A stretch of 64,000 bases of DNA from Crenalkalicoccus roseus. GTDB taxonomy: Bacteria; Pseudomonadota; Alphaproteobacteria; Acetobacterales; Acetobacteraceae. The stretch is from the NCBI RefSeq assembly GCF_004761865.1, contig NZ_SJDM01000001.1:124001-188000 (forward strand), in the 5' to 3' direction. Positions 1 through 64,000 of the stretch are shown one piece after another (the stretch's first letter is position 1; each line of letters starts with the position of its first letter). A program made the position numbers and the translations under genes. The notes beneath the pieces were generated by a model that searched no databases, was not told where the DNA came from, and saw only the letters and a list, made by a program, of their open reading frames with translations.

Positions 1-1
1 G

Positions 2-37
2 CCGGAGGCGTTGCTGGACGCGCACGCACCGGGCTGA
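2..37 (+). CDS. C-terminal end of an upstream gene (partial)
   Basis: Frame 2 is open from the window edge and ends PEALLDAHAPG followed by TGA at 35-37. The 11 residues are too few to identify. In many alphaproteobacteria the helicase-nuclease gene addA lies directly before trxA, so an AddA C-terminus is a guess from context only. Confidence 0.35.
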   Translation, partial: PEALLDAHAPG

Positions 38-154
38 GGCGCCCCGCGCCGGGCGCATGTCCGCCCCCCGCCCGCCCGATCCTTGACCCGGCGCCCGCGT
101 CGCCCGACCTTTCGGCGACATCGTGGCGGGCCACCCCCGCCGACAGGAGACGCC

Positions 155-484
155 ATGAGCGAACTCACCAAAGCCGTCACGGACGAGACCTTCCGCCAGG
201 AGGTGCTGGAGGCGCCCGGGCCCGTGCTGGTGGATTTCTGGGCCGAGTGGTGCGGGCCGTGCCGGATGGTGGCGCCGGTCCTCGACGAGATCGCCAGGGA
301 ATATGCGGGCCGGCTCACCGTCGCCAAGGTGAACATCGACGAGAACCCGATGACGCCGAACGAGTACGCGGTGCGCGGCATCCCGACCATGATGCTGTTC
401 AAGGACGGCAAGCTGGTGGACACCAAGGTCGGCGCCCTGCCGAAGGGCGCGCTGCGCGACTGGATCGCCGGTAACATCGAGTGA
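155..484 (+). CDS. trxA: thioredoxin
   Basis: Cytoplasmic thiol-disulfide oxidoreductase that passes electrons from thioredoxin reductase to target proteins. The 109-residue product has the usual length and carries the active-site motif WCGPC at residues 32-36, the buried Asp at 27 and the cis-proline segment GIPT near residue 77. The ATG at 155 is chosen over the upstream in-frame ATG at 83 because a purine-rich ribosome site (caggaga, about 143-149) sits just before it and the extension is low-complexity Arg/Pro. It probably follows the upstream gene as a separate or last cistron. Confidence 0.95.
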
Positions 485-538
485 AGCGCCGCGCCGCCGG
501 GGGTTGAGGCGCGGCGGCCTCGGACCACCTGCGGCGGC

Positions 539-1675
539 ATGCGCCGCTTCCTTCCCGCCGCCGCCCTCGCCCTGGCCCTTGCCGCCTGCGCGCCCGCGCG
601 GGCCTCCGACGCGCCCGTCGCCTCGGAGCGCGCCACCTTCCGCGTCACCACCTTCGCCGAGGGGCTGGAGCGGCCCTGGGGCGGGGCCTTCCTGCCCGAC
701 GGGCGCCTGCTGGTGACCGAGCGGCCGGGGCGGATGCGCCTGATCGGTCCCGACGGCCGCGTCTCCGAACCGCTCTCCGGCGTGCCGCGGGTGGAGGCGG
801 CCGGCCAGGGCGGGCTGCTGGACGTGGCCCTGGCGCCGGATTTCGCGCAGACGCGGGAGATCTACCTCTGCCAGGCGGCCGCGGTGCAGGGGGGCGTGCT
901 GACCCGCCTGGTGCGCGCCCGCCTCTCCGCCGATGCGCGGGCGCTGGAGCAGGCGCGCCCGATCCTGGACGCGACGCCGCCCCAGGCGCAGGGGCGCAAC
1001 CACTACGGCTGCCGCATCGCCTTCGGGCCGGAGGACGGCAAGCTCTACCTCTCCACCGGCGACCGCTTCGCGCGCAAGGAGCGGGCGCAGGACCTCTCCG
1101 ACCTCGCCGGCAAGATCCTGCGGCTGGAGCGCGACGGCCGCCCGGCCGAGGGCAACCCCTGGCCGGACCGCGAGGGGGTGCGGCCGGAGATCTGGTCCTA
1201 TGGCCACCGCAACCCGCAGGGCCTCGCCTTCAGCCCCCGGACCGGCGCGCTGTGGTCGGCGGAGTTCGGGCCGCTCGGCGGGGACGAGCTGAACCTCATC
1301 CGCCGCGGCGGGAATTACGGCTGGCCGGCGGTGACCCACGGGCGGAACTACGACGGCTCGGTCATCTCCGAGCGGAGTTCGGCGCCGGGGATGATCGACC
1401 CGGTGCGGGTGTGGACGCCGGTGATCAGCCCCTCCGGCATCGCCTTCTATGACGGCGAGGCCTTTCCCGGCTGGCGCGGCAGCCTGTTCCTGGCCGGGCT
1501 GAACCCGCCCGGGCTGGTGCGGCTCTCCATCGAGGGCGAACGGGTGACCGGGGAGGAGCGGCTGCTGCAGCGCGTGGCGCGCTTCCGCCACGTGATCCAG
1601 GGGCCGGACGGGCTGCTCTACATCCTCACCGACGAGCAGCGCGGGCGGGTGCTGCGGCTGGAGCCGGCGGGCTGA
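539..1675 (+). CDS. PQQ-dependent sugar dehydrogenase family lipoprotein
   Basis: Product of 378 residues resembling soluble aldose/glucose-sorbosone dehydrogenases (YliI/Asd-like six-bladed beta-propellers), which oxidise sugars with PQQ in the periplasm. Typical stretches are visible: RPWGGAFLPDGRLLVTERPG near the start, YLSTGDR, GHRNPQGLAF, WSAEFGPLGGDELNLI and GNYGWP. The N-terminus is a secretion signal with a lipobox-like LAAC ending at Cys17, so it may be a lipoprotein. The substrate cannot be read from sequence, and no PQQ biosynthesis gene is in the window. It stands alone between trxA and a convergent lipoprotein gene. Confidence 0.88.
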   Translation: MRRFLPAAALALALAACAPARASDAPVASERATFRVTTFAEGLERPWGGAFLPDGRLLVTERPGRMRLIGPDGRVSEPLSGVPRVEAAGQGGLLDVALAPDFAQTREIYLCQAAAVQGGVLTRLVRARLSADARALEQARPILDATPPQAQGRNHYGCRIAFGPEDGKLYLSTGDRFARKERAQDLSDLAGKILRLERDGRPAEGNPWPDREGVRPEIWSYGHRNPQGLAFSPRTGALWSAEFGPLGGDELNLIRRGGNYGWPAVTHGRNYDGSVISERSSAPGMIDPVRVWTPVISPSGIAFYDGEAFPGWRGSLFLAGLNPPGLVRLSIEGERVTGEERLLQRVARFRHVIQGPDGLLYILTDEQRGRVLRLEPAG

Positions 1676-1746
1676 GCCGCGGGCGCCTTCCCGTGCCGGC
1701 GGCCCCCGTTCCTGCCCGGCCGCGCCAGGCATTCGGGCCGCCGAGG

Positions 1747-2988
1747 TCAATCGCCCACCACCACCCCCGTCATCGGCACGTTCAGCACCGATTGCGCCGT
1801 CCCTACCAGATGGACGAGGAAGGAGAAGGCCTCGCCCGAATGCCCGCCGGCCTCGCCGGCCGGGATGACATGGCGCCGCCCGTGCAGCGCGGTGGCGGCC
1901 AGGGCGGGCCGGCCGGGCGCCCAGGGCTCCACCACGAAGAGCGGCATCCGGGCGCCGTCCGCCCGCCGCACCATCGGGCCCCGCTCCGGGCCGAGCCGCA
2001 CGAGGGCGCCGAGATAGTCGAGCATCTCGAGCGGCGAGCGCAGCTCGATCTCGATCCGCCCCTCCGCCCCGGCGTCGAAGACCACCGGCGAGGTGCCGCC
2101 GAAGGCGCGCGGGTCGCCGTGCTGGAAGCGCGGCCGCCACTCGCCCGGGGCGCCGCCGCAGCGGGCGAGCACCTTCAGCCTCTCCCGCGGCGCGGCGAAG
2201 CAGAAGCGCCGGCCCTCGTCGAGGCGGCGGAGCTGGAAGCGCCGCGTGCGCTCGCCCGGTTCGCGGGGGAGTTCCTCGGTCATCAGGCCCTCGCGCTGCG
2301 CGATGCCGAGCTCGCCGAGCACGGGCGTCTGGTCCAGCGGGAAGGGCGGGCTGACGTTGCGCACGAGGAGCGCCACCTCCGTCGTCAGCCCCTGGTCCAT
2401 CAGGCGCTCCAGGCGCTGCTGGAAGGCGGCGAACCCGGCCGGGTTCTCGGGATCGTTGACGTAGCTCCGCGTTCCGGCCCCGTCGCGCCAGCGGATGCCG
2501 CCGATGGCGGTGGTCAGGATCGCCTCCCGGCTCCGGCCGGTGCGCAGGAAGGCGGCGAGCGTCTCCATGCTGACCGGCGCGCGCATCGGGCCCAGGAACT
2601 GGTCGTTGTAGAGCGTCGCGTAGTCGAAGCCGGGCCCGATCTCGGCCTCGACGGCGGGCTCGAAGAGGGTGCGCGCGTTGCCGCCGCGGCCGAAGGGCAG
2701 CGTCAGCCCGACGCTGGTGGTGAAGCGGTTGCGGCCGCGGATCAGCGGCAGGCTGGAGAAATGCGCCGGCTGGCCGGCGCTGCGCCGCAGGATGTTGCGC
2801 AGCACCATGTCGTCCTGCAGCGTCGCCACCTCGCGGTTCAGCGTCGCGGCGGCGCCGGAGAGCTGCGCGTAACCCGTCGAGCAGCCGCCGAGGGCGAGCA
2901 GGAGGAGCGCCAGGCAGACGGCCCGCGCCCGCGCGGCACGGAGAGGGGCGCCCCGGACCGGGCTGCACGCCGCAGGAATCCCAACCAT
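1747..2988 (-). CDS. putative lipoprotein of unknown function
   Basis: A 413-residue protein with an N-terminal hydrophobic stretch and lipobox LGGC at Cys36, so it is likely exported and lipidated. The mature part is rich in charged residues, has no repeats or obvious membrane segments, and matches no family I recognise. It faces trxA and the sugar dehydrogenase convergently (71-base gap) and diverges from the Mla operon. The ATG at 2988 has a weak AGGTGG ribosome site. Coding seems real because the amino-acid composition is balanced, unlike the Arg/Pro-rich shadow frames opposite it. Confidence 0.7.
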   Translation of the reverse strand: MVGIPAACSPVRGAPLRAARARAVCLALLLLALGGCSTGYAQLSGAAATLNREVATLQDDMVLRNILRRSAGQPAHFSSLPLIRGRNRFTTSVGLTLPFGRGGNARTLFEPAVEAEIGPGFDYATLYNDQFLGPMRAPVSMETLAAFLRTGRSREAILTTAIGGIRWRDGAGTRSYVNDPENPAGFAAFQQRLERLMDQGLTTEVALLVRNVSPPFPLDQTPVLGELGIAQREGLMTEELPREPGERTRRFQLRRLDEGRRFCFAAPRERLKVLARCGGAPGEWRPRFQHGDPRAFGGTSPVVFDAGAEGRIEIELRSPLEMLDYLGALVRLGPERGPMVRRADGARMPLFVVEPWAPGRPALAATALHGRRHVIPAGEAGGHSGEAFSFLVHLVGTAQSVLNVPMTGVVVGD

Positions 2989-3163
2989 ATGCCACCTGTC
3001 TCCACTGCCCTTCTGCCGGCGCCGCCTGGCCGCGCGGAACCGGTGGTAGATTTTGCCGGGAGCCCATATACGAGCTTACGCCAGGGCCGCCCCGCCATGT
3101 GACGCGGCGGGAGAACCGCCGCCGCCCTGGCCCGCCCCCAACGCAGGAATTGCAGCAGCGTTG

Positions 3164-4282
3164 ATGTTGCCCGACACCGACCGCCCGACGCGCTTCGCGG
3201 CCTCGCCGGAGGGTGGCGGCGTGCGCCTCGCCTTCGCCGGGCGGCTCGACGCCGCCGCGGTGGCGCGGCTCTGGCCCGAGGCGACGCGGGCGGTGCGGCC
3301 GGGGCAGCCGCTCATCCTCGACCTCTCCGGCCTCTCCGGCCTCGACACCGCCGGCGCGGTGCTGCTGCTGCGCCTCGAGCGCCACGCCGGGGAGGCGCGC
3401 TGGGAAGGCCCCGCCGAGCCCGCCCTGCGGGCGATGCTCGACCGCACCCGCCAGGCCCTGCTCGTCCCGCCCCCCGCCCCGCCGCCCCGCCTGCCCTGGC
3501 TCGGCCTGCTCGGGCGGGCGACGCTGCGGCGGGGCGAGGGGCTGCTCGGCCAGCTCGCCTTCCTCGGCGAGGCGGTGATCGCCGGCCTCGGCACCCTGCG
3601 CCGCCCCTGGCGGCTGCGCGCAAGCGAGGTGCTGCGCCACCTGGACGAGGCGGGGCTGCGCGCCTTCCCCCTCGCCCTGCTGCTCGGCGTGCTGATCGGG
3701 CTGATCCTCGCCTTCCAGTCCTCGGTGCCGATGCGCCAGTTCGGGGCCGAGGTGTTCATCCCGATGCTGGTCGGCATCTCCCTGCTGCGCGAACTCGGGC
3801 CGCTGATGGCCGCCGTGATCCTGGCCGGGCGCACCGGCAGCGCCTATGCCGCCGAGCTCGGCACCATGACGGTGAACGAGGAGGTGGACGCGCTGCGCGT
3901 GATGGGCATCGAGCCCATCGCCTGGCTGGTGCTGCCGCGGGTGCTGGCGGCGATGCTGGTGATGCCGGTGCTGGCGCTGGTGCTGAACCTGGCGGGGCTG
4001 GTCGGCATGGGGGGGGTGATGGCCACCCTCGGCTTCCCGCCCGTGGCGGTGGTGAACCAGCTCCGCGAGGCGCTCTCCCTCGGCGACCTGCTCGGGGGGC
4101 TGTTCAAGGCGGCGGTGTTCGGCCTCGCCATCGGCTTCATCGGCTGCCGCGCCGGGCTCGCCGCCGGGCGCGGCCCGCGGGCGGTGGGCGATGCGGCGAC
4201 CGCGGCGGTGGTCGGCGGCATCGTCGGCATCGTGGTGCTGGACGGGGTCTTCGCCGTGCTGTTCTTCCGGCTGGGTCTGTGA
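3164..4282 (+). CDS. mlaE: MlaE-type phospholipid ABC transporter permease with N-terminal STAS domain
   Basis: Inner-membrane permease of the Mla (MCE) system, which moves phospholipids between outer and inner membranes. The first ~100 residues form a STAS/MlaB-like domain (VRLAFAGRLD, LILDLSGLSGLDTAGAV). The remainder is a MlaE permease with the typical RTGSAYAAELGTMTVNEEVDAL loop region and about five hydrophobic helices. ATG 3164 is preferred to the in-frame ATG at 3053, whose extension is Pro/Ala-rich. The stop overlaps the next start by one base (TGATG), showing translational coupling to the ATPase. No separate mlaB is needed because STAS is fused. Confidence 0.92.
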   Translation: MLPDTDRPTRFAASPEGGGVRLAFAGRLDAAAVARLWPEATRAVRPGQPLILDLSGLSGLDTAGAVLLLRLERHAGEARWEGPAEPALRAMLDRTRQALLVPPPAPPPRLPWLGLLGRATLRRGEGLLGQLAFLGEAVIAGLGTLRRPWRLRASEVLRHLDEAGLRAFPLALLLGVLIGLILAFQSSVPMRQFGAEVFIPMLVGISLLRELGPLMAAVILAGRTGSAYAAELGTMTVNEEVDALRVMGIEPIAWLVLPRVLAAMLVMPVLALVLNLAGLVGMGGVMATLGFPPVAVVNQLREALSLGDLLGGLFKAAVFGLAIGFIGCRAGLAAGRGPRAVGDAATAAVVGGIVGIVVLDGVFAVLFFRLGL

Positions 4283-5040
4283 TGGCGGGGGCGGAGCCGG
4301 TGATCCGCGTGCGCGACCTCGCCGCCCGCTTCGGCGGCAACACGGTGTTCGAGCACGTCTCCTTCGAGGTGCGCCGCGGCGAGGTGTTCGTCATCCTCGG
4401 CGGCTCTGGCTGCGGCAAGTCCACCCTGCTCAAGCACATGATCGGCCTCTACCCGCCGGCCGAGGGCACGGTGGAGATCCTCGGCCAGGACCTCGCCGCG
4501 CTGGCCGGCGAGGCGCGCCGGGCGCTGCTGCGGCGCATCGGGGTGATGTGGCAGTCGGGCGCGCTGTTCGGCTCCCTCACCCTGGCCGAGAACGTGGAGG
4601 TGCCGCTCGAGGAGCACACCGCCCTGCCGGCCGAGGCCCGCGCCCTGGTGGCGCGCGCCAAGCTCGGCCTCGTCGGCCTCGCCGACGCCGCGGGGCGGCT
4701 GCCGGCGGAGATCTCGGGCGGCATGGCCAAGCGCGCCGGCATCGCCCGGGCGATGGCGCTCGACCCGCCGATCCTGTTCCTCGACGAGCCCTCGGCCGGG
4801 CTCGACCCGATCACCTCGGCCGGCCTCGACGCGCTGATCCTCGAGCTCGCGCGCGAGCTCGGCACCACCTTCGTCGTGGTGACGCACGAGCTGCAGTCCA
4901 TCCTGGCGATCGGCGACCGCTGCATCATGCTGGACAAGGCGGCGCGCGGCGTGATCGCCGAGGGCGATCCGCGCGCGCTGCGCGAGACCAGCACCGACCC
5001 CGTGGTCCGCGCCTTCTTCCGGCGGGAGGCGATGGCATGA
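4282..5040 (+). CDS. mlaF: MlaF-type ABC transporter ATP-binding protein
   Basis: ATPase powering the Mla lipid transporter. Walker A GGSGCGKST lies at residues 40-48, the Q-loop at WQSGALF, the ABC signature ISGGMAKR near residue 155, Walker B ILFLDEPSAGLDP, and the switch histidine in THEL. The SGGMAKR signature and the SGALFGSLT segment are characteristic of MlaF/Ttg2A. At 252 residues it has the family length. It starts with ATG in the TGATG overlap with mlaE; a GTG three bases upstream is an alternative. Confidence 0.94.
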   Translation: MAGAEPVIRVRDLAARFGGNTVFEHVSFEVRRGEVFVILGGSGCGKSTLLKHMIGLYPPAEGTVEILGQDLAALAGEARRALLRRIGVMWQSGALFGSLTLAENVEVPLEEHTALPAEARALVARAKLGLVGLADAAGRLPAEISGGMAKRAGIARAMALDPPILFLDEPSAGLDPITSAGLDALILELARELGTTFVVVTHELQSILAIGDRCIMLDKAARGVIAEGDPRALRETSTDPVVRAFFRREAMA

Positions 5041-5077
5041 GCGGGCGGCGCCCCCGAACCCCTGACGAGGGATAGCC

Positions 5078-6190
5078 ATGCCGCAAACGCAGCGCCTCTA
5101 TCTGCGCGTGGGCACGCTGGTGGTCGCCGGGCTGGCGCTGGCGGTGGGCTTCGTGCTGTTCCTCACCGCCGACCGCTTCGCGCGCGGCGCCGAGATCTAC
5201 GAGACCTACATCCAGGAATCGGTGCAGGGGCTCGATGTCGGCGCCGCGGTGCGCTACCGCGGCGTCGCCGTCGGCCGGGTGGCCGAGATCGGCCTGGTCT
5301 CGGCCGAGTACCGCCGGCCCGAGGGCGGCCCCTTCCTCGCCGCCTTCCAGCGCGTGCTGGTGCGCTTCACCGTGGACAACACGCGCATCGGCGCCGGCGC
5401 GCCCTCGCTCGAGGAGGCGGTGCGCATCGGCCTGCGCGCCCGCCTCGCCGCGCAGGGCATCACCGGGGTGAACTACATCGAGCTCGACTTCGTGGATCCG
5501 GAGCGGTTCCCGCCGCCGCCGCCGCCGCCCTGGACGCCGCGCTTCCCCTACATCCCCTCCATCCCCTCCACCGTGGCGCAGGTGCAGGACGCGGCGCAGG
5601 TGCTGCTGCAGCGCCTGGACGCGGCGGACCTGCCCGGGCTGCTCGCCAACATCAACGGCTTCGTCACCGAGCTGCGCGAGCAGACGCGGGAGGGCGAGCT
5701 GGCGGTGGTGGTGCGCGAGGCCGCGGAGCTGCTGCGCGACCTGCGGGGCGAGGTGGAGCGCGCCGACATCCCCGCCACCCTCGCCGAGCTGCGCGGCGTC
5801 GCCGCGGAGGCGCGCGCCCTGCTGGCGAGCGAGGAGGTGCACGCCACCCTGGCCAGTGCCGCCGAGGCGATGGCCGAGCTGCGCGCCGCCGCCGCCGGGG
5901 CGCGGGCGGTCGCGGAAAGCGAGGAGCTGCGCCAGCTTCTCGCCAACGCCTCGGCCGCGGCGGCGGAGCTGCGCCGGGCGGCGCAGCGCCTGCCGGCCAC
6001 CCTCGCCTCGATCGAGGCCGGGGTGCGCACGGCGCGGTCCGCCTCCACCGACCTGCAGGCCGACCTGGTGCCGATTCTGCGCGACATGCGCACCGCCATC
6101 GGCAACCTGCGCGACGCGACCGAGTTGCTGCGCCGCTACCCGGGCCAGGCGATCTTCGGGGCGCCGCCCCCGCCGGAAGGACGACGATGA
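5078..6190 (+). CDS. mlaD: MCE-domain (MlaD-like) protein
   Basis: Substrate-binding MCE component anchored to the inner membrane. There is one transmembrane segment at about residues 8-30, one MCE domain at about 38-117 (VQGLDVGAAVRYRGVAVGRV, ITGVNYIELDF), a proline run, then a long Ala/Leu/Glu-rich helical region (about 165-350). The 370 residues exceed short MlaD (~180) and resemble the longer MCE proteins of alphaproteobacteria, where the helical tail may form a channel as in PqiB/LetB. Its last codons overlap the following lipoprotein gene by ATGA. Confidence 0.9.
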   Translation: MPQTQRLYLRVGTLVVAGLALAVGFVLFLTADRFARGAEIYETYIQESVQGLDVGAAVRYRGVAVGRVAEIGLVSAEYRRPEGGPFLAAFQRVLVRFTVDNTRIGAGAPSLEEAVRIGLRARLAAQGITGVNYIELDFVDPERFPPPPPPPWTPRFPYIPSIPSTVAQVQDAAQVLLQRLDAADLPGLLANINGFVTELREQTREGELAVVVREAAELLRDLRGEVERADIPATLAELRGVAAEARALLASEEVHATLASAAEAMAELRAAAAGARAVAESEELRQLLANASAAAAELRRAAQRLPATLASIEAGVRTARSASTDLQADLVPILRDMRTAIGNLRDATELLRRYPGQAIFGAPPPPEGRR

Positions 6191-6822
6191 GAGACAAGAC
6201 GCGCCGCGCCGCCCTGCTGCTGCCGCTCGCCCTCGGCGCCTGCACCGTGCTGCCGCAGCGCCCCTACCAGGAGGTGCGCCGCTTCGCGCTCGAGGTGGAG
6301 CGGCCGGAGCGGGTGCCGCCCCCCTCCGGCGCGCCGGTGCTGCTGGTGCGCTCGCTGCGCGGCGCGCCCGGGCTCGACGCGCGAGGGCTGCAGATCGCCC
6401 GGCCGGACGGCACGGTGACGACGGAGTTCTGGAGCGAATGGGCCGCCCCGCCCGCCGAGCTGGCGGAGGAGGCGCTGCGCCGCTGGCTCGCCGCGAGCGG
6501 CCTGTTCTCGGCCGTGGTCGTTCCCGGCTCCCGCCTACGCCCGGACCTGACCATGGAGGGGGAGCTGATCCGCCTGCAGGCCGACCCCGCCGCCGGGGTG
6601 GCCCGCGCCGGCCTGTCGCTGCTGCTGCTGCAGGGCGGCGAGGGGGGGCAGGAGGTGCGCATCCGCGGCCAGTTCCTGCCCGAGGGAACGGCGCCGCTGC
6701 CGGGCGGCGCCGCGGAGCGGGTGGCCCCGGCCGATGCCGCGGCGGCGATGACGGCAGCCTTCGCCGATGCGCTCGCCCGGCTGGAGGCGGAGCTGCGCAG
6801 CACCCTGCGTCGCGGGCGCTAG
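6187..6822 (+). CDS. ABC-type transport auxiliary lipoprotein (PqiC/MlaC-position)
   Basis: Outer-membrane lipoprotein partner of MCE transporters. The N-terminus has a signal peptide with lipobox LGAC at Cys19. The body resembles the ABC-type transport auxiliary lipoprotein family (PqiC-like): YQEVRRFALEVERPE near the start and a late Ala-rich helix. The 211 residues are usual. It begins in an ATGA overlap with the MCE gene and is the last gene of the operon. Its TAG stop is the first triplet of a dispersed repeat. Confidence 0.85.
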   Translation: MRDKTRRAALLLPLALGACTVLPQRPYQEVRRFALEVERPERVPPPSGAPVLLVRSLRGAPGLDARGLQIARPDGTVTTEFWSEWAAPPAELAEEALRRWLAASGLFSAVVVPGSRLRPDLTMEGELIRLQADPAAGVARAGLSLLLLQGGEGGQEVRIRGQFLPEGTAPLPGGAAERVAPADAAAAMTAAFADALARLEAELRSTLRRGR

Positions 6823-6960
6823 AGCGGATCCCGTTCGGGCGGCCTCGCCTGAACGGGTGAGGATGCCCGCACGATCGACGAGCCGGAGCATTGGCCGTGA
6901 GCCAGGGCGAACGGAACATGCCCTGGCGCCCGATCCGCGCGGGCGGGAGCGGCGCTCGGC
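6820..6960 (+). repeat. dispersed intergenic repeat, copy A
   Basis: Begins TAGAGCGGATC, where TAG is the stop of the preceding gene. A 7-base inverted repeat follows (CCCGTTC at 6830-6836, GAACGGG at 6851-6857). The section at about 6851-6892 matches, in reverse complement, the section at 13103-13143 of copy B (shared CCCGCACGA and CGAGCCGGAGCAT). The remaining gap to 7074 holds no convincing gene. Confidence 0.7.
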
Positions 6961-7074
6961 CGCCCGATGAAGGACGGAAGCCTGATCCGCCGAAGCGGAG
7001 CACGCTGCAGGGCCGTTTTCCCTCGGGCGCGCCCGCGGAGACGGCTTGAGGCCCCCGTCGCGGGGCGGAAGCCC

Positions 7075-8721
7075 TCAGCCTGTCAGCGCGCCTTCCGGCA
7101 CCGGCCACGCCGCCGCGGCCTGCGAGACCGGGGCGAGGATGGCGAAGCCGAAAGGCGGCAGCGCCGACCCCTCCACCGCCCCGGCCAGCGGCGCAAGGCC
7201 GTGCAGCGTCGGCGGCAGCGGCACCGTCTCGGGCGAGAGGTTGCACAGCACTGTCAGGCTGCGTGCCGCCTCGCGGCGGACGAAGCCGAGCAGCGGCGCC
7301 CGCAGCGCCAGCGGCACCGCCTCGCCCCGGCGCAGCGCCGGCTCGGCGCGGCGCAGCGCCAGCAGGTGGCGGCAGAAGTGCAAGGTGCTGTGCGGATCCG
7401 CCTCCTGCGCCGCCGCGGCCATGGCGCGGTGCGCCTCCGGCACCGGCAGCCAGGGGGTGCCGGTGGTGAAGCCGGCATGCGGCGCGTCCGGCCGCCAGGG
7501 CATGGGCGTGCGGCTGCCGTCGCGGCCCTTGAACTCCGGCCAGTAAGTCATGCCGAAGGGGTCGCGAATCTCCTCCTCGCGCAGCACCGCGTCGGGCAGG
7601 CCGAGCTCCTCGCCCTGGTAGAGGCAGACGCTGCCCGGCAGGCTCAGCAGCAGGCCGAGGGCGAGGCGGGTGAAGCGCGGGTCGGCCACGCCGCCCGGCG
7701 CCCAGCGGCTGGCGGCGCGCTCCACGTCGTGGTTGGAGAAGGAGAGGCAGGGCCAGCCGCGCGCGCAGGTGGCGATGGCGTCCTGCAGCAGTGCCGCCAC
7801 CGTCGGATGGTCGAAGCCGTTGCGCAGCGGGCGCAGCGTGTAGGCCATGTGCAGGTGCGCATCGCCCTCCGTGTAGGCGGCGATGCGCTCGAACGCGCCC
7901 TCCTGCGAGGAGACCTCGCCCAGCGCCACCGCGCCCGGATAGGCGTCGAGCAGCGCGCGCAGCCGGCGCAGCAGCGCGAAGGCGGCCGGGTGCATCATGT
8001 CGTGCAGGTGCTGCTGCAGGCCGAACAGCTTGGCCGGCACCCCGCCCGCCGGCGGCAGCGGCGGGTTGCTGCGCAGCGCCGGGTCATGGGCCAGGAAATC
8101 CACCGCGTCGATGCGGAAGCCGTCGGCGCCGCGCTCCAGCCAGAAGCGGGCGATGCCGAGCAGGGCCTCCACCACCGCCTCGTTGTGCAGGTTGAGCGTC
8201 GGCTGGCTGGCGAGGAAATGGTGCAGGTAGTACTGCCGCCGCCGCGGCTCCCACGCCCAGGCGGAGCCGCCGAAGACGCTGAGCCAGTTGTTGGGCGGCG
8301 TGCCGTCCGGCGCCGGATCGGCCCAGACGTACCAGTCGGCGGTGGGCGCGGAGCGGCTGCGCCGGCTGGCCTCGAACCAGGGGTGGTGGTCCGAGGTGTG
8401 CCCGCCCACCAGGTCGAGCAGCACGCGCAGCCCCCGCGCATGGGCCGCCTCGATCAGCCGGTCGGCGTCGGCGAGCGAGCCGAAGGCCGGGTCCACCGCG
8501 CAGTGGTCGGCCACGTCGTAGCCGAAATCCCGCTGCGGCGAGGGGTAGAAGGGGCAGACCCAGATCGCGTCCACGCCGAGCGAGGCGATGTGGTCGAGCC
8601 GCCCGATCAGCCCCGGCAGGTCGCCGATGCCGTCCCCGTTCGAATCGGCGAAGCTTCGAGGATAGACTTGGTAGATGACCGCGCCGCGCCACCACGCGAT
8701 GGCGCCGCCCCCCCTCACCAT
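7075..8721 (-). CDS. GH13 alpha-glucosidase
   Basis: Retaining alpha-glucosidase of the alpha-amylase superfamily, 548 residues, likely cytoplasmic (no signal peptide). The start WWRGAVIYQVYPRSFADSNGDG is typical of oligo-1,6-/alpha-glucosidases. Nucleophile Asp205 lies in GFRIDAVDF, the acid/base Glu269 in ALGEVS, and the third Asp332 in FSNHDVERA. Conserved region I reads DLVGGHTSD at 103-111, with Gly where Asn or Ser is more usual before the His. It is a single gene with no sugar transporter or LacI regulator beside it. Substrate preference cannot be assigned. Confidence 0.93.
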   Translation of the reverse strand: MVRGGGAIAWWRGAVIYQVYPRSFADSNGDGIGDLPGLIGRLDHIASLGVDAIWVCPFYPSPQRDFGYDVADHCAVDPAFGSLADADRLIEAAHARGLRVLLDLVGGHTSDHHPWFEASRRSRSAPTADWYVWADPAPDGTPPNNWLSVFGGSAWAWEPRRRQYYLHHFLASQPTLNLHNEAVVEALLGIARFWLERGADGFRIDAVDFLAHDPALRSNPPLPPAGGVPAKLFGLQQHLHDMMHPAAFALLRRLRALLDAYPGAVALGEVSSQEGAFERIAAYTEGDAHLHMAYTLRPLRNGFDHPTVAALLQDAIATCARGWPCLSFSNHDVERAASRWAPGGVADPRFTRLALGLLLSLPGSVCLYQGEELGLPDAVLREEEIRDPFGMTYWPEFKGRDGSRTPMPWRPDAPHAGFTTGTPWLPVPEAHRAMAAAAQEADPHSTLHFCRHLLALRRAEPALRRGEAVPLALRAPLLGFVRREAARSLTVLCNLSPETVPLPPTLHGLAPLAGAVEGSALPPFGFAILAPVSQAAAAWPVPEGALTG

Positions 8722-8764
8722 GGCATTCCCCCCAAGGCCGGAAGGTCCCGGCAGGGCTCAACCA

Positions 8765-8791
8765 TTAGTATCGCGAAGGCGTGAGAATCAA
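8765..8791 (-). promoter_or_regulatory. possible promoter of the alpha-glucosidase gene
   Basis: On the minus strand TTGATT (8791-8786) and TACTAA (8770-8765) are separated by 15 bases in a relatively AT-rich patch, about 44 bases before the start codon. The spacing is shorter than ideal. Confidence 0.3.
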
Positions 8792-8833
8792 GCGCCGCGA
8801 CACGGAAGGGCGCGGCTTTCCGGCGCGGTGGGT

Positions 8834-9034
8834 TCAGCCGGCCACGGTGTAGCCTTCCGCCGCCACCGCCGCCGCCACCGCCTCACGCGGCAGGCTGGTC
8901 TCGGCGTGCACGGTGCCGGCCGCGAGATCCACCCGCACCTCGGCCGCCGGGTCCCGTTCCCGTATGGCGGCGGTGATCGCCCGCACGCAGTGCTGGCAGC
9001 TCATGCCTTCGACCTTCAGCGCAACCGTCGCCAT
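8834..9034 (-). CDS. copZ: copper chaperone, heavy-metal-associated domain protein
   Basis: A 66-residue single-domain HMA protein with metal site GMSCQHC (Cys13, Cys16). CopZ-type chaperones carry Cu(I) in the cytoplasm to CopA. It is the last gene of a copA-cueR-copZ run on the minus strand. The ATG at 9034 gives exactly one HMA domain. It lies within the open 3' extension of the cueR frame, out of frame by one base (see cueR). Confidence 0.88.
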   Translation of the reverse strand: MATVALKVEGMSCQHCVRAITAAIRERDPAAEVRVDLAAGTVHAETSLPREAVAAAVAAEGYTVAG

Positions 9035-9419
9035 GGCGTCCTTCCAGCTCGTCGAGGATGGGGCAGTCGGGCCGCTCGTCGCCGTGGCAGTGCTCGGCCA
9101 GGTGACGCAGCGAGGCGGCGACGGCGGAGAGGGAGCGCGCCTTCGCCTCCAGCGCCTCCACATGGTCGAGGGCGATGCGCCGCACGTCGGCGCTGGCCCG
9201 GCCGCGGTCCCGCCACAGCGCCAGCAGCCGGCGCACGTCCTCGAGCGGGAAGGCGAGTTCGCGGGCATGGCGGATGAAGCGCAGCACCGCGACATCCGCG
9301 GGGGTGTAGAGGCGGTATCCCCCGGCGCTGCGCGCCGGGTGCAGGAGATGGATCGCCTCGTAGTGGCGGATCATCTTCTCCGAGACGCCGGAGGCGCGGG
9401 CGGCCTCTCCGATGGTCAT
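8883..9419 (-). CDS. cueR: CueR/HmrR-type copper-responsive MerR regulator
   Basis: N-terminal winged helix (MTIGEAARASGVSEKMIRHYE), a dimerisation helix, and a Cu(I)-binding loop with Cys111 and Cys119 in the C-x7-C spacing typical of CueR. Family members are 130-140 residues, and the recognisable part ends near residue 127. The frame then stays open to 8883 (178 residues), overlapping copZ out of frame by 152 bases. ATG 9419 has a purine-rich ribosome site. An alternative ATG at 9488 overlaps the copA stop (ATGA) and would add 23 residues. It probably activates copA from the operator at 11951-11978. Confidence 0.82.
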   Translation of the reverse strand: MTIGEAARASGVSEKMIRHYEAIHLLHPARSAGGYRLYTPADVAVLRFIRHARELAFPLEDVRRLLALWRDRGRASADVRRIALDHVEALEAKARSLSAVAASLRHLAEHCHGDERPDCPILDELEGRHGDGCAEGRRHELPALRAGDHRRHTGTGPGGRGAGGSRGRHRARRDQPAA

Positions 9420-9484
9420 GGCGGATCCCCCTTCATCCTGTGCGTCATCCCGTCCATGCGTCGTGCCGGCCCGCGGGCGGGCGG

Positions 9485-11920
<2,436 letters not shown>

Positions 11921-11950
11921 GGCGTGGTCCTGATCCTCCGCCGCGTCAGG

Positions 11951-11978
11951 TGAGGGTTCCCATTATGGGAGGGTCAAG
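11951..11978 (-). promoter_or_regulatory. CueR-type operator/promoter of the copA operon
   Basis: On the minus strand a -35-like TTGACC (11977-11972) is followed at once by the perfect palindrome TCCCATAATGGGA (11970-11958). MerR-family copper regulators bind such palindromes inside an over-long 19-20-base spacer. The -10 hexamer is poor (CACCTG or ACCTGA), so the -10 position is not certain. The site is about 31-58 bases before the copA start. Confidence 0.7.
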
Positions 11979-12051
11979 CCCCCGTCCAGCCCGGCGGCCG
12001 GCCCGGGGGCGGATTGACGCCGCCGGCCCGCATCCCGACATGGGCGCCGCC

Positions 12052-13080
12052 ATGCGTCGCCGCCTGATCGCCGCCCTGATCGCCTTCTCCTGCCTCGCCG
12101 CCACGGGGGCGGCGGCGCAGGAGGCCGAGCCCTTCCGCATCCTCAACCGCACCGGGCAGGAGGCGACGGCGCTCCATGCCGTGCGCTCCCCGCGCGGGGC
12201 GCAGGGCGATTGGGGGCCGAACCTCCTGCGCCCGGACCGGCCGCTCGGTGCCGAGGCGGGGTTCCGCGTGCGCCCCGGCCCCGGCACGGGCTGCCGCTTC
12301 GACCTGCGCCTGGTGCTGGCGGACGGGCGCGAATCCATCCTGCGCGACCGCGACATCTGCGCCGAGCCGGAGGTGACGATGGCCACCACCATCGCCCGCC
12401 CCGCCGCCCCCGCGGTGGCGGAGCAGCGGCCGAACCCGCGGGCGCGCGCCGTCTCCACCGGCAGCGGCTTCCTGGTGGCGCCCGAGCGGGTGCTGACCAA
12501 CCAGCACGTGGTGAACGGCTGCAACCGCGTGGTGCTGCGCGCCCCGGACGGACGCTGGCTCGGCGCCGTGCCGCCGGTGCGGGTGGATGCCGAACTCGAC
12601 CTGGCGCTGCTCTCCGTGCCCGGGCTGGAGGGGCCGGCCCTCGCCTTCCGGTCGGCGCCGCCGGTGCGCCGCGGCGAGGGGGTGGTGGCCTATGGCTTCC
12701 CGCTGGCCGGGCTGCTCTCCTCCGACCCCAAGCTGACGCGGGGCGAGGTGAACGGCCTTGCCGGAATCGGCAACAACCGCAGCCACTACCAGATCAGCGC
12801 CCCGGTGCAGCCGGGCAATTCCGGCGGCCCGCTGCTCGACCTGCACGGCCATGTGGTGGGGGTGGTGGTCTCGAAGCTCGACGCGCAGCGCGTGGCGCAG
12901 CGCATCGGCGACATCGCGCAGAACGTGAACTTCGCCGTGCAGGGCGAGGCGGCCCTCGCCTTCCTGCGCCGCGCCGGGGTGCAGCCCGCCCTGGCGGAGA
13001 GCCGCGGGGCGGAGCGCGGCGCCGCCGATGTCGGCGAGATCGCCGACCGCAGCACCGTCTTCATCCGCTGCGAGCGCTAG
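12052..13080 (+). CDS. secreted trypsin-like serine protease
   Basis: A 342-residue protein with signal peptide at about 1-23 and a chymotrypsin-fold protease domain from about residue 135. The catalytic triad is visible as His152 (TNQHVV), Asp183 (DAELDLALL) and Ser257 (GNSGGPL). There is no PDZ domain, so it is not a DegP-type HtrA. The 110 residues before the protease domain are of unknown fold. ATG 12052 begins the signal; ATG 12040 is a possible alternative. It diverges from copA, and its TAG stop forms the start of dispersed repeat copy B. Confidence 0.85.
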   Translation: MRRRLIAALIAFSCLAATGAAAQEAEPFRILNRTGQEATALHAVRSPRGAQGDWGPNLLRPDRPLGAEAGFRVRPGPGTGCRFDLRLVLADGRESILRDRDICAEPEVTMATTIARPAAPAVAEQRPNPRARAVSTGSGFLVAPERVLTNQHVVNGCNRVVLRAPDGRWLGAVPPVRVDAELDLALLSVPGLEGPALAFRSAPPVRRGEGVVAYGFPLAGLLSSDPKLTRGEVNGLAGIGNNRSHYQISAPVQPGNSGGPLLDLHGHVVGVVVSKLDAQRVAQRIGDIAQNVNFAVQGEAALAFLRRAGVQPALAESRGAERGAADVGEIADRSTVFIRCER

Positions 13081-13163
13081 AGCGGATCGCGGACGTCTGG
13101 AAGATGCTCCGGCTCGCCGGTCGTGCGGGCCTCTGCACCCGTCCAGGCCGGACGGGGCATGCC
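13078..13163 (+). repeat. dispersed intergenic repeat, copy B
   Basis: Starts TAGAGCGGATCGCGGACG at the stop codon of the protease gene. The next section (about 13103-13143) is the reverse complement of part of copy A. The stretch GGCCGGACGGGGCATGCCCTA resembles the end of copy A. It fills the gap between two convergent genes. Confidence 0.7.
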
Positions 13164-13625
13164 CTACGGCCGCAGGTGGATCCAGCCCATGAGCTGGCGC
13201 TCCACCACCTCCGGCAGGCCGTTCTGCACCACCTGCACGCCGTCGAGCACCGCCTCCGGCCCCAGGCCGAGCGTGTCGAGCGTGGCGCCGCAGGCGACGA
13301 AGGCGATGTCGTAGGCCTGCAGGCTGGCCACCCGCTCCGCCACTTGGCTCCGCTCGCGCAGCAGGTGGCGCACTCCGGGGCCGTAGGCGACGACCATGAT
13401 CTCCACCAGGTCCTGGCCGTAGAAGCCCTGGATGTTCACCAGGTTGGAGAACACCGCGTTGGCCCGCTCCGGATCGCCCTCCGACAGCGAGACGACGATG
13501 CGCCGCGGCGCCTCGATCGTCGGCCTCGGCTCGGCGAGCGGCGTCTCCCGCACGCCCGAGGCGACCAGCGGAACCGCCGCCAGCGCCGCCAGGATCGCGC
13601 GCCGCGTGCGCCCCTGCCTCGTCAT
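13164..13625 (-). CDS. exported DsrE/DsrF-like family protein
   Basis: A 153-residue protein with an Arg-containing hydrophobic N-terminus (TRRAILAALAAVPLVASG) that looks like a signal or Tat-like peptide, followed by a DsrE-like alpha/beta fold: IVVSLSEGDPERANAVFSNLVNIQ, EIMVVAYGPGVRHLL, and FVACGATLDTLGL with one cysteine. DsrE-like proteins often work in sulfur-relay or sulfur-oxidation contexts, which fits the nearby sox genes; function here is inference. It overlaps the preceding membrane protein gene by ATGA. Confidence 0.75.
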   Translation of the reverse strand: MTRQGRTRRAILAALAAVPLVASGVRETPLAEPRPTIEAPRRIVVSLSEGDPERANAVFSNLVNIQGFYGQDLVEIMVVAYGPGVRHLLRERSQVAERVASLQAYDIAFVACGATLDTLGLGPEAVLDGVQVVQNGLPEVVERQLMGWIHLRP

Positions 13626-15202
13626 CGTCCGCTCCCTTCCCTGCTCAGGATCAGATGCGCCATCAGCCGGTCCACCGGCGCGTAGTCGTCGGTCAGCACC
13701 GGCACGCCCGAGGCGGCGATGCGCGCGGCGACGAAGCCGGGCGGCAGCCGCGCCCAGCCGCGCTCCGGCCCGCGCCGGGCGGCCAGCCGCGCGACGGGGC
13801 TCGGCGTGTCGGAGGCGAGCAGCAGGTAGGTCACGCGCCGCCCCGGCGCCTCGGCCATCTCCACCCACACCTCCACCACCGGGAAGTCGAGCGCCAGGGT
13901 GCGCGCCAGCGCCAGCAGGAAGCGCGGCTCGCGCTTGTCCTCCATCACGTTCGCCACATAGGCGCCGCCGGGCGCGAGGCGCGCGCGCACCGCGCGGTGC
14001 CACTCGCGCGTCGCCAGGTGCACCGGCATGGCGATGTCGTGGAAGGCGTCGGCGAGGATGAGGTCGAAGCGCGGCCCCTCCGGCAGCGCCTGCAGGGCCG
14101 CCCTGCCGTCGGCGGCGAGCACGGTGAGCGCCGGGCTGTCCCCGAGCCAGAAGTCGCGCCGCGCCGTCTCGGCCACCACGGGGTCGAGCTCGGCGACCAG
14201 GAAGCGTCCCTCGGGGTGGTCGGCGGCCCAGGCGCGCGGCAGGGTGAAGGCGCCGCCGCCGAGGAAGAAGGCCGCCGGCCGCTCCGGCAGGCCGCGCGCC
14301 GCCATCAGCTCGTCCACCAGGTGCAGATAGGGCTGCACCAGCAGCGTCGGGTCGTCGCGCACATTGGCGCCATGCGCGAGGTGGTCGAGCACCATCAGCC
14401 GCGCCGGCTGGCCGACCGCCTCCGCCAGATCCACGACGCGGATGCAGAAATAGGCGCTCTCGCGGTCGCAGGGGCTGGCGAAGGGGGGAAGGCGCGCCGC
14501 CCCCGCCGGCAGCAGCAGCGCCGCGAGCGCCGCCGCGGCGCCGAGGCGCAGCCCCGCGGCGGCGCGCCGCGCCAGCGCCGCCGCCGCCCCGGCATGGCCC
14601 GCCGCCAGCAGGCCGTAGAGCGCGGCGCAGGCGAGCATAGTGCCGGCCGAGCCGATCCAGGCGACGAACAGGAAGCCCGCGGCCAGCGTGCCCGCGATCG
14701 CCCCCAGCGCCGAAAGGGCGAACAGCCGCCCAAGCACCGGCCCGACCCGGCCCGGCGGCGCCTCCTCCACGGCGAGCTTGGTGACGATGGGCGAGACGGC
14801 GCCGACCAGCAGGCTCGGGGCGAAGAAGGCGGCGAGCGCCAGGCCGAGGATGGCGGCAAGCGGGTGCACCCCCTCGCCGCCGAGCAGCGGCGCGGCGAAG
14901 CGCAGCGCCGGCACGGCGGCGAGCGTCGCCGCCGCCGAGCCCGCGAGCAGAAGGGCGAGGCGGCGGTGCCCCGTGCGCCGGTCGCAGCCCGGGCCGGCGA
15001 GCCGCCCGCCCCACCAGTGGCCGAGCGAGAAGCCGCCCAGCACCACGGCGATGATCGCCGTCCAGGTGTGCAGCGACATGCCGACATGCGGCGCCAGCAG
15101 CCGCCCCGCCACGATTTCCACCACCAGCCCGAGCGCGGAGGCGAGCAGGATGGTGGCGCCGTCGCCGAGCGCACGCAGGCGCGAGGGGCGCGGCGCGGTC
15201 AT
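13622..15202 (-). CDS. membrane-bound spermidine-synthase-like protein (fused MFS/SpdSyn)
   Basis: A 526-residue protein. The N-terminal half has several hydrophobic helices (ATILLASALGLVVEIVAGRL onward). The C-terminal half is a spermidine-synthase-like Rossmann domain (FFLGGGAFTLPRAWA, VAELDPVV, FDLILADAFHDIAMPVHL, YVANVMEDKRE). The substrate of these fused proteins is generally unknown, and spermidine synthesis should not be assumed. ATG 15202 is chosen over 15229. Coupled by ATGA to the DsrE-like gene and divergent from soxW. Confidence 0.82.
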   Translation of the reverse strand: MTAPRPSRLRALGDGATILLASALGLVVEIVAGRLLAPHVGMSLHTWTAIIAVVLGGFSLGHWWGGRLAGPGCDRRTGHRRLALLLAGSAAATLAAVPALRFAAPLLGGEGVHPLAAILGLALAAFFAPSLLVGAVSPIVTKLAVEEAPPGRVGPVLGRLFALSALGAIAGTLAAGFLFVAWIGSAGTMLACAALYGLLAAGHAGAAAALARRAAAGLRLGAAAALAALLLPAGAARLPPFASPCDRESAYFCIRVVDLAEAVGQPARLMVLDHLAHGANVRDDPTLLVQPYLHLVDELMAARGLPERPAAFFLGGGAFTLPRAWAADHPEGRFLVAELDPVVAETARRDFWLGDSPALTVLAADGRAALQALPEGPRFDLILADAFHDIAMPVHLATREWHRAVRARLAPGGAYVANVMEDKREPRFLLALARTLALDFPVVEVWVEMAEAPGRRVTYLLLASDTPSPVARLAARRGPERGWARLPPGFVAARIAASGVPVLTDDYAPVDRLMAHLILSREGSGR

Positions 15203-15258
15203 TGACCCCTCCCGCCGCCGCCATGACATGCTGGCGCGACGATGCGCGGGAGGATGCC

Positions 15259-15834
15259 ATGAACCCCTTCGCCGCGACGCTGCGGCGTCGCTCCCTCGCC
15301 CTGCTGGCGCTCGCCGCGCTGCCGGCGCGCGCCGCGCCGGTGCGCACCGAGCACGGCTACACCCAGGACTGGTTCGCCGAGACCTTCCTGAACCTGCCCG
15401 AGGACCTGGAGGAGGCGCGGGCCGCCGGGCTGCGCCTCGGCGTGGTGTTCGAGCAGCGTGGCTGCCCCTACTGCCACGAGATGCACACCGACCACCTGGC
15501 GCAACCCGGGATCGAGGGCTTCATCCGCCCCCGCTTCCGCCTGATCCAGCTCGACCTGCACGGCGCCCGCCCCGTCACCGACCTCGACGGCGAGGTGCTG
15601 GAGGAGCGGGCGCTGGCGCGCAAGTGGCGCGTGACCTTCACCCCCACCATCGTCTTCCTTCCCGAGGCGCCGCCGCCCGCCCCGCGGCCGGGGCACGAGG
15701 CGGAGGTCGCGCGCATGCACGGGCTGCTGCGCAAGCCGGAATTCCTCGGCCTCTTCACCTACGTCGCCGAGCGGGGCTACGCCGACGGCACGCCCTTCCG
15801 CACCTGGTGGCGCCGCCGCAACGGGGCGGGGTAG
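15259..15834 (+). CDS. soxW: periplasmic thioredoxin, SoxW-like
   Basis: A 191-residue exported thioredoxin-fold protein. It has a signal peptide (about 1-25) and redox motif GCPYCHEM with Cys69 and Cys72. SoxW proteins receive electrons from the membrane protein SoxV and keep the Sox sulfur carrier reduced. The gene faces the end of soxV convergently with an 11-base gap. The name rests on motif plus context; a general SoxW/DsbE-like thioredoxin is the conservative call. Confidence 0.8.
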   Translation: MNPFAATLRRRSLALLALAALPARAAPVRTEHGYTQDWFAETFLNLPEDLEEARAAGLRLGVVFEQRGCPYCHEMHTDHLAQPGIEGFIRPRFRLIQLDLHGARPVTDLDGEVLEERALARKWRVTFTPTIVFLPEAPPPAPRPGHEAEVARMHGLLRKPEFLGLFTYVAERGYADGTPFRTWWRRRNGAG

Positions 15835-15845
15835 CGCCCCCGGCC

Positions 15846-16580
15846 TCATCCGAAGCGCCCGAGCCCCGGCCAGCGGTCCAGCATCCAGGCGCCGATCTCC
15901 TGGAAGCCGCCGGTCATCACCAGCACCCCGGTCAGCACCAGGAGCGCGCCGACCGCCACCTCCACGGCGCGGAAATGCCGGCGGAAGCGGCCGAGGAAGC
16001 GCAGGAAGGGGGTGGCGAAGGCGGCGGCCAGCAGGAAGGGGACGCCGATCCCCATCGCGTAGGCGAAGAGCAGGAGCGCCCCCTCCGCCACGCTGTCGCG
16101 CCCCGCGGCCAGGGTCAGGATGCCCGCCAGCACCGGGCCGACGCAGGGGGTCCAGCCGAAGGCGAAGGCGAGGCCCACCGCATAGGCGCCGAGCGGCGAG
16201 ACCGGCCGCGCCTTCGGGTGGAAGCGCCGCTCGTAGTTCAGCAGGCCGATGCGCAGGACGCCCGCGAAATGCAGGCCGAACAGGATCAGCACCGCGCCGG
16301 CGAGGAGGGCGAGCGTGTCCATGTGCGCGGCGAGCAGGCGCGACAGCGCGCTCGCCGTCGCGCCGAGCGCGGTGAAGACGGTGGCGAAGCCGAGCACGAA
16401 GAACAGCGCCGCCCCCAGCACCCGGCCGCGGTGCGGCACCTCGGCCACCGCCCCGCCGGGGGCGGCCCGCAGCGTCACGCCGCCGAGGAAGCCGAGATAG
16501 GGGATGACCAGCGGCAGCACGCAGGGGCTGAGGAAGGACAGCGCCCCCGCCAGCACCGCGCCGGCCAGGCCGACTTCCAT
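15846..16580 (-). CDS. soxV: CcdA/SoxV-type thiol-disulfide transporter
   Basis: Inner-membrane protein of 244 residues with six hydrophobic helices. The paired redox cysteines sit in FLSPCVLP (Cys20) and GWTPCVGP. CcdA/SoxV/DsbD proteins move reducing equivalents from cytoplasmic thioredoxin to the periplasm. Being last in the sox operon and next to soxW, it most likely serves Sox rather than cytochrome c maturation, though that is inference. Confidence 0.88.
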   Translation of the reverse strand: MEVGLAGAVLAGALSFLSPCVLPLVIPYLGFLGGVTLRAAPGGAVAEVPHRGRVLGAALFFVLGFATVFTALGATASALSRLLAAHMDTLALLAGAVLILFGLHFAGVLRIGLLNYERRFHPKARPVSPLGAYAVGLAFAFGWTPCVGPVLAGILTLAAGRDSVAEGALLLFAYAMGIGVPFLLAAAFATPFLRFLGRFRRHFRAVEVAVGALLVLTGVLVMTGGFQEIGAWMLDRWPGLGRFG

Positions 16581-16589
16581 CGCCCTGCC

Positions 16590-18257
16590 TCACGCCCCCT
16601 TCAGGCGGAGATGCGGGTTGGGTTCGGCGCGCACCGGCCCCTCGGCCAGGTGGCGGAACACCACCTCCCACACCGGCGGCCCTTCCGTGCCCTGGTTCAC
16701 CGAGGCCCAGCCGGCCACGACGTAGTCCCGCGCCGCCTCGATGGGCTCGCCGGTGCGCAGCAGCGTCAGGCCGGAGATGCGCCGCCCCGCCGGCGCGGCG
16801 ACGTCGAGCGTCCAGCCGAGGCCGCCGACGCGCACCATGTCCCCGCCCTGCTGGTAGTAGGGGTCGGGGTTGAACAGGTTGTCCGCCACATCCTCGAGGA
16901 TCGTCTTCAGCATCTCCCCGGTCATGGTGGTGCGGTAGGCGGCCGGGTAGGTGATGGCGGTGTGCGCCCAGACGTCCTCGGCGGTGATGTCGCTGCCCGG
17001 CAGCAGCGTGTAGCCCCAGCGGAAGCCGGGGGAGAGGGCGATCTCGGCGTCGCGCTGGCGCATCAGCGCGGCGCAGATCACGTCGTCCATGGTGCCGTTC
17101 AGGTTGCCGCGGCGCGTCAGCAGGCTCTCGGTGCGGCCGACCACGCGGGAGAGGTCGGCGGCGAAGGGGGCGCGCAGCCGCCGCACCAGGGCGGCGGCCT
17201 CCTCGTCCGGCACGATGCTCTCGGCGAAGATCGGGATCAGGGCGTGGCGGTGCTCCGCCACCCGCCCGCCCTCGATGCGGAGGTCGAGGCGGGAGACGAA
17301 CTTGCCGTGGCAGCCGCTGGCCACCAGCAGGGTGTCGCCGACGCGCAGCGGCTCCGGCAGCGCGTCGTGGGTGTGGCCGGTCAGGATCACGTCGATGCCC
17401 GGCACCCGCGCGGCGAGCTTGCGATCCACGTCGAAGCCGTTGTGCGAGAGCAGCACGACGAGCTGCGCGCCCTCCGCCCGCGCCGCGCGCACCCGCTCGG
17501 CCAGCCTCTCCTCGCGGATGCCGAAGGACCAGTCCGGGATCAGCCAGCGCGGATTGGCGATCGGCGTGTAGGGGAAGGCCTGGCCGATCACCGCCACCCT
17601 CACCCCGCCGCGCTCGAACATCCGCGTGTGCTCGAACACGTCCTCGTTCCACTCCGTGTCCTGCACGTTGCCGGCGAGGAAGGGGCAGGGCAGGGCGGCC
17701 ACCAGCTCCTTCACCCGCTCCGCGCCGTAGGTGAACTCCCAGTGGCCGGTGGTGGCGTCGGCGGTCAGGGCGCCGAGCGCCTCCGCCATGTCGGCGCCGC
17801 GGGTCTGCAGGCTGGTCCAGCTTCCCTGCAGCGTGTCGCCGCCGTCGAGCACCAGGGTGTTGTCCGGCCGCTCCGCGCGGATCGCGCGGATGACCGCGAC
17901 GATGCGGTCGAGCCCGCCCATCGGTCCGTAGGCGCGGGCGAGGCGCTCGAAGTCGAGGTCGGTCAGGGCGTGCGCCATCGGCGTGCCGGGGGCGATGCGG
18001 TAATGGGCGAGCAGCGCCTCCCCGGTCAGGTGCGGCACCTGGCCGCGCGCCTCGCCGACGCCGACGTTCAGCGTCGCCTCGCGGAAATGCATCGGCACGA
18101 GCTGGGCGTGCAGGTCGGTCACGTGCACGAGCGTGACCTGGCCGAGCGGATCGAAGCGCAGCAGCGCCTCCTGGGTCGGGCGCTCCTGGGCGCGGGCGGG
18201 CAGGCCGGCCGCCGCCAGCGCGGCGGCGGCGGCCATCAGGTCGCGGCGGGTGATCAT
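16590..18257 (-). CDS. soxB: thiosulfohydrolase SoxB
   Basis: Dimanganese 5'-nucleotidase-family hydrolase of the periplasmic Sox system, releasing sulfate from SoxY-bound cysteine S-thiosulfonate. 555 residues with a Tat-like N-terminus (MITRRDLMAAAAALAAAG). Metal-site motifs are VHVTDLHAQ, VLDGGDTLQGS, LSHNGFDVD and GHTHDAL. Length and motifs fit SoxB closely. It lies between soxA and soxV with a 26-base gap to soxA. Confidence 0.96.
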   Translation of the reverse strand: MITRRDLMAAAAALAAAGLPARAQERPTQEALLRFDPLGQVTLVHVTDLHAQLVPMHFREATLNVGVGEARGQVPHLTGEALLAHYRIAPGTPMAHALTDLDFERLARAYGPMGGLDRIVAVIRAIRAERPDNTLVLDGGDTLQGSWTSLQTRGADMAEALGALTADATTGHWEFTYGAERVKELVAALPCPFLAGNVQDTEWNEDVFEHTRMFERGGVRVAVIGQAFPYTPIANPRWLIPDWSFGIREERLAERVRAARAEGAQLVVLLSHNGFDVDRKLAARVPGIDVILTGHTHDALPEPLRVGDTLLVASGCHGKFVSRLDLRIEGGRVAEHRHALIPIFAESIVPDEEAAALVRRLRAPFAADLSRVVGRTESLLTRRGNLNGTMDDVICAALMRQRDAEIALSPGFRWGYTLLPGSDITAEDVWAHTAITYPAAYRTTMTGEMLKTILEDVADNLFNPDPYYQQGGDMVRVGGLGWTLDVAAPAGRRISGLTLLRTGEPIEAARDYVVAGWASVNQGTEGPPVWEVVFRHLAEGPVRAEPNPHLRLKGA

Positions 18258-18283
18258 GCGGTCTCCTCCCGGTCCCCCTCCGC

Positions 18284-19111
18284 TCAGCGGCGGACGGAGG
18301 GCGTCTCCACCGGCAGCCCCTGGGCCCGCCAGGCGAGGTAGAATTCGAGGTTGGTGAACTCCTCGCCGCCCATCGGCGGCGCCTCCCCGCGCACGTCGTT
18401 GACGCAGCCCTGCAGGCGGAACTGCAGGCTGATGACGCGCTGCTCCTTCAGCCGGTAGGTGGGGAAGCCGTTGCTCATGCCCTGGCTGAGCAGATCGGCG
18501 CGCAGGTAGCGGCCGTAATTGTCCTCGTGGCAGCTCCCGCAGCGCATGTCGAGCTGCCCGCGCCGCGTGTTGTAGAAGCGCTCGCCGGCGTCGAAGAAGG
18601 GCCGCGCCGGGCCGGAGATGTCCACCTGCACCGGCATGCCGCGCGACTGCAGGCCGATGAAGGCGGTCATGGCGTTGAGCGGGCGGCTGTCGATGCGCAG
18701 CGGCGGCGCGCCCATGTGCTCCTCGCGGCAGATGTTCACCCGCTGCTCCAGCGTGACGACGCGGCCCTTCTTCGCGTCGTAGGCCGGGTAGCGGGCGCGC
18801 ACGCCGCGCATGCTCTCGGCCGCGTTGCCGTGGCAGGAGGCGCAGGACTTCCCGGCCGCGCCCTCCGGGTGGTTCCAGGCCTGCTCGCCTTCCTCCACCC
18901 AGAGGAAGGCGGGGTTCTGGAAGTCGTCCTCCTGGATCGCCCGCGTCTCCGGCGTGGTGAATTCGAGGCCCGACTGGGGGTCGGGGATGGCCCGCACCGG
19001 CTCGGCGGCGGGGGCCTCCCCGCCGCCCTGCGCCAGCGCCGCCGCCACGGCGAGGGCGAGCACCGCCGCCGCGCCGGCCGGGAGCGCCGCGGCGCCCCGC
19101 CACCCGCGCAT
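18284..19111 (-). CDS. soxA: L-cysteine S-thiosulfotransferase subunit SoxA (dihaem cytochrome c)
   Basis: Catalytic subunit of SoxAX, which couples thiosulfate to the SoxY cysteine. It has a signal peptide and two c-type haem motifs, CASCH and CGSCH, as in dihaem SoxA. ATG 19111 (275 residues) is preceded at good distance by GTGAGG. A GTG at 19123 overlapping the soxZ stop (GTGA) is an equally possible start adding four residues. Confidence 0.95.
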   Translation of the reverse strand: MRGWRGAAALPAGAAAVLALAVAAALAQGGGEAPAAEPVRAIPDPQSGLEFTTPETRAIQEDDFQNPAFLWVEEGEQAWNHPEGAAGKSCASCHGNAAESMRGVRARYPAYDAKKGRVVTLEQRVNICREEHMGAPPLRIDSRPLNAMTAFIGLQSRGMPVQVDISGPARPFFDAGERFYNTRRGQLDMRCGSCHEDNYGRYLRADLLSQGMSNGFPTYRLKEQRVISLQFRLQGCVNDVRGEAPPMGGEEFTNLEFYLAWRAQGLPVETPSVRR

Positions 19112-19119
19112 GGCCGGCC

Positions 19120-19452
19120 TCACGCCAGCTTCAGCTCGGCGGTCGCCTTGCGCTCCTCGCCGGCGTCGTTGGTCCAGGTGAACTCGAAGGTGCCGGGCTT
19201 TTCCGCCTTGAAGGGGAAGGCGATGTAGGGGTTGGCGGAGATCGCCGGCGCCAGGTCCATGGCGAAGACCTGCTCGCCCTCGAAGCGCGCGACGAAGCGC
19301 TTGATGATGTCGCGCGGGATGACGTTGCCCTGCTGGTCGCGCCGCTGCCCGGTCTCCATGGCGTGGGAGATCAGGGTACGGATCTCGATCACCTCGCCCG
19401 CCCGCACCTGGGCCGGCAGGCGCACGCGGGGCTGTCCGATGGGGGCTGCCAT
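19120..19452 (-). CDS. soxZ: sulfur-carrier complex subunit SoxZ
   Basis: A 110-residue beta-sandwich protein that pairs with SoxY to form the thiosulfate carrier. Recognisable stretches are RVRLPAQVRAGEVIEIRTLI, HAMETGQRRD and FTWTNDAGE, all typical of SoxZ. No signal peptide; SoxZ is co-exported with SoxY by Tat. It follows soxY by 30 bases. Confidence 0.96.
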   Translation of the reverse strand: MAAPIGQPRVRLPAQVRAGEVIEIRTLISHAMETGQRRDQQGNVIPRDIIKRFVARFEGEQVFAMDLAPAISANPYIAFPFKAEKPGTFEFTWTNDAGEERKATAELKLA

Positions 19453-19482
19453 GTCGCTTCCTCCTGCTTGCTGCTTGCCGTC

Positions 19483-19947
19483 TCAGCCGCCGCAGCCGCC
19501 GATGGTCACCTTCACCTCGGTGCGGCCCATCCAGAGCGAGCCGTCGCTCATCTCCGCCACCGCGATCACGTCCTGGGTCTGGCCGAGGCGCATGCGCGTG
19601 TCCGCCTGGGCGCGGCCCATGGCGGGGGTGAAGTGGAAGGTGGCGACGTCGGGCGTCGGGTTCCTGTCGGCGAACAGGTGCACCGTCTTCACGTGGTCGG
19701 CCGCGGTCATCGGGCTGTCCACGCTGACCGTGACGGGAACGGTGTTGCCGTTCTCCGCGATCGGCGGCAGGCGCAGCGTCACCCGGCCCTCCTGCGGCGT
19801 CTTGCCGCCGGTGACCTTGCGGATCGCCTCCGTGGTCGCCGGCTGCATCTCGGCGCCCGCGGCGCGGGGCAGGGCGGCGATCGCCACGCCCCCCGCGGCG
19901 GCGGCGAGGAGGTGGCGGCGCCGGATGGTGGTGGGCCCTGTCTTCAT
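19483..19947 (-). CDS. soxY: sulfur-carrier protein SoxY
   Basis: Carries sulfur intermediates on the cysteine of the flexible C-terminal GGCGG, which is exactly how this 154-residue protein ends. The N-terminus has a Tat signal (RRRHLLAAAAGGVAIAALP). ATG 19947 is chosen because it begins the Tat signal and lies 23 bases after soxX. Confidence 0.96.
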   Translation of the reverse strand: MKTGPTTIRRRHLLAAAAGGVAIAALPRAAGAEMQPATTEAIRKVTGGKTPQEGRVTLRLPPIAENGNTVPVTVSVDSPMTAADHVKTVHLFADRNPTPDVATFHFTPAMGRAQADTRMRLGQTQDVIAVAEMSDGSLWMGRTEVKVTIGGCGG

Positions 19948-19970
19948 GGCGTCTCCCTTCCCGGTTGGGG

Positions 19971-20432
19971 TCACTTCAGGGTCATCAGCCAGGCGAGCAC
20001 GTCCTCGACCTCCTGCGCCTCCAGCATCGGCTTGCCGAGCCAGTCGCGGCGCACGGCGGTGAGGCCCTCCACCCGGTAGTAGGAGGGCATGTTGCTCTCC
20101 GGGTTGATGCGCTTGCTGTCCACGAGGCGCAGCCGCAGCTCGCCCTCGGTGTAGCGGTCCGCCACGCCGGCGAGCGGCGGGCCGAGATTGCCCTGGAAAT
20201 CCGCCTCCACCGGCATTTCGTGGCAGGTGACGCAGTTGCCCTTGGAACGGTTGAGCGCCAGCGCGCGCCCGCGCTCCGGATCGCCCGGGCGGTCGGTCAG
20301 CGGGCGGGGGATCGCGTCGTCCACCACCTCGTAGGGCACCAGCGCGGTGCCGCCCTGCGCCGGCGCCGGGCCGGGAATGGCGAGGCCGAGCGCCAGCACC
20401 ACCGCTCCGCACCGCCCCGTCCTGTTCCTCAC
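19971..20432 (-). CDS. soxX: cytochrome c SoxX
   Basis: Monohaem subunit of SoxAX. A signal peptide (AVVLALGLAIPGPAPAQ) precedes a cytochrome c fold with CVTCH and the distal methionine region PESNMPSYYRVEGL. The GTG at 20432 is selected because a strong ribosome site (GGGGGAGG) lies 7-8 bases upstream; no in-frame ATG is near. The product has 153 residues. Only 20 bases separate it from the anti-sigma gene, so the sox genes probably share that transcript. Confidence 0.92.
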   Translation of the reverse strand: MRNRTGRCGAVVLALGLAIPGPAPAQGGTALVPYEVVDDAIPRPLTDRPGDPERGRALALNRSKGNCVTCHEMPVEADFQGNLGPPLAGVADRYTEGELRLRLVDSKRINPESNMPSYYRVEGLTAVRRDWLGKPMLEAQEVEDVLAWLMTLK

Positions 20433-20452
20433 GACCGTTCCTCCCCCCTTCC

Positions 20453-21319
20453 TCAGCCGATGTTGTTCGGGCAGGGCCGCGGCTGCTGGGCGGCGATCCG
20501 TGGCCCCTCCTGCCGCGGCGGCCGCGGGCCGGCGCGCACCTCGCGCTCGGCGAGGAAGGCGATGCCGCGCAGCCGCTCGCGCGGCATCGCCGCCGTCACC
20601 GCGTAGCCGAAGCGCCCGTCGAACCAGTAGTAGGTGAGGCGCCCGCCCGGATGGTCGGCGCATTTCAGCTTCGCCGCCGGCGTGTCGGGGGCGGGGCGCA
20701 TGTAGAAGGAAAGCCGTGTCCCGTCGGTCAGGCGCTCGTACACCACCATCGCCGCGGTGCCCCAGGCCGAGGGCATCAGATGCGCGGTGAGCGGGCGGAA
20801 GCCGGCGTCGAGCAGGTCGGGCACCACCACCGGCGTGCCGAGCCGCTCGGCGAGCCAGCCCTCCAGCGCCTCCGGCACCGTCGCCGCCAGCATGGCGAGG
20901 GCGCGCGTCTCGGCGGCGAAGATGCGGTGCGCCTCGGCGGCCTCGGCCATCGGCGGGGCGGCGGGCGGCGGCGCGCCGCCCTCGATCTGGCCATGGGCGA
21001 GCCAGCCGGCCGCGCCGCCCACCAGCAGGAGGAGCAGGGCGGCGGCCATGTGGCGCAGCCGCTGCCAGCGCCGGGCGCGCAGCCCGGCCCGGATGTGGGC
21101 GAGGCGCAGCCGCGCCGGGATCGGCGCGCTCGCCTTCGGCGCCAGCGCCGTGCGCAGGGCGTCGCGCTGCGTGGCGAAGGCGCGCACCCGCGCCGCCGCC
21201 TCCGGGTGCTCCTCGAGGTAGCGGCGCACCAGGGCGAGGCGCGCGGCGTCCAGCCGCTCGTCCACGAAGGCCTGCAGGTCGTCCTCGCCGATCGGGGGAT
21301 GGGCGCGCGGATCCGTCAT
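20453..21319 (-). CDS. membrane anti-sigma factor
   Basis: A 288-residue protein with an N-terminal acidic helical region (PIGEDDLQAFVDERLDAARL), typical of transmembrane anti-sigma factors, then one transmembrane segment (HMAAALLLLLVGGAAGWLA) at about 92-110 and a periplasmic domain. I see no HxxxCxxC zinc motif, so it would be a zinc-independent type. The ATGA overlap with the ECF sigma gene supports the pairing. The periplasmic domain may sense a signal related to sulfur oxidation; that is inference. Confidence 0.85.
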   Translation of the reverse strand: MTDPRAHPPIGEDDLQAFVDERLDAARLALVRRYLEEHPEAAARVRAFATQRDALRTALAPKASAPIPARLRLAHIRAGLRARRWQRLRHMAAALLLLLVGGAAGWLAHGQIEGGAPPPAAPPMAEAAEAHRIFAAETRALAMLAATVPEALEGWLAERLGTPVVVPDLLDAGFRPLTAHLMPSAWGTAAMVVYERLTDGTRLSFYMRPAPDTPAAKLKCADHPGGRLTYYWFDGRFGYAVTAAMPRERLRGIAFLAEREVRAGPRPPRQEGPRIAAQQPRPCPNNIG

Positions 21320-21858
21320 GGCTGTTCCGTCCCCTGCCCGACCACGCGCAGCCGCCGCACGGAGGATGACGGCGCGCCCCCGCCCTCGGTCAGGCGGCGC
21401 AGGCGCTCGCGCCCGCGGCTCAGCCGCGACATCACCGTGCCGACCGGCACGCCGAGGATGCGGGCCGTCTCCTCGTAGCCGAGCCCCTCCACCCCCACCA
21501 GCAGCAGCACCGCCTGCTGCTCCTCGGGCAGGGTGGAGAGGTGGCGCAGCACCTCGGCGCAGTGCACCGCGCCCTCCGGCGCCTCCGCCCCCGTCGCGGT
21601 CTCGGCGAGGCCGGCCGCCTCCTCAGCGAGGCGGGTGCGCCTCGCCTCGCGGCGGCGGCCGCTGATGTGGGCGTTGTAGAGGATGGCGAACAGCCAGGCC
21701 TTCAGGTCCCCCCCCGGCCGGCGGAGATGCCAGCTTCCGAGCGCGCGCTCGAGGCAGTCCTGCACCAGGTCGTCCGCCGCGTGCTGGTCGCGCAGCAGCG
21801 ACCAGGCGAAGCGGCGGAGCGCCGGGATCGTGGCCTCGATGCTCGCATCGCGGTCCAT
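21316..21858 (-). CDS. ECF-family RNA polymerase sigma factor
   Basis: A 180-residue sigma-70 factor with region 2 (LLRDQHAADDLVQDCLERAL) and region 4 (LPEEQQAVLLLVGVEGLGYEETARILGVPVGTVMSRLSRGRERLRR) and no region 3, the ECF layout. It is followed directly by its probable anti-sigma and then the sox genes. An ECF-type promoter lies 63 bases upstream, so autoregulation is likely. Confidence 0.94.
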   Translation of the reverse strand: MDRDASIEATIPALRRFAWSLLRDQHAADDLVQDCLERALGSWHLRRPGGDLKAWLFAILYNAHISGRRREARRTRLAEEAAGLAETATGAEAPEGAVHCAEVLRHLSTLPEEQQAVLLLVGVEGLGYEETARILGVPVGTVMSRLSRGRERLRRLTEGGGAPSSSVRRLRVVGQGTEQP

Positions 21859-21920
21859 CGGGGGTTGTCCTCTCGCGCGGGTGCTCCGGCCGGCGGGGCG
21901 GCGGATCGGTCCCTCGCGCG

Positions 21921-21949
21921 TAGGACGCCCCGCGGCGGGGCGTTATTCC
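21921..21949 (-). promoter_or_regulatory. ECF-type promoter of the sigma/anti-sigma/sox transcript
   Basis: On the minus strand GGAATAA (21949-21943) and CGTCCTA (21927-21921) form GGAAT-N17-CGTC, the standard ECF -35/-10 pattern. The GC-rich spacer is self-complementary (ACGCCCC/GGGGCGT). It reads toward the sigma gene start at 21858. Confidence 0.7.
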
Positions 21950-21965
21950 CGCCGCGGCGTGCGGC

Positions 21966-22940
21966 TCAGCTTTCCGGGCGGATGCCGAGGCGGCGGATCA
22001 GCGGGCCCCAGCGGGCGATCTCCTCGGCGACGAAGCGGCGCAGCGTTTCGGAATCCGAGCCCACCGTCTCGAAGCCCGCGGCCTGCATGGCGCGCGCGGT
22101 CTCCGGCGCGGCCAGCGCCCGGCCCGCCTCCTCCGCCAGGCGCCGCACCCGCGCCTCCGGCGTGCCGGGCGGGGCGAAGAGGGCGATCCAGCCATAGGCG
22201 GGCTCCCCCTCCCCCTGTTCGGACAGGGTCGGGATGTCCGGCGCGGCGGGGAAGCGGCCGTCGGAGGAGATGCCGAGCGCCCGCACCGACCCCTCCCGCA
22301 CCTGGCCGAGCACGGCGCCGGAGGCGGCGGCCATCACCTGGATCCGCCCCGCCACCACCTCCAGCACCCCCTGCGGCACGCTGCGGAAGGGGACATGGGT
22401 CATCTCCAGCCCGTGCCGCGCCGCCAGCTCCGCCACCAGCAGGTGGCCGAGCGTGCCGGCGCCGACCGAGCCGTAATTCAGCCTGCCGGGGTTGGCCCTG
22501 GCATGCGCCACCAGCTCGGCCACGCTGGTGGCCGGCACCGAGGGATGCACCACCAGCACGAAGGGCAGGCGCGTCAGCAGCGAGACGGGCACGAGGTCGG
22601 TCGCCGGGTCGTAGCCGAGCTGCGGGTTCAGGATCCGCGCCGTGCTGGCCGGCCCGCCGATGGAGATGCCGAGGGTGTGGCCGTCCGTCGCCTTCGCCAC
22701 CGCCTCGGTGCCGATGGCGCCGCCGGCGCCGGCGCGGTTCTCCGGCACGAAGGGCTGGCCGAAGACCTGCGCGAAATGCTGCGCCACCGCGCGCCCGGCG
22801 AGGTCGGGGGTGGAGCCGGGGGGGAAGGCGATCACCACCCGCACCGGCCGCTCCGGCCAAGCGGGGCCCTGGGCGCCGGCGGCGGCGGGCAGGAGGGTGG
22901 CGGCGGTGGCGCCGAGAAGGGCGCGGCGGGGCAGCGTCAT
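21966..22940 (-). CDS. Bug-family tripartite tricarboxylate transporter solute-binding protein
   Basis: Periplasmic solute receptor of the TctC/Bug family, 324 residues. A signal peptide (RRALLGATAATLLPAAAGAQ) is followed by the hallmark start WPERPVRVVIAFPPGSTPDLAGR. Later come PENRAGAGGAIGTEAVA and HVPFRSVPQGVLEVVAGRIQ. ATG 22940 is chosen because the upstream 27 residues would precede the signal peptide. No TctA/TctB membrane gene lies nearby; the ligand is unknown. Confidence 0.92.
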   Translation of the reverse strand: MTLPRRALLGATAATLLPAAAGAQGPAWPERPVRVVIAFPPGSTPDLAGRAVAQHFAQVFGQPFVPENRAGAGGAIGTEAVAKATDGHTLGISIGGPASTARILNPQLGYDPATDLVPVSLLTRLPFVLVVHPSVPATSVAELVAHARANPGRLNYGSVGAGTLGHLLVAELAARHGLEMTHVPFRSVPQGVLEVVAGRIQVMAAASGAVLGQVREGSVRALGISSDGRFPAAPDIPTLSEQGEGEPAYGWIALFAPPGTPEARVRRLAEEAGRALAAPETARAMQAAGFETVGSDSETLRRFVAEEIARWGPLIRRLGIRPES

Positions 22941-23034
22941 GGCGGCGGATCCTCCATGGCCGGCTTGCAGCACGCCCGCCTCGCCGCGTCCAGCGTCGGC
23001 GGGCGCCGCGGCGCGATCCATCGTGGTGGACCGC

Positions 23035-23063
23035 GCTTCCGGCCCTGCGCGATCCGCCCTAGC
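23035..23063 (-). repeat. dispersed intergenic repeat, copy I (short)
   Basis: Reading leftwards it is GCTAGGGCGGATCGCGCAGGGCCGG..., matching the end of copy D at all but about five of 29 positions. Its TAG is the stop codon of the downstream-ending CorC/HlyC gene. Confidence 0.65.
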
Positions 23064-24351
23064 CCGCCTCCTCCGGCGGGGCCAGGCGGCGGATCGCCAG
23101 CCGGTCGAGCCGCCAGCCGCGGCGCTCCACCACCCGAATGGCGTAGCCGTCTATCGTCACCTCGGTGCCGACGGGCGGAATGGCGCGCAGGCGCGAGACC
23201 ACGAGGCCGCCCACCGTCGCCGCCTCCTCCTCCGGCAGGTCCCAGTCCAGCTCGCGGTTCAGGTCGCGCACCCGGATGTCGCCGCGCACCTCGGCCACCC
23301 CGTCGCCGGCCGCCTCGGCGAGGATCGGCTCGCCGCGCTGGGCGATCTGGCCGACGATCACCTCCACCACGTCCTCGAGCGTCACCAGCCCCTGCAGCGC
23401 GCCGTACTCGTCCACCACCAGCGCCATCTTCAGGTGGGCGCGGCGGAACTCCTGGAGCTGCTCGCGCAGCGGCCGGCCCTCCGGCACGAACACGGCCGGG
23501 GCGGCGAAGGGGCGGAGATCGAGCCGCGCCGCCTCGCCCCCGACCGCGCGCAGCGCCTGCAGCGCGGCGCGGGCGTCCACGATGCCGAGCACCTCCTCCC
23601 CGCCGCGGCACCACAGCGGCAGGCGGGCGTGCGGCGAGGCGAGCAGCCGCTCGAGCTGCACCTCGGGCGGCGCCTCGGCGTCCAGGGCGCGGATGCGGGC
23701 GCGGTGGGTCATCACGTCGCCGACGGTGAGGTCGTCGAGCGCCAGCACGCCGCGCAGCATCCGCCGCTCCTCGCGCGCCGCCGCCTCCGCCTCGCCGCGC
23801 TCCCCCGCGCCGTGCAGCTCGATGGCGCCGAGCAGCTCGTCCTCGGTGATGCCGGGGCGCTCGGCCTCGGCGGCGCGGACGCCGAACAGGCCGAGGGTGC
23901 GCAGCACCAGCCAGTTCACCGCCGCCGCCAGCGGCCCGAGCAGGCGCATGGTGGCGGAGAGCAGCGGCACGGCGCGCAGCGCCGTCCGGTCGGGCTGGCG
24001 CAGGGCGTAGGTCTTCGGCAGCACCTCGGCGAACACCACGAGCAGCGCCGTCATGACCAGGGAGGCATAGACCACGCCGCCCTCGCCGAACCAGGCGATC
24101 AGCAGGCCGGAGGCGAGCGCGGTGGCGGTGGTGTTGACCAGGTTGTTGCCGACCAGGATGGCGGCGATCAGCCGGTCCTTGCGCTCGCGCAGCCGCACCA
24201 GCAGGCCGGCGCGGCGGTCCCCCTCCCGCGCGCGGCGGGTGACGAAGGCCCGGCTCGCCGCGGTGAAGGCCGTCTCGGTGCCCGAGAAGACGGCGGAGAG
24301 GATCAGCAGCAGCAGGATGCCGCCCAGCGCCGCCAGCGTGCCCGCGTCCAT
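23059..24351 (-). CDS. CorC/HlyC-type CNNM membrane protein with CBS domains
   Basis: A 430-residue protein: DUF21/CNNM transmembrane domain (LLLILSAVFSGTETAFTAASRAFVTRRA, about 1-190), a CBS pair (about 210-330; MTHRARIRALDAEAP, LVVDEYGALQGLVTLEDVVEVIVG) and a C-terminal CorC_HlyC domain. Such proteins are linked to magnesium/cobalt efflux or resistance; the old hemolysin label is historical. It follows the phnE genes by 58 bases on the same strand, but function does not suggest an operon. Confidence 0.9.
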   Translation of the reverse strand: MDAGTLAALGGILLLLILSAVFSGTETAFTAASRAFVTRRAREGDRRAGLLVRLRERKDRLIAAILVGNNLVNTTATALASGLLIAWFGEGGVVYASLVMTALLVVFAEVLPKTYALRQPDRTALRAVPLLSATMRLLGPLAAAVNWLVLRTLGLFGVRAAEAERPGITEDELLGAIELHGAGERGEAEAAAREERRMLRGVLALDDLTVGDVMTHRARIRALDAEAPPEVQLERLLASPHARLPLWCRGGEEVLGIVDARAALQALRAVGGEAARLDLRPFAAPAVFVPEGRPLREQLQEFRRAHLKMALVVDEYGALQGLVTLEDVVEVIVGQIAQRGEPILAEAAGDGVAEVRGDIRVRDLNRELDWDLPEEEAATVGGLVVSRLRAIPPVGTEVTIDGYAIRVVERRGWRLDRLAIRRLAPPEEAG

Positions 24352-24409
24352 GGGGTCAGACAGTCTCCTTCTTCATGCCGCGCCGGGGAGAACGGGGCGC
24401 CATGGGCGG

Positions 24410-25246
24410 CTACCGGCCGCCGATCAGCCGCCGCCTGAGCCGGGCGGAGAGCGCGTCCATCGCTGCCACGGTCGCGATCAGCAGCAGGATGATGAAGGCC
24501 ACCTCGTCCCAGTGGCGCACGCGGATCCGCTCGGCGATCTGCAGCCCGATCCCGCCCGCGCCCACCACGCCGAGGATCGCCGCCGAGCGGGTGTTGCTCT
24601 CGAGGAAGTAGAGCGCCTGGGCAAGCATCACCGGCAGCACCTGCGGCAGCACGCCGAAGCGCAGCCGCGCCAGCGCCCCGCCGCCGGCCGCCGTCACCCC
24701 CTCCACCTGGCGCCTCTCGACGTTCTCGATCGCCTCGGCGTAGAGCTTGGCGAGCACCGCGACGTCGGCGCTGGCGATGGCGAGCACGCCGGCCAGCGGC
24801 CCGAGGCCGACCGCGCGCACATAGGCGAGCGCCCAGATGAGCTGGTCTATGCCGCGCATCCCGTCGAACAGCCGCCGCACCGAGAAGCGCAGCAGCGTCG
24901 CCGTCACCACGTTGCGCGCGCCGAGCATGCCGAGCGGCACCGCGAGCAGCGCGGCGAGGAAGGTGCCGAGGAAGGCCATGGCGACGCTCTCGGCCAGGCC
25001 GCGCAGGATGTCCGCCCACAGCTCGCCCGGCGAGGGCGGGATCATCAGGCGGATGATGACGAGAAGGCCCGACAGCCCGTTCCAGATCCGCCGCGGCGAG
25101 AAGCCGAACCACCACAGCACCGCGCCGAGCCAGGCGAGGAAGGCGGCCCACAGGACGAGGCGCAGCGCCCGCCGCCCCGGCCCCGGCCCGAAGGCCGTGG
25201 GGAGGCGGGCGCGGAGCGCCGCGATCTCGGCCGGGGAGGGCTTCAC
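24410..25246 (-). CDS. phnE: phosphonate-type ABC transporter permease (PhnE), second
   Basis: Inner-membrane permease of 278 residues with a binding-protein-dependent transport domain: the EAA-like loop (EAIENVERRQVEGVTAAGGGALARLRFGVLPQV) and the PhnE signature SNTRSAAILGVVGAGGIG. GTG 25246 overlaps the stop of the first permease (GTGA), giving translational coupling. The two PhnE proteins probably form a heterodimeric channel for phosphonate or phosphate-like anions. Confidence 0.9.
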   Translation of the reverse strand: MKPSPAEIAALRARLPTAFGPGPGRRALRLVLWAAFLAWLGAVLWWFGFSPRRIWNGLSGLLVIIRLMIPPSPGELWADILRGLAESVAMAFLGTFLAALLAVPLGMLGARNVVTATLLRFSVRRLFDGMRGIDQLIWALAYVRAVGLGPLAGVLAIASADVAVLAKLYAEAIENVERRQVEGVTAAGGGALARLRFGVLPQVLPVMLAQALYFLESNTRSAAILGVVGAGGIGLQIAERIRVRHWDEVAFIILLLIATVAAMDALSARLRRRLIGGR

Positions 25247-26121
25247 CGCGCCGCCCCGATCACGTGGTGGCGGAGCCGTTCCGAGAGCAGGTCTATGGCG
25301 GCGACGCAGAGGATGATCAGCAGCACGATGGCGCTGATCTCCTCGTAGTGGTTGAAGGCGATCACCGTGTAGAGCTCCTCGCCGATGCCGCCGGCGCCGA
25401 CGAAGCCGATCACGCTCGCCGCGCGCAGGTTGATCTCGAAGCGCAGCAGCGCGTAGCTCAGCAGGTTGGGCAGCACCTGCGGCAGCAGGCCGAAGCGGCA
25501 GGCCTCGGCCCAGCCGCCGCCGGCGGCGCGCACCGCCTCCCACGGCCCGGCCCCGGCGTTCTCCACCGCCTCGGCGAAGAGCTTGCCGAGCGCGCCGGTG
25601 CTGTGCAGCGCGATCGCCAGGATGCCCGCCAGCGGGCCGACGCCGAAGGCCCAGACCAGGATCAGCGCGAAGACGATCTCCGGCACCGTGCGCAGCGCCT
25701 CGAGCAGCCGCCGCGTCGCCAGGGCGAGGGGCCGGGGCGCGCCGGCGTTGCGCGCCGCCACGAAGCAGAGCGCGAGCGCCGCCGCGGCGCCCATCAGCGT
25801 CGCCAGGGCGGCCATGTTCGCCGTCTCGAACAGCAGCCAGGCCCAGGAATCCAGGCGGTAGAACCAGAAGGCCAGGCTGCCCTCCGTCTCCGCGCCGGCG
25901 AACAGCGCCTCCCGGCGCAGCGTCGGCAGGATGCGGTGGAAATACTCGCCGATGCGCGGCAGCCCCTCCAGCAGCCTCGCCGGATGCGCTTCCGCCACCC
26001 AGGCGGAGGCGAGCAGGCAGGCGAGCAGCACCGCGAGGCCGAGCAGCGTCGCCGCGCGCCTCTGCCGCCGCGCCGCGCGGAAGGCGGCCTCCATGCGGAG
26101 GGGCGCGGCGCCGGCGGCCAT
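25243..26121 (-). CDS. phnE: phosphonate-type ABC transporter permease (PhnE), first
   Basis: A 292-residue permease with six hydrophobic segments, the loop LFAEAVENAGAGPWEAVRAAGGGWAEACRFGLLPQV, and INLRAASVIGFVGAGGIGEEL, the PhnE pattern. Eight bases separate it from phnD. Gene order C-D-E-E is the common phosphonate uptake set, although no C-P lyase gene is visible here. Confidence 0.9.
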   Translation of the reverse strand: MAAGAAPLRMEAAFRAARRQRRAATLLGLAVLLACLLASAWVAEAHPARLLEGLPRIGEYFHRILPTLRREALFAGAETEGSLAFWFYRLDSWAWLLFETANMAALATLMGAAAALALCFVAARNAGAPRPLALATRRLLEALRTVPEIVFALILVWAFGVGPLAGILAIALHSTGALGKLFAEAVENAGAGPWEAVRAAGGGWAEACRFGLLPQVLPNLLSYALLRFEINLRAASVIGFVGAGGIGEELYTVIAFNHYEEISAIVLLIILCVAAIDLLSERLRHHVIGAAR

Positions 26122-26129
26122 CGGCGGCG

Positions 26130-27107
26130 TCAGCCGCGGCGGCGGCGCTCCGCCGCCTCCTCGCGCCGCATCGCCACCATCAGCTCGTAGTCGGCGTGCG
26201 AGACCTCGCGGTAGCCGGCGCCGCCGCCGCGCTCGATCTGGCGGTAGATGGCGGGGTGCGCCTTGGGCAGCGCCAGGTGGAAGAGCCTCATGTCCTCCTT
26301 GAAGGCGTCGGGCAGGTCGGCGCGCACCGTCTGCGGGCCGTTGATGATCGGCTCGCTGCGCCAGATGATGCGGAGGTCGTCCATGTTCAGCATGCCCTTC
26401 TCCACCATCGCGCGCAGCGTGCCGCGGGTGAAGCCCCGCGACTCGTCGCCGATGCCGGAGGCCCAGGTCACGGCGGCGTCGTACTGGCGCTGCAGCACGG
26501 CGACGATCGCCTGCTCGTGCCCGCCGCCGAAGCCGGTGCGGCCGAAGAACCGCTCGGGGCTGATGCCCTGGCGGCGCAGCGCGAAGCGCGGGATCAGGTA
26601 GCCCGAGGCGCTGTTCGGGTCGGACCAGGCGATGGAGCGACCGCGCATCTCCTCGAGGCTGGTGATGCCGCTGTCCGCCCGCACCACCATCACCGCGACG
26701 TAGCTGATGGTGCCGTCCTCCTCCTCCGTCACCACCAGCGGCTCGACGCCGCCCCGCGTGTCCAGCCAGGCGCCGGCGTAGGCGGAGGGGCTCATGCTGG
26801 CGAGCTCCACCTGCCGCGCGCCGAAGGCCTGGATCACCCCGGCGTAGTCGCCGGCGGGGTAGAGCCGCACCGGCACGGCGAAGGTGCGCTCCATCAGCGC
26901 CCGGTACTCGCCGAAGCGCCCGAGCCGGTCGGCCTCGTTCTCGCCGCCGAGCAGGCCGATGCGGATCTGCGGCACCTCCGCTGCCCAGGCGCGGCGCCCG
27001 GCCTCGGGGAAGACGACGTCGGGGTCCTGGGTGCGGCGCGGCGCGCGGGCCGCCGCGGGCAGGGCGGCGAGCAGCGGCAGGCCGAGGAGGAGAAGGCGGC
27101 GGTGCAT
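26130..27107 (-). CDS. phnD: phosphonate-type ABC transporter substrate-binding protein
   Basis: Periplasmic receptor of 325 residues with a signal peptide (1-22). The PhnD-like body shows IRIGLLGGENEADRLGRF, YAGVIQAFGARQVELASMSPSAYA, SIAWSDPNSASGYLIPRFAL and FGGGHEQAIVAVLQRQYDAAVT. The ligand could be phosphonate, phosphite or a related anion. It lies between phnC (76-base gap) and the permeases. Confidence 0.9.
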   Translation of the reverse strand: MHRRLLLLGLPLLAALPAAARAPRRTQDPDVVFPEAGRRAWAAEVPQIRIGLLGGENEADRLGRFGEYRALMERTFAVPVRLYPAGDYAGVIQAFGARQVELASMSPSAYAGAWLDTRGGVEPLVVTEEEDGTISYVAVMVVRADSGITSLEEMRGRSIAWSDPNSASGYLIPRFALRRQGISPERFFGRTGFGGGHEQAIVAVLQRQYDAAVTWASGIGDESRGFTRGTLRAMVEKGMLNMDDLRIIWRSEPIINGPQTVRADLPDAFKEDMRLFHLALPKAHPAIYRQIERGGGAGYREVSHADYELMVAMRREEAAERRRRG

Positions 27108-27141
27108 GCGGCGTTCCGTTCCGGTGGCTGGCTCCGCGCCT

Positions 27142-27180
27142 GATTAGAGCAGATCGCCGAAGCGGCTCCAGGGCGGCCGC
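27142..27180 (+). repeat. dispersed intergenic repeat, weak copy C
   Basis: Contains TTAGAGCAGATCGCCGAAGC, matching the core TAGAGCRGATCGC, in the phnD-phnC gap. The rest is too diverged to align by eye. Confidence 0.45.
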
Positions 27181-27183
27181 GGC

Positions 27184-27981
27184 TCAGTGGACCAGGGCGG
27201 CGCGGGCAGGCGCGCCCTCGGCGGCGAGCACCGCCTCGGGGATGCCGTAGATCGCCTCCACCCGCGCCGGGGTCAGCTCGGCGGGCGGGCCGTCGAACGC
27301 CACGCGCCCGGCCTGCAGGGCGAGGATGCGGTCGCAGTAGTGCCGGGCGGCGGCGAGGTCGTGCAGGTTGCACAGCACCGTCAGCCCCTGCCCGCGGTTC
27401 ACCTCCCGCAGCGCCTCCATCACGGCGCGGGCATTGGCGGGGTCGAGGCTGGCGATCGGCTCGTCGGCCAGGATCAGGCGGGGCTCCTGCATCAGGGCGC
27501 GGCAGATGGCGACGCGCTGCTGCTGCCCGCCAGAGAGGGTCTCGGCGCGCTGCAGCGCCGTCTCCGCCAGGCCGAAGCGGTCGAGCAGGGCGAGCGCCAT
27601 CGCCCGCTCCTCCGCCGTGAACAGGCCGAGCAGGGCGCCGAGCCGGGCGAGCGGCCCGCGGCGGCGGCTCAGCCGGCCGATCAGCACGTTGGTCAGCACG
27701 TCGAGGCGCTGCACCAGGTTGAACTGCTGGAAGATCATGGCGCAGTCGGCGCGCCAGGCGCGCAGCGCCCGGCCGGAAAGGGCGGTGATGTCCCGCCCGT
27801 CATGCAGGATGCGCCCGGCGGAGGGCTCGGTCAGGCGGTTGATCATGCGCAGCAGGGTGGACTTGCCGGCGCCGGAGCGGCCGATGATGCCGAGCATCTG
27901 CCCCTCGGGGACGGAGAGGCTGACCCTGTCCACCGCCGTCACGGCGCCGAAGCGCCGCGTCAGGCCCTGAAGCTCGAGCAT
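27184..27981 (-). CDS. phnC: phosphonate-type ABC transporter ATP-binding protein
   Basis: A 265-residue ATPase with Walker [10 protein letters not shown], signature [15 protein letters not shown], Walker [14 protein letters not shown] and switch His in NLHDL, as in PhnC. First gene of the phnC-D-E-E run on the minus strand. Confidence 0.93.
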
Positions 27982-28005
27982 CGGCCCCCCGCCCTCTCCG
28001 CTCCC

Positions 28006-28034
28006 CTATGTCGGAGCGGCGCCGGGGGCGTCAA
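28006..28034 (-). promoter_or_regulatory. possible sigma-70 promoter for phnC
   Basis: On the minus strand TTGACG (28034-28029) is 17 bases from ACATAG (28011-28006), about 25 bases before the phnC start. The -35 is good, the -10 weak. I see no clear Pho box. Confidence 0.35.
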
Positions 28035-28095
28035 ACCCCCACCCGCGCCGGGGCGGAACGGGGGCGGGGGCCGCTCCGGCGATGCCGCCCCCGCG

Positions 28096-28211
28096 GATCG
28101 GGCACCGGGGCCGTTTCCATTCGGCCGTGAACGCGGACACGGCTCTCGCCCGTTGCTTGTGGAGCGGAGGCACGCTCCCGGCCGTTTCCAGCCCTCCGCG
28201 ATCCGCTCTAG
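28096..28211 (-). repeat. dispersed intergenic repeat, copy D (long)
   Basis: The reverse complement begins CCTAGAGCGGATCGCGGAGG and aligns over about 100 bases with copy E (49501-49606), including GGCCGGGAGCGTG and CCGCGTTCACGGCCGAATGG. Ten bases separate its end from the glpK start codon. The remainder of the phnC-glpK gap (27982-28095) is GC-rich without a gene. Confidence 0.75.
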
Positions 28212-28220
28212 GCTCGCGGC

Positions 28221-29732
28221 ATGAGCGAGACCGGCCCGCTGCTGCTCGCCCTCGACCAGGGCACCACCTCCACCCGCGCCATCCTGTTCGGCCCGGACCT
28301 GCTGCCGCGCGCCGCCGCCCAGCAGGAGCTGCCGCAGCACTTTCCCGCCCCGGGCTGGGTGGAGCACGAGCCGGAGGACATCTGGCAGGGCGCGCTTGCC
28401 ACCCTGCGCGAGGCGATGGCGCGGGCCGGCGCGGCGCCGCGCGACATCGCCGGCATCGGCATCACCAACCAGCGCGAGACGGTGGTGCTGTGGGAGCGCG
28501 CCACCGGCCGCCCCGTGCACCGCGCCATCGTCTGGCAGGACCGCCGCACCGCGGAGGCCTGCGCCGCGCTGCGCGCGCGGGGGGAGGAGGCGCTGCTCAC
28601 CGAGCGCACCGGGCTGCTCGCCGATCCCTACTTCTCCGCCACCAAGCTCGCCTGGCTGCTCGACAACGTCGCAGGGGCACGGGCGGCGGCGGAGCGCGGC
28701 GCGCTCTGCTTCGGCACGGTGGACAGCTTCCTGCTGCACCGCCTGACCGGCGGGCGGGTGCACGCCACCGACGCGACCAACGCCGCGCGCACCCTGCTCT
28801 ACGACATCCGCCGCGGCGCCTGGGACGAGGAGCTGCTGCGCCTGTTCCGCATCCCGGCCGCCATCCTGCCCGAGGTGCGGGACTGCGCCGCCGAGTTCGG
28901 CGCCACCGAGGCGGCGCTGCTCGGCGCGCCGGCGGCGATCCGCGGCATCGCCGGGGACCAGCAGGCGGCGACCATGGGGCAGGCCTGCTTCGCGCCGGGG
29001 ATGCTGAAATCCACCTACGGCACCGGCTGCTTCGCCCTGCTCAACACCGGCGAGACGCCGGTCGCCTCGCGCCGCCGGCTGCTCACCACCGTGGCCTGGC
29101 AGCTCGGCGGCCGGCGCACCTACGCGCTCGAGGGCGCGATCTTCGTCGCCGGCGCGGCGGTGCAGTGGCTGCGCGACGGGCTCGGCATCATCGCCTCGGC
29201 CGCCGAGACGGGGGCGCTGGCGGAACGGGCCGATCCGGCCCAGGCGGTGCATCTGGTGCCGGCCTTCGTCGGCCTCGGCGCGCCCTGGTGGGACGCGGAG
29301 GCGCGCGGCGCGATCTTCGGCCTGACGCGCGCCACGGGGCGGGCGGAGCTGGCCCGCGCGGCGCTGGAGAGCGTGGCCTTCCAGACCAAGGACCTGCTCG
29401 ACGCCATGCGCGCCGACTGGCCGGAGATGGGCGAGACCGTGCTGCGCGTGGACGGCGGCATGGTGGGGAGCGACTGGACCATGCAGTTTCTCGCCGATCT
29501 GCTCGGCGCGCCGGTGGACCGGCCGGTGGTGCGGGAGACGACGGCGCTCGGCGCCGCCTGGCTCGCCGGGCTGCAGGCGGGGCTGCTGCCCCCGCCCGGC
29601 GCCGCCGCGACCCACTGGCGGCTGGAACGCCGCTTCCTGCCGCGCATGGCGCGGGAGGAGGCGGCGCGGCGCCACGCCGGCTGGCTGGACGCGGTGCGCC
29701 GCACCCTGAGCGGCGGGGAGGCGGGGCGATGA
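28221..29732 (+). CDS. glpK: glycerol kinase
   Basis: FGGY-family kinase of 503 residues forming sn-glycerol 3-phosphate from glycerol and ATP. Family motifs: [69 protein letters not shown], and the C-terminal [21 protein letters not shown]. No glpF or glpD lies beside it. The stop overlaps the next start by ATGA, so it is coupled to an AtuA-family gene, an unusual partner. Confidence 0.95.
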
Positions 29733-31111
29733 GCGGCACCTTCCTGGTCGGCAACGGTGCCGGCTTCTCCGGCGACCGGGTGGACGCGCCGATCCCGGTG
29801 GTGCGCACCCTGGTGCGGCGCGGCCTGCCGGCCGCGCTGTTCTTCGAGACGCTCGGCGAGCGCACCGTGGCGCTGGCCCAGCTCGAACGCCGCCGCGACC
29901 CGGAGGCCGGCTACGAGCCCATGCTCGAACGCCTGCTGGAGCCGATCCTGGAGGCGTGCTTCCGCCACCGCATCCCGATCCTCGGCAATTTCGGCGCCGC
30001 CAACCCGCCGGCGGCGGCGCGGCTGGTGGCGCGGCTGGCGCTGCGCCTTGGCCTGCCCGACCTCCGCATCGGCCTCGTCGCCGGCGACGACGTGATGGGG
30101 CGCATCGCCCTCGACCAGCTTCCGGTGCACGAGGCGGATGGCAGCCTGGACATGCGCACCGCGCGCCTCGTCGCCGCCAACGCCTATATCGGCGCGCGGC
30201 CGCTGGCCGAGGCGCTGGCCCGGGGCGCCGACGTGGTGGTGGCGGGGCGCACCTCGGACCCCGCGCTCGCCATCGCGCCGCTCGCGCACCATTTCGGCTG
30301 GGCCTGGGACGACTGGGAGAAGCTGGCGCTCGGCGCCGCCTGCGGCCACCTGCTGGAATGCGGCAGCCAGGTCACGGGCGGCGTGTTCTGGGACCCCGGC
30401 GTCAAGGACATCCCCGACCCCGCCGACATCGGCTTCCCGATCGCCGAGGTGACGGCGGCGGGCGGCCTCATCGTCACCAAGGCGGAGGACACGGGCGGGG
30501 TCTTGGACCTGCGCACGGTGAAGGAGCAGCTCCTCTACGAGCTGCACGACCCGGCGCGCTACGTCACCCCCGACGTGGTGCTCGACATCACGGAGTGCAC
30601 GCTGGAGCAGGCGGGGCGCGACCGCGTGGCGGTGCGCGGCCTCATCGGCCACCCGGCGCCCGAGACGCTGAAGGTGACGGCGAGCTTCGAGGGAAGCTGG
30701 CTCGGGGAGGGCGAGGTCTCGGTCGCCGGCCCCAACGCGCTGGCCCGTGCCCGCGCCACGGCCGATGTGCTGCTGCAGCGCCTGGAGCGGCGCGGCCTGC
30801 CGGTGCGCGCGCGGGTGGACCTGATCGGCGTCGCCTCGGTGCACGATTCAGACGCGGGCGCGCTGTGGCGGAGCTACCGGGGGCCGGAGCCGCCGGAAGT
30901 GCGCATCCGCCTCGCCGCGGAGGGCGCCGACCGGGACGCGGTGGACCAGGCGGCGCGGGAGGTGCTGGCGCTGCTGTGCTGCGGCACGGCGGGCACGGGC
31001 GGGGCGCGCTGGCGCGTGACGCCGCGCATCCTGACCCGCAGCTACCTGGTGCTGCGCGAGCGCGTGCCCACCACCGTCAGCGTGGCGACGGCACGGGAGA
31101 TGGCGGCATGA
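29729..31111 (+). CDS. AtuA-family (DUF1446) protein
   Basis: A 460-residue protein of the acyclic terpene utilisation AtuA family. Recognisable stretches include [71 protein letters not shown] and [12 protein letters not shown]. Members occur in acyclic terpene and other branched-chain acid degradation, but the reaction is not established. Start ATG 29729 overlaps the glpK stop, and the end overlaps the next gene by ATGA. Confidence 0.87.
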
Positions 31112-31473
31112 GCGGATCGCCTTCGGGGGCGGAGGGCGGGCTGGTGGAGGTGCCCCTGCACGTCCTCGCGCACAGCCGCGCCGGGGACAAGGGCAACCGC
31201 CTCAACCTGTCGCTCATCCCCTACCGGCCGGAACTCTACCCGATCCTCGCGGAGCAGGTGACGGAGGCGCGGGTGCTGGCGCTGTTCCGCCACCGTGGCG
31301 CGACGCGCTGCACGCGCTACGACCTGCCGCGCCTCGGCGCCTTCAACTTCGTGGTGGACGACGTGCTGGAGGGGGGCGTGAACGGCAGCCTGAACCTCGA
31401 CGGCCACGGCAAGACCCACTCCTTCCGCCTGCTGTCGCTGACGGTGCGGGTGCCGGGGGCGCTGGCGCCATGA
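31108..31473 (+). CDS. AtuA-like C-terminal (ferredoxin-fold) domain protein
   Basis: A 121-residue protein matching the C-terminal domain found fused to DUF1446 in many AtuA proteins: VPLHVLAHSRAGDKGNRLNLSLI, LFRHRGATRCTRYDLPRLGAFNFVVDDVLEGGV and SLNLDGHGKTHS. Here it is a separate coupled cistron (ATGA), so the two products probably form one complex. Confidence 0.85.
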   Translation: MSGSPSGAEGGLVEVPLHVLAHSRAGDKGNRLNLSLIPYRPELYPILAEQVTEARVLALFRHRGATRCTRYDLPRLGAFNFVVDDVLEGGVNGSLNLDGHGKTHSFRLLSLTVRVPGALAP

Positions 31474-31530
31474 GGAGGCGGGTTGCGCCGCCCCCGGCGG
31501 CCACGTAACGTCCAAGGCGGGAGACGCCCG

Positions 31531-32766
31531 ATGGAAGCGCAGGCCGATGCCGCGGAGCTGGCAGAGAGGTTCGACCTCGCCGCGCTGCCCCTCGCTTTCT
31601 ACGAGGACCCCTACCCGACCTACCGCGCGCTGCGCGCCCGCGCGCCGGTGAAGCGCCTGCCGGACGGCTCGGTGTTCCTGACGCGCTGGGCCGACCTCGA
31701 CCGCGTCTATCGCGACACGCGCACCTTCCTCTCCGACAAGACGGTGGAATTCGCGCCGAAATTCGGCGTCGGCACGCCGCTCTACGAGCACCACACCACC
31801 TCCCTGGTGTTCAACGACCCGCCGCTGCACACCCGCGTGCGGCGCCTGATCATGGGTGCGCTGACGCCGCGCGCCATTGCCGGCATGGAGCCGGCGCTCA
31901 CCCGCTTGGTGGACGGGCTGCTGGACCGGATGCAGGCGAGGGGCCCGCGCGCCGACCTGATCGAGGACTACGCGGCGGCGATTCCGGTCGAGGTGATCGG
32001 CAACCTGCTCGGCGTGCCGCATGAGGAGCGGGGGCCGCTGCGCGAATGGTCGCTCGCCATCCTCGGCGCGCTGGAGCCGGTGCTGTCGCCGGAGGCGGAG
32101 GCGCGCGGCAACCGGGCGGTGGCGGCGTTCCTCGACTACCTGCGCGGCCTGGTGGCGCGCCGCCGCGCCGCGCCCGGGGACCCGCAGACCGACGTGCTCA
32201 CCCGGCTGATCCAGGGCGAGGCGGGCGGCGAGCGGCTGACCGAGCGGGAGCTGCTGCACAACTGCATCTTCCTGCTCAACGCCGGGCACGAGACCACCAC
32301 CAACCTGATCGGCAACGGACTGGAGCTGCTGCTCCGCTTCCCCGGGGAGCGCGCGCGCCTCCTGGCCGAGCCCGGCCTGATCCGGACGGCGGTGGAGGAG
32401 TTCCTGCGCTACGAGAGTTCCAACCAGCTCGGCAACCGCCGCCTGGCGGCGGAGGCGGAGATCGGCGGCACGACGCTGCCGGCAGGCACCTACCTGCATC
32501 TCTGCATCGGCGCGGCCAACCGCGACCCGGCGCAGTTCCCGGATCCGGAGCGGCTGGACATCGCCCGCCAGCCCAACCGCCACCTCGCCTTCGGCGCCGG
32601 CGCGCACCAGTGCGCGGGCCTCGCCCTCGCCCGCCTCGAGGGGCAGGTGGCGATCGCCCGCTTCCTCGCCCGCTTCCCGCGCTACGCGGCGGAGGGGAAG
32701 CCGGTGCGCGGCGGCCGCGCGCGCTTCCGCGGCTTCCTCTCCCTGCCCGTTCGGCTCTGGCCCTGA
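31531..32766 (+). CDS. cytochrome P450
   Basis: Soluble haem monooxygenase of 411 residues. The I-helix oxygen motif is LNAGHETT, the K-helix ExxR is EFLR, and the haem-binding loop is FGAGAHQCAGLALARLEGQ. Bacterial class-I type, needing a ferredoxin and reductase that are not in the window. ATG 31531 is used because the upstream 16 residues are Arg/Pro-rich and a GGCGGGAG ribosome site precedes it. Substrate unknown. Confidence 0.94.
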   Translation: MEAQADAAELAERFDLAALPLAFYEDPYPTYRALRARAPVKRLPDGSVFLTRWADLDRVYRDTRTFLSDKTVEFAPKFGVGTPLYEHHTTSLVFNDPPLHTRVRRLIMGALTPRAIAGMEPALTRLVDGLLDRMQARGPRADLIEDYAAAIPVEVIGNLLGVPHEERGPLREWSLAILGALEPVLSPEAEARGNRAVAAFLDYLRGLVARRRAAPGDPQTDVLTRLIQGEAGGERLTERELLHNCIFLLNAGHETTTNLIGNGLELLLRFPGERARLLAEPGLIRTAVEEFLRYESSNQLGNRRLAAEAEIGGTTLPAGTYLHLCIGAANRDPAQFPDPERLDIARQPNRHLAFGAGAHQCAGLALARLEGQVAIARFLARFPRYAAEGKPVRGGRARFRGFLSLPVRLWP

Positions 32767-32790
32767 CCCCCTCTCGGAGACGTCCCCGCG

Positions 32791-33753
32791 ATGCACCGCC
32801 GCACGCTCCTCGCCGCCGCCCTGGCCTCCCTGCCCGCCGCCGCCCTGGCTGCCTGGCCCGAGCGGCCGCTGCGCTGGCTGGTGGGCTACCCGGCGGGCGG
32901 GGGGACGGACGTGCTGGCGCGGCTGCTCGCCGCCTCGCTCTCGCGGCGCCTCGGCCAGCCGGTGGTGGTGGAGAACCGCCCCGGCGCCGCCACCAACATC
33001 GCCGCCGAGGCCGCGGCACGCGCGGAGCCCGACGGCTACACCGTGTTCACCGCCGGCAACGAGACGCTGGTGTTCAACCCGGCGCTCTACCGGACCCTCG
33101 CCTTCGACGTGGACCGCGACCTCCGCCCGCTCGGCCTGATGGCGCGCTTCCACCTGGTTCTGGCGGCGCAGCCGGGCAGCGCGATCGGCTCGGCGCGGGA
33201 CTTCGTGGAGGCGGCGCGGGCGCAGGAGGGGCGGCTGACCTACGGCAGCCCCGGCATCGGCAGCCCGCACCACTTGGCGATGGAGCGGTTGACGCGCGAC
33301 CTCGGCATCCGCCTGACGCACGTGCCCTACCGCGGCATGGCGCCGGTGATGAACGACCTGATGGCCGGCGTGGTGGAGTGCGGCATCGTGGACATCGCCG
33401 CGGGCGGCGCCGTGCTGCGCGCCGGGCGCATCCGCCCGCTCGCCCTCTGCTCCGAGGCGCGGCACCCGAGCCTGCCGGAAGTGCCGACGGTGGCCGAGGC
33501 GCTTGGCCTGCAGGGCTTCACCGCCTTCGCCTGGCAGGGGCTGACGGCGCCCGCGCGCACGCCGGACGCGATCGCGGCGCGGCTGACCGAGGCGCTGGCC
33601 GCCGCTCTGGCCGAGCCCGCGGTGCAGGCGCGCATGGGCGAGATCGGCCTGGAACCCCTCTCGGGCGGCCCGTCGGAATACCGCGCCATGATCGAGGCCG
33701 AGCGCGCCATCTACTGGCCGCTGATCCGCGACCTCGGCCTCAGGCTGGACTGA
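32791..33753 (+). CDS. Bug-family solute-binding protein
   Basis: TctC/Bug periplasmic receptor, 320 residues. Signal peptide at about 1-20, then WPERPLRWLVGYPAGGGTDVLARLLA, VVENRPGAATNIAAEAAARAEPDGYT, THVPYRGMAPVMNDLMAGVVECGIVD. It follows the P450 by 24 bases on the same strand and may be cotranscribed with the glpK-AtuA-P450 group. Ligand unknown. Confidence 0.92.
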   Translation: MHRRTLLAAALASLPAAALAAWPERPLRWLVGYPAGGGTDVLARLLAASLSRRLGQPVVVENRPGAATNIAAEAAARAEPDGYTVFTAGNETLVFNPALYRTLAFDVDRDLRPLGLMARFHLVLAAQPGSAIGSARDFVEAARAQEGRLTYGSPGIGSPHHLAMERLTRDLGIRLTHVPYRGMAPVMNDLMAGVVECGIVDIAAGGAVLRAGRIRPLALCSEARHPSLPEVPTVAEALGLQGFTAFAWQGLTAPARTPDAIAARLTEALAAALAEPAVQARMGEIGLEPLSGGPSEYRAMIEAERAIYWPLIRDLGLRLD

Positions 33754-33783
33754 CCCCGCGGCCGGGCGGAGGCGGCCCCGCCG

Positions 33784-35211
33784 TCAGAGGCGTCGCGCGC
33801 GCCGCGCCTTCGCGTATTCCGCCATGAAGGTGCGCCCCTGCGGCACCGGCAAATCCCGCCCCCTGGTCCAGCCCCCCGCGAGGGGGAACGAGCGGAACGC
33901 GCCGCGGCCGCGGCCGAGCAGGCCAAGCAGGCCCGCCGCCGCGCGCGTCGCCAGCCGGTACAGCGCCGGGCGGCGCGCGAGGAAGCCCCAGAGGGCGAGG
34001 TTCGAGCGCACCGCCGCCGGCACCAGGTGGCGCTCGAACTCGCGCTCGCGCCAGTGGCGCATCATCTTCGGCAGCGGGATCTTCATCGGGCAGACGCTCT
34101 CGCAGCGGCCGCAGAAGGTGGAGGCGTTGGGCAGGTGCCCGGCCTTGTCCACGCCGATCAGCGAGGGGGTGAGCACCGCGCCCATCGGCCCCGGATAGAC
34201 CCAGCCGTAGGAGTGCCCGCCCACCGCGCCATAGACCGGGCAGTGGTTCATGCAGGCGGCGCAGCGGATGCAGCGCAGCATCTCCTGGAACTCGGTGCCG
34301 ATCATGTTGGACCGGCCGTTGTCCACCAGCACCACGTGGTACTCCTCGGGCCCGTCGAGGTCGCCCGGGCGCCGCGCGCCGGTGGAGAAGGTGGTGTAGA
34401 CGGAGAAGTCCTGGCCCGTGGCGCTGCGCGCGAGCAGGCGCAGCAGCGCGCAGCAATCCTCGAGCGTCGGGACCACCTTCTCGATGCTGGCGAGCACGAC
34501 ATGGACGCGCGGCAGGGTCTGCGTCAGGTCGCCATTGCCCTCGTTGGTGACGATGACGCTGCTGCCGGTCTCGGCGATCAGGAAATTGGCGCCGGTGATG
34601 CCGACATCGGCGGCGAGGAAGCGGTCGCGCAGCCGCGTCCGCGCCTCGGTCAGGATGTCGCGCCGCTCGGCGAACACCCGGTCGGCGGGCAGGTCGGTGT
34701 GGGAGCGGCGGAAGCTCTCCTCCCAGTCCTCGCGGTTGAGGTGGAAGGCGGGGGCGATGATGTGGGAGGGCGGCTCGCGCCGGAGCTGGAGGATGTACTC
34801 GCCGAGGTCGGTCTCCACCGGGGTGATGCCGTTGGCCTCCAGGTGGTCGTTGATCCCGAGCTCCTCGGAGATCATGGACTTGCCCTTGGTGACGGTGCGC
34901 GCGCCGGCGGCGCGGCAGATCGCGAGCACGGCGGCGCGGGCGTCCTCGGCCGTGGCGCACCAGTGCACCGTCCCGCCGGCCTTCTCGACATTGGCGGCGT
35001 AGGTCTCGAGGTAGAAGTCGAGGTTGGCCAGGGTGTGGTTCTTGATGTCGCGCCCGATCTCGCGCAGCCGCTCGAACTCCGGCAGGCCGGCGACGGCGGC
35101 GGCGCGGCGCGCGAGGAAGGCGCCCTTGGCGGTGCCGAGCGCCTTCTGCAGCCCGGCATCGGCCAGGGCGCGCGCGGCGTTCTCCTTGAAGCGGGGCGAG
35201 GTGACGTGCAC
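33784..35211 (-). CDS. lutB: lactate utilisation iron-sulfur protein LutB
   Basis: A 475-residue protein of the LutB/YkgF family, part of the LutABC L-lactate oxidation complex. An N-terminal LUD domain (VTKGKSMISEELGINDHLEANGI, NFLIAETGSSVIVTNEGNGDL) is followed by two [4Fe-4S] motifs, CIRCAACMNHCPVY and CGRCESVCPMKIPLP. LutC is encoded 8 kb away (43259-43960) and no lutA is in the window. It is convergent with the Bug gene, and its start is 53 bases from the end of the MarR gene. Confidence 0.93.
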   Translation of the reverse strand: MHVTSPRFKENAARALADAGLQKALGTAKGAFLARRAAAVAGLPEFERLREIGRDIKNHTLANLDFYLETYAANVEKAGGTVHWCATAEDARAAVLAICRAAGARTVTKGKSMISEELGINDHLEANGITPVETDLGEYILQLRREPPSHIIAPAFHLNREDWEESFRRSHTDLPADRVFAERRDILTEARTRLRDRFLAADVGITGANFLIAETGSSVIVTNEGNGDLTQTLPRVHVVLASIEKVVPTLEDCCALLRLLARSATGQDFSVYTTFSTGARRPGDLDGPEEYHVVLVDNGRSNMIGTEFQEMLRCIRCAACMNHCPVYGAVGGHSYGWVYPGPMGAVLTPSLIGVDKAGHLPNASTFCGRCESVCPMKIPLPKMMRHWREREFERHLVPAAVRSNLALWGFLARRPALYRLATRAAAGLLGLLGRGRGAFRSFPLAGGWTRGRDLPVPQGRTFMAEYAKARRARRL

Positions 35212-35263
35212 GGGCGGGGGCGCTCCTGTCTCGGCGCGAATGTAGCGCGCCGCGCGGGGCGGG

Positions 35264-35725
35264 TCAGGGGGCGGGCCCGCTTCCCTGGGAGAGGGCGCGC
35301 AGCGCGCCCCGCAGCGCGTCGGGGCTCAGTCCCGGCAGCCCGGCCTCGACGGCCTGATGCACCGCGCGCCAGATCGGCACGGCCGCCGCCAGCACGCTGC
35401 GGCCGCTGTCGGTCAGGGCGAGGAGGCGGCTGCGGCGGTCGGCGGGATCGGCCGCGATCGCCACCAGGCCGTCGCGGACGAGCGGCTTCAGCGCCGCGGT
35501 CAGGGTGGTGCGGTCCATCGCCAGCAGCCGCGCGACCGGGCCCATCGCCACCGGCGCGGGCCGGTTCAGCGCCATCAGCAGTGAGAACTGCCCGTTGGTC
35601 AGGCCGACCGGCCGCAGCGCCTCGTCGAACCGCCGCGCCAGCGCCCGCGCCGCGCGCTGGACGTGCAGGCAGAGGCAGGTGTCGCGCACCTCCAGCGTGG
35701 TCTCGAACGGGAGGGCGGTTGACAT
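35264..35725 (-). CDS. MarR-family transcriptional regulator
   Basis: A 153-residue winged-helix repressor: LTNGQFSLLMALNRPAPVAMGPVARLLAMDRTTLTAALKPLVRDGLVAIAADPADRRSRLLALT contains the HTH and wing. Cysteines near the N-terminus (DTCLCLH) are typical of a subgroup that may sense thiol stress. It is divergent from a DUF1428 gene across a palindromic site, so it likely controls that gene and itself. Confidence 0.92.
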   Translation of the reverse strand: MSTALPFETTLEVRDTCLCLHVQRAARALARRFDEALRPVGLTNGQFSLLMALNRPAPVAMGPVARLLAMDRTTLTAALKPLVRDGLVAIAADPADRRSRLLALTDSGRSVLAAAVPIWRAVHQAVEAGLPGLSPDALRGALRALSQGSGPAP

Positions 35726-35748
35726 GGGCCAGATATGTTGATATCAAC
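35719..35748 (+). promoter_or_regulatory. promoter of the DUF1428 gene with overlapping MarR operator
   Basis: TTGACA (35719-35724) and TATCAA (35742-35747) are 17 bases apart. The perfect 12-base palindrome GTTGATATCAAC (35737-35748) covers the -10 element. This is a textbook arrangement for repression by the divergent MarR protein. Confidence 0.7.
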
Positions 35749-35804
35749 TCATCCCGTCAAGGACGGCCGGACGCCGCCGGTCCAGCAAGGGGAGAAGGAC
35801 GGAA

Positions 35805-36158
35805 ATGACCTATGTGGACGGGTTCGTGGTGGCCGTGCCTGCCGCCAACCGGGAAAGCTACCGCCGCTTCGCCGCCGAGGCCGCGCCCCTGTTCAAGGAA
35901 TTCGGCGCCACCCGCTTCGTCGAGTGCTGGGGCGACGACGTGCCCGAGGGCAAGCTCACGGATTTCCGGCGCGCCGTGCAGGCGAAGGACGACGAGGTCG
36001 TGGTGTTCAGCTGGATCGAATACCCCTCCAAGGAGGTCCGCGACGCCGCGCACGCGCGGATGAAGGAGGATCCGCGCATGGGGGCGATGGGCGGGGAGAT
36101 GCCCTTCGACGGCAAGCGGATGATCTTCGGCGGCTTCCTGCCGATCCTCGACGTCTGA
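35805..36158 (+). CDS. DUF1428 family protein
   Basis: A 117-residue YbaA-like protein: YVDGFVVAVPAANRESYRRFAAEAAPLFKEFGATRFVECWGDDVPEG and KDDEVVVFSWIEYPSKEVRDAAH are family hallmarks. The fold is a ferredoxin-like (dimeric alpha-beta barrel) type of unknown function. It diverges from MarR and precedes a VOC protein; MarR-DUF1428-VOC neighbours are common, suggesting a small stress or antibiotic-response unit. Confidence 0.88.
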   Translation: MTYVDGFVVAVPAANRESYRRFAAEAAPLFKEFGATRFVECWGDDVPEGKLTDFRRAVQAKDDEVVVFSWIEYPSKEVRDAAHARMKEDPRMGAMGGEMPFDGKRMIFGGFLPILDV

Positions 36159-36196
36159 GGGGCACGGCCCGGCCCGCGGGCGAGGGAGGAGCCGGG

Positions 36197-36679
36197 ATGG
36201 CGAGGATCACGCAGCACCTCTGGTTCGAGAAGGACATGGAGGCGGCCGTCCGCTTCTATGCCGCGCTCATTCCCGGCTCCTCGGTGGAATGGATCTCCGC
36301 CCTGCCGGCCGACACGCCCGCCGGGCCCGCGGGCAGCGTCCGCATCGCCTCCTTCACCCTCGGCGACCAGCGCTACATGGCGATCGAGGCCGGCCCGCTC
36401 GACGCGTTCAACCACAGCTTCTCCGTCCTGGTCGAATGCGACACCCAGGCCGAGATCGACCGCCTGTGGGAGGCGCTGGCGGACGGCGGCTCGGTCGAGC
36501 AGTGCGGCTGGCTGCGCGACCGCTGGGGCCTCTGCTGGCAGATCGCGCCGAGGCGCCTGGGCGAGCTGCTGCGCGATCCCGACCGCGGCAGGGCGCGGCG
36601 CGTCGCCGAAGCAATGCTCGGCATGACGAAGCTCGACCTCGGCGCGCTGGAGGCGGCGGCCCGGGTCGGGCCCGGCTGA
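36197..36679 (+). CDS. VOC family (PhnB/3-demethylubiquinone-type) protein
   Basis: A 160-residue vicinal-oxygen-chelate protein: HLWFEKDMEAAVRFYAALIPGSSVEW, FTLGDQRYMAIEAGPLDAFNHSFSVLVEC and CGWLRDRWGLCWQIAPRRLGELL match the YjdN/PhnB-type subfamily. Enzymatic activity is unproven for most of these. ATG 36197 has a GAGGAG ribosome site; the longer upstream frame is shadow. Likely cotranscribed with DUF1428 (38-base gap). Confidence 0.87.
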   Translation: MARITQHLWFEKDMEAAVRFYAALIPGSSVEWISALPADTPAGPAGSVRIASFTLGDQRYMAIEAGPLDAFNHSFSVLVECDTQAEIDRLWEALADGGSVEQCGWLRDRWGLCWQIAPRRLGELLRDPDRGRARRVAEAMLGMTKLDLGALEAAARVGPG

Positions 36680-36686
36680 GCCGGGG

Positions 36687-36727
36687 TCGCGCTCCCGCCC
36701 GGTTCCGGCCCGCCGCCATCTGTCCTA
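36687..36727 (-). repeat. dispersed intergenic repeat, copy G (short)
   Basis: The reverse complement reads TAGGACAGATGGCGGCGGGC then CGGAACCGGGCGGGAGCGCGA. It shares the layout and CGGGAGCG block of copies E and F, 34 bases before the next start codon. Confidence 0.5.
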
Positions 36728-36761
36728 GCCTTGCGCCCCGCGGAACAGGAGGGGACGCGCC

Positions 36762-38012
36762 ATGGACCTGCCGGTGGAACGCCTGCCCGAGCGCGTGGCC
36801 GCCGCGCCCGGCCTCGCCCGCTGGGGCCGCCAGCTGGACGCCGAGTGGCTGCTCGAGGTCGGGCCGCGCGCTTGGCTGCTCAGCCTGCGCGACGGACAGG
36901 TGGCGGCGGTGCGGCGCGGCCCCTTCCTCATGCCCGCCTGCACCATCGCGCTGCGCATCGAGGCGGAGGCGATGGCGCGCTTCCTCGCCCCCCGTCCGGA
37001 GCCGGGCTGGCAGGACCTGCTCGCCCTCTCCCGCCATGGCGCGCTCACGGTCGAGGGCGACGTCGCCGCCTTCTTCGCGCACCTGATGTGGTTCAAGGGC
37101 GCGCTCGCCCTGCTGCGCGAGGCGCCGCCGCCCGCCCCGCCGGCGCCCGCGCCGCCCTGGGGCGGGGTGACGGCTGAACCCATCATCGGCCGCTACCTGC
37201 GCCTGGACATCGCCGGCCGCCCGCACCGTCTCTATGTCGAGGAGGCCGGCGAGGGCGTGCCGCTGCTGCTGCTGCACACCGCGGGCAGCGACGGGCGGCA
37301 GTGGCGCGACCTGCTGAACGACGCCGACCTCACCGCGCGCTTCCGCTGCATCGCCTTCGACATGCCCTGGCACGGCAAGTCCTCGCCCCCGCCGGGCTGG
37401 CAGCACGAGGAATACCGCCTGACCACCGCCGCCTATACGGGGCTGGTGATGACGGTGGCGCGCGCGCTCGGGCTGGACCGGCCGATCGTCATCGGCTGCT
37501 CCATCGGCGGGCGCATCGTGCTCGACCTCGCCGCCGGGCACGCGGAGAGCCTGCGCGGCGTGATCGGCCTGCAGGGCAGCGCCTTCACCGGGCGCTATTA
37601 CGACCTCTCCGTGCTGCACCACCCGCGCATCCATGGCGGCGAGGTCGCTGCCGCCGCAGTCTCCGGCCTGGTCTCGCCGACGGCGCCGGAGGCGGGGCGG
37701 TGGGAGACGCTGTGGCACTACATGCAGGGCGGACCCGGCGTGTTCCGCGGCGACCTGCATTTCTACGCCGAGGAGGGCGACCTGCGCCCGAAGCTCGCGC
37801 GCATCGACACGGCGCGCTGCCCCGTCGCGCTGCTGACCGGGGAGTACGACTATTCCTGCCGGCCCGAGGACACGCTGGCGACCGCCGCCGCCATCCCCGG
37901 CGCGAAGGCGGTGATCATGCCCGGCCTCGGCCATTTCCCGATGAGCGAGGATTTTGCCGCGCTGAAGCCGCACCTGATGCCGGTGCTGGAGGAGATGGCG
38001 GCGCGCGGGTGA
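36762..38012 (+). CDS. SCP2-like domain fused to alpha/beta hydrolase
   Basis: A 416-residue two-domain protein. Residues ~1-118 look like a sterol-carrier-protein-2 domain (WLLEVGPRAWLLSLRDGQ, FLMPACTIALRIEAEAMARFL, GDVAAFFAHLMWFKGAL). After a Pro/Ala linker comes an alpha/beta hydrolase (about 145-416) with oxyanion region LLLHTAGSDGRQW, nucleophile Ser in GCSIGG, acid in TGEYDYSC and His in GLGHFPMSE. SCP2 domains bind lipids or CoA esters, so a hydrophobic ester substrate is plausible. The SCP2 call is weaker than the hydrolase call. Confidence 0.8.
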   Translation: MDLPVERLPERVAAAPGLARWGRQLDAEWLLEVGPRAWLLSLRDGQVAAVRRGPFLMPACTIALRIEAEAMARFLAPRPEPGWQDLLALSRHGALTVEGDVAAFFAHLMWFKGALALLREAPPPAPPAPAPPWGGVTAEPIIGRYLRLDIAGRPHRLYVEEAGEGVPLLLLHTAGSDGRQWRDLLNDADLTARFRCIAFDMPWHGKSSPPPGWQHEEYRLTTAAYTGLVMTVARALGLDRPIVIGCSIGGRIVLDLAAGHAESLRGVIGLQGSAFTGRYYDLSVLHHPRIHGGEVAAAAVSGLVSPTAPEAGRWETLWHYMQGGPGVFRGDLHFYAEEGDLRPKLARIDTARCPVALLTGEYDYSCRPEDTLATAAAIPGAKAVIMPGLGHFPMSEDFAALKPHLMPVLEEMAARG

Positions 38013-38031
38013 CGGCGGGGGCGGCCCGGCC

Positions 38032-38808
38032 TCAGTCGAAGGCCACCTCCACCACGCCGGCCTCGCCGAAGCGCGCGGTCACCGTCTCGCCCGGCCGCGG
38101 CAGCAGCATGCCGGTGCAGGTGCCGCTGCTGACCCACTCCCCCGCGCGCAGCCCGTCACCGAGCGCGTTGCGCCGGTTCGCCAGCCACACCACCGAGAGC
38201 AGCGGGTCGCCCATCACCTCCGCCCCGAGGCCGGTGCGGCGGACGCGCCCATCCACCGCGACCGTCACCGGGAGGGCGGCGAGATCGGTGCCGGGCGGGA
38301 TCTCCGGCCCCGGCACGTACCGCCCGCTGGCGCTGCCATCGGCGAGGATCGCCGTGGGGGGCGGCAGGGCGGCCATGGGGAAGCGGCACTCCGCCACCTC
38401 GATGCCGGCGTGGATGGCGGCGACCGCCCCCGCCACCTCCGCCCGCGTCCAGGGCGCGCCGCGCGGCGGCAGGTCGGCGCCGAGGCGGAACAGGATCTCC
38501 GCCTCGACGATCGGGTCGAGCAGCCCGGCATGGCGCAGCCGCGCCGGCGAGGGGTGCAGGAAGGGCGCGAAGCTGCGGCCTAGGATGGGTTCCGGCATGC
38601 GCAGCCGCCGCCGCATCTCCGGGTTCGTCCCCGCCACCTTCCACCCGAGCGGCGCCCAGCCGAGCAGCGCCGCCACCCGGTCCTGCACCGCATAGGCCTC
38701 GTCCGCGTCCGCGGGCACCAGCTCCGCCGGCAGGCTCGCGACCTGCCGCCGCTCGCGCCGCGCCGCGGCGAGCATCCGCGCCAGCGTCTCGCGCGCCGCC
38801 GGCGTCAT
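38032..38808 (-). CDS. 2-keto-4-pentenoate hydratase / FAH-family protein
   Basis: A 258-residue protein resembling MhpD/HpaH-type hydratases: GWKVAGTNPEMRRRL, PILGRSFAPFL, VEAEILFRLGADLPPRG, IHAGIEVAECRF, and LSVVWLANRRNALGDGLRAGEWVSSGTCTG. These act late in meta-cleavage of aromatics. No ring-cleavage dioxygenase is nearby, so the actual substrate is open. The start overlaps the acyl-CoA dehydrogenase stop by ATGA, showing coupling. Confidence 0.87.
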   Translation of the reverse strand: MTPAARETLARMLAAARRERRQVASLPAELVPADADEAYAVQDRVAALLGWAPLGWKVAGTNPEMRRRLRMPEPILGRSFAPFLHPSPARLRHAGLLDPIVEAEILFRLGADLPPRGAPWTRAEVAGAVAAIHAGIEVAECRFPMAALPPPTAILADGSASGRYVPGPEIPPGTDLAALPVTVAVDGRVRRTGLGAEVMGDPLLSVVWLANRRNALGDGLRAGEWVSSGTCTGMLLPRPGETVTARFGEAGVVEVAFD

Positions 38809-40493
38809 GCGGCGAGGCGGGCGGGGTCGGGCAGCAGCGCGTCCGGCACCGCCTCCTCCTCCGCCGCCAGCGGGTCGCGCGGCAGCAGGCGGTGGCGCAG
38901 CGCCATCCGCGCCAGCGCCGCGCGGGCGGGGTCGCCGATCCGCGCCGCCTCCCAGGCCATCACGGCGGCGCTGGTCAGGTGGTAGAGCGCGCTTGCCGCC
39001 TGCCGCGCCAGCGCCGGTTCCCGCTGCGCACGCTCGGCGAGCGCCGCGGCGCGGTCGAGCAGCGGCGGCAGTTCGGCGAGGCCGCCCTCCTCCGCCATGC
39101 GCAGCGCATGCGCGCGCAGCACGGGCAGCGAGCCCTCGCGCTCGGCGGCGCGCAGCACGTCGAGGGCGACGATGTTGCTCGTGCCCTCCCAGATGCTGCC
39201 GAGATGGCTGTCGCGCAGCAGCCGCGCATCGGCCCATTCCTCGATGTAGCCGCAGCCGCCGCGCACCTCCATCGCGTCGCCGGTGACGCGCCGCGCGTCG
39301 CGGCAGGCGCGGAACTTCAGCAGCGGCGTCAGGATGCGCGTCAGCGCATAGGCGCCGGGCTCGCCGGCATCGGCGCGGCGCAGCGCCTCGGCCGCCTGGA
39401 ACACCATGCTGCGCGCCTGCTCCGTCGGCACCAGCAGCTTGGCGAGCTGGCGCCGCATCAGCGGCATCTCGATCAGGCGCCGGCCGAAGGCGACGCGGCG
39501 GTGGGCGATGAACAGCGCCTCGGTCGCGGCGCGGCGCATCATCCCCGCCGCGCGCATGCCGTTGGAGAGGCGGGAGTTGTTCACCATGTCCGCCATCTGG
39601 CGGAAGCCGGCCTCCGGGTCGCCGACCAGGAAGGCGGTCGCGCCCTCCAGCCGGATCTCGCCCGAGGCCATGCTGCGCGTGCCGAGCTTGTCCTTCAGCC
39701 GCAGGATCCGGTAGGCGTTGCGCGACCCGTCCGGACGCTCCCGCGGCAGCAGGAAGAGCGAGACACCCCTGAGGCCGGGCGGCCCGCCCTCGCGCCGCGC
39801 CAGCACCAGCGCCACCCCGGCATCGGGGTTGGAGCAGAACCACTTGTCGCCCGTGAGGCGCCAAGTGCCGTCCGGCTGCGGGGCCGCCATGACGGCGGTG
39901 GCGGCGATGTCCGAGCCCGCGCCCTGCTCGGTCATGAACATCGCGCCCTGGCGCAGCGCATCGAGGTCGGTCGCGGTCAGCCCCGGCAGGTAGCGCGCGA
40001 CCAGGCCGGGATCGCCGAATTTCTGCAGCGTGCGCGCCAGGCTGTCGGTCATGGAGAGCGGGCAGCACAGGCCGAACTCGGCCTGCACGAAGAGGTAGGT
40101 CAGCGCGTATTTCGCCGCCGGCGGCATCGGCTCCGGCCAGCCGAGCACGCCGCCCCGGTGCGACATGGCGGCGAGGCCGTACTCGCCGAAGGCGATGCGC
40201 TCCATCTCGCGGTAGGCGGGGTGCTTCTCGACCGTCTCCAGATCCTCGCCGCGGCGGGTGCGGGGGTGCAGCACGGGCGGGTTGCGGTCCGCGGCGCCCG
40301 CCATCTCGTCGAGCGGCCCGCCGGCCAGCGCGCCCATGCGGTCGAGATGCGGCAGCAGGTGCGCGGCCAGGTCGGGCGGCAGGTAAAGTCCGAGCAGCGC
40401 GCGGTGCCACGGATCGGCGCGGAATAGGTTGAGGCCGCGGCTGTCGGGGATGGCATCGGCGCCGGCCGGCGGGGCGCTCGGGCGGATGTGCAT
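38805..40493 (-). CDS. acyl-CoA dehydrogenase, AidB-like subfamily
   Basis: A 562-residue flavoprotein. Features: FMTEQGAGSDIAATAVMA, WRLTGDKWFCSNPDAGVALVLARREG, LRLKDKLGTRSMASGEI, and the C-terminal GGCGYIEEWADARLLRDSHLGSIWEGTSNIVALDVLRA. The extended N-terminus and IEEWADARLLRD block are typical of AidB-like proteins, which may act in fatty-acyl metabolism or alkylation defence. Coupled to the downstream hydratase, favouring a catabolic role here. Confidence 0.9.
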   Translation of the reverse strand: MHIRPSAPPAGADAIPDSRGLNLFRADPWHRALLGLYLPPDLAAHLLPHLDRMGALAGGPLDEMAGAADRNPPVLHPRTRRGEDLETVEKHPAYREMERIAFGEYGLAAMSHRGGVLGWPEPMPPAAKYALTYLFVQAEFGLCCPLSMTDSLARTLQKFGDPGLVARYLPGLTATDLDALRQGAMFMTEQGAGSDIAATAVMAAPQPDGTWRLTGDKWFCSNPDAGVALVLARREGGPPGLRGVSLFLLPRERPDGSRNAYRILRLKDKLGTRSMASGEIRLEGATAFLVGDPEAGFRQMADMVNNSRLSNGMRAAGMMRRAATEALFIAHRRVAFGRRLIEMPLMRRQLAKLLVPTEQARSMVFQAAEALRRADAGEPGAYALTRILTPLLKFRACRDARRVTGDAMEVRGGCGYIEEWADARLLRDSHLGSIWEGTSNIVALDVLRAAEREGSLPVLRAHALRMAEEGGLAELPPLLDRAAALAERAQREPALARQAASALYHLTSAAVMAWEAARIGDPARAALARMALRHRLLPRDPLAAEEEAVPDALLPDPARLAA

Positions 40494-40613
40494 GGCGATC
40501 TCCTCTCCGGCCCATCCTGCGCCCGCCGGCGGCGCGGGTCAGCCCCCCCCTTCCGCGCCCGGTGCCCTGCCGGCAGGATCGCGCGACGGCCACCCCGAGG
40601 GAGGAAACCGCCC

Positions 40614-41564
40614 ATGCCCGAACCCTGGCGCCCGAGCGAACGCTACCCCGACCCCGCGATCCGCGCCCTGGATCCCGCCTTCCGCCGGTATCACCTGCCG
40701 CTCTCGGCCGTGGAGCGGCTGTGGCAGGGCTCGCGCTGGGGGGAGGGGCCGGTCTGGCTCGGCGACATCCGCTGCCTGCTGTGGTCCGACATTCCGAACG
40801 ACCGCGTGCTGAAGTGGGAGGAGGAAACCGGCGCCGTCTCGGTCTGGCGCAGGCCCTCCAACAACGCCAACGGCCACACGCGGGACCGCCAGGGCCGCAT
40901 CATCGCCTGCGAGCATGCCGGGCGGCGCGTGGTGCGCTTCGAGTATGACGGCGCCATCACCGTGATCGCCGACAGCTACCGGGGCAGGCGGCTGAACTCG
41001 CCGAACGACGTGGTGGTGAAGTCCGACGGCTCGATCTGGTTCACCGACCCGCCCTTCGGCACCTACGCCTTCTACGAGGGCGCGAAGGTGCAGGCCGAGC
41101 TGCCGCACACCAACACCTACCGCGTGGACGGGCAGACCGGGGAGATCACCCTCGTCGCCGACGACGTGGACCACCCGAACGGCCTCGCCTTCAGCCCCGA
41201 CGAGGCGATCCTCTACGTCATCGAGAGCCGCAGCGACCCGCGCAACATCCTCGCCTACGACGTCGGGCCGGACGGCCGCACGCTCCGCAACCGCCGCGTC
41301 CTCTACCGCTGCCAGCCCGGCGAGACGCCGGACGGGTTCCGCGTGGACATCGACGGCAACCTCTGGTGCGGCTGGGGGATGACGGCGGAGTTCGACGGGG
41401 TGCGCGTGCTCAACGCCGCCGGCGCGCCGATCGGGCACATCCACCTGCCGGAGCGCTGCGCCAATGTCTGCTTCGGCGGGCGCAACCGGAACCGGCTGTT
41501 CATGGCCGCGGCGCAGTCGCTGTACTCGCTCTACGTGAACACGCAGGGCGTCAAGGGCGGCTGA
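40614..41564 (+). CDS. SMP-30/gluconolactonase family protein
   Basis: A 316-residue six-bladed propeller: WGEGPVWLGDIRCLLWSDIPNDRVLKW, NGHTRDRQGRIIACEHAGRRV, LNSPNDVVVKSDGSIWFTDPPFG, DHPNGLAFSPDEAILYVIES. The metal-site Glu (EGPVW), Asn (SPNDV) and Asp (SPDE) are present, so lactone hydrolysis is likely. A strong GAGGGAGG ribosome site supports ATG 40614. The end overlaps the convergent kinase gene by 14 bases. Confidence 0.92.
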   Translation: MPEPWRPSERYPDPAIRALDPAFRRYHLPLSAVERLWQGSRWGEGPVWLGDIRCLLWSDIPNDRVLKWEEETGAVSVWRRPSNNANGHTRDRQGRIIACEHAGRRVVRFEYDGAITVIADSYRGRRLNSPNDVVVKSDGSIWFTDPPFGTYAFYEGAKVQAELPHTNTYRVDGQTGEITLVADDVDHPNGLAFSPDEAILYVIESRSDPRNILAYDVGPDGRTLRNRRVLYRCQPGETPDGFRVDIDGNLWCGWGMTAEFDGVRVLNAAGAPIGHIHLPERCANVCFGGRNRNRLFMAAAQSLYSLYVNTQGVKGG

Positions 41565-43134
41565 CAGGGCCGGCGGCGGCGCCGGGCACCGCCGCGCGCG
41601 CGGCCGCCGGGATCCCGTCGCGGCCGGACGGCGCCGCAGCGGCGAGGACCCGCCGGGCCGGGAAGCGCATCTCGCAGGCCAGCCCCTCGGGCCGCCAGTC
41701 GCAGGCGATCCGCCCGCCGAGCTGGTCGCGCACCGTCGCCTCCAGCACGCGGGTGCCGAAGCCGCGCCGTGCCGGCGGGCCGGGCAGCGGCGGCCCGCCC
41801 GTCTCCGCCCAGCGCAGCCGGAACTCCTCCTCCTCCACCGTCCAGCGCAGCGCCACGGCGCCGCCGGGCCGCGACAGCGCCCCGTGCTTCACGGCGTTGG
41901 TGGCCAGCTCGTGCAGCACCATGGAGAGGGGCTGCGCCGCCTGGGTGGCGAGCAGCACCGGCGGGCCCTCCAGATGCGCCTGCGCCGCCCCCGGCTCCCC
42001 GGCCAGGCCGAGGAAGGGGCGCAGCTCGCCCTCGGCGAGGCGCCGCAGCTCCGCCCCCTGCCAGCGGCTGGCCGCGAGCAGCGACAGGGCGCGGGCGAGC
42101 GCGGTGACGCGCCCCTCCACCGTGCGCGCGAAGGCCTCCGGATCCTCCCGCGGCGTCAGGCGCAGCGCCGCCTGCACCACGGCGAGGGCGTTCTTGGCGC
42201 GGTGGTCCACCTCGCGCGCCAGCAGCGCCTGGCGCTCCTCGGCGCGGCGGCGCTCGGTGATGTCGCGCAGCACCCCGCGCACCTCCCAGGCGGGCACGCC
42301 GGCCTGCACCTCCCCGGCCACCTCCACCCAGGCGGCGCGCCCCTCGGCGGAGAGCACGCGGAACTCGGCGCGGAGCGGCCCGCCCGCCGCGGCCAGGCGG
42401 GCCGCCGCCGCCTCCAGCGCCGGCCGGTCCTCCGGGTGGGCGAGCACCGGCGCCCCGCCAAGGAAGAGCGGCGCCTCCGGGTCGAGGCCGAGGACCCGGC
42501 GCAGCGCCGCCCCCGGCTCACCCCCGCTCTCGAAGGCGAGCACCCCGGCCGCCTCCTGCGCCCGGCGCAGCCGCGCCTCGGCCGCCGCCGCCTCCCGCGC
42601 CAGCCGGGCCTGCAGGCGCAGCTCCAGCTCGTCCACCGCCATGGCGGCGAGGCTCGTCAGCCGCCGCCGCTCGGCGGGGCGCAGGCCGCGCGGGCGTGGC
42701 CTCGGCGAGAGCACGGCGAGGGTGCCGATGCGGTGGCCCTCCGGCGTGCGCAGCGGCGCCCCGGCGTAGAAGCGGATGCGCAGCCCCCCCGCGACCAGCG
42801 GGCTCGCGGCGAAGCGCGGGTCGGAGGCGGCGTCGCGCACCACGAACACCCCGTCCTGGCGGATGGCGTGGTCGCAGAAGGCGAAGGCCCGCGGCAGCTC
42901 GCGGATGCCGACGCCGAGATGCGCCTTCCACCACTGGCGCGTCTCGTCCACCAGCGAGACCAGGGCGATCGGCGTGCCGAACAGCTCCCGCGCCAGCAGC
43001 GCCAGGCGGTCGAAGGCCTCCTCCTCCGGCGTGTCGAGGATCCGGTAGCGGTGGAGGGCGTCGAGGCGGGCGGCCTCGCCCGCCTCCGCCGGGTTCCGCG
43101 CCCCGGTCTCCGCCGCGCCGCCGGCACCCCGCAT
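41551..43134 (-). CDS. GAF-PAS HWE-family sensor histidine kinase
   Basis: A 527-residue soluble kinase. N-terminal GAF (about 22-175; LALLARELFGTPIALVSLVDE, FCDHAI), a PAS-like region (about 195-300) ending in VRGVLRDITERRRAEE, then the HWE kinase core: REVDHRAKNALAVVQAALRLT with the phospho-His, HELATNAVKHGALS (N box), and WAETGGPP with GFGTRVLEA. HWE kinases are frequent in alphaproteobacteria and some are light or stress sensors. The GAF lacks an obvious bilin Cys motif that I can assign. No response regulator is adjacent. A TATACT element lies about 40 bases upstream. Confidence 0.92.
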   Translation of the reverse strand: MRGAGGAAETGARNPAEAGEAARLDALHRYRILDTPEEEAFDRLALLARELFGTPIALVSLVDETRQWWKAHLGVGIRELPRAFAFCDHAIRQDGVFVVRDAASDPRFAASPLVAGGLRIRFYAGAPLRTPEGHRIGTLAVLSPRPRPRGLRPAERRRLTSLAAMAVDELELRLQARLAREAAAAEARLRRAQEAAGVLAFESGGEPGAALRRVLGLDPEAPLFLGGAPVLAHPEDRPALEAAAARLAAAGGPLRAEFRVLSAEGRAAWVEVAGEVQAGVPAWEVRGVLRDITERRRAEERQALLAREVDHRAKNALAVVQAALRLTPREDPEAFARTVEGRVTALARALSLLAASRWQGAELRRLAEGELRPFLGLAGEPGAAQAHLEGPPVLLATQAAQPLSMVLHELATNAVKHGALSRPGGAVALRWTVEEEEFRLRWAETGGPPLPGPPARRGFGTRVLEATVRDQLGGRIACDWRPEGLACEMRFPARRVLAAAAPSGRDGIPAAARAAVPGAAAGPVSRP

Positions 43135-43258
43135 GAGCCCCCAGCCTTGGTTGCAGTGCGGTAGTATAGCATTCGGTTACATTGCGATGGAACAATCCGG
43201 GCCGCTGGCGCGGATGACGCGCGGGCCCCATATACCGGCCCTCCCAGGGGTTGATGCG

Positions 43259-43960
43259 ATGTCGAAGGACGCCATCCTCGGCGCGATCCGCCGCGGCCTG
43301 CGGCGCGGCCCACTGCCGCCCGACCAGGCGGCGATGCTGACCGGGCGGCTGGAGCGTCATCCGCGCCACCTGATCCCGGCGCGCTCCCGCCTGCCGCGCC
43401 CGGCGCAGGTGGCGCTGTTCGTGCGCAACGCCGAGAAGGAGTTCGCCACCGTCGAGCGGGTGCCCGACCTCGCCGCCGTGCCCGCCGCGCTCGCCGACTA
43501 CCTGGCGGCGCAGAACCTTCCCACCCGCCTCGTCATGGCCCCGCATCCGGAGCTGCGGGCGATCCCCTGGCAGGACCGGCCGCTGCTGCAGATCGAGGCG
43601 CGCCGCGCCGAGGCGACGGACCTCGTCGGCGTGCAGCACGGCTTCGCCGGCATCGCCGAGACCGGCACGCTGATGCTGCCCTCCGACCCGGCGCGGCCGA
43701 CCACGCTGAACCTCCTGCCGGACACGGCGGTGGTGGTGCTGCGCGCCTCCCGCATCCTCGGCGCGTACGAGGAGGGCTGGGACCTGCTGCGGGCCGAGGG
43801 TGGCGGGGCGATGCCGCGCGCCGTCATGCTGGTCACCGGCCCCTCGCGCAGCGCCGACATCGAGCAGACGCTGGAGCTCGGCGCCCACGGCCCGCGCCGC
43901 CTGCACATCCTGCTGGTGGAGGACGACCCGGCGGCGCTCGGCCCCGTCGCGGAGGGGTGA
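43259..43960 (+). CDS. lutC: LutC/YkgG LUD-domain protein
   Basis: A 233-residue protein of the LutC family, third component of the L-lactate oxidation complex. Typical: MSKDAILGAIRRGL at the start, EATDLVGVQHGFAGIAETGTLMLPSDPARPTTLNLLPDTAVVVL, and SRSADIEQTLELGAHGPRRLHILLVE near the end. It is separated from lutB by 8 kb. It is followed by smr and an xre gene. Confidence 0.92.
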   Translation: MSKDAILGAIRRGLRRGPLPPDQAAMLTGRLERHPRHLIPARSRLPRPAQVALFVRNAEKEFATVERVPDLAAVPAALADYLAAQNLPTRLVMAPHPELRAIPWQDRPLLQIEARRAEATDLVGVQHGFAGIAETGTLMLPSDPARPTTLNLLPDTAVVVLRASRILGAYEEGWDLLRAEGGGAMPRAVMLVTGPSRSADIEQTLELGAHGPRRLHILLVEDDPAALGPVAEG

Positions 43961-43970
43961 GGCCCCGACG

Positions 43971-44534
43971 ATGTCCCTCCGCCGCTCCCGCCAAGGCCCG
44001 AGCGAGGCCGAACGCGCGCTGTGGCACGCCTGGGCGGCGCGTGCCGGCGTGGTGCCGCTGCCCGGCCGCGCCCCGCCGGCGCCGGCCCCCGCACCGACCG
44101 CCCCGGCGGCGCCCGTCTCCGCCGCCGTTCCCCCGCTGCCCCGCCCAGCCTCGGCGCCGCTGCCGGAGCTGCGCGTCGGCCAGGCCCCGGGCGGGCTCGA
44201 CGCGCGGCGCTGGCGGGACCTGCGGCGCGGCCGCACCCGGCCCGAGCGCACGCTCGACCTGCACGGGGTGCGGGCGCAGGAGGCGCATGCGGCGGTGCAC
44301 CGCTTCCTGCTCGGGGCCCGGGCCGAGGGGCTGCGCTGCGTGGCCATCGTCACCGGCCGCGGCTCCTCGCCCGAGGGGGGCGTGCTGCGGCGGGAGCTGC
44401 CGCACTGGCTGAACGGGCCGGAGCTGCGCCCGCTGCTGCTCGGCGCCGCGCATCCGCACGCCGCCAATCCCGGCGCGGTGCACCTGCTGCTGCGCCGCGC
44501 CCCCGCCGCGGACCGGGGGCGGGGCGGGCGATGA
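43971..44534 (+). CDS. Smr-domain (MutS2-type) protein
   Basis: A 187-residue protein. After a Pro/Ala-rich N-terminal half, an Smr domain (about 90-180) has LDLHGVRAQEAHAAV and IVTGRGSSPEGGVLRRELPHWL. Stand-alone Smr proteins of proteobacteria (YdaL-like) are probable nucleases, with DNA or RNA as target uncertain. Ten bases after lutC; overlaps the xre start by ATGA. Confidence 0.9.
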   Translation: MSLRRSRQGPSEAERALWHAWAARAGVVPLPGRAPPAPAPAPTAPAAPVSAAVPPLPRPASAPLPELRVGQAPGGLDARRWRDLRRGRTRPERTLDLHGVRAQEAHAAVHRFLLGARAEGLRCVAIVTGRGSSPEGGVLRRELPHWLNGPELRPLLLGAAHPHAANPGAVHLLLRRAPAADRGRGGR

Positions 44535-44896
44535 CCCCCTTCGGAGCGCGGCTGCGGGCGCTGCGCGAGGCGCGCGGCGTCTCCCTCACCGAACTCGCCG
44601 CGGCGCTGCATGTCTCCCCCGCCTACCTCTCGGCGCTGGAGCACGGGCACCGCGGCCGCCCTTCGGCCGGGCTGGTGCACCAGGTGAACGAGTTCTTCGG
44701 CCTGATCTGGGACGACGCGGAGGAGATGGTGCGCCTCGCCCGCCTGTCGCATCCGCGCGTGGTGCTCGACACCTCCGGCCTCAGCCCGGAGGCGACCGCC
44801 TTCGCCAACCGCCTCGCCCGCGAGATCCGCCGCCTGCCCCCGGAGACGATCGCGGCCCTGGCCGCGGTGCTGGACCGGCTGCCGCCGGAGGGCTGA
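44531..44896 (+). CDS. XRE-family HTH transcriptional regulator
   Basis: A 121-residue protein with an N-terminal helix-turn-helix (FGARLRALREARGVSLTELAAALHVSPAYLSALEHGHRGRPS). The C-terminal half (FFGLIWDDAEEMVRLARLSHPRVVLDTSGL) matches a conserved alphaproteobacterial extension. Translationally coupled to smr, third gene of lutC-smr-xre. Targets unknown. Confidence 0.9.
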   Translation: MTPFGARLRALREARGVSLTELAAALHVSPAYLSALEHGHRGRPSAGLVHQVNEFFGLIWDDAEEMVRLARLSHPRVVLDTSGLSPEATAFANRLAREIRRLPPETIAALAAVLDRLPPEG

Positions 44897-45006
44897 GACG
44901 GCCGGCGGCATCGCCGCGGCCAAGCGGGTCGGGAAATGCGGCCGCCGGCATCAGCCCGCGCCGGGACATGGTTGACGGGCCGGGCCCGGCGCCATCACCT
45001 CGCGGC

Positions 45007-45645
45007 ATGAGGCGCCTCCCTGCCCTGGCCGCCTGGCTCGCCCTGCTCGCCGCCCCTGCCGCCGCGGCGCCCGACCCCTGGCGCGCCTGCGGTCAGGCGA
45101 TCGCGCGGGTGGAGCCGGGCTCGGGCCTGCCACCGGGGCTGCTCGGCGCCATCGCGCAGGTGGAGAGCGGCCGCCCCGACGCCCGCGGCCGCAGGGTGCC
45201 CTGGCCCTGGGCCTACAACGCCCAGGGCGAAGGGCGCTGGCCCGAGACGGAGGCGGCGGCGCGGGCCGAGGTGGCGGCGCTGCTCGCGGCAGGCGTGCGC
45301 TCCGTGGATGTCGGCTGCATGCAGGTCAACCTGCTGCACCACCCCGCAGCCTTCGCGAGCCTCGAGGAGGCCTTCGATCCGGAGGCGAACATCCGCTACG
45401 CCGCCCGCCTGCTGCGCTCCCTGCACGCGCGGAGCGGCAACTGGGCGGAGGCGATCGCCCTCTACCACTCGGCGCGGCCGGAGCACGGGCTGCCCTATCA
45501 CCGCCGGGTCGCGCTGGCGCGGCTCGGCACCAGCCTCGATGCCGCGCGCAGCCTGTGCGCGCCAGGCCTCTCGCCGGCGCTCGCGCTGCGCGGCACGCCG
45601 GCCCGCCCGCGGGTGGTCTGCCGCCGGCCGGGGCGCCCGGGGTGA
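45007..45645 (+). CDS. secreted lytic transglycosylase (SLT domain)
   Basis: A 212-residue exported protein with signal peptide at about 1-22 and an SLT-type lysozyme-like fold: the catalytic Glu lies in GLLGAIAQVESGRPD, followed by WPWAYNAQGEGRWPE, SVDVGCMQVNLLHHPAAFASLEEAFDPEANIRYAARLL and WAEAIALYHSA. It cleaves peptidoglycan. No conjugation or secretion genes are close, so it is more likely a housekeeping enzyme. The 110-base gap before it holds nothing clear. Confidence 0.9.
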   Translation: MRRLPALAAWLALLAAPAAAAPDPWRACGQAIARVEPGSGLPPGLLGAIAQVESGRPDARGRRVPWPWAYNAQGEGRWPETEAAARAEVAALLAAGVRSVDVGCMQVNLLHHPAAFASLEEAFDPEANIRYAARLLRSLHARSGNWAEAIALYHSARPEHGLPYHRRVALARLGTSLDAARSLCAPGLSPALALRGTPARPRVVCRRPGRPG

Positions 45646-45660
45646 GCGCCCGCCGCAGGG

Positions 45661-45701
45661 TCACGCTCCCGTTCGGTTCCGATCCCCGGCGATCCGCTCT
45701 A
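45661..45701 (-). repeat. dispersed intergenic repeat, copy F (short)
   Basis: The reverse complement reads TAGAGCGGATCGCCGGGGAT then CGGAACCGAACGGGAGCGTGA, matching copy E's first 45 bases. The TAG end points to the Bug gene 27 bases further on. Confidence 0.65.
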
Positions 45702-45727
45702 TCGTCCGCGGGACCAAGGAGGACGCC

Positions 45728-46702
45728 ATGCTCGATCGTCGCGCGCTGCTCGGCGGCGCCGCCCTGCTGCCATTCGCCGCCCGGGCCCAGACCCAGCCCG
45801 CCTGGCGGCCGCAGGGGCCGGTGCGCATCATCGTGCCCTTCCCGCCCGGCGGCACCGTGGACCCGATCGCGCGGCTGGTGCAGCCGCATCTGCAGCAGAT
45901 GCTCGGCCAGCCGATCGTGATCGACAACCGCCCGGGCGCTGGCGGCACGGTCGGCACCGCCCTCGCCGCGCGCGCGGCGCCGGACGGGCAGACCTTCCTG
46001 TTCGTCTTCGACACCCATGCGGTGAACCCGTTCCTGATGCCGAACCTGCCCTACGACACGAAGCGGGATCTGGCGCCGCTGATGCTGATCGGCACCGCCC
46101 CGAACGTGATCGCCACCGGGGCGAACAAGCCCTGGCGCACCGGCCAGGAGCTGATCGAGGCGGCGCGGGCGCGGCCCAACACCATCGCCTGCGGCTCGAT
46201 CGGCAATGGCAGCCTCGGCCACCTGACGCTGATGCTGATGCAGGAGCACGGCAACGTCCGGCTGATCCACGTGCCCTATCGCGGCGGCGGCCCCGCCACG
46301 GCGGACGCGATCGGCGGGCACATCGACACGGTGATCGGCTCGCTGGCGCTGATCGCGCCGCACGCCGCGGGCGGGGCGCTGCGGCCGCTGATCCAGACCG
46401 GGGCCGAGCGCTCGCCGCTGATGCCGGAAGTGCCGACGCTCGGCGAGCTCGGCATCCCCAACGTGGTCTCGATCGCCTTCTGGGGCGCGCTGGCGCCGGC
46501 CGGCACGCCGCAGCCGGCGCTCGAGGGTTTCCACGCCGCGCTCGCCCGCGCGCTGCGGATGCCGGAGGTGGAGCGGCAGCTCACCGAGATGCAGGGGATG
46601 CGGCTCGTGGTCTCCTCGCCCGAGGAGTTCGGCCGCTTCCTCGACGAGCAGATGGAGCAGTGGGGCGCGGTGGTGCGGCGCTACAATATCCGGCCCGACT
46701 GA
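45728..46702 (+). CDS. Bug-family solute-binding protein
   Basis: TctC/Bug periplasmic receptor of 324 residues. Signal peptide (RRALLGGAALLPFAARAQ), then WRPQGPVRIIVPFPPGGTVDPIARLV, VIDNRPGAGGTVGTALAARAAPDGQT, IHVPYRGGGPATADAIGGHIDTVIGS. A clear AAGGAGG ribosome site precedes it. It is an orphan receptor without TctAB. Confidence 0.93.
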   Translation: MLDRRALLGGAALLPFAARAQTQPAWRPQGPVRIIVPFPPGGTVDPIARLVQPHLQQMLGQPIVIDNRPGAGGTVGTALAARAAPDGQTFLFVFDTHAVNPFLMPNLPYDTKRDLAPLMLIGTAPNVIATGANKPWRTGQELIEAARARPNTIACGSIGNGSLGHLTLMLMQEHGNVRLIHVPYRGGGPATADAIGGHIDTVIGSLALIAPHAAGGALRPLIQTGAERSPLMPEVPTLGELGIPNVVSIAFWGALAPAGTPQPALEGFHAALARALRMPEVERQLTEMQGMRLVVSSPEEFGRFLDEQMEQWGAVVRRYNIRPD

Positions 46703-46737
46703 TCGGGGCGCCGCCCCCCGTCCGGGGCCGGCCCTTG

Positions 46738-46775
46738 GAGCAGATCCCGTTCGGGTGGCCTCACCCGAACGGGTG
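46738..46775. terminator. hairpin, dispersed repeat copy H, between convergent genes
   Basis: A perfect 11-base inverted repeat (CCCGTTCGGGT at 46746-46756, ACCCGAACGGG at 46763-46773) with a 6-base loop follows TTGGAGCAGATC, a variant of the repeat core. It resembles the hairpin of copy A. It lies between the Bug gene and the oppositely transcribed methyltransferase, so it could end transcription from both sides, though no T-run follows. Confidence 0.6.
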
Positions 46776-46783
46776 AAGTGGCC

Positions 46784-47395
46784 CTAGCCTCCGGCCGGCC
46801 GGTTCGGCACCCGCACCAGGGTGAACAGGCCGAAGGGCGGGCAGGGGGTGATCTCCGTCGCCGCGGCCGGGTTCTCGAGCAGGTCGCCGAGGGTGAAGTC
46901 CGGGTGCCAGCCGAGCACGCGCGACAGCGGGGCGAGGGTGCGCTCGGCCCACCAGCGCAGCCCGCCCTCGGCGGCGAAGTGGTTGACGAAGAGCAGCTCG
47001 CCCCCCGGCCGCACCACCCGCCGCATCTCCCGGTAGAGGCGGCGCGCATCGGGCACCACGGTGGCGGTGAACATGGCCACCGCGATGTCGAAGCTGCCAT
47101 CGGCGAAGCCCATGCACTCCGCGTCGCCCTCGACCAGGCCGGCGACGTTGCCGAGGCGCCGCTCGGCCACGCGGGCGCGGGCGCGGCTCAGCATCTCGCG
47201 CGAGAGGTCGATGCCCACCACGCGCTTCTCCGGCGCGTAGTGCGGCAGGGCGAGGCCGGTGCCGACGCCGACCTCGAGCACCCTGGTGCCGGGCATAGCG
47301 TTCACCGCCGCCACGGCGCGCAGGCGCCCGGCGCGCGAGACGGCGCCGAACACCTCGTCATAGACCCCCGCCCAGCGCCGGTAGGCCTGCCGCAC
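46784..47395 (-). CDS. SAM-dependent methyltransferase, PmtA-like (phospholipid N-methyltransferase)
   Basis: A 203-residue class-I methyltransferase with SAM motif VLEVGVGTGLALPHY, acidic GIDLSREML and the motif MFTATVVPDARRLYREMRRVVRPGGELLFVNHF, close to Rhodobacter-type PmtA, which methylates phosphatidylethanolamine toward phosphatidylcholine. The start is unclear: the GTG at 47395 has a ribosome site only two bases away. The frame stays open upstream (TGLYHDTRPGHPRAALDAEA) to an ATT at 47464 with a GAGAGGGAG site. Other phospholipid or small-molecule methylation is possible. Confidence 0.8.
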   Translation of the reverse strand: MRQAYRRWAGVYDEVFGAVSRAGRLRAVAAVNAMPGTRVLEVGVGTGLALPHYAPEKRVVGIDLSREMLSRARARVAERRLGNVAGLVEGDAECMGFADGSFDIAVAMFTATVVPDARRLYREMRRVVRPGGELLFVNHFAAEGGLRWWAERTLAPLSRVLGWHPDFTLGDLLENPAAATEITPCPPFGLFTLVRVPNRPAGG

Positions 47396-47634
47396 CGCCT
47401 CCGCATCCAGCGCGGCACGCGGGTGGCCGGGCCGGGTGTCATGGTAGAGCCCGGTATCCGGAATGGCTTGTCTCCCTCTCCGTGCGGTGGACGGGCGCCC
47501 CTGTTGCGGGTTCTCCCGTGATGGCGGATCACGCGCCGGGGCGGCGGAGCCCCTTCCCGATCGTCCGCGAGGGGGGATGCGCTAGACCCTTCGCGCGCCC
47601 GGCGCAAGGCACCACGGCGCCCCGGACAGGAGCG

Positions 47635-48519
47635 TTACGCCCGCGTCCTGCCCGCCGCCCGGGTCCGTTCCGGCAGCGCCACCAGAACGCCGCCCAGGGC
47701 GATGACGGCGGCGCCAAGCAGCGTCGCCGCGTCCGGCCATTCGGCGAAGACCACCATGCCGGCGAGCATCGCCCAGACGAGCTGGCTGTAGGAGAGGGGT
47801 GCGAGCAGGCTGGCCGGCGCCCTGGCATAGGCGAGCACCAGCAGCCCGTGCCCGGCCCCTCCGAGCAGGCCGAGCAGCGCGAGCAGCGCCCAGTCCGCCG
47901 CCGCCGGCGGGGTCCAGACCAGGGGCTGGGCGAGGGAGGTGGCGAGCGTCGCGGCAAGGCTGGTGTGCAGGATGGTGGTGCGCGGATCGTCCACCGTGGC
48001 GAGCCGGCGCGTCAGGATCTGGTACACCGCGAAGGCGGCGGCGGTACCGAGCGGCAGCAGCGCCGCCCAGTGCATCGGCGCCCCGCCGGTCAGGAAGGGC
48101 GGGCGGAGCGCGATCAGCACCCCCACCAGGCCGACGCCGACGCCGAGCCAGCGCCGCCAGCCCACCCGCTCCTTCAGCCAGGCGGCGGCCAGCGCCACGG
48201 TCAGCAGCGGCGAGGCGAAGCCGATCGCCGTGGTGTCGGCAAGCGGCAGATGCACGAGGGCGGTCGAGAACATCAGGTTGCAGGCGGCGAGCAGCAGGCT
48301 GCGCACCGCCTGCAGCCCGGGCGCGCGGCTGCGCCAGGGCAGGTGGCCGGTGAGCAGGCGCAGCGCCAGGGCCATGACCAGGAGCCCGAACAGGAAGCGC
48401 GCCCACATGAGCTGCGGCACTGCGTACTGCGCCGCCAGCGCCTTCACCAGCGTGTCCATGCAGACGAACAGGATCAGCGCGGCGAGGTGCAGCGCGACGC
48501 CGAGAAGCGTGCCGCTCAT
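47635..48519 (-). CDS. DMT superfamily transporter (EamA domain)
   Basis: A 294-residue inner-membrane protein with about ten hydrophobic helices in two EamA repeats (from LHLAALILFVCMDTLVKALAA and AALLPLGTAAAFAVYQILTRRLA). DMT exporters move metabolites out of the cytoplasm; the substrate cannot be read. It lies downstream of gcrA on the same strand. The 115-240 bases between it and the methyltransferase hold an inverted repeat CGTGAT/ATCACG (47517-47533) and no gene. Confidence 0.9.
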   Translation of the reverse strand: MSGTLLGVALHLAALILFVCMDTLVKALAAQYAVPQLMWARFLFGLLVMALALRLLTGHLPWRSRAPGLQAVRSLLLAACNLMFSTALVHLPLADTTAIGFASPLLTVALAAAWLKERVGWRRWLGVGVGLVGVLIALRPPFLTGGAPMHWAALLPLGTAAAFAVYQILTRRLATVDDPRTTILHTSLAATLATSLAQPLVWTPPAAADWALLALLGLLGGAGHGLLVLAYARAPASLLAPLSYSQLVWAMLAGMVVFAEWPDAATLLGAAVIALGGVLVALPERTRAAGRTRA

Positions 48520-48606
48520 GGGGCGCGGCGGTCCTGGGGCATGGGGCGGCCTCGCCGCTCGGGGGCGGCGCGCGGGGCGCCGCCGGCCACGGCGGTCAGG
48601 CGGGGA

Positions 48607-49125
48607 TCAGGCGGCGTCCTCGCGCCGGTCGCGCAGCCGCACATAGGCGACCGCGGCGTGGTCGGGGCAGTAGGGCTTGCCGGCGAGCGCCTCGGCCTCG
48701 CAGAAGCGGAATTCCGGCGTGCCAGGCTCGCCAAGGGGCCAGCAGCAGCTCCGCAGGCCGGCGCGGGGGAAGGGCCGCACCACGGCGGCGGGCGCGGCGG
48801 CCGGCGGCGGCGCCGCCTCCGGCCGGGGTGCGGTGGCCTGCGGCGTCGCCGGCTGGCCGGGTGGTGCGAGGCGGCGTAGCGGCGTCGGCGCGCGCGGCGC
48901 GGTGGCAGGGCGCGGCGCAGCGACGGAGTTCGGCGCGGCGACGGGGCGGGGCTCCGCCGCGGCGTCGCGGCGGATCGGGCTCGGCCGGGCGGGAAGGTTC
49001 AGCCGGTGGGCCTTGCCCACCACGGCATTCTTGGAGATGCCCATGCGCCGGCCGATCTCAGCGGTCGAGTGGCCTTCAGCCCAGAGGGCGCGAAGCTGAT
49101 CCACCGCGTCCGATGTCCACTCCAT
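48607..49125 (-). CDS. gcrA: GcrA cell-cycle regulator
   Basis: Alphaproteobacterial sigma-70 cofactor that acts at CcrM-methylated promoters. The N-terminus WTSDAVDQLRALWAEGHSTAEIGRRMGISKNAVVGKAHRLNLPARPSP is the GcrA DNA-binding helix-turn-helix. A long Ala/Pro linker leads to the C-terminal CCWPLGEPGTPEFRFCEAEALAGKPYCPDHAAVAY region that contacts sigma-70. The 172 residues are normal. Its upstream region carries a DnaA-box-like element. Confidence 0.96.
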   Translation of the reverse strand: MEWTSDAVDQLRALWAEGHSTAEIGRRMGISKNAVVGKAHRLNLPARPSPIRRDAAAEPRPVAAPNSVAAPRPATAPRAPTPLRRLAPPGQPATPQATAPRPEAAPPPAAAPAAVVRPFPRAGLRSCCWPLGEPGTPEFRFCEAEALAGKPYCPDHAAVAYVRLRDRREDAA

Positions 49126-49232
49126 GTGGTTCTCCCTGGCCCAAACCTACCAGATCTCGTGGCCCGCAAGATACGGTAGGTCAACGCAGGCTGGCACCAC
49201 AAGTTCTGGAAAGGCACCGGGCGCAAAAAAGA

Positions 49233-49241
49233 TGTGGAAAA
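49233..49241 (+). promoter_or_regulatory. DnaA-box-like site upstream of gcrA
   Basis: TGTGGAAAA differs by one base from the DnaA box TGTGGATAA and sits about 108 bases before the gcrA start in an AT-richer patch (49225-49280). DnaA is known to activate gcrA in Caulobacter, so the placement makes sense. Confidence 0.45.
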
Positions 49242-49335
49242 CTGACCTGAAATCACCTTGAGGTTGAGAGCGTATACTCTTCCCGCCACGCCCAGCCAAG
49301 GGCCCAAGCGTGGTCGCGGCACGGAATTCGCAGGC

Positions 49336-49370
49336 GGGGCTGCCCGCGAGGGGGCTGCCCGCGAGGGGGC
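49336..49370 (+). repeat. short tandem repeat, 15-base unit
   Basis: GGGGCTGCCCGCGAG occurs twice head to tail (49336-49350, 49351-49365), followed by the first five bases of a third unit. The whole gcrA-formamidase gap (49126-49605) has no convincing gene. It contains the DnaA-like box, this repeat and repeat copy E. Confidence 0.8.
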
Positions 49371-49500
49371 GGCCGGGCTGGGGTGGATCCTCGGCGGCAG
49401 GATACGCCCCCAATGATGAAGATACCGTCAAGACGCCGGGGCCGAAGCGCCGGCGCCGCCCTTGCGGGTTTCGCCGGGAGCCGGGGCGAACGGACAACGC

Positions 49501-49606
49501 CCTAGAGCAGATCGCGGACGGTTGGAAACAGCCGGGAGCGTGACTCTGCTTCTACAAACAATGGGCTGGGGCCGTTTCCGCGTTCATGGCCAAATCGAAA
49601 CGATCC
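49501..49606 (+). repeat. dispersed intergenic repeat, copy E (long)
   Basis: Begins CCTAGAGCAGATCGCGGACG and ends at CCTAG. It aligns with the reverse complement of copy D over about 100 bases. Inside are GGAAACAGCC and GGCCGTTTCC in inverted orientation, so it can fold. It ends at the stop of the formamidase-family gene. Confidence 0.75.
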
Positions 49607-50568
49607 TAGAACAGCAGCCCTTTGCGCAACATCCCGTGCACGCCCTTCTCGCCGTTCACCGTCTGGGTCACGTGGAAATCCACGGCGAGCGAGCAGAGCT
49701 GGTAGGCATCGGCGGCGGAGAGGTTGGCGCGCGCGGCGATGAAGCCGATCATCTCGCGCAGCGCCTGCTTCATGGCGAGGTCGAGATCCTCGTGCATCCC
49801 CATGCTGATGAAGTGCGTCGCCGTCTCGGCGCGGGGGAAGCGCAGCACCGGGTCCCGCGGGCCGCCGCCCTTCTCGATCTCCAGGCGGAACCGGCCGGTG
49901 AGGCACATCTCGAGCGCGTTGATGCACACCTCCCCGTCGCCCTGCACGCCGTGCCCGTCCCCGGCGGAGAACAGCGCGCCCTCCTGGAACACCGGCAGGT
50001 AGAGGATGGCGCCCTCCCCGAGTTCCTTGTTGTCCAGGTTGCCGCCATGGGCGCGCGGCTCCTTGGTGGAGATCTGCCCCCATTCGGCGGGCGGCGCCAC
50101 GCCCATCACCCCGAAGAAGGGGGCGAGGGGCAGGGTGATGCCGGGCCCGACCGGCACGGTGCAGGTGCGCGCGGCGCGGTCCACCGGGATGTGCAGCACG
50201 CGGCGGTAGGGGAAGTCCTCCGGCAGGGTGCCGACCAGCGGGCGGAAGCCGCAGAAGCCCCAATCGGCGCCGAGCTCGATGCTCTCCACATGCACCGCCA
50301 GGCAGTCGCCCGGCTCGGCGCCCCTGACCGCCACCGGCCCGGTGAGGATGTGCGGGCCGAGGCGCGGCACGGCGTCGTGGATCGCCAGCAGCTTCGGCGG
50401 GATGGCGAAAGGCCCGTCGCGGGGTGGGATCTGCTCCGGCCCGCCGGAGACGCATTCCAGCACCACCGCATCGCCCGGCTCGACCGTGGCGACGGGCGGG
50501 AAGGCGGCGTCGAAGGCGCCCCAGCGCACGGTCTGCGGCGTGGCCTCGATGCGGTGGATGGCGGGCAT
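49606..50568 (-). CDS. acetamidase/formamidase family protein
   Basis: A 320-residue FmdA_AmdA protein that hydrolyses small amides to ammonia. Typical: VEPGDAVVLECVSGG, GPHILTGPVAVRGAEPGDCLAVHVESIEL, FFGVMGVAPPAEWGQISTKEPRAHGGNLDNKELGEGAILYLPVFQEGALFSAGDGHGVQGDGEV. Substrate range cannot be read. Solitary gene without amide transporter. Confidence 0.92.
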   Translation of the reverse strand: MPAIHRIEATPQTVRWGAFDAAFPPVATVEPGDAVVLECVSGGPEQIPPRDGPFAIPPKLLAIHDAVPRLGPHILTGPVAVRGAEPGDCLAVHVESIELGADWGFCGFRPLVGTLPEDFPYRRVLHIPVDRAARTCTVPVGPGITLPLAPFFGVMGVAPPAEWGQISTKEPRAHGGNLDNKELGEGAILYLPVFQEGALFSAGDGHGVQGDGEVCINALEMCLTGRFRLEIEKGGGPRDPVLRFPRAETATHFISMGMHEDLDLAMKQALREMIGFIAARANLSAADAYQLCSLAVDFHVTQTVNGEKGVHGMLRKGLLF

Positions 50569-50702
50569 GCGGTCGGTCCCCCTGGTCCTGGCGGCGCCAT
50601 GCTTGCGCGCCCCACCGCCGCCGGGTCAATCCCGCGCTGTGGCGGCGGGACAGCGGGGCCGGGCCCGGCCCGGGGTTCCGCGCCCCGGCCGGCGCGCCGG
50701 CC

Positions 50703-51689
50703 TCACAGCCAGCCCTTGCGCTTGAAGTACACGATCGGCAGCACCGCCGAGACCACCATCAGCCCGAGCGCGAGGGGGTAGCCGACCTTCCAGTGCAGCT
50801 CCGGCATCAGGTCGAAATTCATGCCGTAGATGCTGGCGATCAGGGTCGGCGGCATCAGCGCCACCGAGGCCACGGTGAAGGTCTTGATGATCGCGCTCTG
50901 CTCCACGCTGATGATGCCGAGCACCGCGTCGAGCAGGAAGTTCGCCTTGCTGTTCAGGAAGTTCGCGTGCTCGACCAGGGAGCGCACGTCGCGCACCAGG
51001 GATTTCAGCAGCGGCTGGTTGTCGCGCCGCACGGCGTGCGCCTTCTCGGCGCCGGTGAAGGTGAGGATGCGCGAGAGGCCGAGCAGCGTGTCGTTGGCGC
51101 GCGCCGTCACCTCCCCCACCTGGCCGAGGGTGATCAGCACCCCGCGCAGGTCGGCGCTGCGCGCGCTGGCCTTGGCCTTGGCGCGGGCGTCGCGGAAGGT
51201 CGCCTGGCTCGCGCGGTCCATGTCGGCGCCGACGCGCTCCAGGATGTCGGCGATGCGGTCCACCACCTGCTCGAACAGGTGCAGCATCACCGCGTCGGGG
51301 CTGGCCAGCAGCATCGCCGGGCTGCGCCGGCAGCGGGCGATGAAGATGTCGAAGGCCCGCGGCGTGGCGTGGCGCACCGTCACCAGGTTGGCGGCGCCGA
51401 GCACGAAGGTGATGGGGGTGGAGCCCATCTCCCCGGACTCCACGCCATGCAGGAAGGAGGCGGTGAGGAACAGGGCCTCCCCCTCCCGGTAGAGGCGGGA
51501 GGTGCTCTCGATCTCCTGCATCTCCTCCCGCGTCGGGATCTCGAGGCCGAGCGCCCGGCGCAGCGCCTGCGCCTCCTCCGCCGTCGGGTGCAGCAGGTCT
51601 ATCCACACCGCGCGGCGCAGCGCCTCAGGCTCGGCCACGCCCTCGCGCACCGCGAGCCGGCCATCCTCGACGGTGTAGCTGGTCATCAT
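50703..51689 (-). CDS. corA: CorA-type magnesium transporter
   Basis: A 328-residue cytoplasmic-funnel protein with two C-terminal helices and the pore signature YGMNF, then MPELHWKVGYPLALGLMVVSAVLPIVYFKRKGWL. The N-terminal half is acidic and alpha/beta, as in CorA. It imports Mg2+ (or Co2+). The 88-base gap to mtnC holds nothing recognised. Confidence 0.95.
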   Translation of the reverse strand: MMTSYTVEDGRLAVREGVAEPEALRRAVWIDLLHPTAEEAQALRRALGLEIPTREEMQEIESTSRLYREGEALFLTASFLHGVESGEMGSTPITFVLGAANLVTVRHATPRAFDIFIARCRRSPAMLLASPDAVMLHLFEQVVDRIADILERVGADMDRASQATFRDARAKAKASARSADLRGVLITLGQVGEVTARANDTLLGLSRILTFTGAEKAHAVRRDNQPLLKSLVRDVRSLVEHANFLNSKANFLLDAVLGIISVEQSAIIKTFTVASVALMPPTLIASIYGMNFDLMPELHWKVGYPLALGLMVVSAVLPIVYFKRKGWL

Positions 51690-51777
51690 GCGGCAGGGGG
51701 CTCCGGGCGCCGGTCGGGCGCGCCGGTTCTATCCCCCGCCCCGGGCGAAGTCACGCGGCGGGCGGCGCCCGCCCAGG

Positions 51778-52476
51778 CTAGCCGCAGGGCAGCGAGAACA
51801 GCCGCGCCACGGCGGGGAAGTCCTCCGCCTCCGGGTGGCGGCCGGAGGGGCGGGTGCCGTCGGCGGCGCGCACCACCTGGCAGGTGCGCATCCCGGCGGC
51901 GGCGGCGGCGTCCAGCTCCTCCGTCACGTCGGAGAGGAACAGCACCCCGCCCGGCGCCAGGCCGAGCTTCACGGCGATCGCGGCGTAGCTCGGGCTTTCC
52001 CGCTTGGAGCCGACACGCGTGTCGAAGAAGGCGGTGAAGAGCGGCGTCAGGTCGCCCGCCTCGCTGTGCCCGAAGAGCAGGCGCTGCGCCTCCACCGAGC
52101 CGGAGGAGAAGACGGCGAGGCGGAGCCCCGCCGCGCTCCAGGCGCGCAGGCAGGGCGCGACGTCCGGCCACAGGTGGCCCTTGAGCCGCCCGTCCAGGTA
52201 GCCCTGGCGCCAGATCAGCCCCTGCAGCGCCTTGAGCGGGGTGACCTTGGCGTCCTCCGCCATCCAGGCGCGCAGCGTCGCGCGCGGCTCCTGGCCCGGC
52301 GCGTAGGCGCGCACCTCCTCGAGCAGCGCCGCCACCTCGGGCTCCGCGCCATGGCGGTCGAGGAAGGCGTCGAGCGCCGCCTCCGCGAAGGGGAAGAGGC
52401 GGTCCTTCACGAAGGCGATGGCGGTGGTGGTGCCCTCGATGTCGGTCAGCACCGCGAAGGGACGGCCGGGGTTCAT
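51778..52476 (-). CDS. mtnC: acireductone synthase (enolase-phosphatase)
   Basis: HAD-family enzyme of 232 residues in the methionine salvage pathway, converting 2,3-diketo-5-methylthiopentyl-1-phosphate to acireductone. Motifs: nucleophile in LTDIEGTTTAIAFVKDRLFPFA, AVFSSGSVEAQRLLFGHS and LFLSDVTEELDAA. Order mtnB-mtnD-mtnC on the minus strand. Confidence 0.94.
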   Translation of the reverse strand: MNPGRPFAVLTDIEGTTTAIAFVKDRLFPFAEAALDAFLDRHGAEPEVAALLEEVRAYAPGQEPRATLRAWMAEDAKVTPLKALQGLIWRQGYLDGRLKGHLWPDVAPCLRAWSAAGLRLAVFSSGSVEAQRLLFGHSEAGDLTPLFTAFFDTRVGSKRESPSYAAIAVKLGLAPGGVLFLSDVTEELDAAAAAGMRTCQVVRAADGTRPSGRHPEAEDFPAVARLFSLPCG

Positions 52477-52501
52477 CGCTGCGCGTCCTCTCCCTTCCCG
52501 C

Positions 52502-53047
52502 TCAGGCCGTGACTGGGAACCGCTCCGCGATGTCGCTGCCGGTGTAGTGCGGCACCCAGCCCGAGGTGTCGAGGAACACGCGCAGCGCGATGAAGCGCGG
52601 CTCGGTCCCGGCGTCGAACCAGTGGCGGGTGTTGGCGGGCACGCTGATCAGGTCGCCCTGCTCGCAGCGCGCGTCCCATACCTTGCCGTCCACATGCATG
52701 ACGAAATTGCCGCCGCCCCGCACGAAGAAGCGGATCTCGTCCTCGGTGTGGACGTGCTCCTGCAGGAATTTGGCGCGCAGCGCCTCCTTCTGCGGGTGCT
52801 CGGGCGTCAGGCTGATGACGTCGGCGCTGCCTGCCGCGCCGAGGCCCATGCCGGCCATCAGCGCGTCGAGATGCGGACGGTAGGCGGCCAGGATCTCCTC
52901 GGGGCCGGCGCCGTCCGGCACCTCCACCCCCTCCCAGCGCTCGAAGCGCACGCCGATGCCGCGGAGCGCCTCGGCGATGCGGGCGGGGTCCTCGGTGCGC
53001 AGCACCTCCTCGCGGGTCTCGGCGTCCCAGACGGTCAGGCGGCTCAT
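52502..53047 (-). CDS. mtnD: acireductone dioxygenase
   Basis: Cupin of 181 residues that oxidises acireductone to the keto acid of methionine (Fe form) or an off-pathway product (Ni form). Metal ligands lie in EHVHTEDEIRFFV and the later His in ANTRHWFD. ATG 53047 overlaps the mtnB stop by one base (TGATG). Confidence 0.95.
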   Translation of the reverse strand: MSRLTVWDAETREEVLRTEDPARIAEALRGIGVRFERWEGVEVPDGAGPEEILAAYRPHLDALMAGMGLGAAGSADVISLTPEHPQKEALRAKFLQEHVHTEDEIRFFVRGGGNFVMHVDGKVWDARCEQGDLISVPANTRHWFDAGTEPRFIALRVFLDTSGWVPHYTGSDIAERFPVTA

Positions 53048-53712
53048 CAGGCGACCCTCCTCTCCTCGGCGGCCGGCGCGATCCGGTTCCCGAGGCCGAG
53101 CCTCAGGGTCTCCAGCTCGCTGGCCAGCATGAATTCCAGGGCCTCCAGCCGCGCCAGCGCGGCCGGCATGTCGGCGCCCCACACATAGAGCCCGTGGCCG
53201 CGGATCAAGTAGCCCGGCACCACGGGGACGGGCATGGCGTCCCAGCGCCGCTCCACCGCCGCCTGCAGGCGGGCGATGTCCTGGTCGTTGTCGAGCACCG
53301 GCACCTCCGCCGAGGCCTCGTGCGTCGGCAGGCCCGGAAAGGCCTTCAGCAGCTCGTAGCCGCCGAGACGGAGGCTCCGCCCCGCGGCGCGGGAGAGCAC
53401 GGTGGCCGGCACGGAATGGCCATGCAGCACCGCTCCGGCCTCCGGGAAGCGGCGGTAGATGCCGCAATGCAGCCCGGTCTCGGCCGAGGGGCGCGCGGCG
53501 GGGTCCTCCGGCCGGCCGGCGAGGTCCACCACCATCACCCCGGAGGCGTCGAGGAACCCCTTGTGCCCCCCGGAGCGCGTGATGGCGACCCTGCCGCCGG
53601 GCAGGCGGAGGGAGATGTTGCCGGCGGTGGCCGGCACCCAGCCGAGGCGGTCCATGCGCCGCCCGGCCTCGACGATCTGGGCCGCGGCGGCGGCGAGGGC
53701 GAGGTCGGTCAT
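53047..53712 (-). CDS. mtnB: methylthioribulose-1-phosphate dehydratase
   Basis: Class-II aldolase-fold zinc enzyme of 221 residues: GWVPATAGNISLRLPGGRVAITRSGGHKGFLD, ETGLHCGIYRRFPEAGAVLHGHSVPATVLS with Zn-binding HGH, and GYLIRGHGLYVWGAD. First gene of mtnB-D-C. The genes mtnA and mtnP for the earlier steps are not in the window. Confidence 0.95.
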   Translation of the reverse strand: MTDLALAAAAAQIVEAGRRMDRLGWVPATAGNISLRLPGGRVAITRSGGHKGFLDASGVMVVDLAGRPEDPAARPSAETGLHCGIYRRFPEAGAVLHGHSVPATVLSRAAGRSLRLGGYELLKAFPGLPTHEASAEVPVLDNDQDIARLQAAVERRWDAMPVPVVPGYLIRGHGLYVWGADMPAALARLEALEFMLASELETLRLGLGNRIAPAAEERRVA

Positions 53713-53815
53713 CGTTCGGACAGGTCCGGCGAAAGGGCGCCCACCCCTTGCGGGATGCGCGCCCCTCTGCGCGTCGGGTTGTTCGGTGAGGGCGGGCGCG
53801 GCGCGCCCGGACGCC

Positions 53816-54088
53816 TCAGGCCGCCGGACGGCTGGCCTGGGTGCTGGCCTGGCTCTGCGCCGTCTGCGACCCGGCGGGGCCGGGGATGCTGCCCGCGGGC
53901 CCGGTGCCGGGCGCGGGCGGCGCGCTCTCGGCCAGGGAGGCGTCCTTCTCGTCCTCCTTGATGTTCTGCTTGAAGGCCTTGATCCCCTTGGCGAGGTCGC
54001 CCATCAGCCCGCTGATCTTGCCGCTGCCGAACAGCAGCAGGATGACCAGCAGCACGACGAGCCAGTGCCAGATGCTGAAGGTGCCCAT
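53816..54088 (-). CDS. tatA: twin-arginine translocase subunit TatA
   Basis: A 90-residue protein with an N-terminal membrane helix ([18 protein letters not shown]) and amphipathic helix ([23 protein letters not shown]), then a Pro/Ala-rich tail, exactly TatA. TatA forms the pore of the Tat pathway, needed by SoxY/SoxB-like substrates. tatB and tatC are not in the window. Divergent from terC. Confidence 0.93.
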
Positions 54089-54448
54089 GTGCAGCCTCGA
54101 TGACCTTGTTGTGCCCGCCACCCCTCGGGCGCGGAACGACCAGTGCTGGCGGCCGGCGGACCTTCCCCCCGCCACCCGATGACCGGGGAGGACAGTAGAG
54201 CCCCACCCCCGGCGACGCAAACCCGAGATGGCGAGGCAGGGGCCCCGAGACAACGGGGTTGAATCCCGAAATCGCCACTGCCATACAGGCGGCCGATCCG
54301 GGCCCCTCTGGTCGCGGGGCCGGGCGTCGTGGCGGCAGAGCCGCCGCGCCGTCCCACCCGCGGCGATGTCGGATCGCGTGCAACCATCGCGCGATCGGGC
54401 CCGGTCTCTCGGCGCAGGACCCGACCGCGTCGGAGAGGAGTGGCTCCC
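54089..54448. other. tatA-terC intergenic region with possible structured leader
   Basis: 360 bases without a convincing gene. It contains three inverted repeats: CCCC/GGGG at 54243-54258, GGCCCC/GGGGCC at 54302-54322 and GGCGGC-AGA-GCCGCC at 54332-54346. These could structure the terC 5' leader. The strongest yybP-ykoY hallmark (an unbroken GGGGAGTAG) is absent. Confidence 0.5.
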
Positions 54449-55426
54449 TTGGAAGCCTCCATATGGTTCTGGGTCGCCTTCAACGCGGCGGTGGTCGGGC
54501 TGTTGCTGCTCGACCTCGGGGTGTTCGCGAAGAAGGACCGCAACGGCGACCCGCTGCCGGTGCCGGTCTCCACCGCCCTGCTCAAATCCGGCGCCTACTT
54601 CCTGCTGGCCATGGCCTTCTGCGCCTGGATCTGGCTCGGCTACGGCGCGTCGCCGGAGGTGCGCCAGACCAAGGCGCTGGAATTCCTCACCGGCTACCTG
54701 ATCGAGTGGTCGCTCTCGGTCGACAACATCTTCGTCTTCGTCCTGATCTTCGCCCGCTTCGGCGTGCCCGCCGCCTACCAGCACCGGGTGCTGTTCTGGG
54801 GCATCCTCGGCGCGCTGGCGATGCGCGGCGCGATGATCCTGCTCGGCACCGCGCTGCTGCGCGAGTTCGACTGGATCATGATCCTGTTCGGCCTGTTCCT
54901 GGTCTGGTCGGGCTGGAAGATGCTGCGCTCGGTCGGCGAGGAGGAGCCCGACCCGGCCAACAACCCGGTCCTGAAGTGGATGCGCCGCCGCTTTCCCGTG
55001 ACCGACGGCTACCGCGGCAACCGCTTCACCTGGCGGGAGGGCGGGAAGCTGTTCCTCACCCCGCTCGCGCTGGTGCTGGTGCTGGTGGAGCTGACCGACC
55101 TGATCTTCGCCCTCGACTCCATCCCCGCGATCTTCGCCGTCTCGACCGACCCCTTCATCGTCTACACCGCCAACGTCTTCGCCATCCTCGGCCTGCGGGC
55201 GATGTACTTCGCGCTGGCCGGCATCATCCACCGCTTCCGCTACCTCAAGCACGGGCTGTCGCTGGTGCTGATGATCGTGGGCGCGAAGATGCTCGCCAAC
55301 TGGTTCGCCGGCGGCAAGGCGGTGCCGGTGGAGTACGCGCTGGCGGCGACGGGCACGATCATCCTCGGCTCGATCGCGCTGTCGCTGTGGCGGACCCGCG
55401 GCGAGAACCGGCCGCGCCACGCCTGA
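54449..55426 (+). CDS. TerC/Alx family membrane protein
   Basis: A 325-residue inner-membrane protein with eight or nine helices. Acidic membrane motifs are visible: [71 protein letters not shown]. Alx-type homologues begin MEASIWFW-like, so TTG 54449, eight bases after GGAGAGGAG, is the likely start; GTG 54440 and ATG 54329 fit less well. Alx/TerC proteins export Mn2+ or other metals at alkaline pH. Confidence 0.9.
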
Positions 55427-55433
55427 GGGCGGC

Positions 55434-55459
55434 GGCCCGGAGGCGCTCGCCTCCGGGCC
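55434..55459. terminator. bidirectional hairpin terminator
   Basis: A 11-12-base GC-rich stem (GGCCCGGAGGC, 55434-55444; GCCTCCGGGCC, 55449-55459) with a tetraloop lies between the convergent terC and metal-permease genes. It has no T-run, as usual in this GC-rich genome. Confidence 0.65.
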
Positions 55460-55475
55460 CTTGCCTCCGCCGAGG

Positions 55476-56393
55476 TCATGCGGGGACGGCGCGCCGCCCC
55501 CGCGCGGCGAGGGCGGCCGCGGCCACGGCCAGCCCGCCCAGGGTCCCGATCACCCCCCCGGCGCTGAGGGAGAGGGGAAGGCCGAGCGCCGCCGGCAGCG
55601 GCCCGGCGAGGGCGTAGCCGAGCGCCGCCAGCGCGGCGCCGAGCGCCGCCCCGCCCAGCACCTGCGCGGCGTAGCGCTCCGTCGCCAGCCGCACCGCCGC
55701 CGCCGGGCAGACCAGCAGCGCCACCACCAGGATGCTGCCCACCGCCTCGAAGGCCGCCACCGCCGCCGCCGCCACCAGCAGCGACAGCGCCGTCTCCAGC
55801 CGCCGCACCGGCAGGCCGAGCACCCGCGCATAGCCCGGATCGAAGCAGAGGAGCTGCAGCGGCCGCCACAGCAGCGCCACCACGAGCGCGCTCGCCGCCG
55901 CCACGCCCGCGAGCAGGCCGAGCTGGCGCGGCAGCGCCGCCAGCGCCGCCGGGTCGCGCAGGGAGTGCCAGCCCGTCGCCGCCGGCCAGACCAGCGTCTC
56001 GAGCTGGCCGAACAGCACGCAGTCGAGGTCGAGGTCCACCGCCCGCGCCCCCGTCGCCTCCAGCAGCACCAGGCCGAGGGCGAAGAAGACGGTGAACACC
56101 GCCCCCGTCGCCGCGCCGGGCTCCAGCCGCGCGGCGCGGCGGACCAGGCCGATCGCGCCCACCGCCAGCAGCGCCGCGACCAGGGCGCCGGCCAGCATCG
56201 GCAGCCCGGCGCGCAGCCCGGTGAGCGCGAAGCCGAGCACGATGCCCGGCAGCACGGCATGGGCCAGCGCATCGCCCACCAGGCTCTCCCGGCGCAGCAC
56301 CAGGAAGCTGCCGAGCAGCCCGCAAGTGCCGCCCGCCAGCAGCGCCGCGAGCAGCGGCGGCAGGTCGAGCTGCAGGAACGCCGCCGCGCTCAC
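55476..56393 (-). CDS. metal ABC transporter permease (second)
   Basis: A 305-residue ABC-3 family permease (ZnuB/MntB/TroD type): [38 protein letters not shown] and [58 protein letters not shown] 56393 overlaps the upstream permease stop (GTGA). Last gene of a four-gene Zn/Mn importer operon. Confidence 0.9.
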
Positions 56394-57268
56394 GCCGCCA
56401 CCTCCCGCCGGCGCCGCCGCCGTGCCGCCGCCGGCGATTCCGGCCCGGCCAGCATGGACAGGCCGAGCAGCGCGCCGCCGGCCAGCACCACCGCCGCCCC
56501 GGTCGGCAGCCCCGGCCAGATCGCGGAGGCCGCCGCCCCGGCCAGCGCCGACGCCGCGCCGCAGGCGCCCGAGAGCAGCAGCATCGGCCCGAGCCGCGCC
56601 GTCCAGAGCCGGGCCGCGGCCGGGGGCAGCACCAGCAGCGCCACCACCAGCACCAGCCCCACCGCCTGCAGCCCGGCGACGCAGACCACCACCATCAGCC
56701 CGAGCAGGGCGAGGTCCACGAGCCCCGTGCGCAGCCCCTGCACGCGGGCGAACTCGGCGTCGAAGCAGGCGGCGCGCAGCGGGTGGTAGAGGGCGAGGCA
56801 GGCGGCGACGCAGCCGAGCGCGACCAGGCCGGCGAGCTGCGCATCCGCCGCCCGCAGCGCCGCCGCTTGGCCGAGGATGAAGCGCGCGAGCCCCGCCTGC
56901 GCCGCCTCCGGCACCGTCTGCACGTAGGAGAGCAGCGCCACCCCGGCGGCGTAGAAGGCGGAGAGCACCACGGCGATCGCTGCGTCCTCGCGGATGCGCC
57001 GGGTGCGGGAGAGCGCCTGCACCGCCAGCACGCCGAGCACCCCGCTGGCCGCCGCCCCGGCCAGCAGCGGCGGCAGCGACCGCGCCTCCGCCCCGAGCAG
57101 CGCCGCGGCCAGCGCGCCGAGTGCGACGCCGGGCAGCGCCGCATGGCCCACCGCATCGGCCACCAGCGCCCGCCCGCGCAGCAGCGCGAAGCAGCCGACC
57201 GTGCCGGCGGCAAGCCCGAGCAGGCCGCAGCCGAGAAGCACCACCAGCGTGTTGTGGCCGAGGCTCAT
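56390..57268 (-). CDS. metal ABC transporter permease (first)
   Basis: A 292-residue ABC-3 permease: LLGLAAGTVGCFALLRGRALVADAVGHAALPGVALGAL and FDAEFARVQGLRTGLVDLALLGLMVVVCVAGLQAVGLVLVVALLVLPPAAARLW. ATG 57268 overlaps the ATPase stop by ATGA. Two separate permeases are usual for manganese/TroCD-type importers. Confidence 0.9.
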   Translation of the reverse strand: MSLGHNTLVVLLGCGLLGLAAGTVGCFALLRGRALVADAVGHAALPGVALGALAAALLGAEARSLPPLLAGAAASGVLGVLAVQALSRTRRIREDAAIAVVLSAFYAAGVALLSYVQTVPEAAQAGLARFILGQAAALRAADAQLAGLVALGCVAACLALYHPLRAACFDAEFARVQGLRTGLVDLALLGLMVVVCVAGLQAVGLVLVVALLVLPPAAARLWTARLGPMLLLSGACGAASALAGAAASAIWPGLPTGAAVVLAGGALLGLSMLAGPESPAAARRRRRREVAA

Positions 57269-58095
57269 CCGCCCGGCTCCGCCAGCACCGCCGTCTCGCC
57301 GAAGCGCAGCAGCCGCCCGCCATAGGCCGCCGCCACGGCCTGCGGCGTGAAGGCCTCGGCCACCGGCCCGGCGGCGACGACGCGGCGGTTCAGCAGCAGC
57401 ACCTGGTCGAAATAAGCTGGCACGGTCGCAAGATCGTGATGCACGGCGACGACGCTGCGCCCCTCGGCGGCGAGGCGGCGCAGCACGGCGACGATCGCCG
57501 CCTCGGTCGCCGCGTCCACGGCGGCGAAGGGCTCGTCCATCAGCAGCAGCGCCGCCTCCTGGGCCAGGGCGCGGGCGAGAAAGACGCGCTGCTGCTGCCC
57601 GCCGGAGAGGCGGCCGATCTGGCGGTCGGCGTGATCGGCCATGCCGACCTCGGCGAGGGCGGCGCGCGCCGCCTCGCGCTCCCGCCGCGGCATCGGGCCG
57701 AACCAGCGGATGCGCGGGGCGCGCGCCATCGCCACCACGTCGAGGGCGGAGGCGGGGAAGTCCCAGTCCACGGCGGCGCGCTGTGGCAGCCAGCCAACGC
57801 GCCCGCGCATCGCCGCCGCCGGGGCGCCGAGCAGGCGCACCTCGCCGCGCTGCGCCGGGGTCAGGCCGAGGATGGCGCGCAGCAGGGTGGACTTGCCCGC
57901 CCCGTTCGGACCGACGATGGCGGTCAGGCCCGGCGCGGCGGTCCAGGTGATGTCCTCGAGCGCCGGGCGGTCGCCGTAGGAGACCCAGAGGCCGCGGATC
58001 TCGACGGGCGGCGGCCCGCCGGGGCGGCGCGACGCGCCGGGCAGGGCGAGCGCCAGCCCCGCCCCGCCGGCATGGCCGCCATCGGGCGGGTTCAC
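57265..58095 (-). CDS. metal ABC transporter ATP-binding protein
   Basis: A 276-residue ATPase: Walker A GPNGAGKST, signature [15 protein letters not shown], Walker B LLLMDEPFAAVD and switch His in VHHDLATV. The ATGA overlaps at both ends show tight coupling in the importer operon. Confidence 0.93.
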   Translation of the reverse strand: MNPPDGGHAGGAGLALALPGASRRPGGPPPVEIRGLWVSYGDRPALEDITWTAAPGLTAIVGPNGAGKSTLLRAILGLTPAQRGEVRLLGAPAAAMRGRVGWLPQRAAVDWDFPASALDVVAMARAPRIRWFGPMPRREREAARAALAEVGMADHADRQIGRLSGGQQQRVFLARALAQEAALLLMDEPFAAVDAATEAAIVAVLRRLAAEGRSVVAVHHDLATVPAYFDQVLLLNRRVVAAGPVAEAFTPQAVAAAYGGRLLRFGETAVLAEPGG

Positions 58096-59069
58096 GCGGC
58101 GAGGCGGCCGTTCAGGCCGCCCGCCGGGACGCGACCGCCGAGCGCCCGGACGATGGTGGTGATGTTGTGATCGAGCATCCCCTCATAGGTGCCCTCATAG
58201 GTGCCGGGGCGCCCCATGGCGTCGGAGAACAGCGCCCCGCCGAGCGCCACCCGGTGGCCGCGCGCCCGTGCTCCCTCGATCAGCGCCAGCACGGCGCGGT
58301 CGGGCACGCTGGTCTCGGTGAAGACCGCCGGGACGCGGCGGGCGACCAGCAGGGCGACCAGGCGCTCCACATGGGCGAGGCTCGCCTCGGATTCGGTGGA
58401 GAGGCCCTGCAGGCTCTCCACCTCGAGGCCGTAGCGGGCGGCGAAGTAGCCGAAGGCGTCGTGCGCGGTGACCAGCAGGCGCTGCCCCTCCGGGATGGTG
58501 GCGACCGCCTCCCGCGCATAGGCGTCGAGCCGGGCGAGGCGGGCGCGGAAGGCGGCCAGCCGGGTGCGCACCGCCTCGTCCGCCTCGGGGGCGAGGCGCA
58601 GCACCGCCTCCGCCACCGGCCCGGCCGCCTCGGCCCAGAGCACCGGATCCATCCAGATGTGCGGATCGGCGGAATCGGCGTAGTCGGGGTGGGCGCGCAG
58701 CCGCTCGCGCGGCAGCGCCTCGGCCACCGCCAGCACCGGGCGGCCGGCGGCGCGCAGCCGCTCGAACACGTCGCCCATCCGCCCCTCCAGCCGGTGGCCG
58801 ATGGCGAAGACCGCATCGGCGCCGAGCAGGCGGGCGATGTCGGCGCGGGTGGGGCGGAACAGGTGCGGGTCCACGCCCTCGCCCATCAGCGTCTCGACCG
58901 CCAGCGCCTCGCCGGCGATGGCCTGCAGCATGTCGCCGAGCATGGCGACGGTGGCGACGGCGCGGCGGGGTGTGGCCGCGCGGTCCCTGGCCTGAGCCGC
59001 CGGCAGCGCCGCGAGCCCGGTGGCGAGGCCGAGAAGGGCGCGGCGGCCAACGGCTGAACAGGTCTTCAT
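58092..59069 (-). CDS. metal ABC transporter substrate-binding protein (TroA/MntC/ZnuA type)
   Basis: Periplasmic cluster A-I receptor of 325 residues. Signal at about 1-27. Metal ligands are in DPHLFRPT (His), ADPHIWMDP (His), LSTESEASLAHVERL (Glu) and LGGALFSDAMGRPGTYEG (Asp). It lacks the His-rich loop of ZnuA, so it resembles manganese/iron receptors more than zinc. It ends in the AGGRVPAGG-type tail. First gene of the importer operon and divergent from an ArsR regulator. Confidence 0.9.
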   Translation of the reverse strand: MKTCSAVGRRALLGLATGLAALPAAQARDRAATPRRAVATVAMLGDMLQAIAGEALAVETLMGEGVDPHLFRPTRADIARLLGADAVFAIGHRLEGRMGDVFERLRAAGRPVLAVAEALPRERLRAHPDYADSADPHIWMDPVLWAEAAGPVAEAVLRLAPEADEAVRTRLAAFRARLARLDAYAREAVATIPEGQRLLVTAHDAFGYFAARYGLEVESLQGLSTESEASLAHVERLVALLVARRVPAVFTETSVPDRAVLALIEGARARGHRVALGGALFSDAMGRPGTYEGTYEGMLDHNITTIVRALGGRVPAGGLNGRLAA

Positions 59070-59108
59070 CTCTTCATTTGTCCCTTGTTTTTCAGTAGGT
59101 TAGCCGCT

Positions 59109-59124
59109 ACACCTCGGCAGGTGT
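59109..59124. promoter_or_regulatory. inverted repeat, candidate ArsR-family operator
   Basis: ACACCT (59109-59114) and AGGTGT (59119-59124) form a perfect inverted repeat with a 4-base loop in the 143-base divergent gap. An AT-richer stretch (59073-59103) toward the importer operon may hold its promoter. Confidence 0.45.
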
Positions 59125-59212
59125 CCCCGCCTGCGGCCGATGTCAAGCGCCGCTTGCGGCCGCGCCCCGCCGGCGCGAGCCTGTCGGGGCGGCAAGGGAG
59201 GCAGGGCGGCGC

Positions 59213-59533
59213 ATGCGCGGCAGGATCGGTGAGGACCAGGTGGTCGAGCTGGCGGAGATGTTCCGCCTGATGAGCGACCCGACGCGGCTGCGCATCATCC
59301 TCGCCTGCCTCGACCAGCCGGCGGCGGTGGGCGAGATGGCCGAGCGGCTCGGCATCTCCGCCTCGCTCGTGTCGCACCACCTGCGCCTTCTGCGCGCGGC
59401 GCGGCTGCTGCAGGCGGAGCGGCGCGGGCGGCAGGTGTTCTACGCCGTGGGCGACGAGCACATCCGCTCGATGCTCTCGGACATGGTGGACCACGTGGCG
59501 GAGGGCGAGGCCGATGCCGAGGCGGGCGGCTGA
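59213..59533 (+). CDS. ArsR/SmtB-family metal-sensing regulator
   Basis: A 106-residue winged-helix repressor: LMSDPTRLRIILACLDQPAAVGEMAERLGISASLVSHHLRLLRAARLLQAERRGRQVFYAV. The C-terminal helix DEHIRSMLSDMVDHVAE has ligands spaced D-x-H-x10-H-x2-E, close to the zinc site of CzrA (D-x-H-x10-H-x2-H). So it probably binds Zn2+ or a related ion and controls the divergent importer. Confidence 0.9.
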   Translation: MRGRIGEDQVVELAEMFRLMSDPTRLRIILACLDQPAAVGEMAERLGISASLVSHHLRLLRAARLLQAERRGRQVFYAVGDEHIRSMLSDMVDHVAEGEADAEAGG

Positions 59534-59709
59534 GGCCGACGCTCCCCTTGCCTTTCTTTAGCGATACCTCACTTGTGCGGGGCCATGCCGCGCGACTATG
59601 GTCCGCCCGCGCCGCCGCCCCGCTCCGCGGGTGGCGCGGCGCACCGGCGGCCCTGGGCCGGCGGGTTCGGGATCAGGCGGCGCGCATGGCGCGCCCGGCA
59701 GGATACGGG

Positions 59710-60621
59710 ATGCGGCGGGTGATCGGTCGGTGGTTCGGCAGGGCAACGGGCCCGGTCTTGACGATCCTTTTCTGGGCGTGCGCCGCGATGGCGCCGGCCA
59801 CGGCGCAGCAGGCGGACGGCCCGCCGGGCATGGTCGGCGCGCCGACGCCCTGGGGGGTCGCGCTCCAGCCCTCGGGCGGCATCATCAAGACCGAGATCAA
59901 CAGCTTCAACAACCTGATCCTCTGGATCATGATCGGCATCGTCGCCTTCGTGCTGGCGCTGATCATCTACTGCGTGTGGCGCTTCCGCGAGAGCGCGAAC
60001 CCGGTGCCCTCGCGCACCAGCCACAACACGCTGCTCGAGGTGGCCTGGACGGTGGTGCCGGTGCTGATCCTGGTGGTGATCGCCATTCCCTCCTTCCGGC
60101 TGATCTACTTCCAGGACCGGGCGCGCGACGCCGACCTCACCATCAACGTGCAGGGGCGGCAGTGGTACTGGCACTACCAGTACCCGGATCACGGCAATTT
60201 CGCCTTCGACAGCCGGCCCATCCCGGATGACGAGATCGGCCCGGGCCAGCTTCGCACGCTGTCGGTGGACGAGCCGATGGTGGTGCCGGTCGGGGCGAAT
60301 GTGCGCATCCTGACCACGGGCCAGGACGTGATCCACAGCTTCTTCGTGCCCTCGCTCGGCGTGCAGAAATACACCATCCCCGGCCGCACGCTGGAGACCT
60401 GGTTCCGCGCCGACCGCGAGGGCGTGTTCTACGGGCAGTGCAACAACATCTGCGGCGTGAACCACTGGTTCATGCCGATCGAGGTGCGCGCCGTCTCGCC
60501 GGAGCGCTTCGAGGCCTGGGTGGCCGAGGCGCGTCAGCGATTCGCGCGGGCCGACGGCACGCCGCCCGCGGTGGCCGCGGCCCCGGCCGCGGAGCGGCAG
60601 CTTGCCGAAACCCGCCGCTGA
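59710..60621 (+). CDS. coxB: cytochrome c oxidase subunit II
   Basis: CuA-bearing subunit of the aa3-type oxidase. Signal/TM start, two transmembrane helices (INSFNNLILWIMIGIVAFVLALIIYCVW and LLEVAWTVVPVLILVVIAIPSF), then a cupredoxin domain with GRQWYWHYQYP and CuA motif GQCNNICGVNHWFM (both Cys, His, Met present). ATG 59710 has a CAGGA ribosome site and gives 303 residues; ATG 59686 is an alternative. Heads the oxidase operon. Confidence 0.95.
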   Translation: MRRVIGRWFGRATGPVLTILFWACAAMAPATAQQADGPPGMVGAPTPWGVALQPSGGIIKTEINSFNNLILWIMIGIVAFVLALIIYCVWRFRESANPVPSRTSHNTLLEVAWTVVPVLILVVIAIPSFRLIYFQDRARDADLTINVQGRQWYWHYQYPDHGNFAFDSRPIPDDEIGPGQLRTLSVDEPMVVPVGANVRILTTGQDVIHSFFVPSLGVQKYTIPGRTLETWFRADREGVFYGQCNNICGVNHWFMPIEVRAVSPERFEAWVAEARQRFARADGTPPAVAAAPAAERQLAETRR

Positions 60622-60638
60622 TCCGGCGGGAAGGCTGA

Positions 60639-62267
<1,629 letters not shown>

Positions 62268-62325
62268 CGCGGCGGCCGCACCGCCGGCGCGCCCCCGGGC
62301 CGCGCCGGCCCGCAGGGGCCATGCC

Positions 62326-63282
62326 ATGAGCGACATCACAGCCGAGACGAGAGGGGGCGCCGCCGCTCCCCTCACGCTTGCCGGAAGCCAGGACCTGTCC
62401 GAGGTCCGCGACTGGATCGCGCTGCTCAAGCCGCGGGTGGTCTCCCTCGTCGTGTTCACCGGCGTGGTCGGGATGCTGGTCGCGCCCGGCGCGCTGCCGC
62501 CGGCGCTCGCGGTGGCGGCGGTGCTCTGCATCGGCCTCGGCGCCGGCGCGGCGGGCGCGATCAACATGTGGTACGACCACGACATAGACGCGCGCATGCG
62601 CCGTACCGCGCAGCGCCCGATCCCGGCCGGGCGGATCGAGCCGGGCGCGGCGCTCGGCTTCGGCCTGGCGCTCGCCACCCTCTCGGTCGCCGTGATGGGG
62701 CTCGCCACCAACTGGGTGGCGGCGGGGGTACTGGCGCTCTCGATCGGCTTCTACGTCCTCGTCTACACCATGTGGCTGAAGCGCCGGACGCCGCAGAACA
62801 TCGTCATCGGCGGCGCCGCCGGCGCCTTCCCGCCGGTGATCGGCTGGGCCGCCGTGACCGGCGACATCGCCCTGCCGCCGCTGGTGCTGTTCGCCATCAT
62901 CTTCCTCTGGACCCCGCCGCACTTCTGGTCGCTCAGCCTCTGGGCGCACGCCGACTACGCCCGCGTCGGCGTGCCGATGCTCCCCGTCACCCATGGGGCG
63001 CGGGAGACGCGGCGTCAGGTGCTGGTCTACACGCTGCTGCTGGTGCCGCTGACGCTGCTGCCTTGGGCGCTGGGGTTCGCGGGCCCGGCTTACCTCGCCG
63101 CGGCGCTGCTGCTCGGCGCCGGCTTCCTCTGGCACGCCTGGGCGGTGTGGCGGGACCGCCAGGACGCGGCCGGCCGCAGCCTGACCGGAGACCGCCCGGC
63201 GCGGCGCGCCTTCCGCTTCTCCCTGCTCTACCTGGCGTTGCTGTTCGCGGCGCTGGCCGCGGACCGGCTGCTGCTCGCATGA
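62326..63282 (+). CDS. ctaB: protohaem IX farnesyltransferase (haem O synthase)
   Basis: UbiA-family membrane prenyltransferase of 318 residues making haem O for the oxidase. Asp-rich motif NMWYDHDIDARMRRTAQRPIPAG and second motif YTMWLKRRTPQNIVIGGAAGAFPPVIGWAA are classic CtaB. It follows ctaD by 58 bases and overlaps the small ORF by ATGA. Confidence 0.97.
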   Translation: MSDITAETRGGAAAPLTLAGSQDLSEVRDWIALLKPRVVSLVVFTGVVGMLVAPGALPPALAVAAVLCIGLGAGAAGAINMWYDHDIDARMRRTAQRPIPAGRIEPGAALGFGLALATLSVAVMGLATNWVAAGVLALSIGFYVLVYTMWLKRRTPQNIVIGGAAGAFPPVIGWAAVTGDIALPPLVLFAIIFLWTPPHFWSLSLWAHADYARVGVPMLPVTHGARETRRQVLVYTLLLVPLTLLPWALGFAGPAYLAAALLLGAGFLWHAWAVWRDRQDAAGRSLTGDRPARRAFRFSLLYLALLFAALAADRLLLA

Positions 63283-63407
63283 CGCCGGAGGAGCGCAAGC
63301 TGTTCGAGCGCCGGCGCCGGCAGCGGAACTGGGCGCTGCTCGCCGTGCTGTTCGGGCTGGTGGTGCTGTTCTACTTCATCAGCGCGGCGCGGGTCCTGTC
63401 CGGCTGA
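63279..63407 (+). CDS. small single-span membrane protein in the oxidase operon (CoxF-like position)
   Basis: A 42-residue protein: a charged N-terminus (TPEERKLFERRRRQRN) followed by one hydrophobic helix (WALLAVLFGLVVLFYFISAARVL). It is coupled to ctaB by ATGA and lies before ctaG, the position of small CoxF-like proteins in many alphaproteobacteria. Function unknown; probably accessory to oxidase assembly. Confidence 0.8.
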   Translation: MTPEERKLFERRRRQRNWALLAVLFGLVVLFYFISAARVLSG

Positions 63408-63448
63408 TCCTTGCCCGAAGCCGCGCGTGCTGCCAGTGAAGGGATGCC

Positions 63449-64000
63449 ATGGACGCGACGAGACCCTCCCCGGCCGATGCCCTGCGGCGCCGCAACCGCC
63501 TGATGGCGGGGGCGGTGGGCGGCGTGGTGCTCGGCATGCTCGGCCTCTCCTTCGCCGCCGTGCCGCTCTACGACCTGTTCTGCCGCGTCACCGGCTACGG
63601 CGGGACGGTGCAGGTGGGCGGCGGCGCCGCGCCGGGGGCGGGCGAGCAGGTGGTGACGGTGCGCTTCAACGCGGTGACGCACCCGAGCCTGCCCTGGCGC
63701 TTCGCCCCCGCCCAGCCCTCGATGCAGCTGCATGTCGGGGAGGAGGGGCTCGGCTTCTACCAGGCGCGCAACCTCGCGGACACGCCGGTGACCGGGGTGG
63801 CCACCTACAACGTCACGCCCGAGGTGGTGGGAAGATACTTCCACAAGGTGGCCTGCTTCTGCTTCGAGCAGCAGACGCTCGAACCGGGGCAGGAGGTGGA
63901 CATGCCGCTCTCCTTCTGGGTGGACCCGCGGATCGCCGAGGACCCGAACACCCGCGGCATCCGCACCATCACCGTCAACTACAGCTTCTTCCGCAGCCTG
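63449..64000 (+). CDS. ctaG: cytochrome c oxidase assembly protein CtaG/Cox11 (3' truncated by window)
   Basis: Copper-delivery protein for CuB of subunit I. 184 codons are visible. A TM helix (MAGAVGGVVLGMLGLSFAAVPLYDLFCRVTGYGG, where the N-terminal Cys lies) precedes the Cox11 domain, with copper motif KVACFCFEQQTL, and NPTPEVVGRYF-like stretch NVTPEVVGRYFHK. The gene continues past base 64000, consistent with the operon extending to coxC. Confidence 0.96.
   Translation, partial: MDATRPSPADALRRRNRLMAGAVGGVVLGMLGLSFAAVPLYDLFCRVTGYGGTVQVGGGAAPGAGEQVVTVRFNAVTHPSLPWRFAPAQPSMQLHVGEEGLGFYQARNLADTPVTGVATYNVTPEVVGRYFHKVACFCFEQQTLEPGQEVDMPLSFWVDPRIAEDPNTRGIRTITVNYSFFRSL

Follow-up and report, generated by a model that had tools for sequence, protein, structure and literature searches.

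The thiosulfate-oxidation (sox) genes of this stretch appear, from its sequence, to be activated by a dedicated sigma factor of the sulfite-answering kind, and a cysteine pair in the membrane-bound partner of that sigma factor hints at how sulfite may be sensed. Read from gene order in the window (the whole stretch of 64,000 nucleotides that was analysed), sigma, anti-sigma and soxXYZABV form a single minus-strand unit. It begins with a gene for an ECF sigma factor of ECF26 type (21316..21858; 180 aa; Pfam Sigma70 regions 2 and 4), overlapped through ATGA by an anti-sigma gene (20453..21319; 288 aa). After a gap of 20 bases follow soxX (19971..20432; GTG start; TIGR04485, 81.1 bits, cut-off 61), soxY (19483..19947; C-terminal GGCGG; TIGR04488, 154.5 bits, cut-off 125), soxZ (19120..19452; TIGR04490), soxA (18284..19123; TIGR04484), soxB (about 16590..18257; TIGR04486, 784.8 bits) and a soxV-like thiol transporter gene (DsbD_TM) named by position (15846..16580; PF02683). 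The products of soxX, soxY, soxZ, soxA and soxB all score above the NCBIfam cut-offs and, with soxC on contig C43 of the same genome (641.7 bits, cut-off 420), they make up a Sox system. Coordinates and profile matches thus agree with the arrangement described in the original prediction, as does the claimed absence of a terminator, the sole terminator-like match in the operon lying inside soxV at shuffle level. A soxW-like thioredoxin gene, also named by position (15259..15834, plus strand; PF13098), lies outside the operon and converges on soxV, an orientation seen in relatives too.

Over 169 residues the sigma factor is 40% identical to the S. meliloti pSymA rpoE6 locus, and over 138 residues it is 38% identical to RpoE4; both are listed as ECF26 (PMC6180224). 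In Sinorhizobium and Starkeya, sigma factors of this group respond to sulfite and activate sulfite dehydrogenase genes (PMC6527743, PMC3511301, PMC6180224), although S. meliloti reporters were unresponsive to added sulfite in one study (PMC3511301), while sorT was responsive in another (PMC6527743). In our tree the window clade (100/97) falls among 74 other rows and is split from the 27 RpoE4-type rows at 100/98; the sigma factor therefore stands outside the RpoE4 clade, and its link to sulfur genes arose separately.

The putative promoter of the operon, GGAAT-N17-CGTC (21924..21949, minus strand), lies 65 bases before the sigma ATG, so the predicted element is present but its distance had been miscounted as 63. 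It is the only sense-strand match to GGAA(T/C/G)-N14..19-CGT(C/T) between 14500 and 24500, and it corresponds to the consensus of sulfite-response ECF26 sigma factors, with GGAAT at −35 and CGTC at −10 (PMC6527743); the ECF26 description of GGAATA at −35 and a GT/CGTC-containing −10 also fits. The exact motif occurs 14 times in the 4,431,246 bases of the window's genome, and a looser pattern (GGAAY-N16..18-CGTC) is not enriched genome-wide (116 + 89 vs 111 + 110 in a reversed control), so the site alone proves little and the evidence lies in its conservation. All seven related sigma genes that were found to adjoin sox or sorAB-like genes have such a site upstream, always with a spacing of 17 although the spacer and flanking sequences vary, which supports the reading as an ECF promoter. 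Transcription of the operon by its own sigma factor from 21949-21924 is, on these sequence comparisons, very probable.

We consider the following explanation likely as a whole. The membrane anti-sigma factor would hold the ECF26-type sigma factor inactive; once free, the latter would use this one promoter to transcribe soxXYZABV together with the sigma and anti-sigma genes, and two matching promoters elsewhere in the genome for soxCD and the sorAB-like genes. Sulfite from periplasmic thiosulfate oxidation would be the most likely signal, a role we somewhat favour for it, acting on a periplasmic Cys220-Cys283 switch, for example by disulfide cleavage (sulfitolysis), to free the sigma factor. 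The result would be a self-reinforcing switch in which thiosulfate- and sulfite-oxidising enzymes rise together. The original prediction had proposed that a transmembrane anti-sigma factor might sense sulfur or redox status and release a sigma factor acting on its own gene and sox; promoter conservation supports this, and we infer that sulfite is a likelier cue than general redox state.

The structure model of the anti-sigma factor comprises N-terminal helices, a long helix holding the membrane span (judged by eye), a beta domain and a C-terminal tail and, together with the sequence, matches the ECF26 anti-sigma layout of N-terminal domain, transmembrane helix and periplasmic C-terminal domain. 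Pfam and NCBIfam searches gave no match, and the fold weakly matches MucB/RseB. Cys220 (codon 20660..20662, minus strand) sits in a predicted strand (216-223) and Cys283 (codon 20471..20473, minus strand) in the tail, which is modelled at low confidence (pLDDT 51-59). A pair of periplasmic cysteines, one of them at the C-terminal tip, is present in 7/7 window-clade and 27/27 RpoE4-type anti-sigma factors and in 0/65 other members examined; among these relatives only anti-sigma factors beside sulfur-oxidation genes have the pair, and its partner cysteine differs in position between the two groups (columns 242 and 262). These rows are related: the 34 cysteine-bearing proteins fall into two clades and so stand for about two independent events, and we place no reliance on a Fisher test of the counts.

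The 27 RpoE4-type rows were chosen because they adjoin a sulfite oxidase gene, and comprise 19 sulfite-oxidase loci and 8 plasmid loci. The sulfite-oxidase survey covered 89 places, including one in the window's own genome (L131), with an ECF match in 20 and none in the last nine; in 19 of the 20 it lay within 2 kb, and all 19 anti-sigma factors have the cysteine pair, which the twentieth (L312) lacks. On the plasmids, the sigma pair lies directly beside the enzyme gene in 2/13 sulfite-oxidase regions and in 6/6 sigma regions examined. The 65 others include two loci entered twice (L043/L112 and L154/L312), leaving 63 distinct; they exclude anti-sigma factors adjoining S8 proteases, and L170 and L171 were dropped as no anti-sigma factor was obtained. 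Cysteine-less pairs also occur near sulfite-oxidase-type genes in M. bullatum (L198), G479 (L312/L154, about 2 kb off), R. haemaphysalidis (L185) and Aminobacter (second pair of L236), and at the cysteine-less L048 the sigma gene has a 27% SoxC match as its neighbour.

From this pattern of residues, we give the Cys220-Cys283 pair close to an even chance of being the sulfite sensor. The broader proposal is tentative: ECF26 anti-sigma factors may sense sulfite through cleavage of a disulfide joining tail to sheet, a switch that would have arisen twice with the partner on different strands and would here have been extended from sulfite dehydrogenase to sox, soxCD and sorAB-like genes as one regulon. 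A serious competitor, itself of somewhat less than even probability, is that the pair is a structural disulfide or a clade signature and that the anti-sigma factor senses something else, a cue such as redox state, thiosulfate or persulfide leading to proteolysis. The confinement of the pair to two clades would fit this, as would a different cysteine pair in four anti-sigma factors beside S8 proteases, for which we know of no sulfite link. A sensory role is instead suggested by recurrence of the pair in both clades, which became linked to sulfur genes separately and have the partner at different columns, by its absence from the 65 others, and by S. novella RpoE1, which answers tetrathionate instead (PMC6527743). 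The mechanism of sulfite sensing by these anti-sigma factors is called unknown in the discussion of that paper, whose main text contains neither 'cysteine' nor 'disulfide', and we recognised no report of cysteines or sulfitolysis in ECF26 anti-sigma factors in the open-access literature, as far as searched. The cysteine pattern turns the sulfite-sensing question into a simple mutational test, feasible in S. meliloti EcfR4, whose cysteines are residues 175 and 255.

Two more of the exact GGAAT-N17-CGTC sites in the window's genome precede sulfur-oxidation genes. One is 136 bases upstream of soxC on C43, where the next gene encodes a c-type cytochrome and is named soxD from its position; the other is on contig C66, about 33 bases upstream of the likely start codon (ATG) of a sorA-like gene. 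For any one upstream stretch of 200 bases, the probability of a chance site is ~3e-4. The soxC-side site recurs in G165 and G151, the other two genomes whose sigma-linked sox is intact (3/3 with our own), and no such site precedes the soxC-like gene of five genomes that do not have the linkage (G094, G044, G086, G159 and G153). One sigma factor of this type was detected in the window's genome at E 1e-25, and it is probable, judging from the sites, that the sox operon, soxCD and the sorAB-like genes form its three-promoter regulon. In G044, where no sigma factor of this type was found, a spacing-16 site lies 0.3 kb before a sorA-like gene. Contigs C73 and C117 carry one-mismatch sites, and no sox or sor match was found close to them. 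In Caldovatus (L009) a site lies at 14264, with no soxC in the remaining contig of roughly 0.5 kb. The sorA-like enzyme scores best on NCBIfam SorA, below cut-off (248 of 600 bits). The molybdoenzyme of relatives' operons (SorA 247 bits, SoxC 181, both below cut-off) was rejected as SoxC, its best solved match being SorA of S. novella (2blf, E 1e-54, vs 2e-25 for 2xts).

The sigma-sox order was found in 3/31 soxB-bearing Acetobacteraceae genomes sampled, plus one genome with decayed sox; in the other 28 no linked sigma gene was detected at E 1e-25, and many of the assemblies are fragmented. Conservation among relatives, on which the original prediction had staked itself, therefore holds within a small Acetobacteraceae clade, which spans four genera, one of them with decayed sox, and has Roseicella aerolata among its culturable members, while most soxB-bearing genomes sampled lack the order. 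In 5/7 clade loci sorAB-like genes, encoding a SorA-like enzyme under the SorA cut-off, directly follow the anti-sigma gene, so that a link to a sulfite-oxidising enzyme gene is shared with RpoE4- and SigE-type systems; in the window's genome these genes lie apart, on C66, behind a site of their own.

Part of this distribution would suit an unlikely alternative in which the sigma factor serves no more than its own gene pair (and sorAB-like genes), another promoter or regulator governs soxX and the genes after it, and the adjacency is a relic. A linked sigma gene is missing from most of the soxB-bearing genomes sampled, the sigma pair of L093, L097 and L098, in the same clade, adjoins sorAB-like genes without sox, and 4/5 RpoE4-type loci checked have a site between anti-sigma and sulfite oxidase genes (L231, L232, L236 and, with CGTT, L234; not L195). 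Against it stand the gap of only 20 bases before soxX, the soxC-side sites in 3/3 genomes, and a failure to find other control: a simple, crude sigma-70 promoter scan gave no match at the sox locus, and in none of the seven clade loci did a second sense-strand GGAAT-N15..18-CGTC turn up within 3.5 kb of the sigma start. SoxR is of the ArsR type. None of the eight ArsR-type (HTH_5) matches in the genome lies near sox, the one in the window being at 59276-59413, and flanking ORFs include no ArsR-family soxR gene; neither a separate sigma-70 promoter nor SoxR control before soxX, the arrangements named as counting against the original prediction, was thus found by these searches. In three sigma-less genomes (L101-L103) no ArsR gene was seen by eye upstream of sox. 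L102 has an IclR-like ORF (4779-5552) upstream of sox, with a TctC-like ORF between it and soxX.

A terminator reading, in which the GGAAT-CGTC site would belong to a hairpin ending the upstream tctC gene and would be no promoter, is very improbable and was rejected. An inverted repeat of 10 perfect pairs does overlap the site, 16 bases past the tctC stop (z −2.0), but a T-run is absent, and across the other six loci of the clade the folding z ranges from −1.9 to +1.7 whereas the −35 and −10 elements do not change.

Arcobacter butzleri offers a precedent for ECF control of sox, since its ECF sigma2 activates a sox operon (PMC3445524); there, in contrast to the window, the sigma gene (AB1044) is not beside sox (AB0563-0570) and the regulon is broad, including nap. 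We recognised no sox operon linked to an ECF26 sigma factor in the open-access literature, and the locus would, as far as searched, be the first physically joined to a sulfite-type sigma factor, as a separately arisen sulfur-gene link. SoxR systems likewise control sulfur-oxidation genes in an alphaproteobacterium (Hyphomicrobium denitrificans, PMC10451225), but through a repressor, whereas here no ArsR-type match was found near sox. S. novella SigE-sorAB resembles the locus in its sulfite-responsive ECF26 pair beside a SorA-type enzyme and differs in that its sigma gene has no consensus promoter (PMC6527743, whose main text does not contain the word 'sox'). S. meliloti RpoE4-EcfR4 (ECF26; sorT, cytochrome c, pseudoazurin) shares a pair upstream of sulfur-oxidation genes, GGAATAA-N17-CGTC on the sigma gene and a C-terminal Cys in the anti-sigma factor (L231), but only sulfite dehydrogenase genes lie downstream, with a second site in the 144-base gap, the sigma factor belongs to another clade, and the partner Cys of EcfR4 is on another strand.

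On its minus strand the window carries a TctC-type gene, followed by the ECF sigma gene (21858-21316), an anti-sigma gene overlapping it by ATGA (21319-20453), soxX (start 20432, GTG), soxY, soxZ, soxA, soxB and, last in operon order, a soxV-like gene ending at 15846, which confirms the sigma-to-soxV gene order of the original prediction. SoxX, SoxY, SoxZ, SoxA and SoxB all passed their NCBIfam cut-offs, and a soxW-like thioredoxin gene lies convergent with the soxV-like gene on the opposite strand. An ArsR-type HTH match occurs at 59276-59413, ~37 kb away from sox. The predicted promoter, GGAAT-N17-CGTC before the sigma gene, is present at 21949-21924, 65 bases upstream of the sigma ATG and 16 bases behind the tctC stop. 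The sense strand has no further GGAAT/CGTC-like site within or just before the remaining operon genes. A perfect 10-pair inverted repeat (21930-21965, minus strand, folding z -2.0) lies behind tctC and overlaps the promoter; most relatives lack a comparable folding z there.

Among 200 genomes of the family Acetobacteraceae, 65 had a sigma match (E 1e-25), 45 a SoxX match (1e-15) and 31 a SoxB match (1e-60). The sigma-sox order held in a small clade and was not seen in most of the soxB-bearing genomes sampled, sigma and soxB lying within 20 kb of each other in three of the 31 genomes (the window genome, Roseicella aerolata G165 at locus L010, and G151), a count taken from coordinates in which further cases may be hidden by contig breaks. 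The sigma pair was adjacent in four of the seven genomes whose SoxX is at least 68% identical. Five clade loci out of seven (L093, L094, L095, L097 and L098) have sorAB-like genes immediately after the anti-sigma gene, and in L094 and L095 sox comes after these; in the window and on contig 7 of G151, sox follows the anti-sigma gene directly. The sigma pair was likely captured beside sorAB-like genes first and extended to sox later. G151 holds two copies of the pair, one heading sox and the other sorAB-like genes (L096, L097). In Caldovatus aquaticus (G046, locus L009), sigma, anti-sigma, sorAB-like genes and soxX are followed by decayed soxY-V; this sox cluster (11341-14820) has a truncated soxY match, a broken soxV match and no soxZ, soxA or soxB match, with a promoter-like site at 14264 and no soxC within the remaining contig.

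The site search in relatives, as originally suggested, recovered a spacing of exactly 17 before all seven window-clade sigma genes linked to sox or sorAB-like genes, with varying spacers and flanks. No site was found in the 400 bases before any of three unlinked Acetobacteraceae or eight Microvirga/Enterovirga sigma genes examined; two Enterovirga loci (L011, L014) have one ~460 bases upstream, and a Luteimonas relative has one with spacing 16. Several other ECF26 members also carry GGAATA-N15..17-CGTC, and the motif is therefore a mark of the family, not of sulfur alone.

One sigma of this ECF26 type was detected in the window genome (E 1e-25), and a probable regulon is suggested by the recurrence of GGAAT-N17-CGTC 136 bases upstream of soxC on contig C43 (641.7 bits, cut-off 420) and ~33 bases upstream of the likely ATG of a sorA-like gene on contig C66 (248 bits on SorA, below the cut-off of 600). 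A c-type cytochrome gene, taken as soxD, follows soxC, and then a gene for a small DsrE-family protein (Pfam; 10636-11100 of fetched locus L130). The soxC-side site falls within a divergent cytochrome ORF at its longest reading and outside it with a later start, as in G165. By chance, any one 200-base stretch would be expected to carry such a site in the correct orientation with a probability of ~3e-4. The genome holds 14 exact sites; of the other 11, eight lie within predicted ORFs. Among the remaining three, C43:29874 is 93 bases upstream of an ORF of unknown role, another lies 362 bases upstream of an ORF, and the last has no ORF behind it. Exact sites elsewhere in relatives are not rare (23 in G165, 33 in G151, 14 in G044), so that a single site counts only with its context. 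In G165 a site precedes genes encoding a cytochrome, the flavoprotein of a flavocytochrome c sulfide dehydrogenase, SoxC and a second cytochrome, and in G151 one precedes soxC (607.7 bits); five genomes without sigma-sox linkage (G094, G044, G086, G159, G153) have none before the soxC-like gene in the fetched regions. G044 is, however, a counter-case, with a spacing-16 site 0.3 kb before a sorA-like gene and no sigma detected.

The ECF26 members RpoE4 and SigE are described as activated by sulfite or sulfite-yielding compounds, targeting sulfite dehydrogenase genes through promoters with -35 GGAAT and -10 CGTC (PMC6527743, PMC3511301); the promoter of rpoE4 itself is GGAATAA, with a spacing of 17 as counted here from the promoter table (PMC6180224). 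Homology to these sigma factors and the nature of the targets suggest that sulfite is most likely the signal here. Because sulfite reacts with disulfides, we infer that it could act on the anti-sigma cysteines. Most likely, thiosulfate oxidation would yield periplasmic sulfite, which would attack these cysteines and free the sigma factor to transcribe sox, soxCD, the sorAB-like genes and its own gene. An ECF sigma factor that controls sox is already known in Arcobacter, namely sigma2, whose gene is unlinked to sox (PMC3445524).

The window anti-sigma matched no Pfam or NCBIfam family at E 0.001. Its predicted structure (11 rows, mean pLDDT 82.6, pTM 0.53) has helices at the N-terminus, a single long helix and a domain of six strands; the best fold matches of this domain, MucB and RseB among them, are weak (E 0.002 and above). 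Cys220 lies in a predicted strand (216-223) and Cys283 in a low-confidence tail, and both have counterparts in all seven window-clade anti-sigmas. A cysteine pair, with one cysteine at the C-terminal tip, also occurs in all eight plasmid-borne RpoE4-type loci whose sigma pair directly adjoins a sulfite oxidase gene, including L231 (S. meliloti rpoE4-ecfR4-sorT) and L195 (M. extorquens CM4). It is likewise present in 19 of 19 adjacent anti-sigmas of a sample picked by sulfite oxidase gene alone, which covered all 89 such places. A cysteine in the last 12 residues with another 50-100 residues before it was found in 7/7 window-clade, 27/27 RpoE4-type and 0/65 other anti-sigmas, counts that represent two clades of related, non-independent rows, one of them sampled by gene neighbourhood. 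Sulfite-oxidase-type genes also lie near pairs without the cysteines (L198, L312/L154, the second pair of L236, L185 and L048). The L198 pair adjoins DUF305 and YncE genes, a neighbourhood like that of S. novella RpoE1, which is reported to respond to tetrathionate (PMC6527743), and may therefore not contradict a role for the cysteines.

The 27 RpoE4-type rows separate from the other 74 at 100/98 in the tree, with the window clade placed among the latter, and the partner cysteine occupies alignment column 242 in RpoE4 types and 262 in the window clade. A third layout, with cysteines at columns 244 and 262 and none in the tail, is found in four anti-sigmas that lie next to S8 proteases. Together the layouts look as though a thiol switch had been built more than once within the same region of the domain. 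The S8-protease anti-sigmas (L317, L318, L319 and L320) belong to RpoE6-like plasmid loci and have their cysteine pair on neighbouring strands; one of the four also lies beside msrB-msrA.
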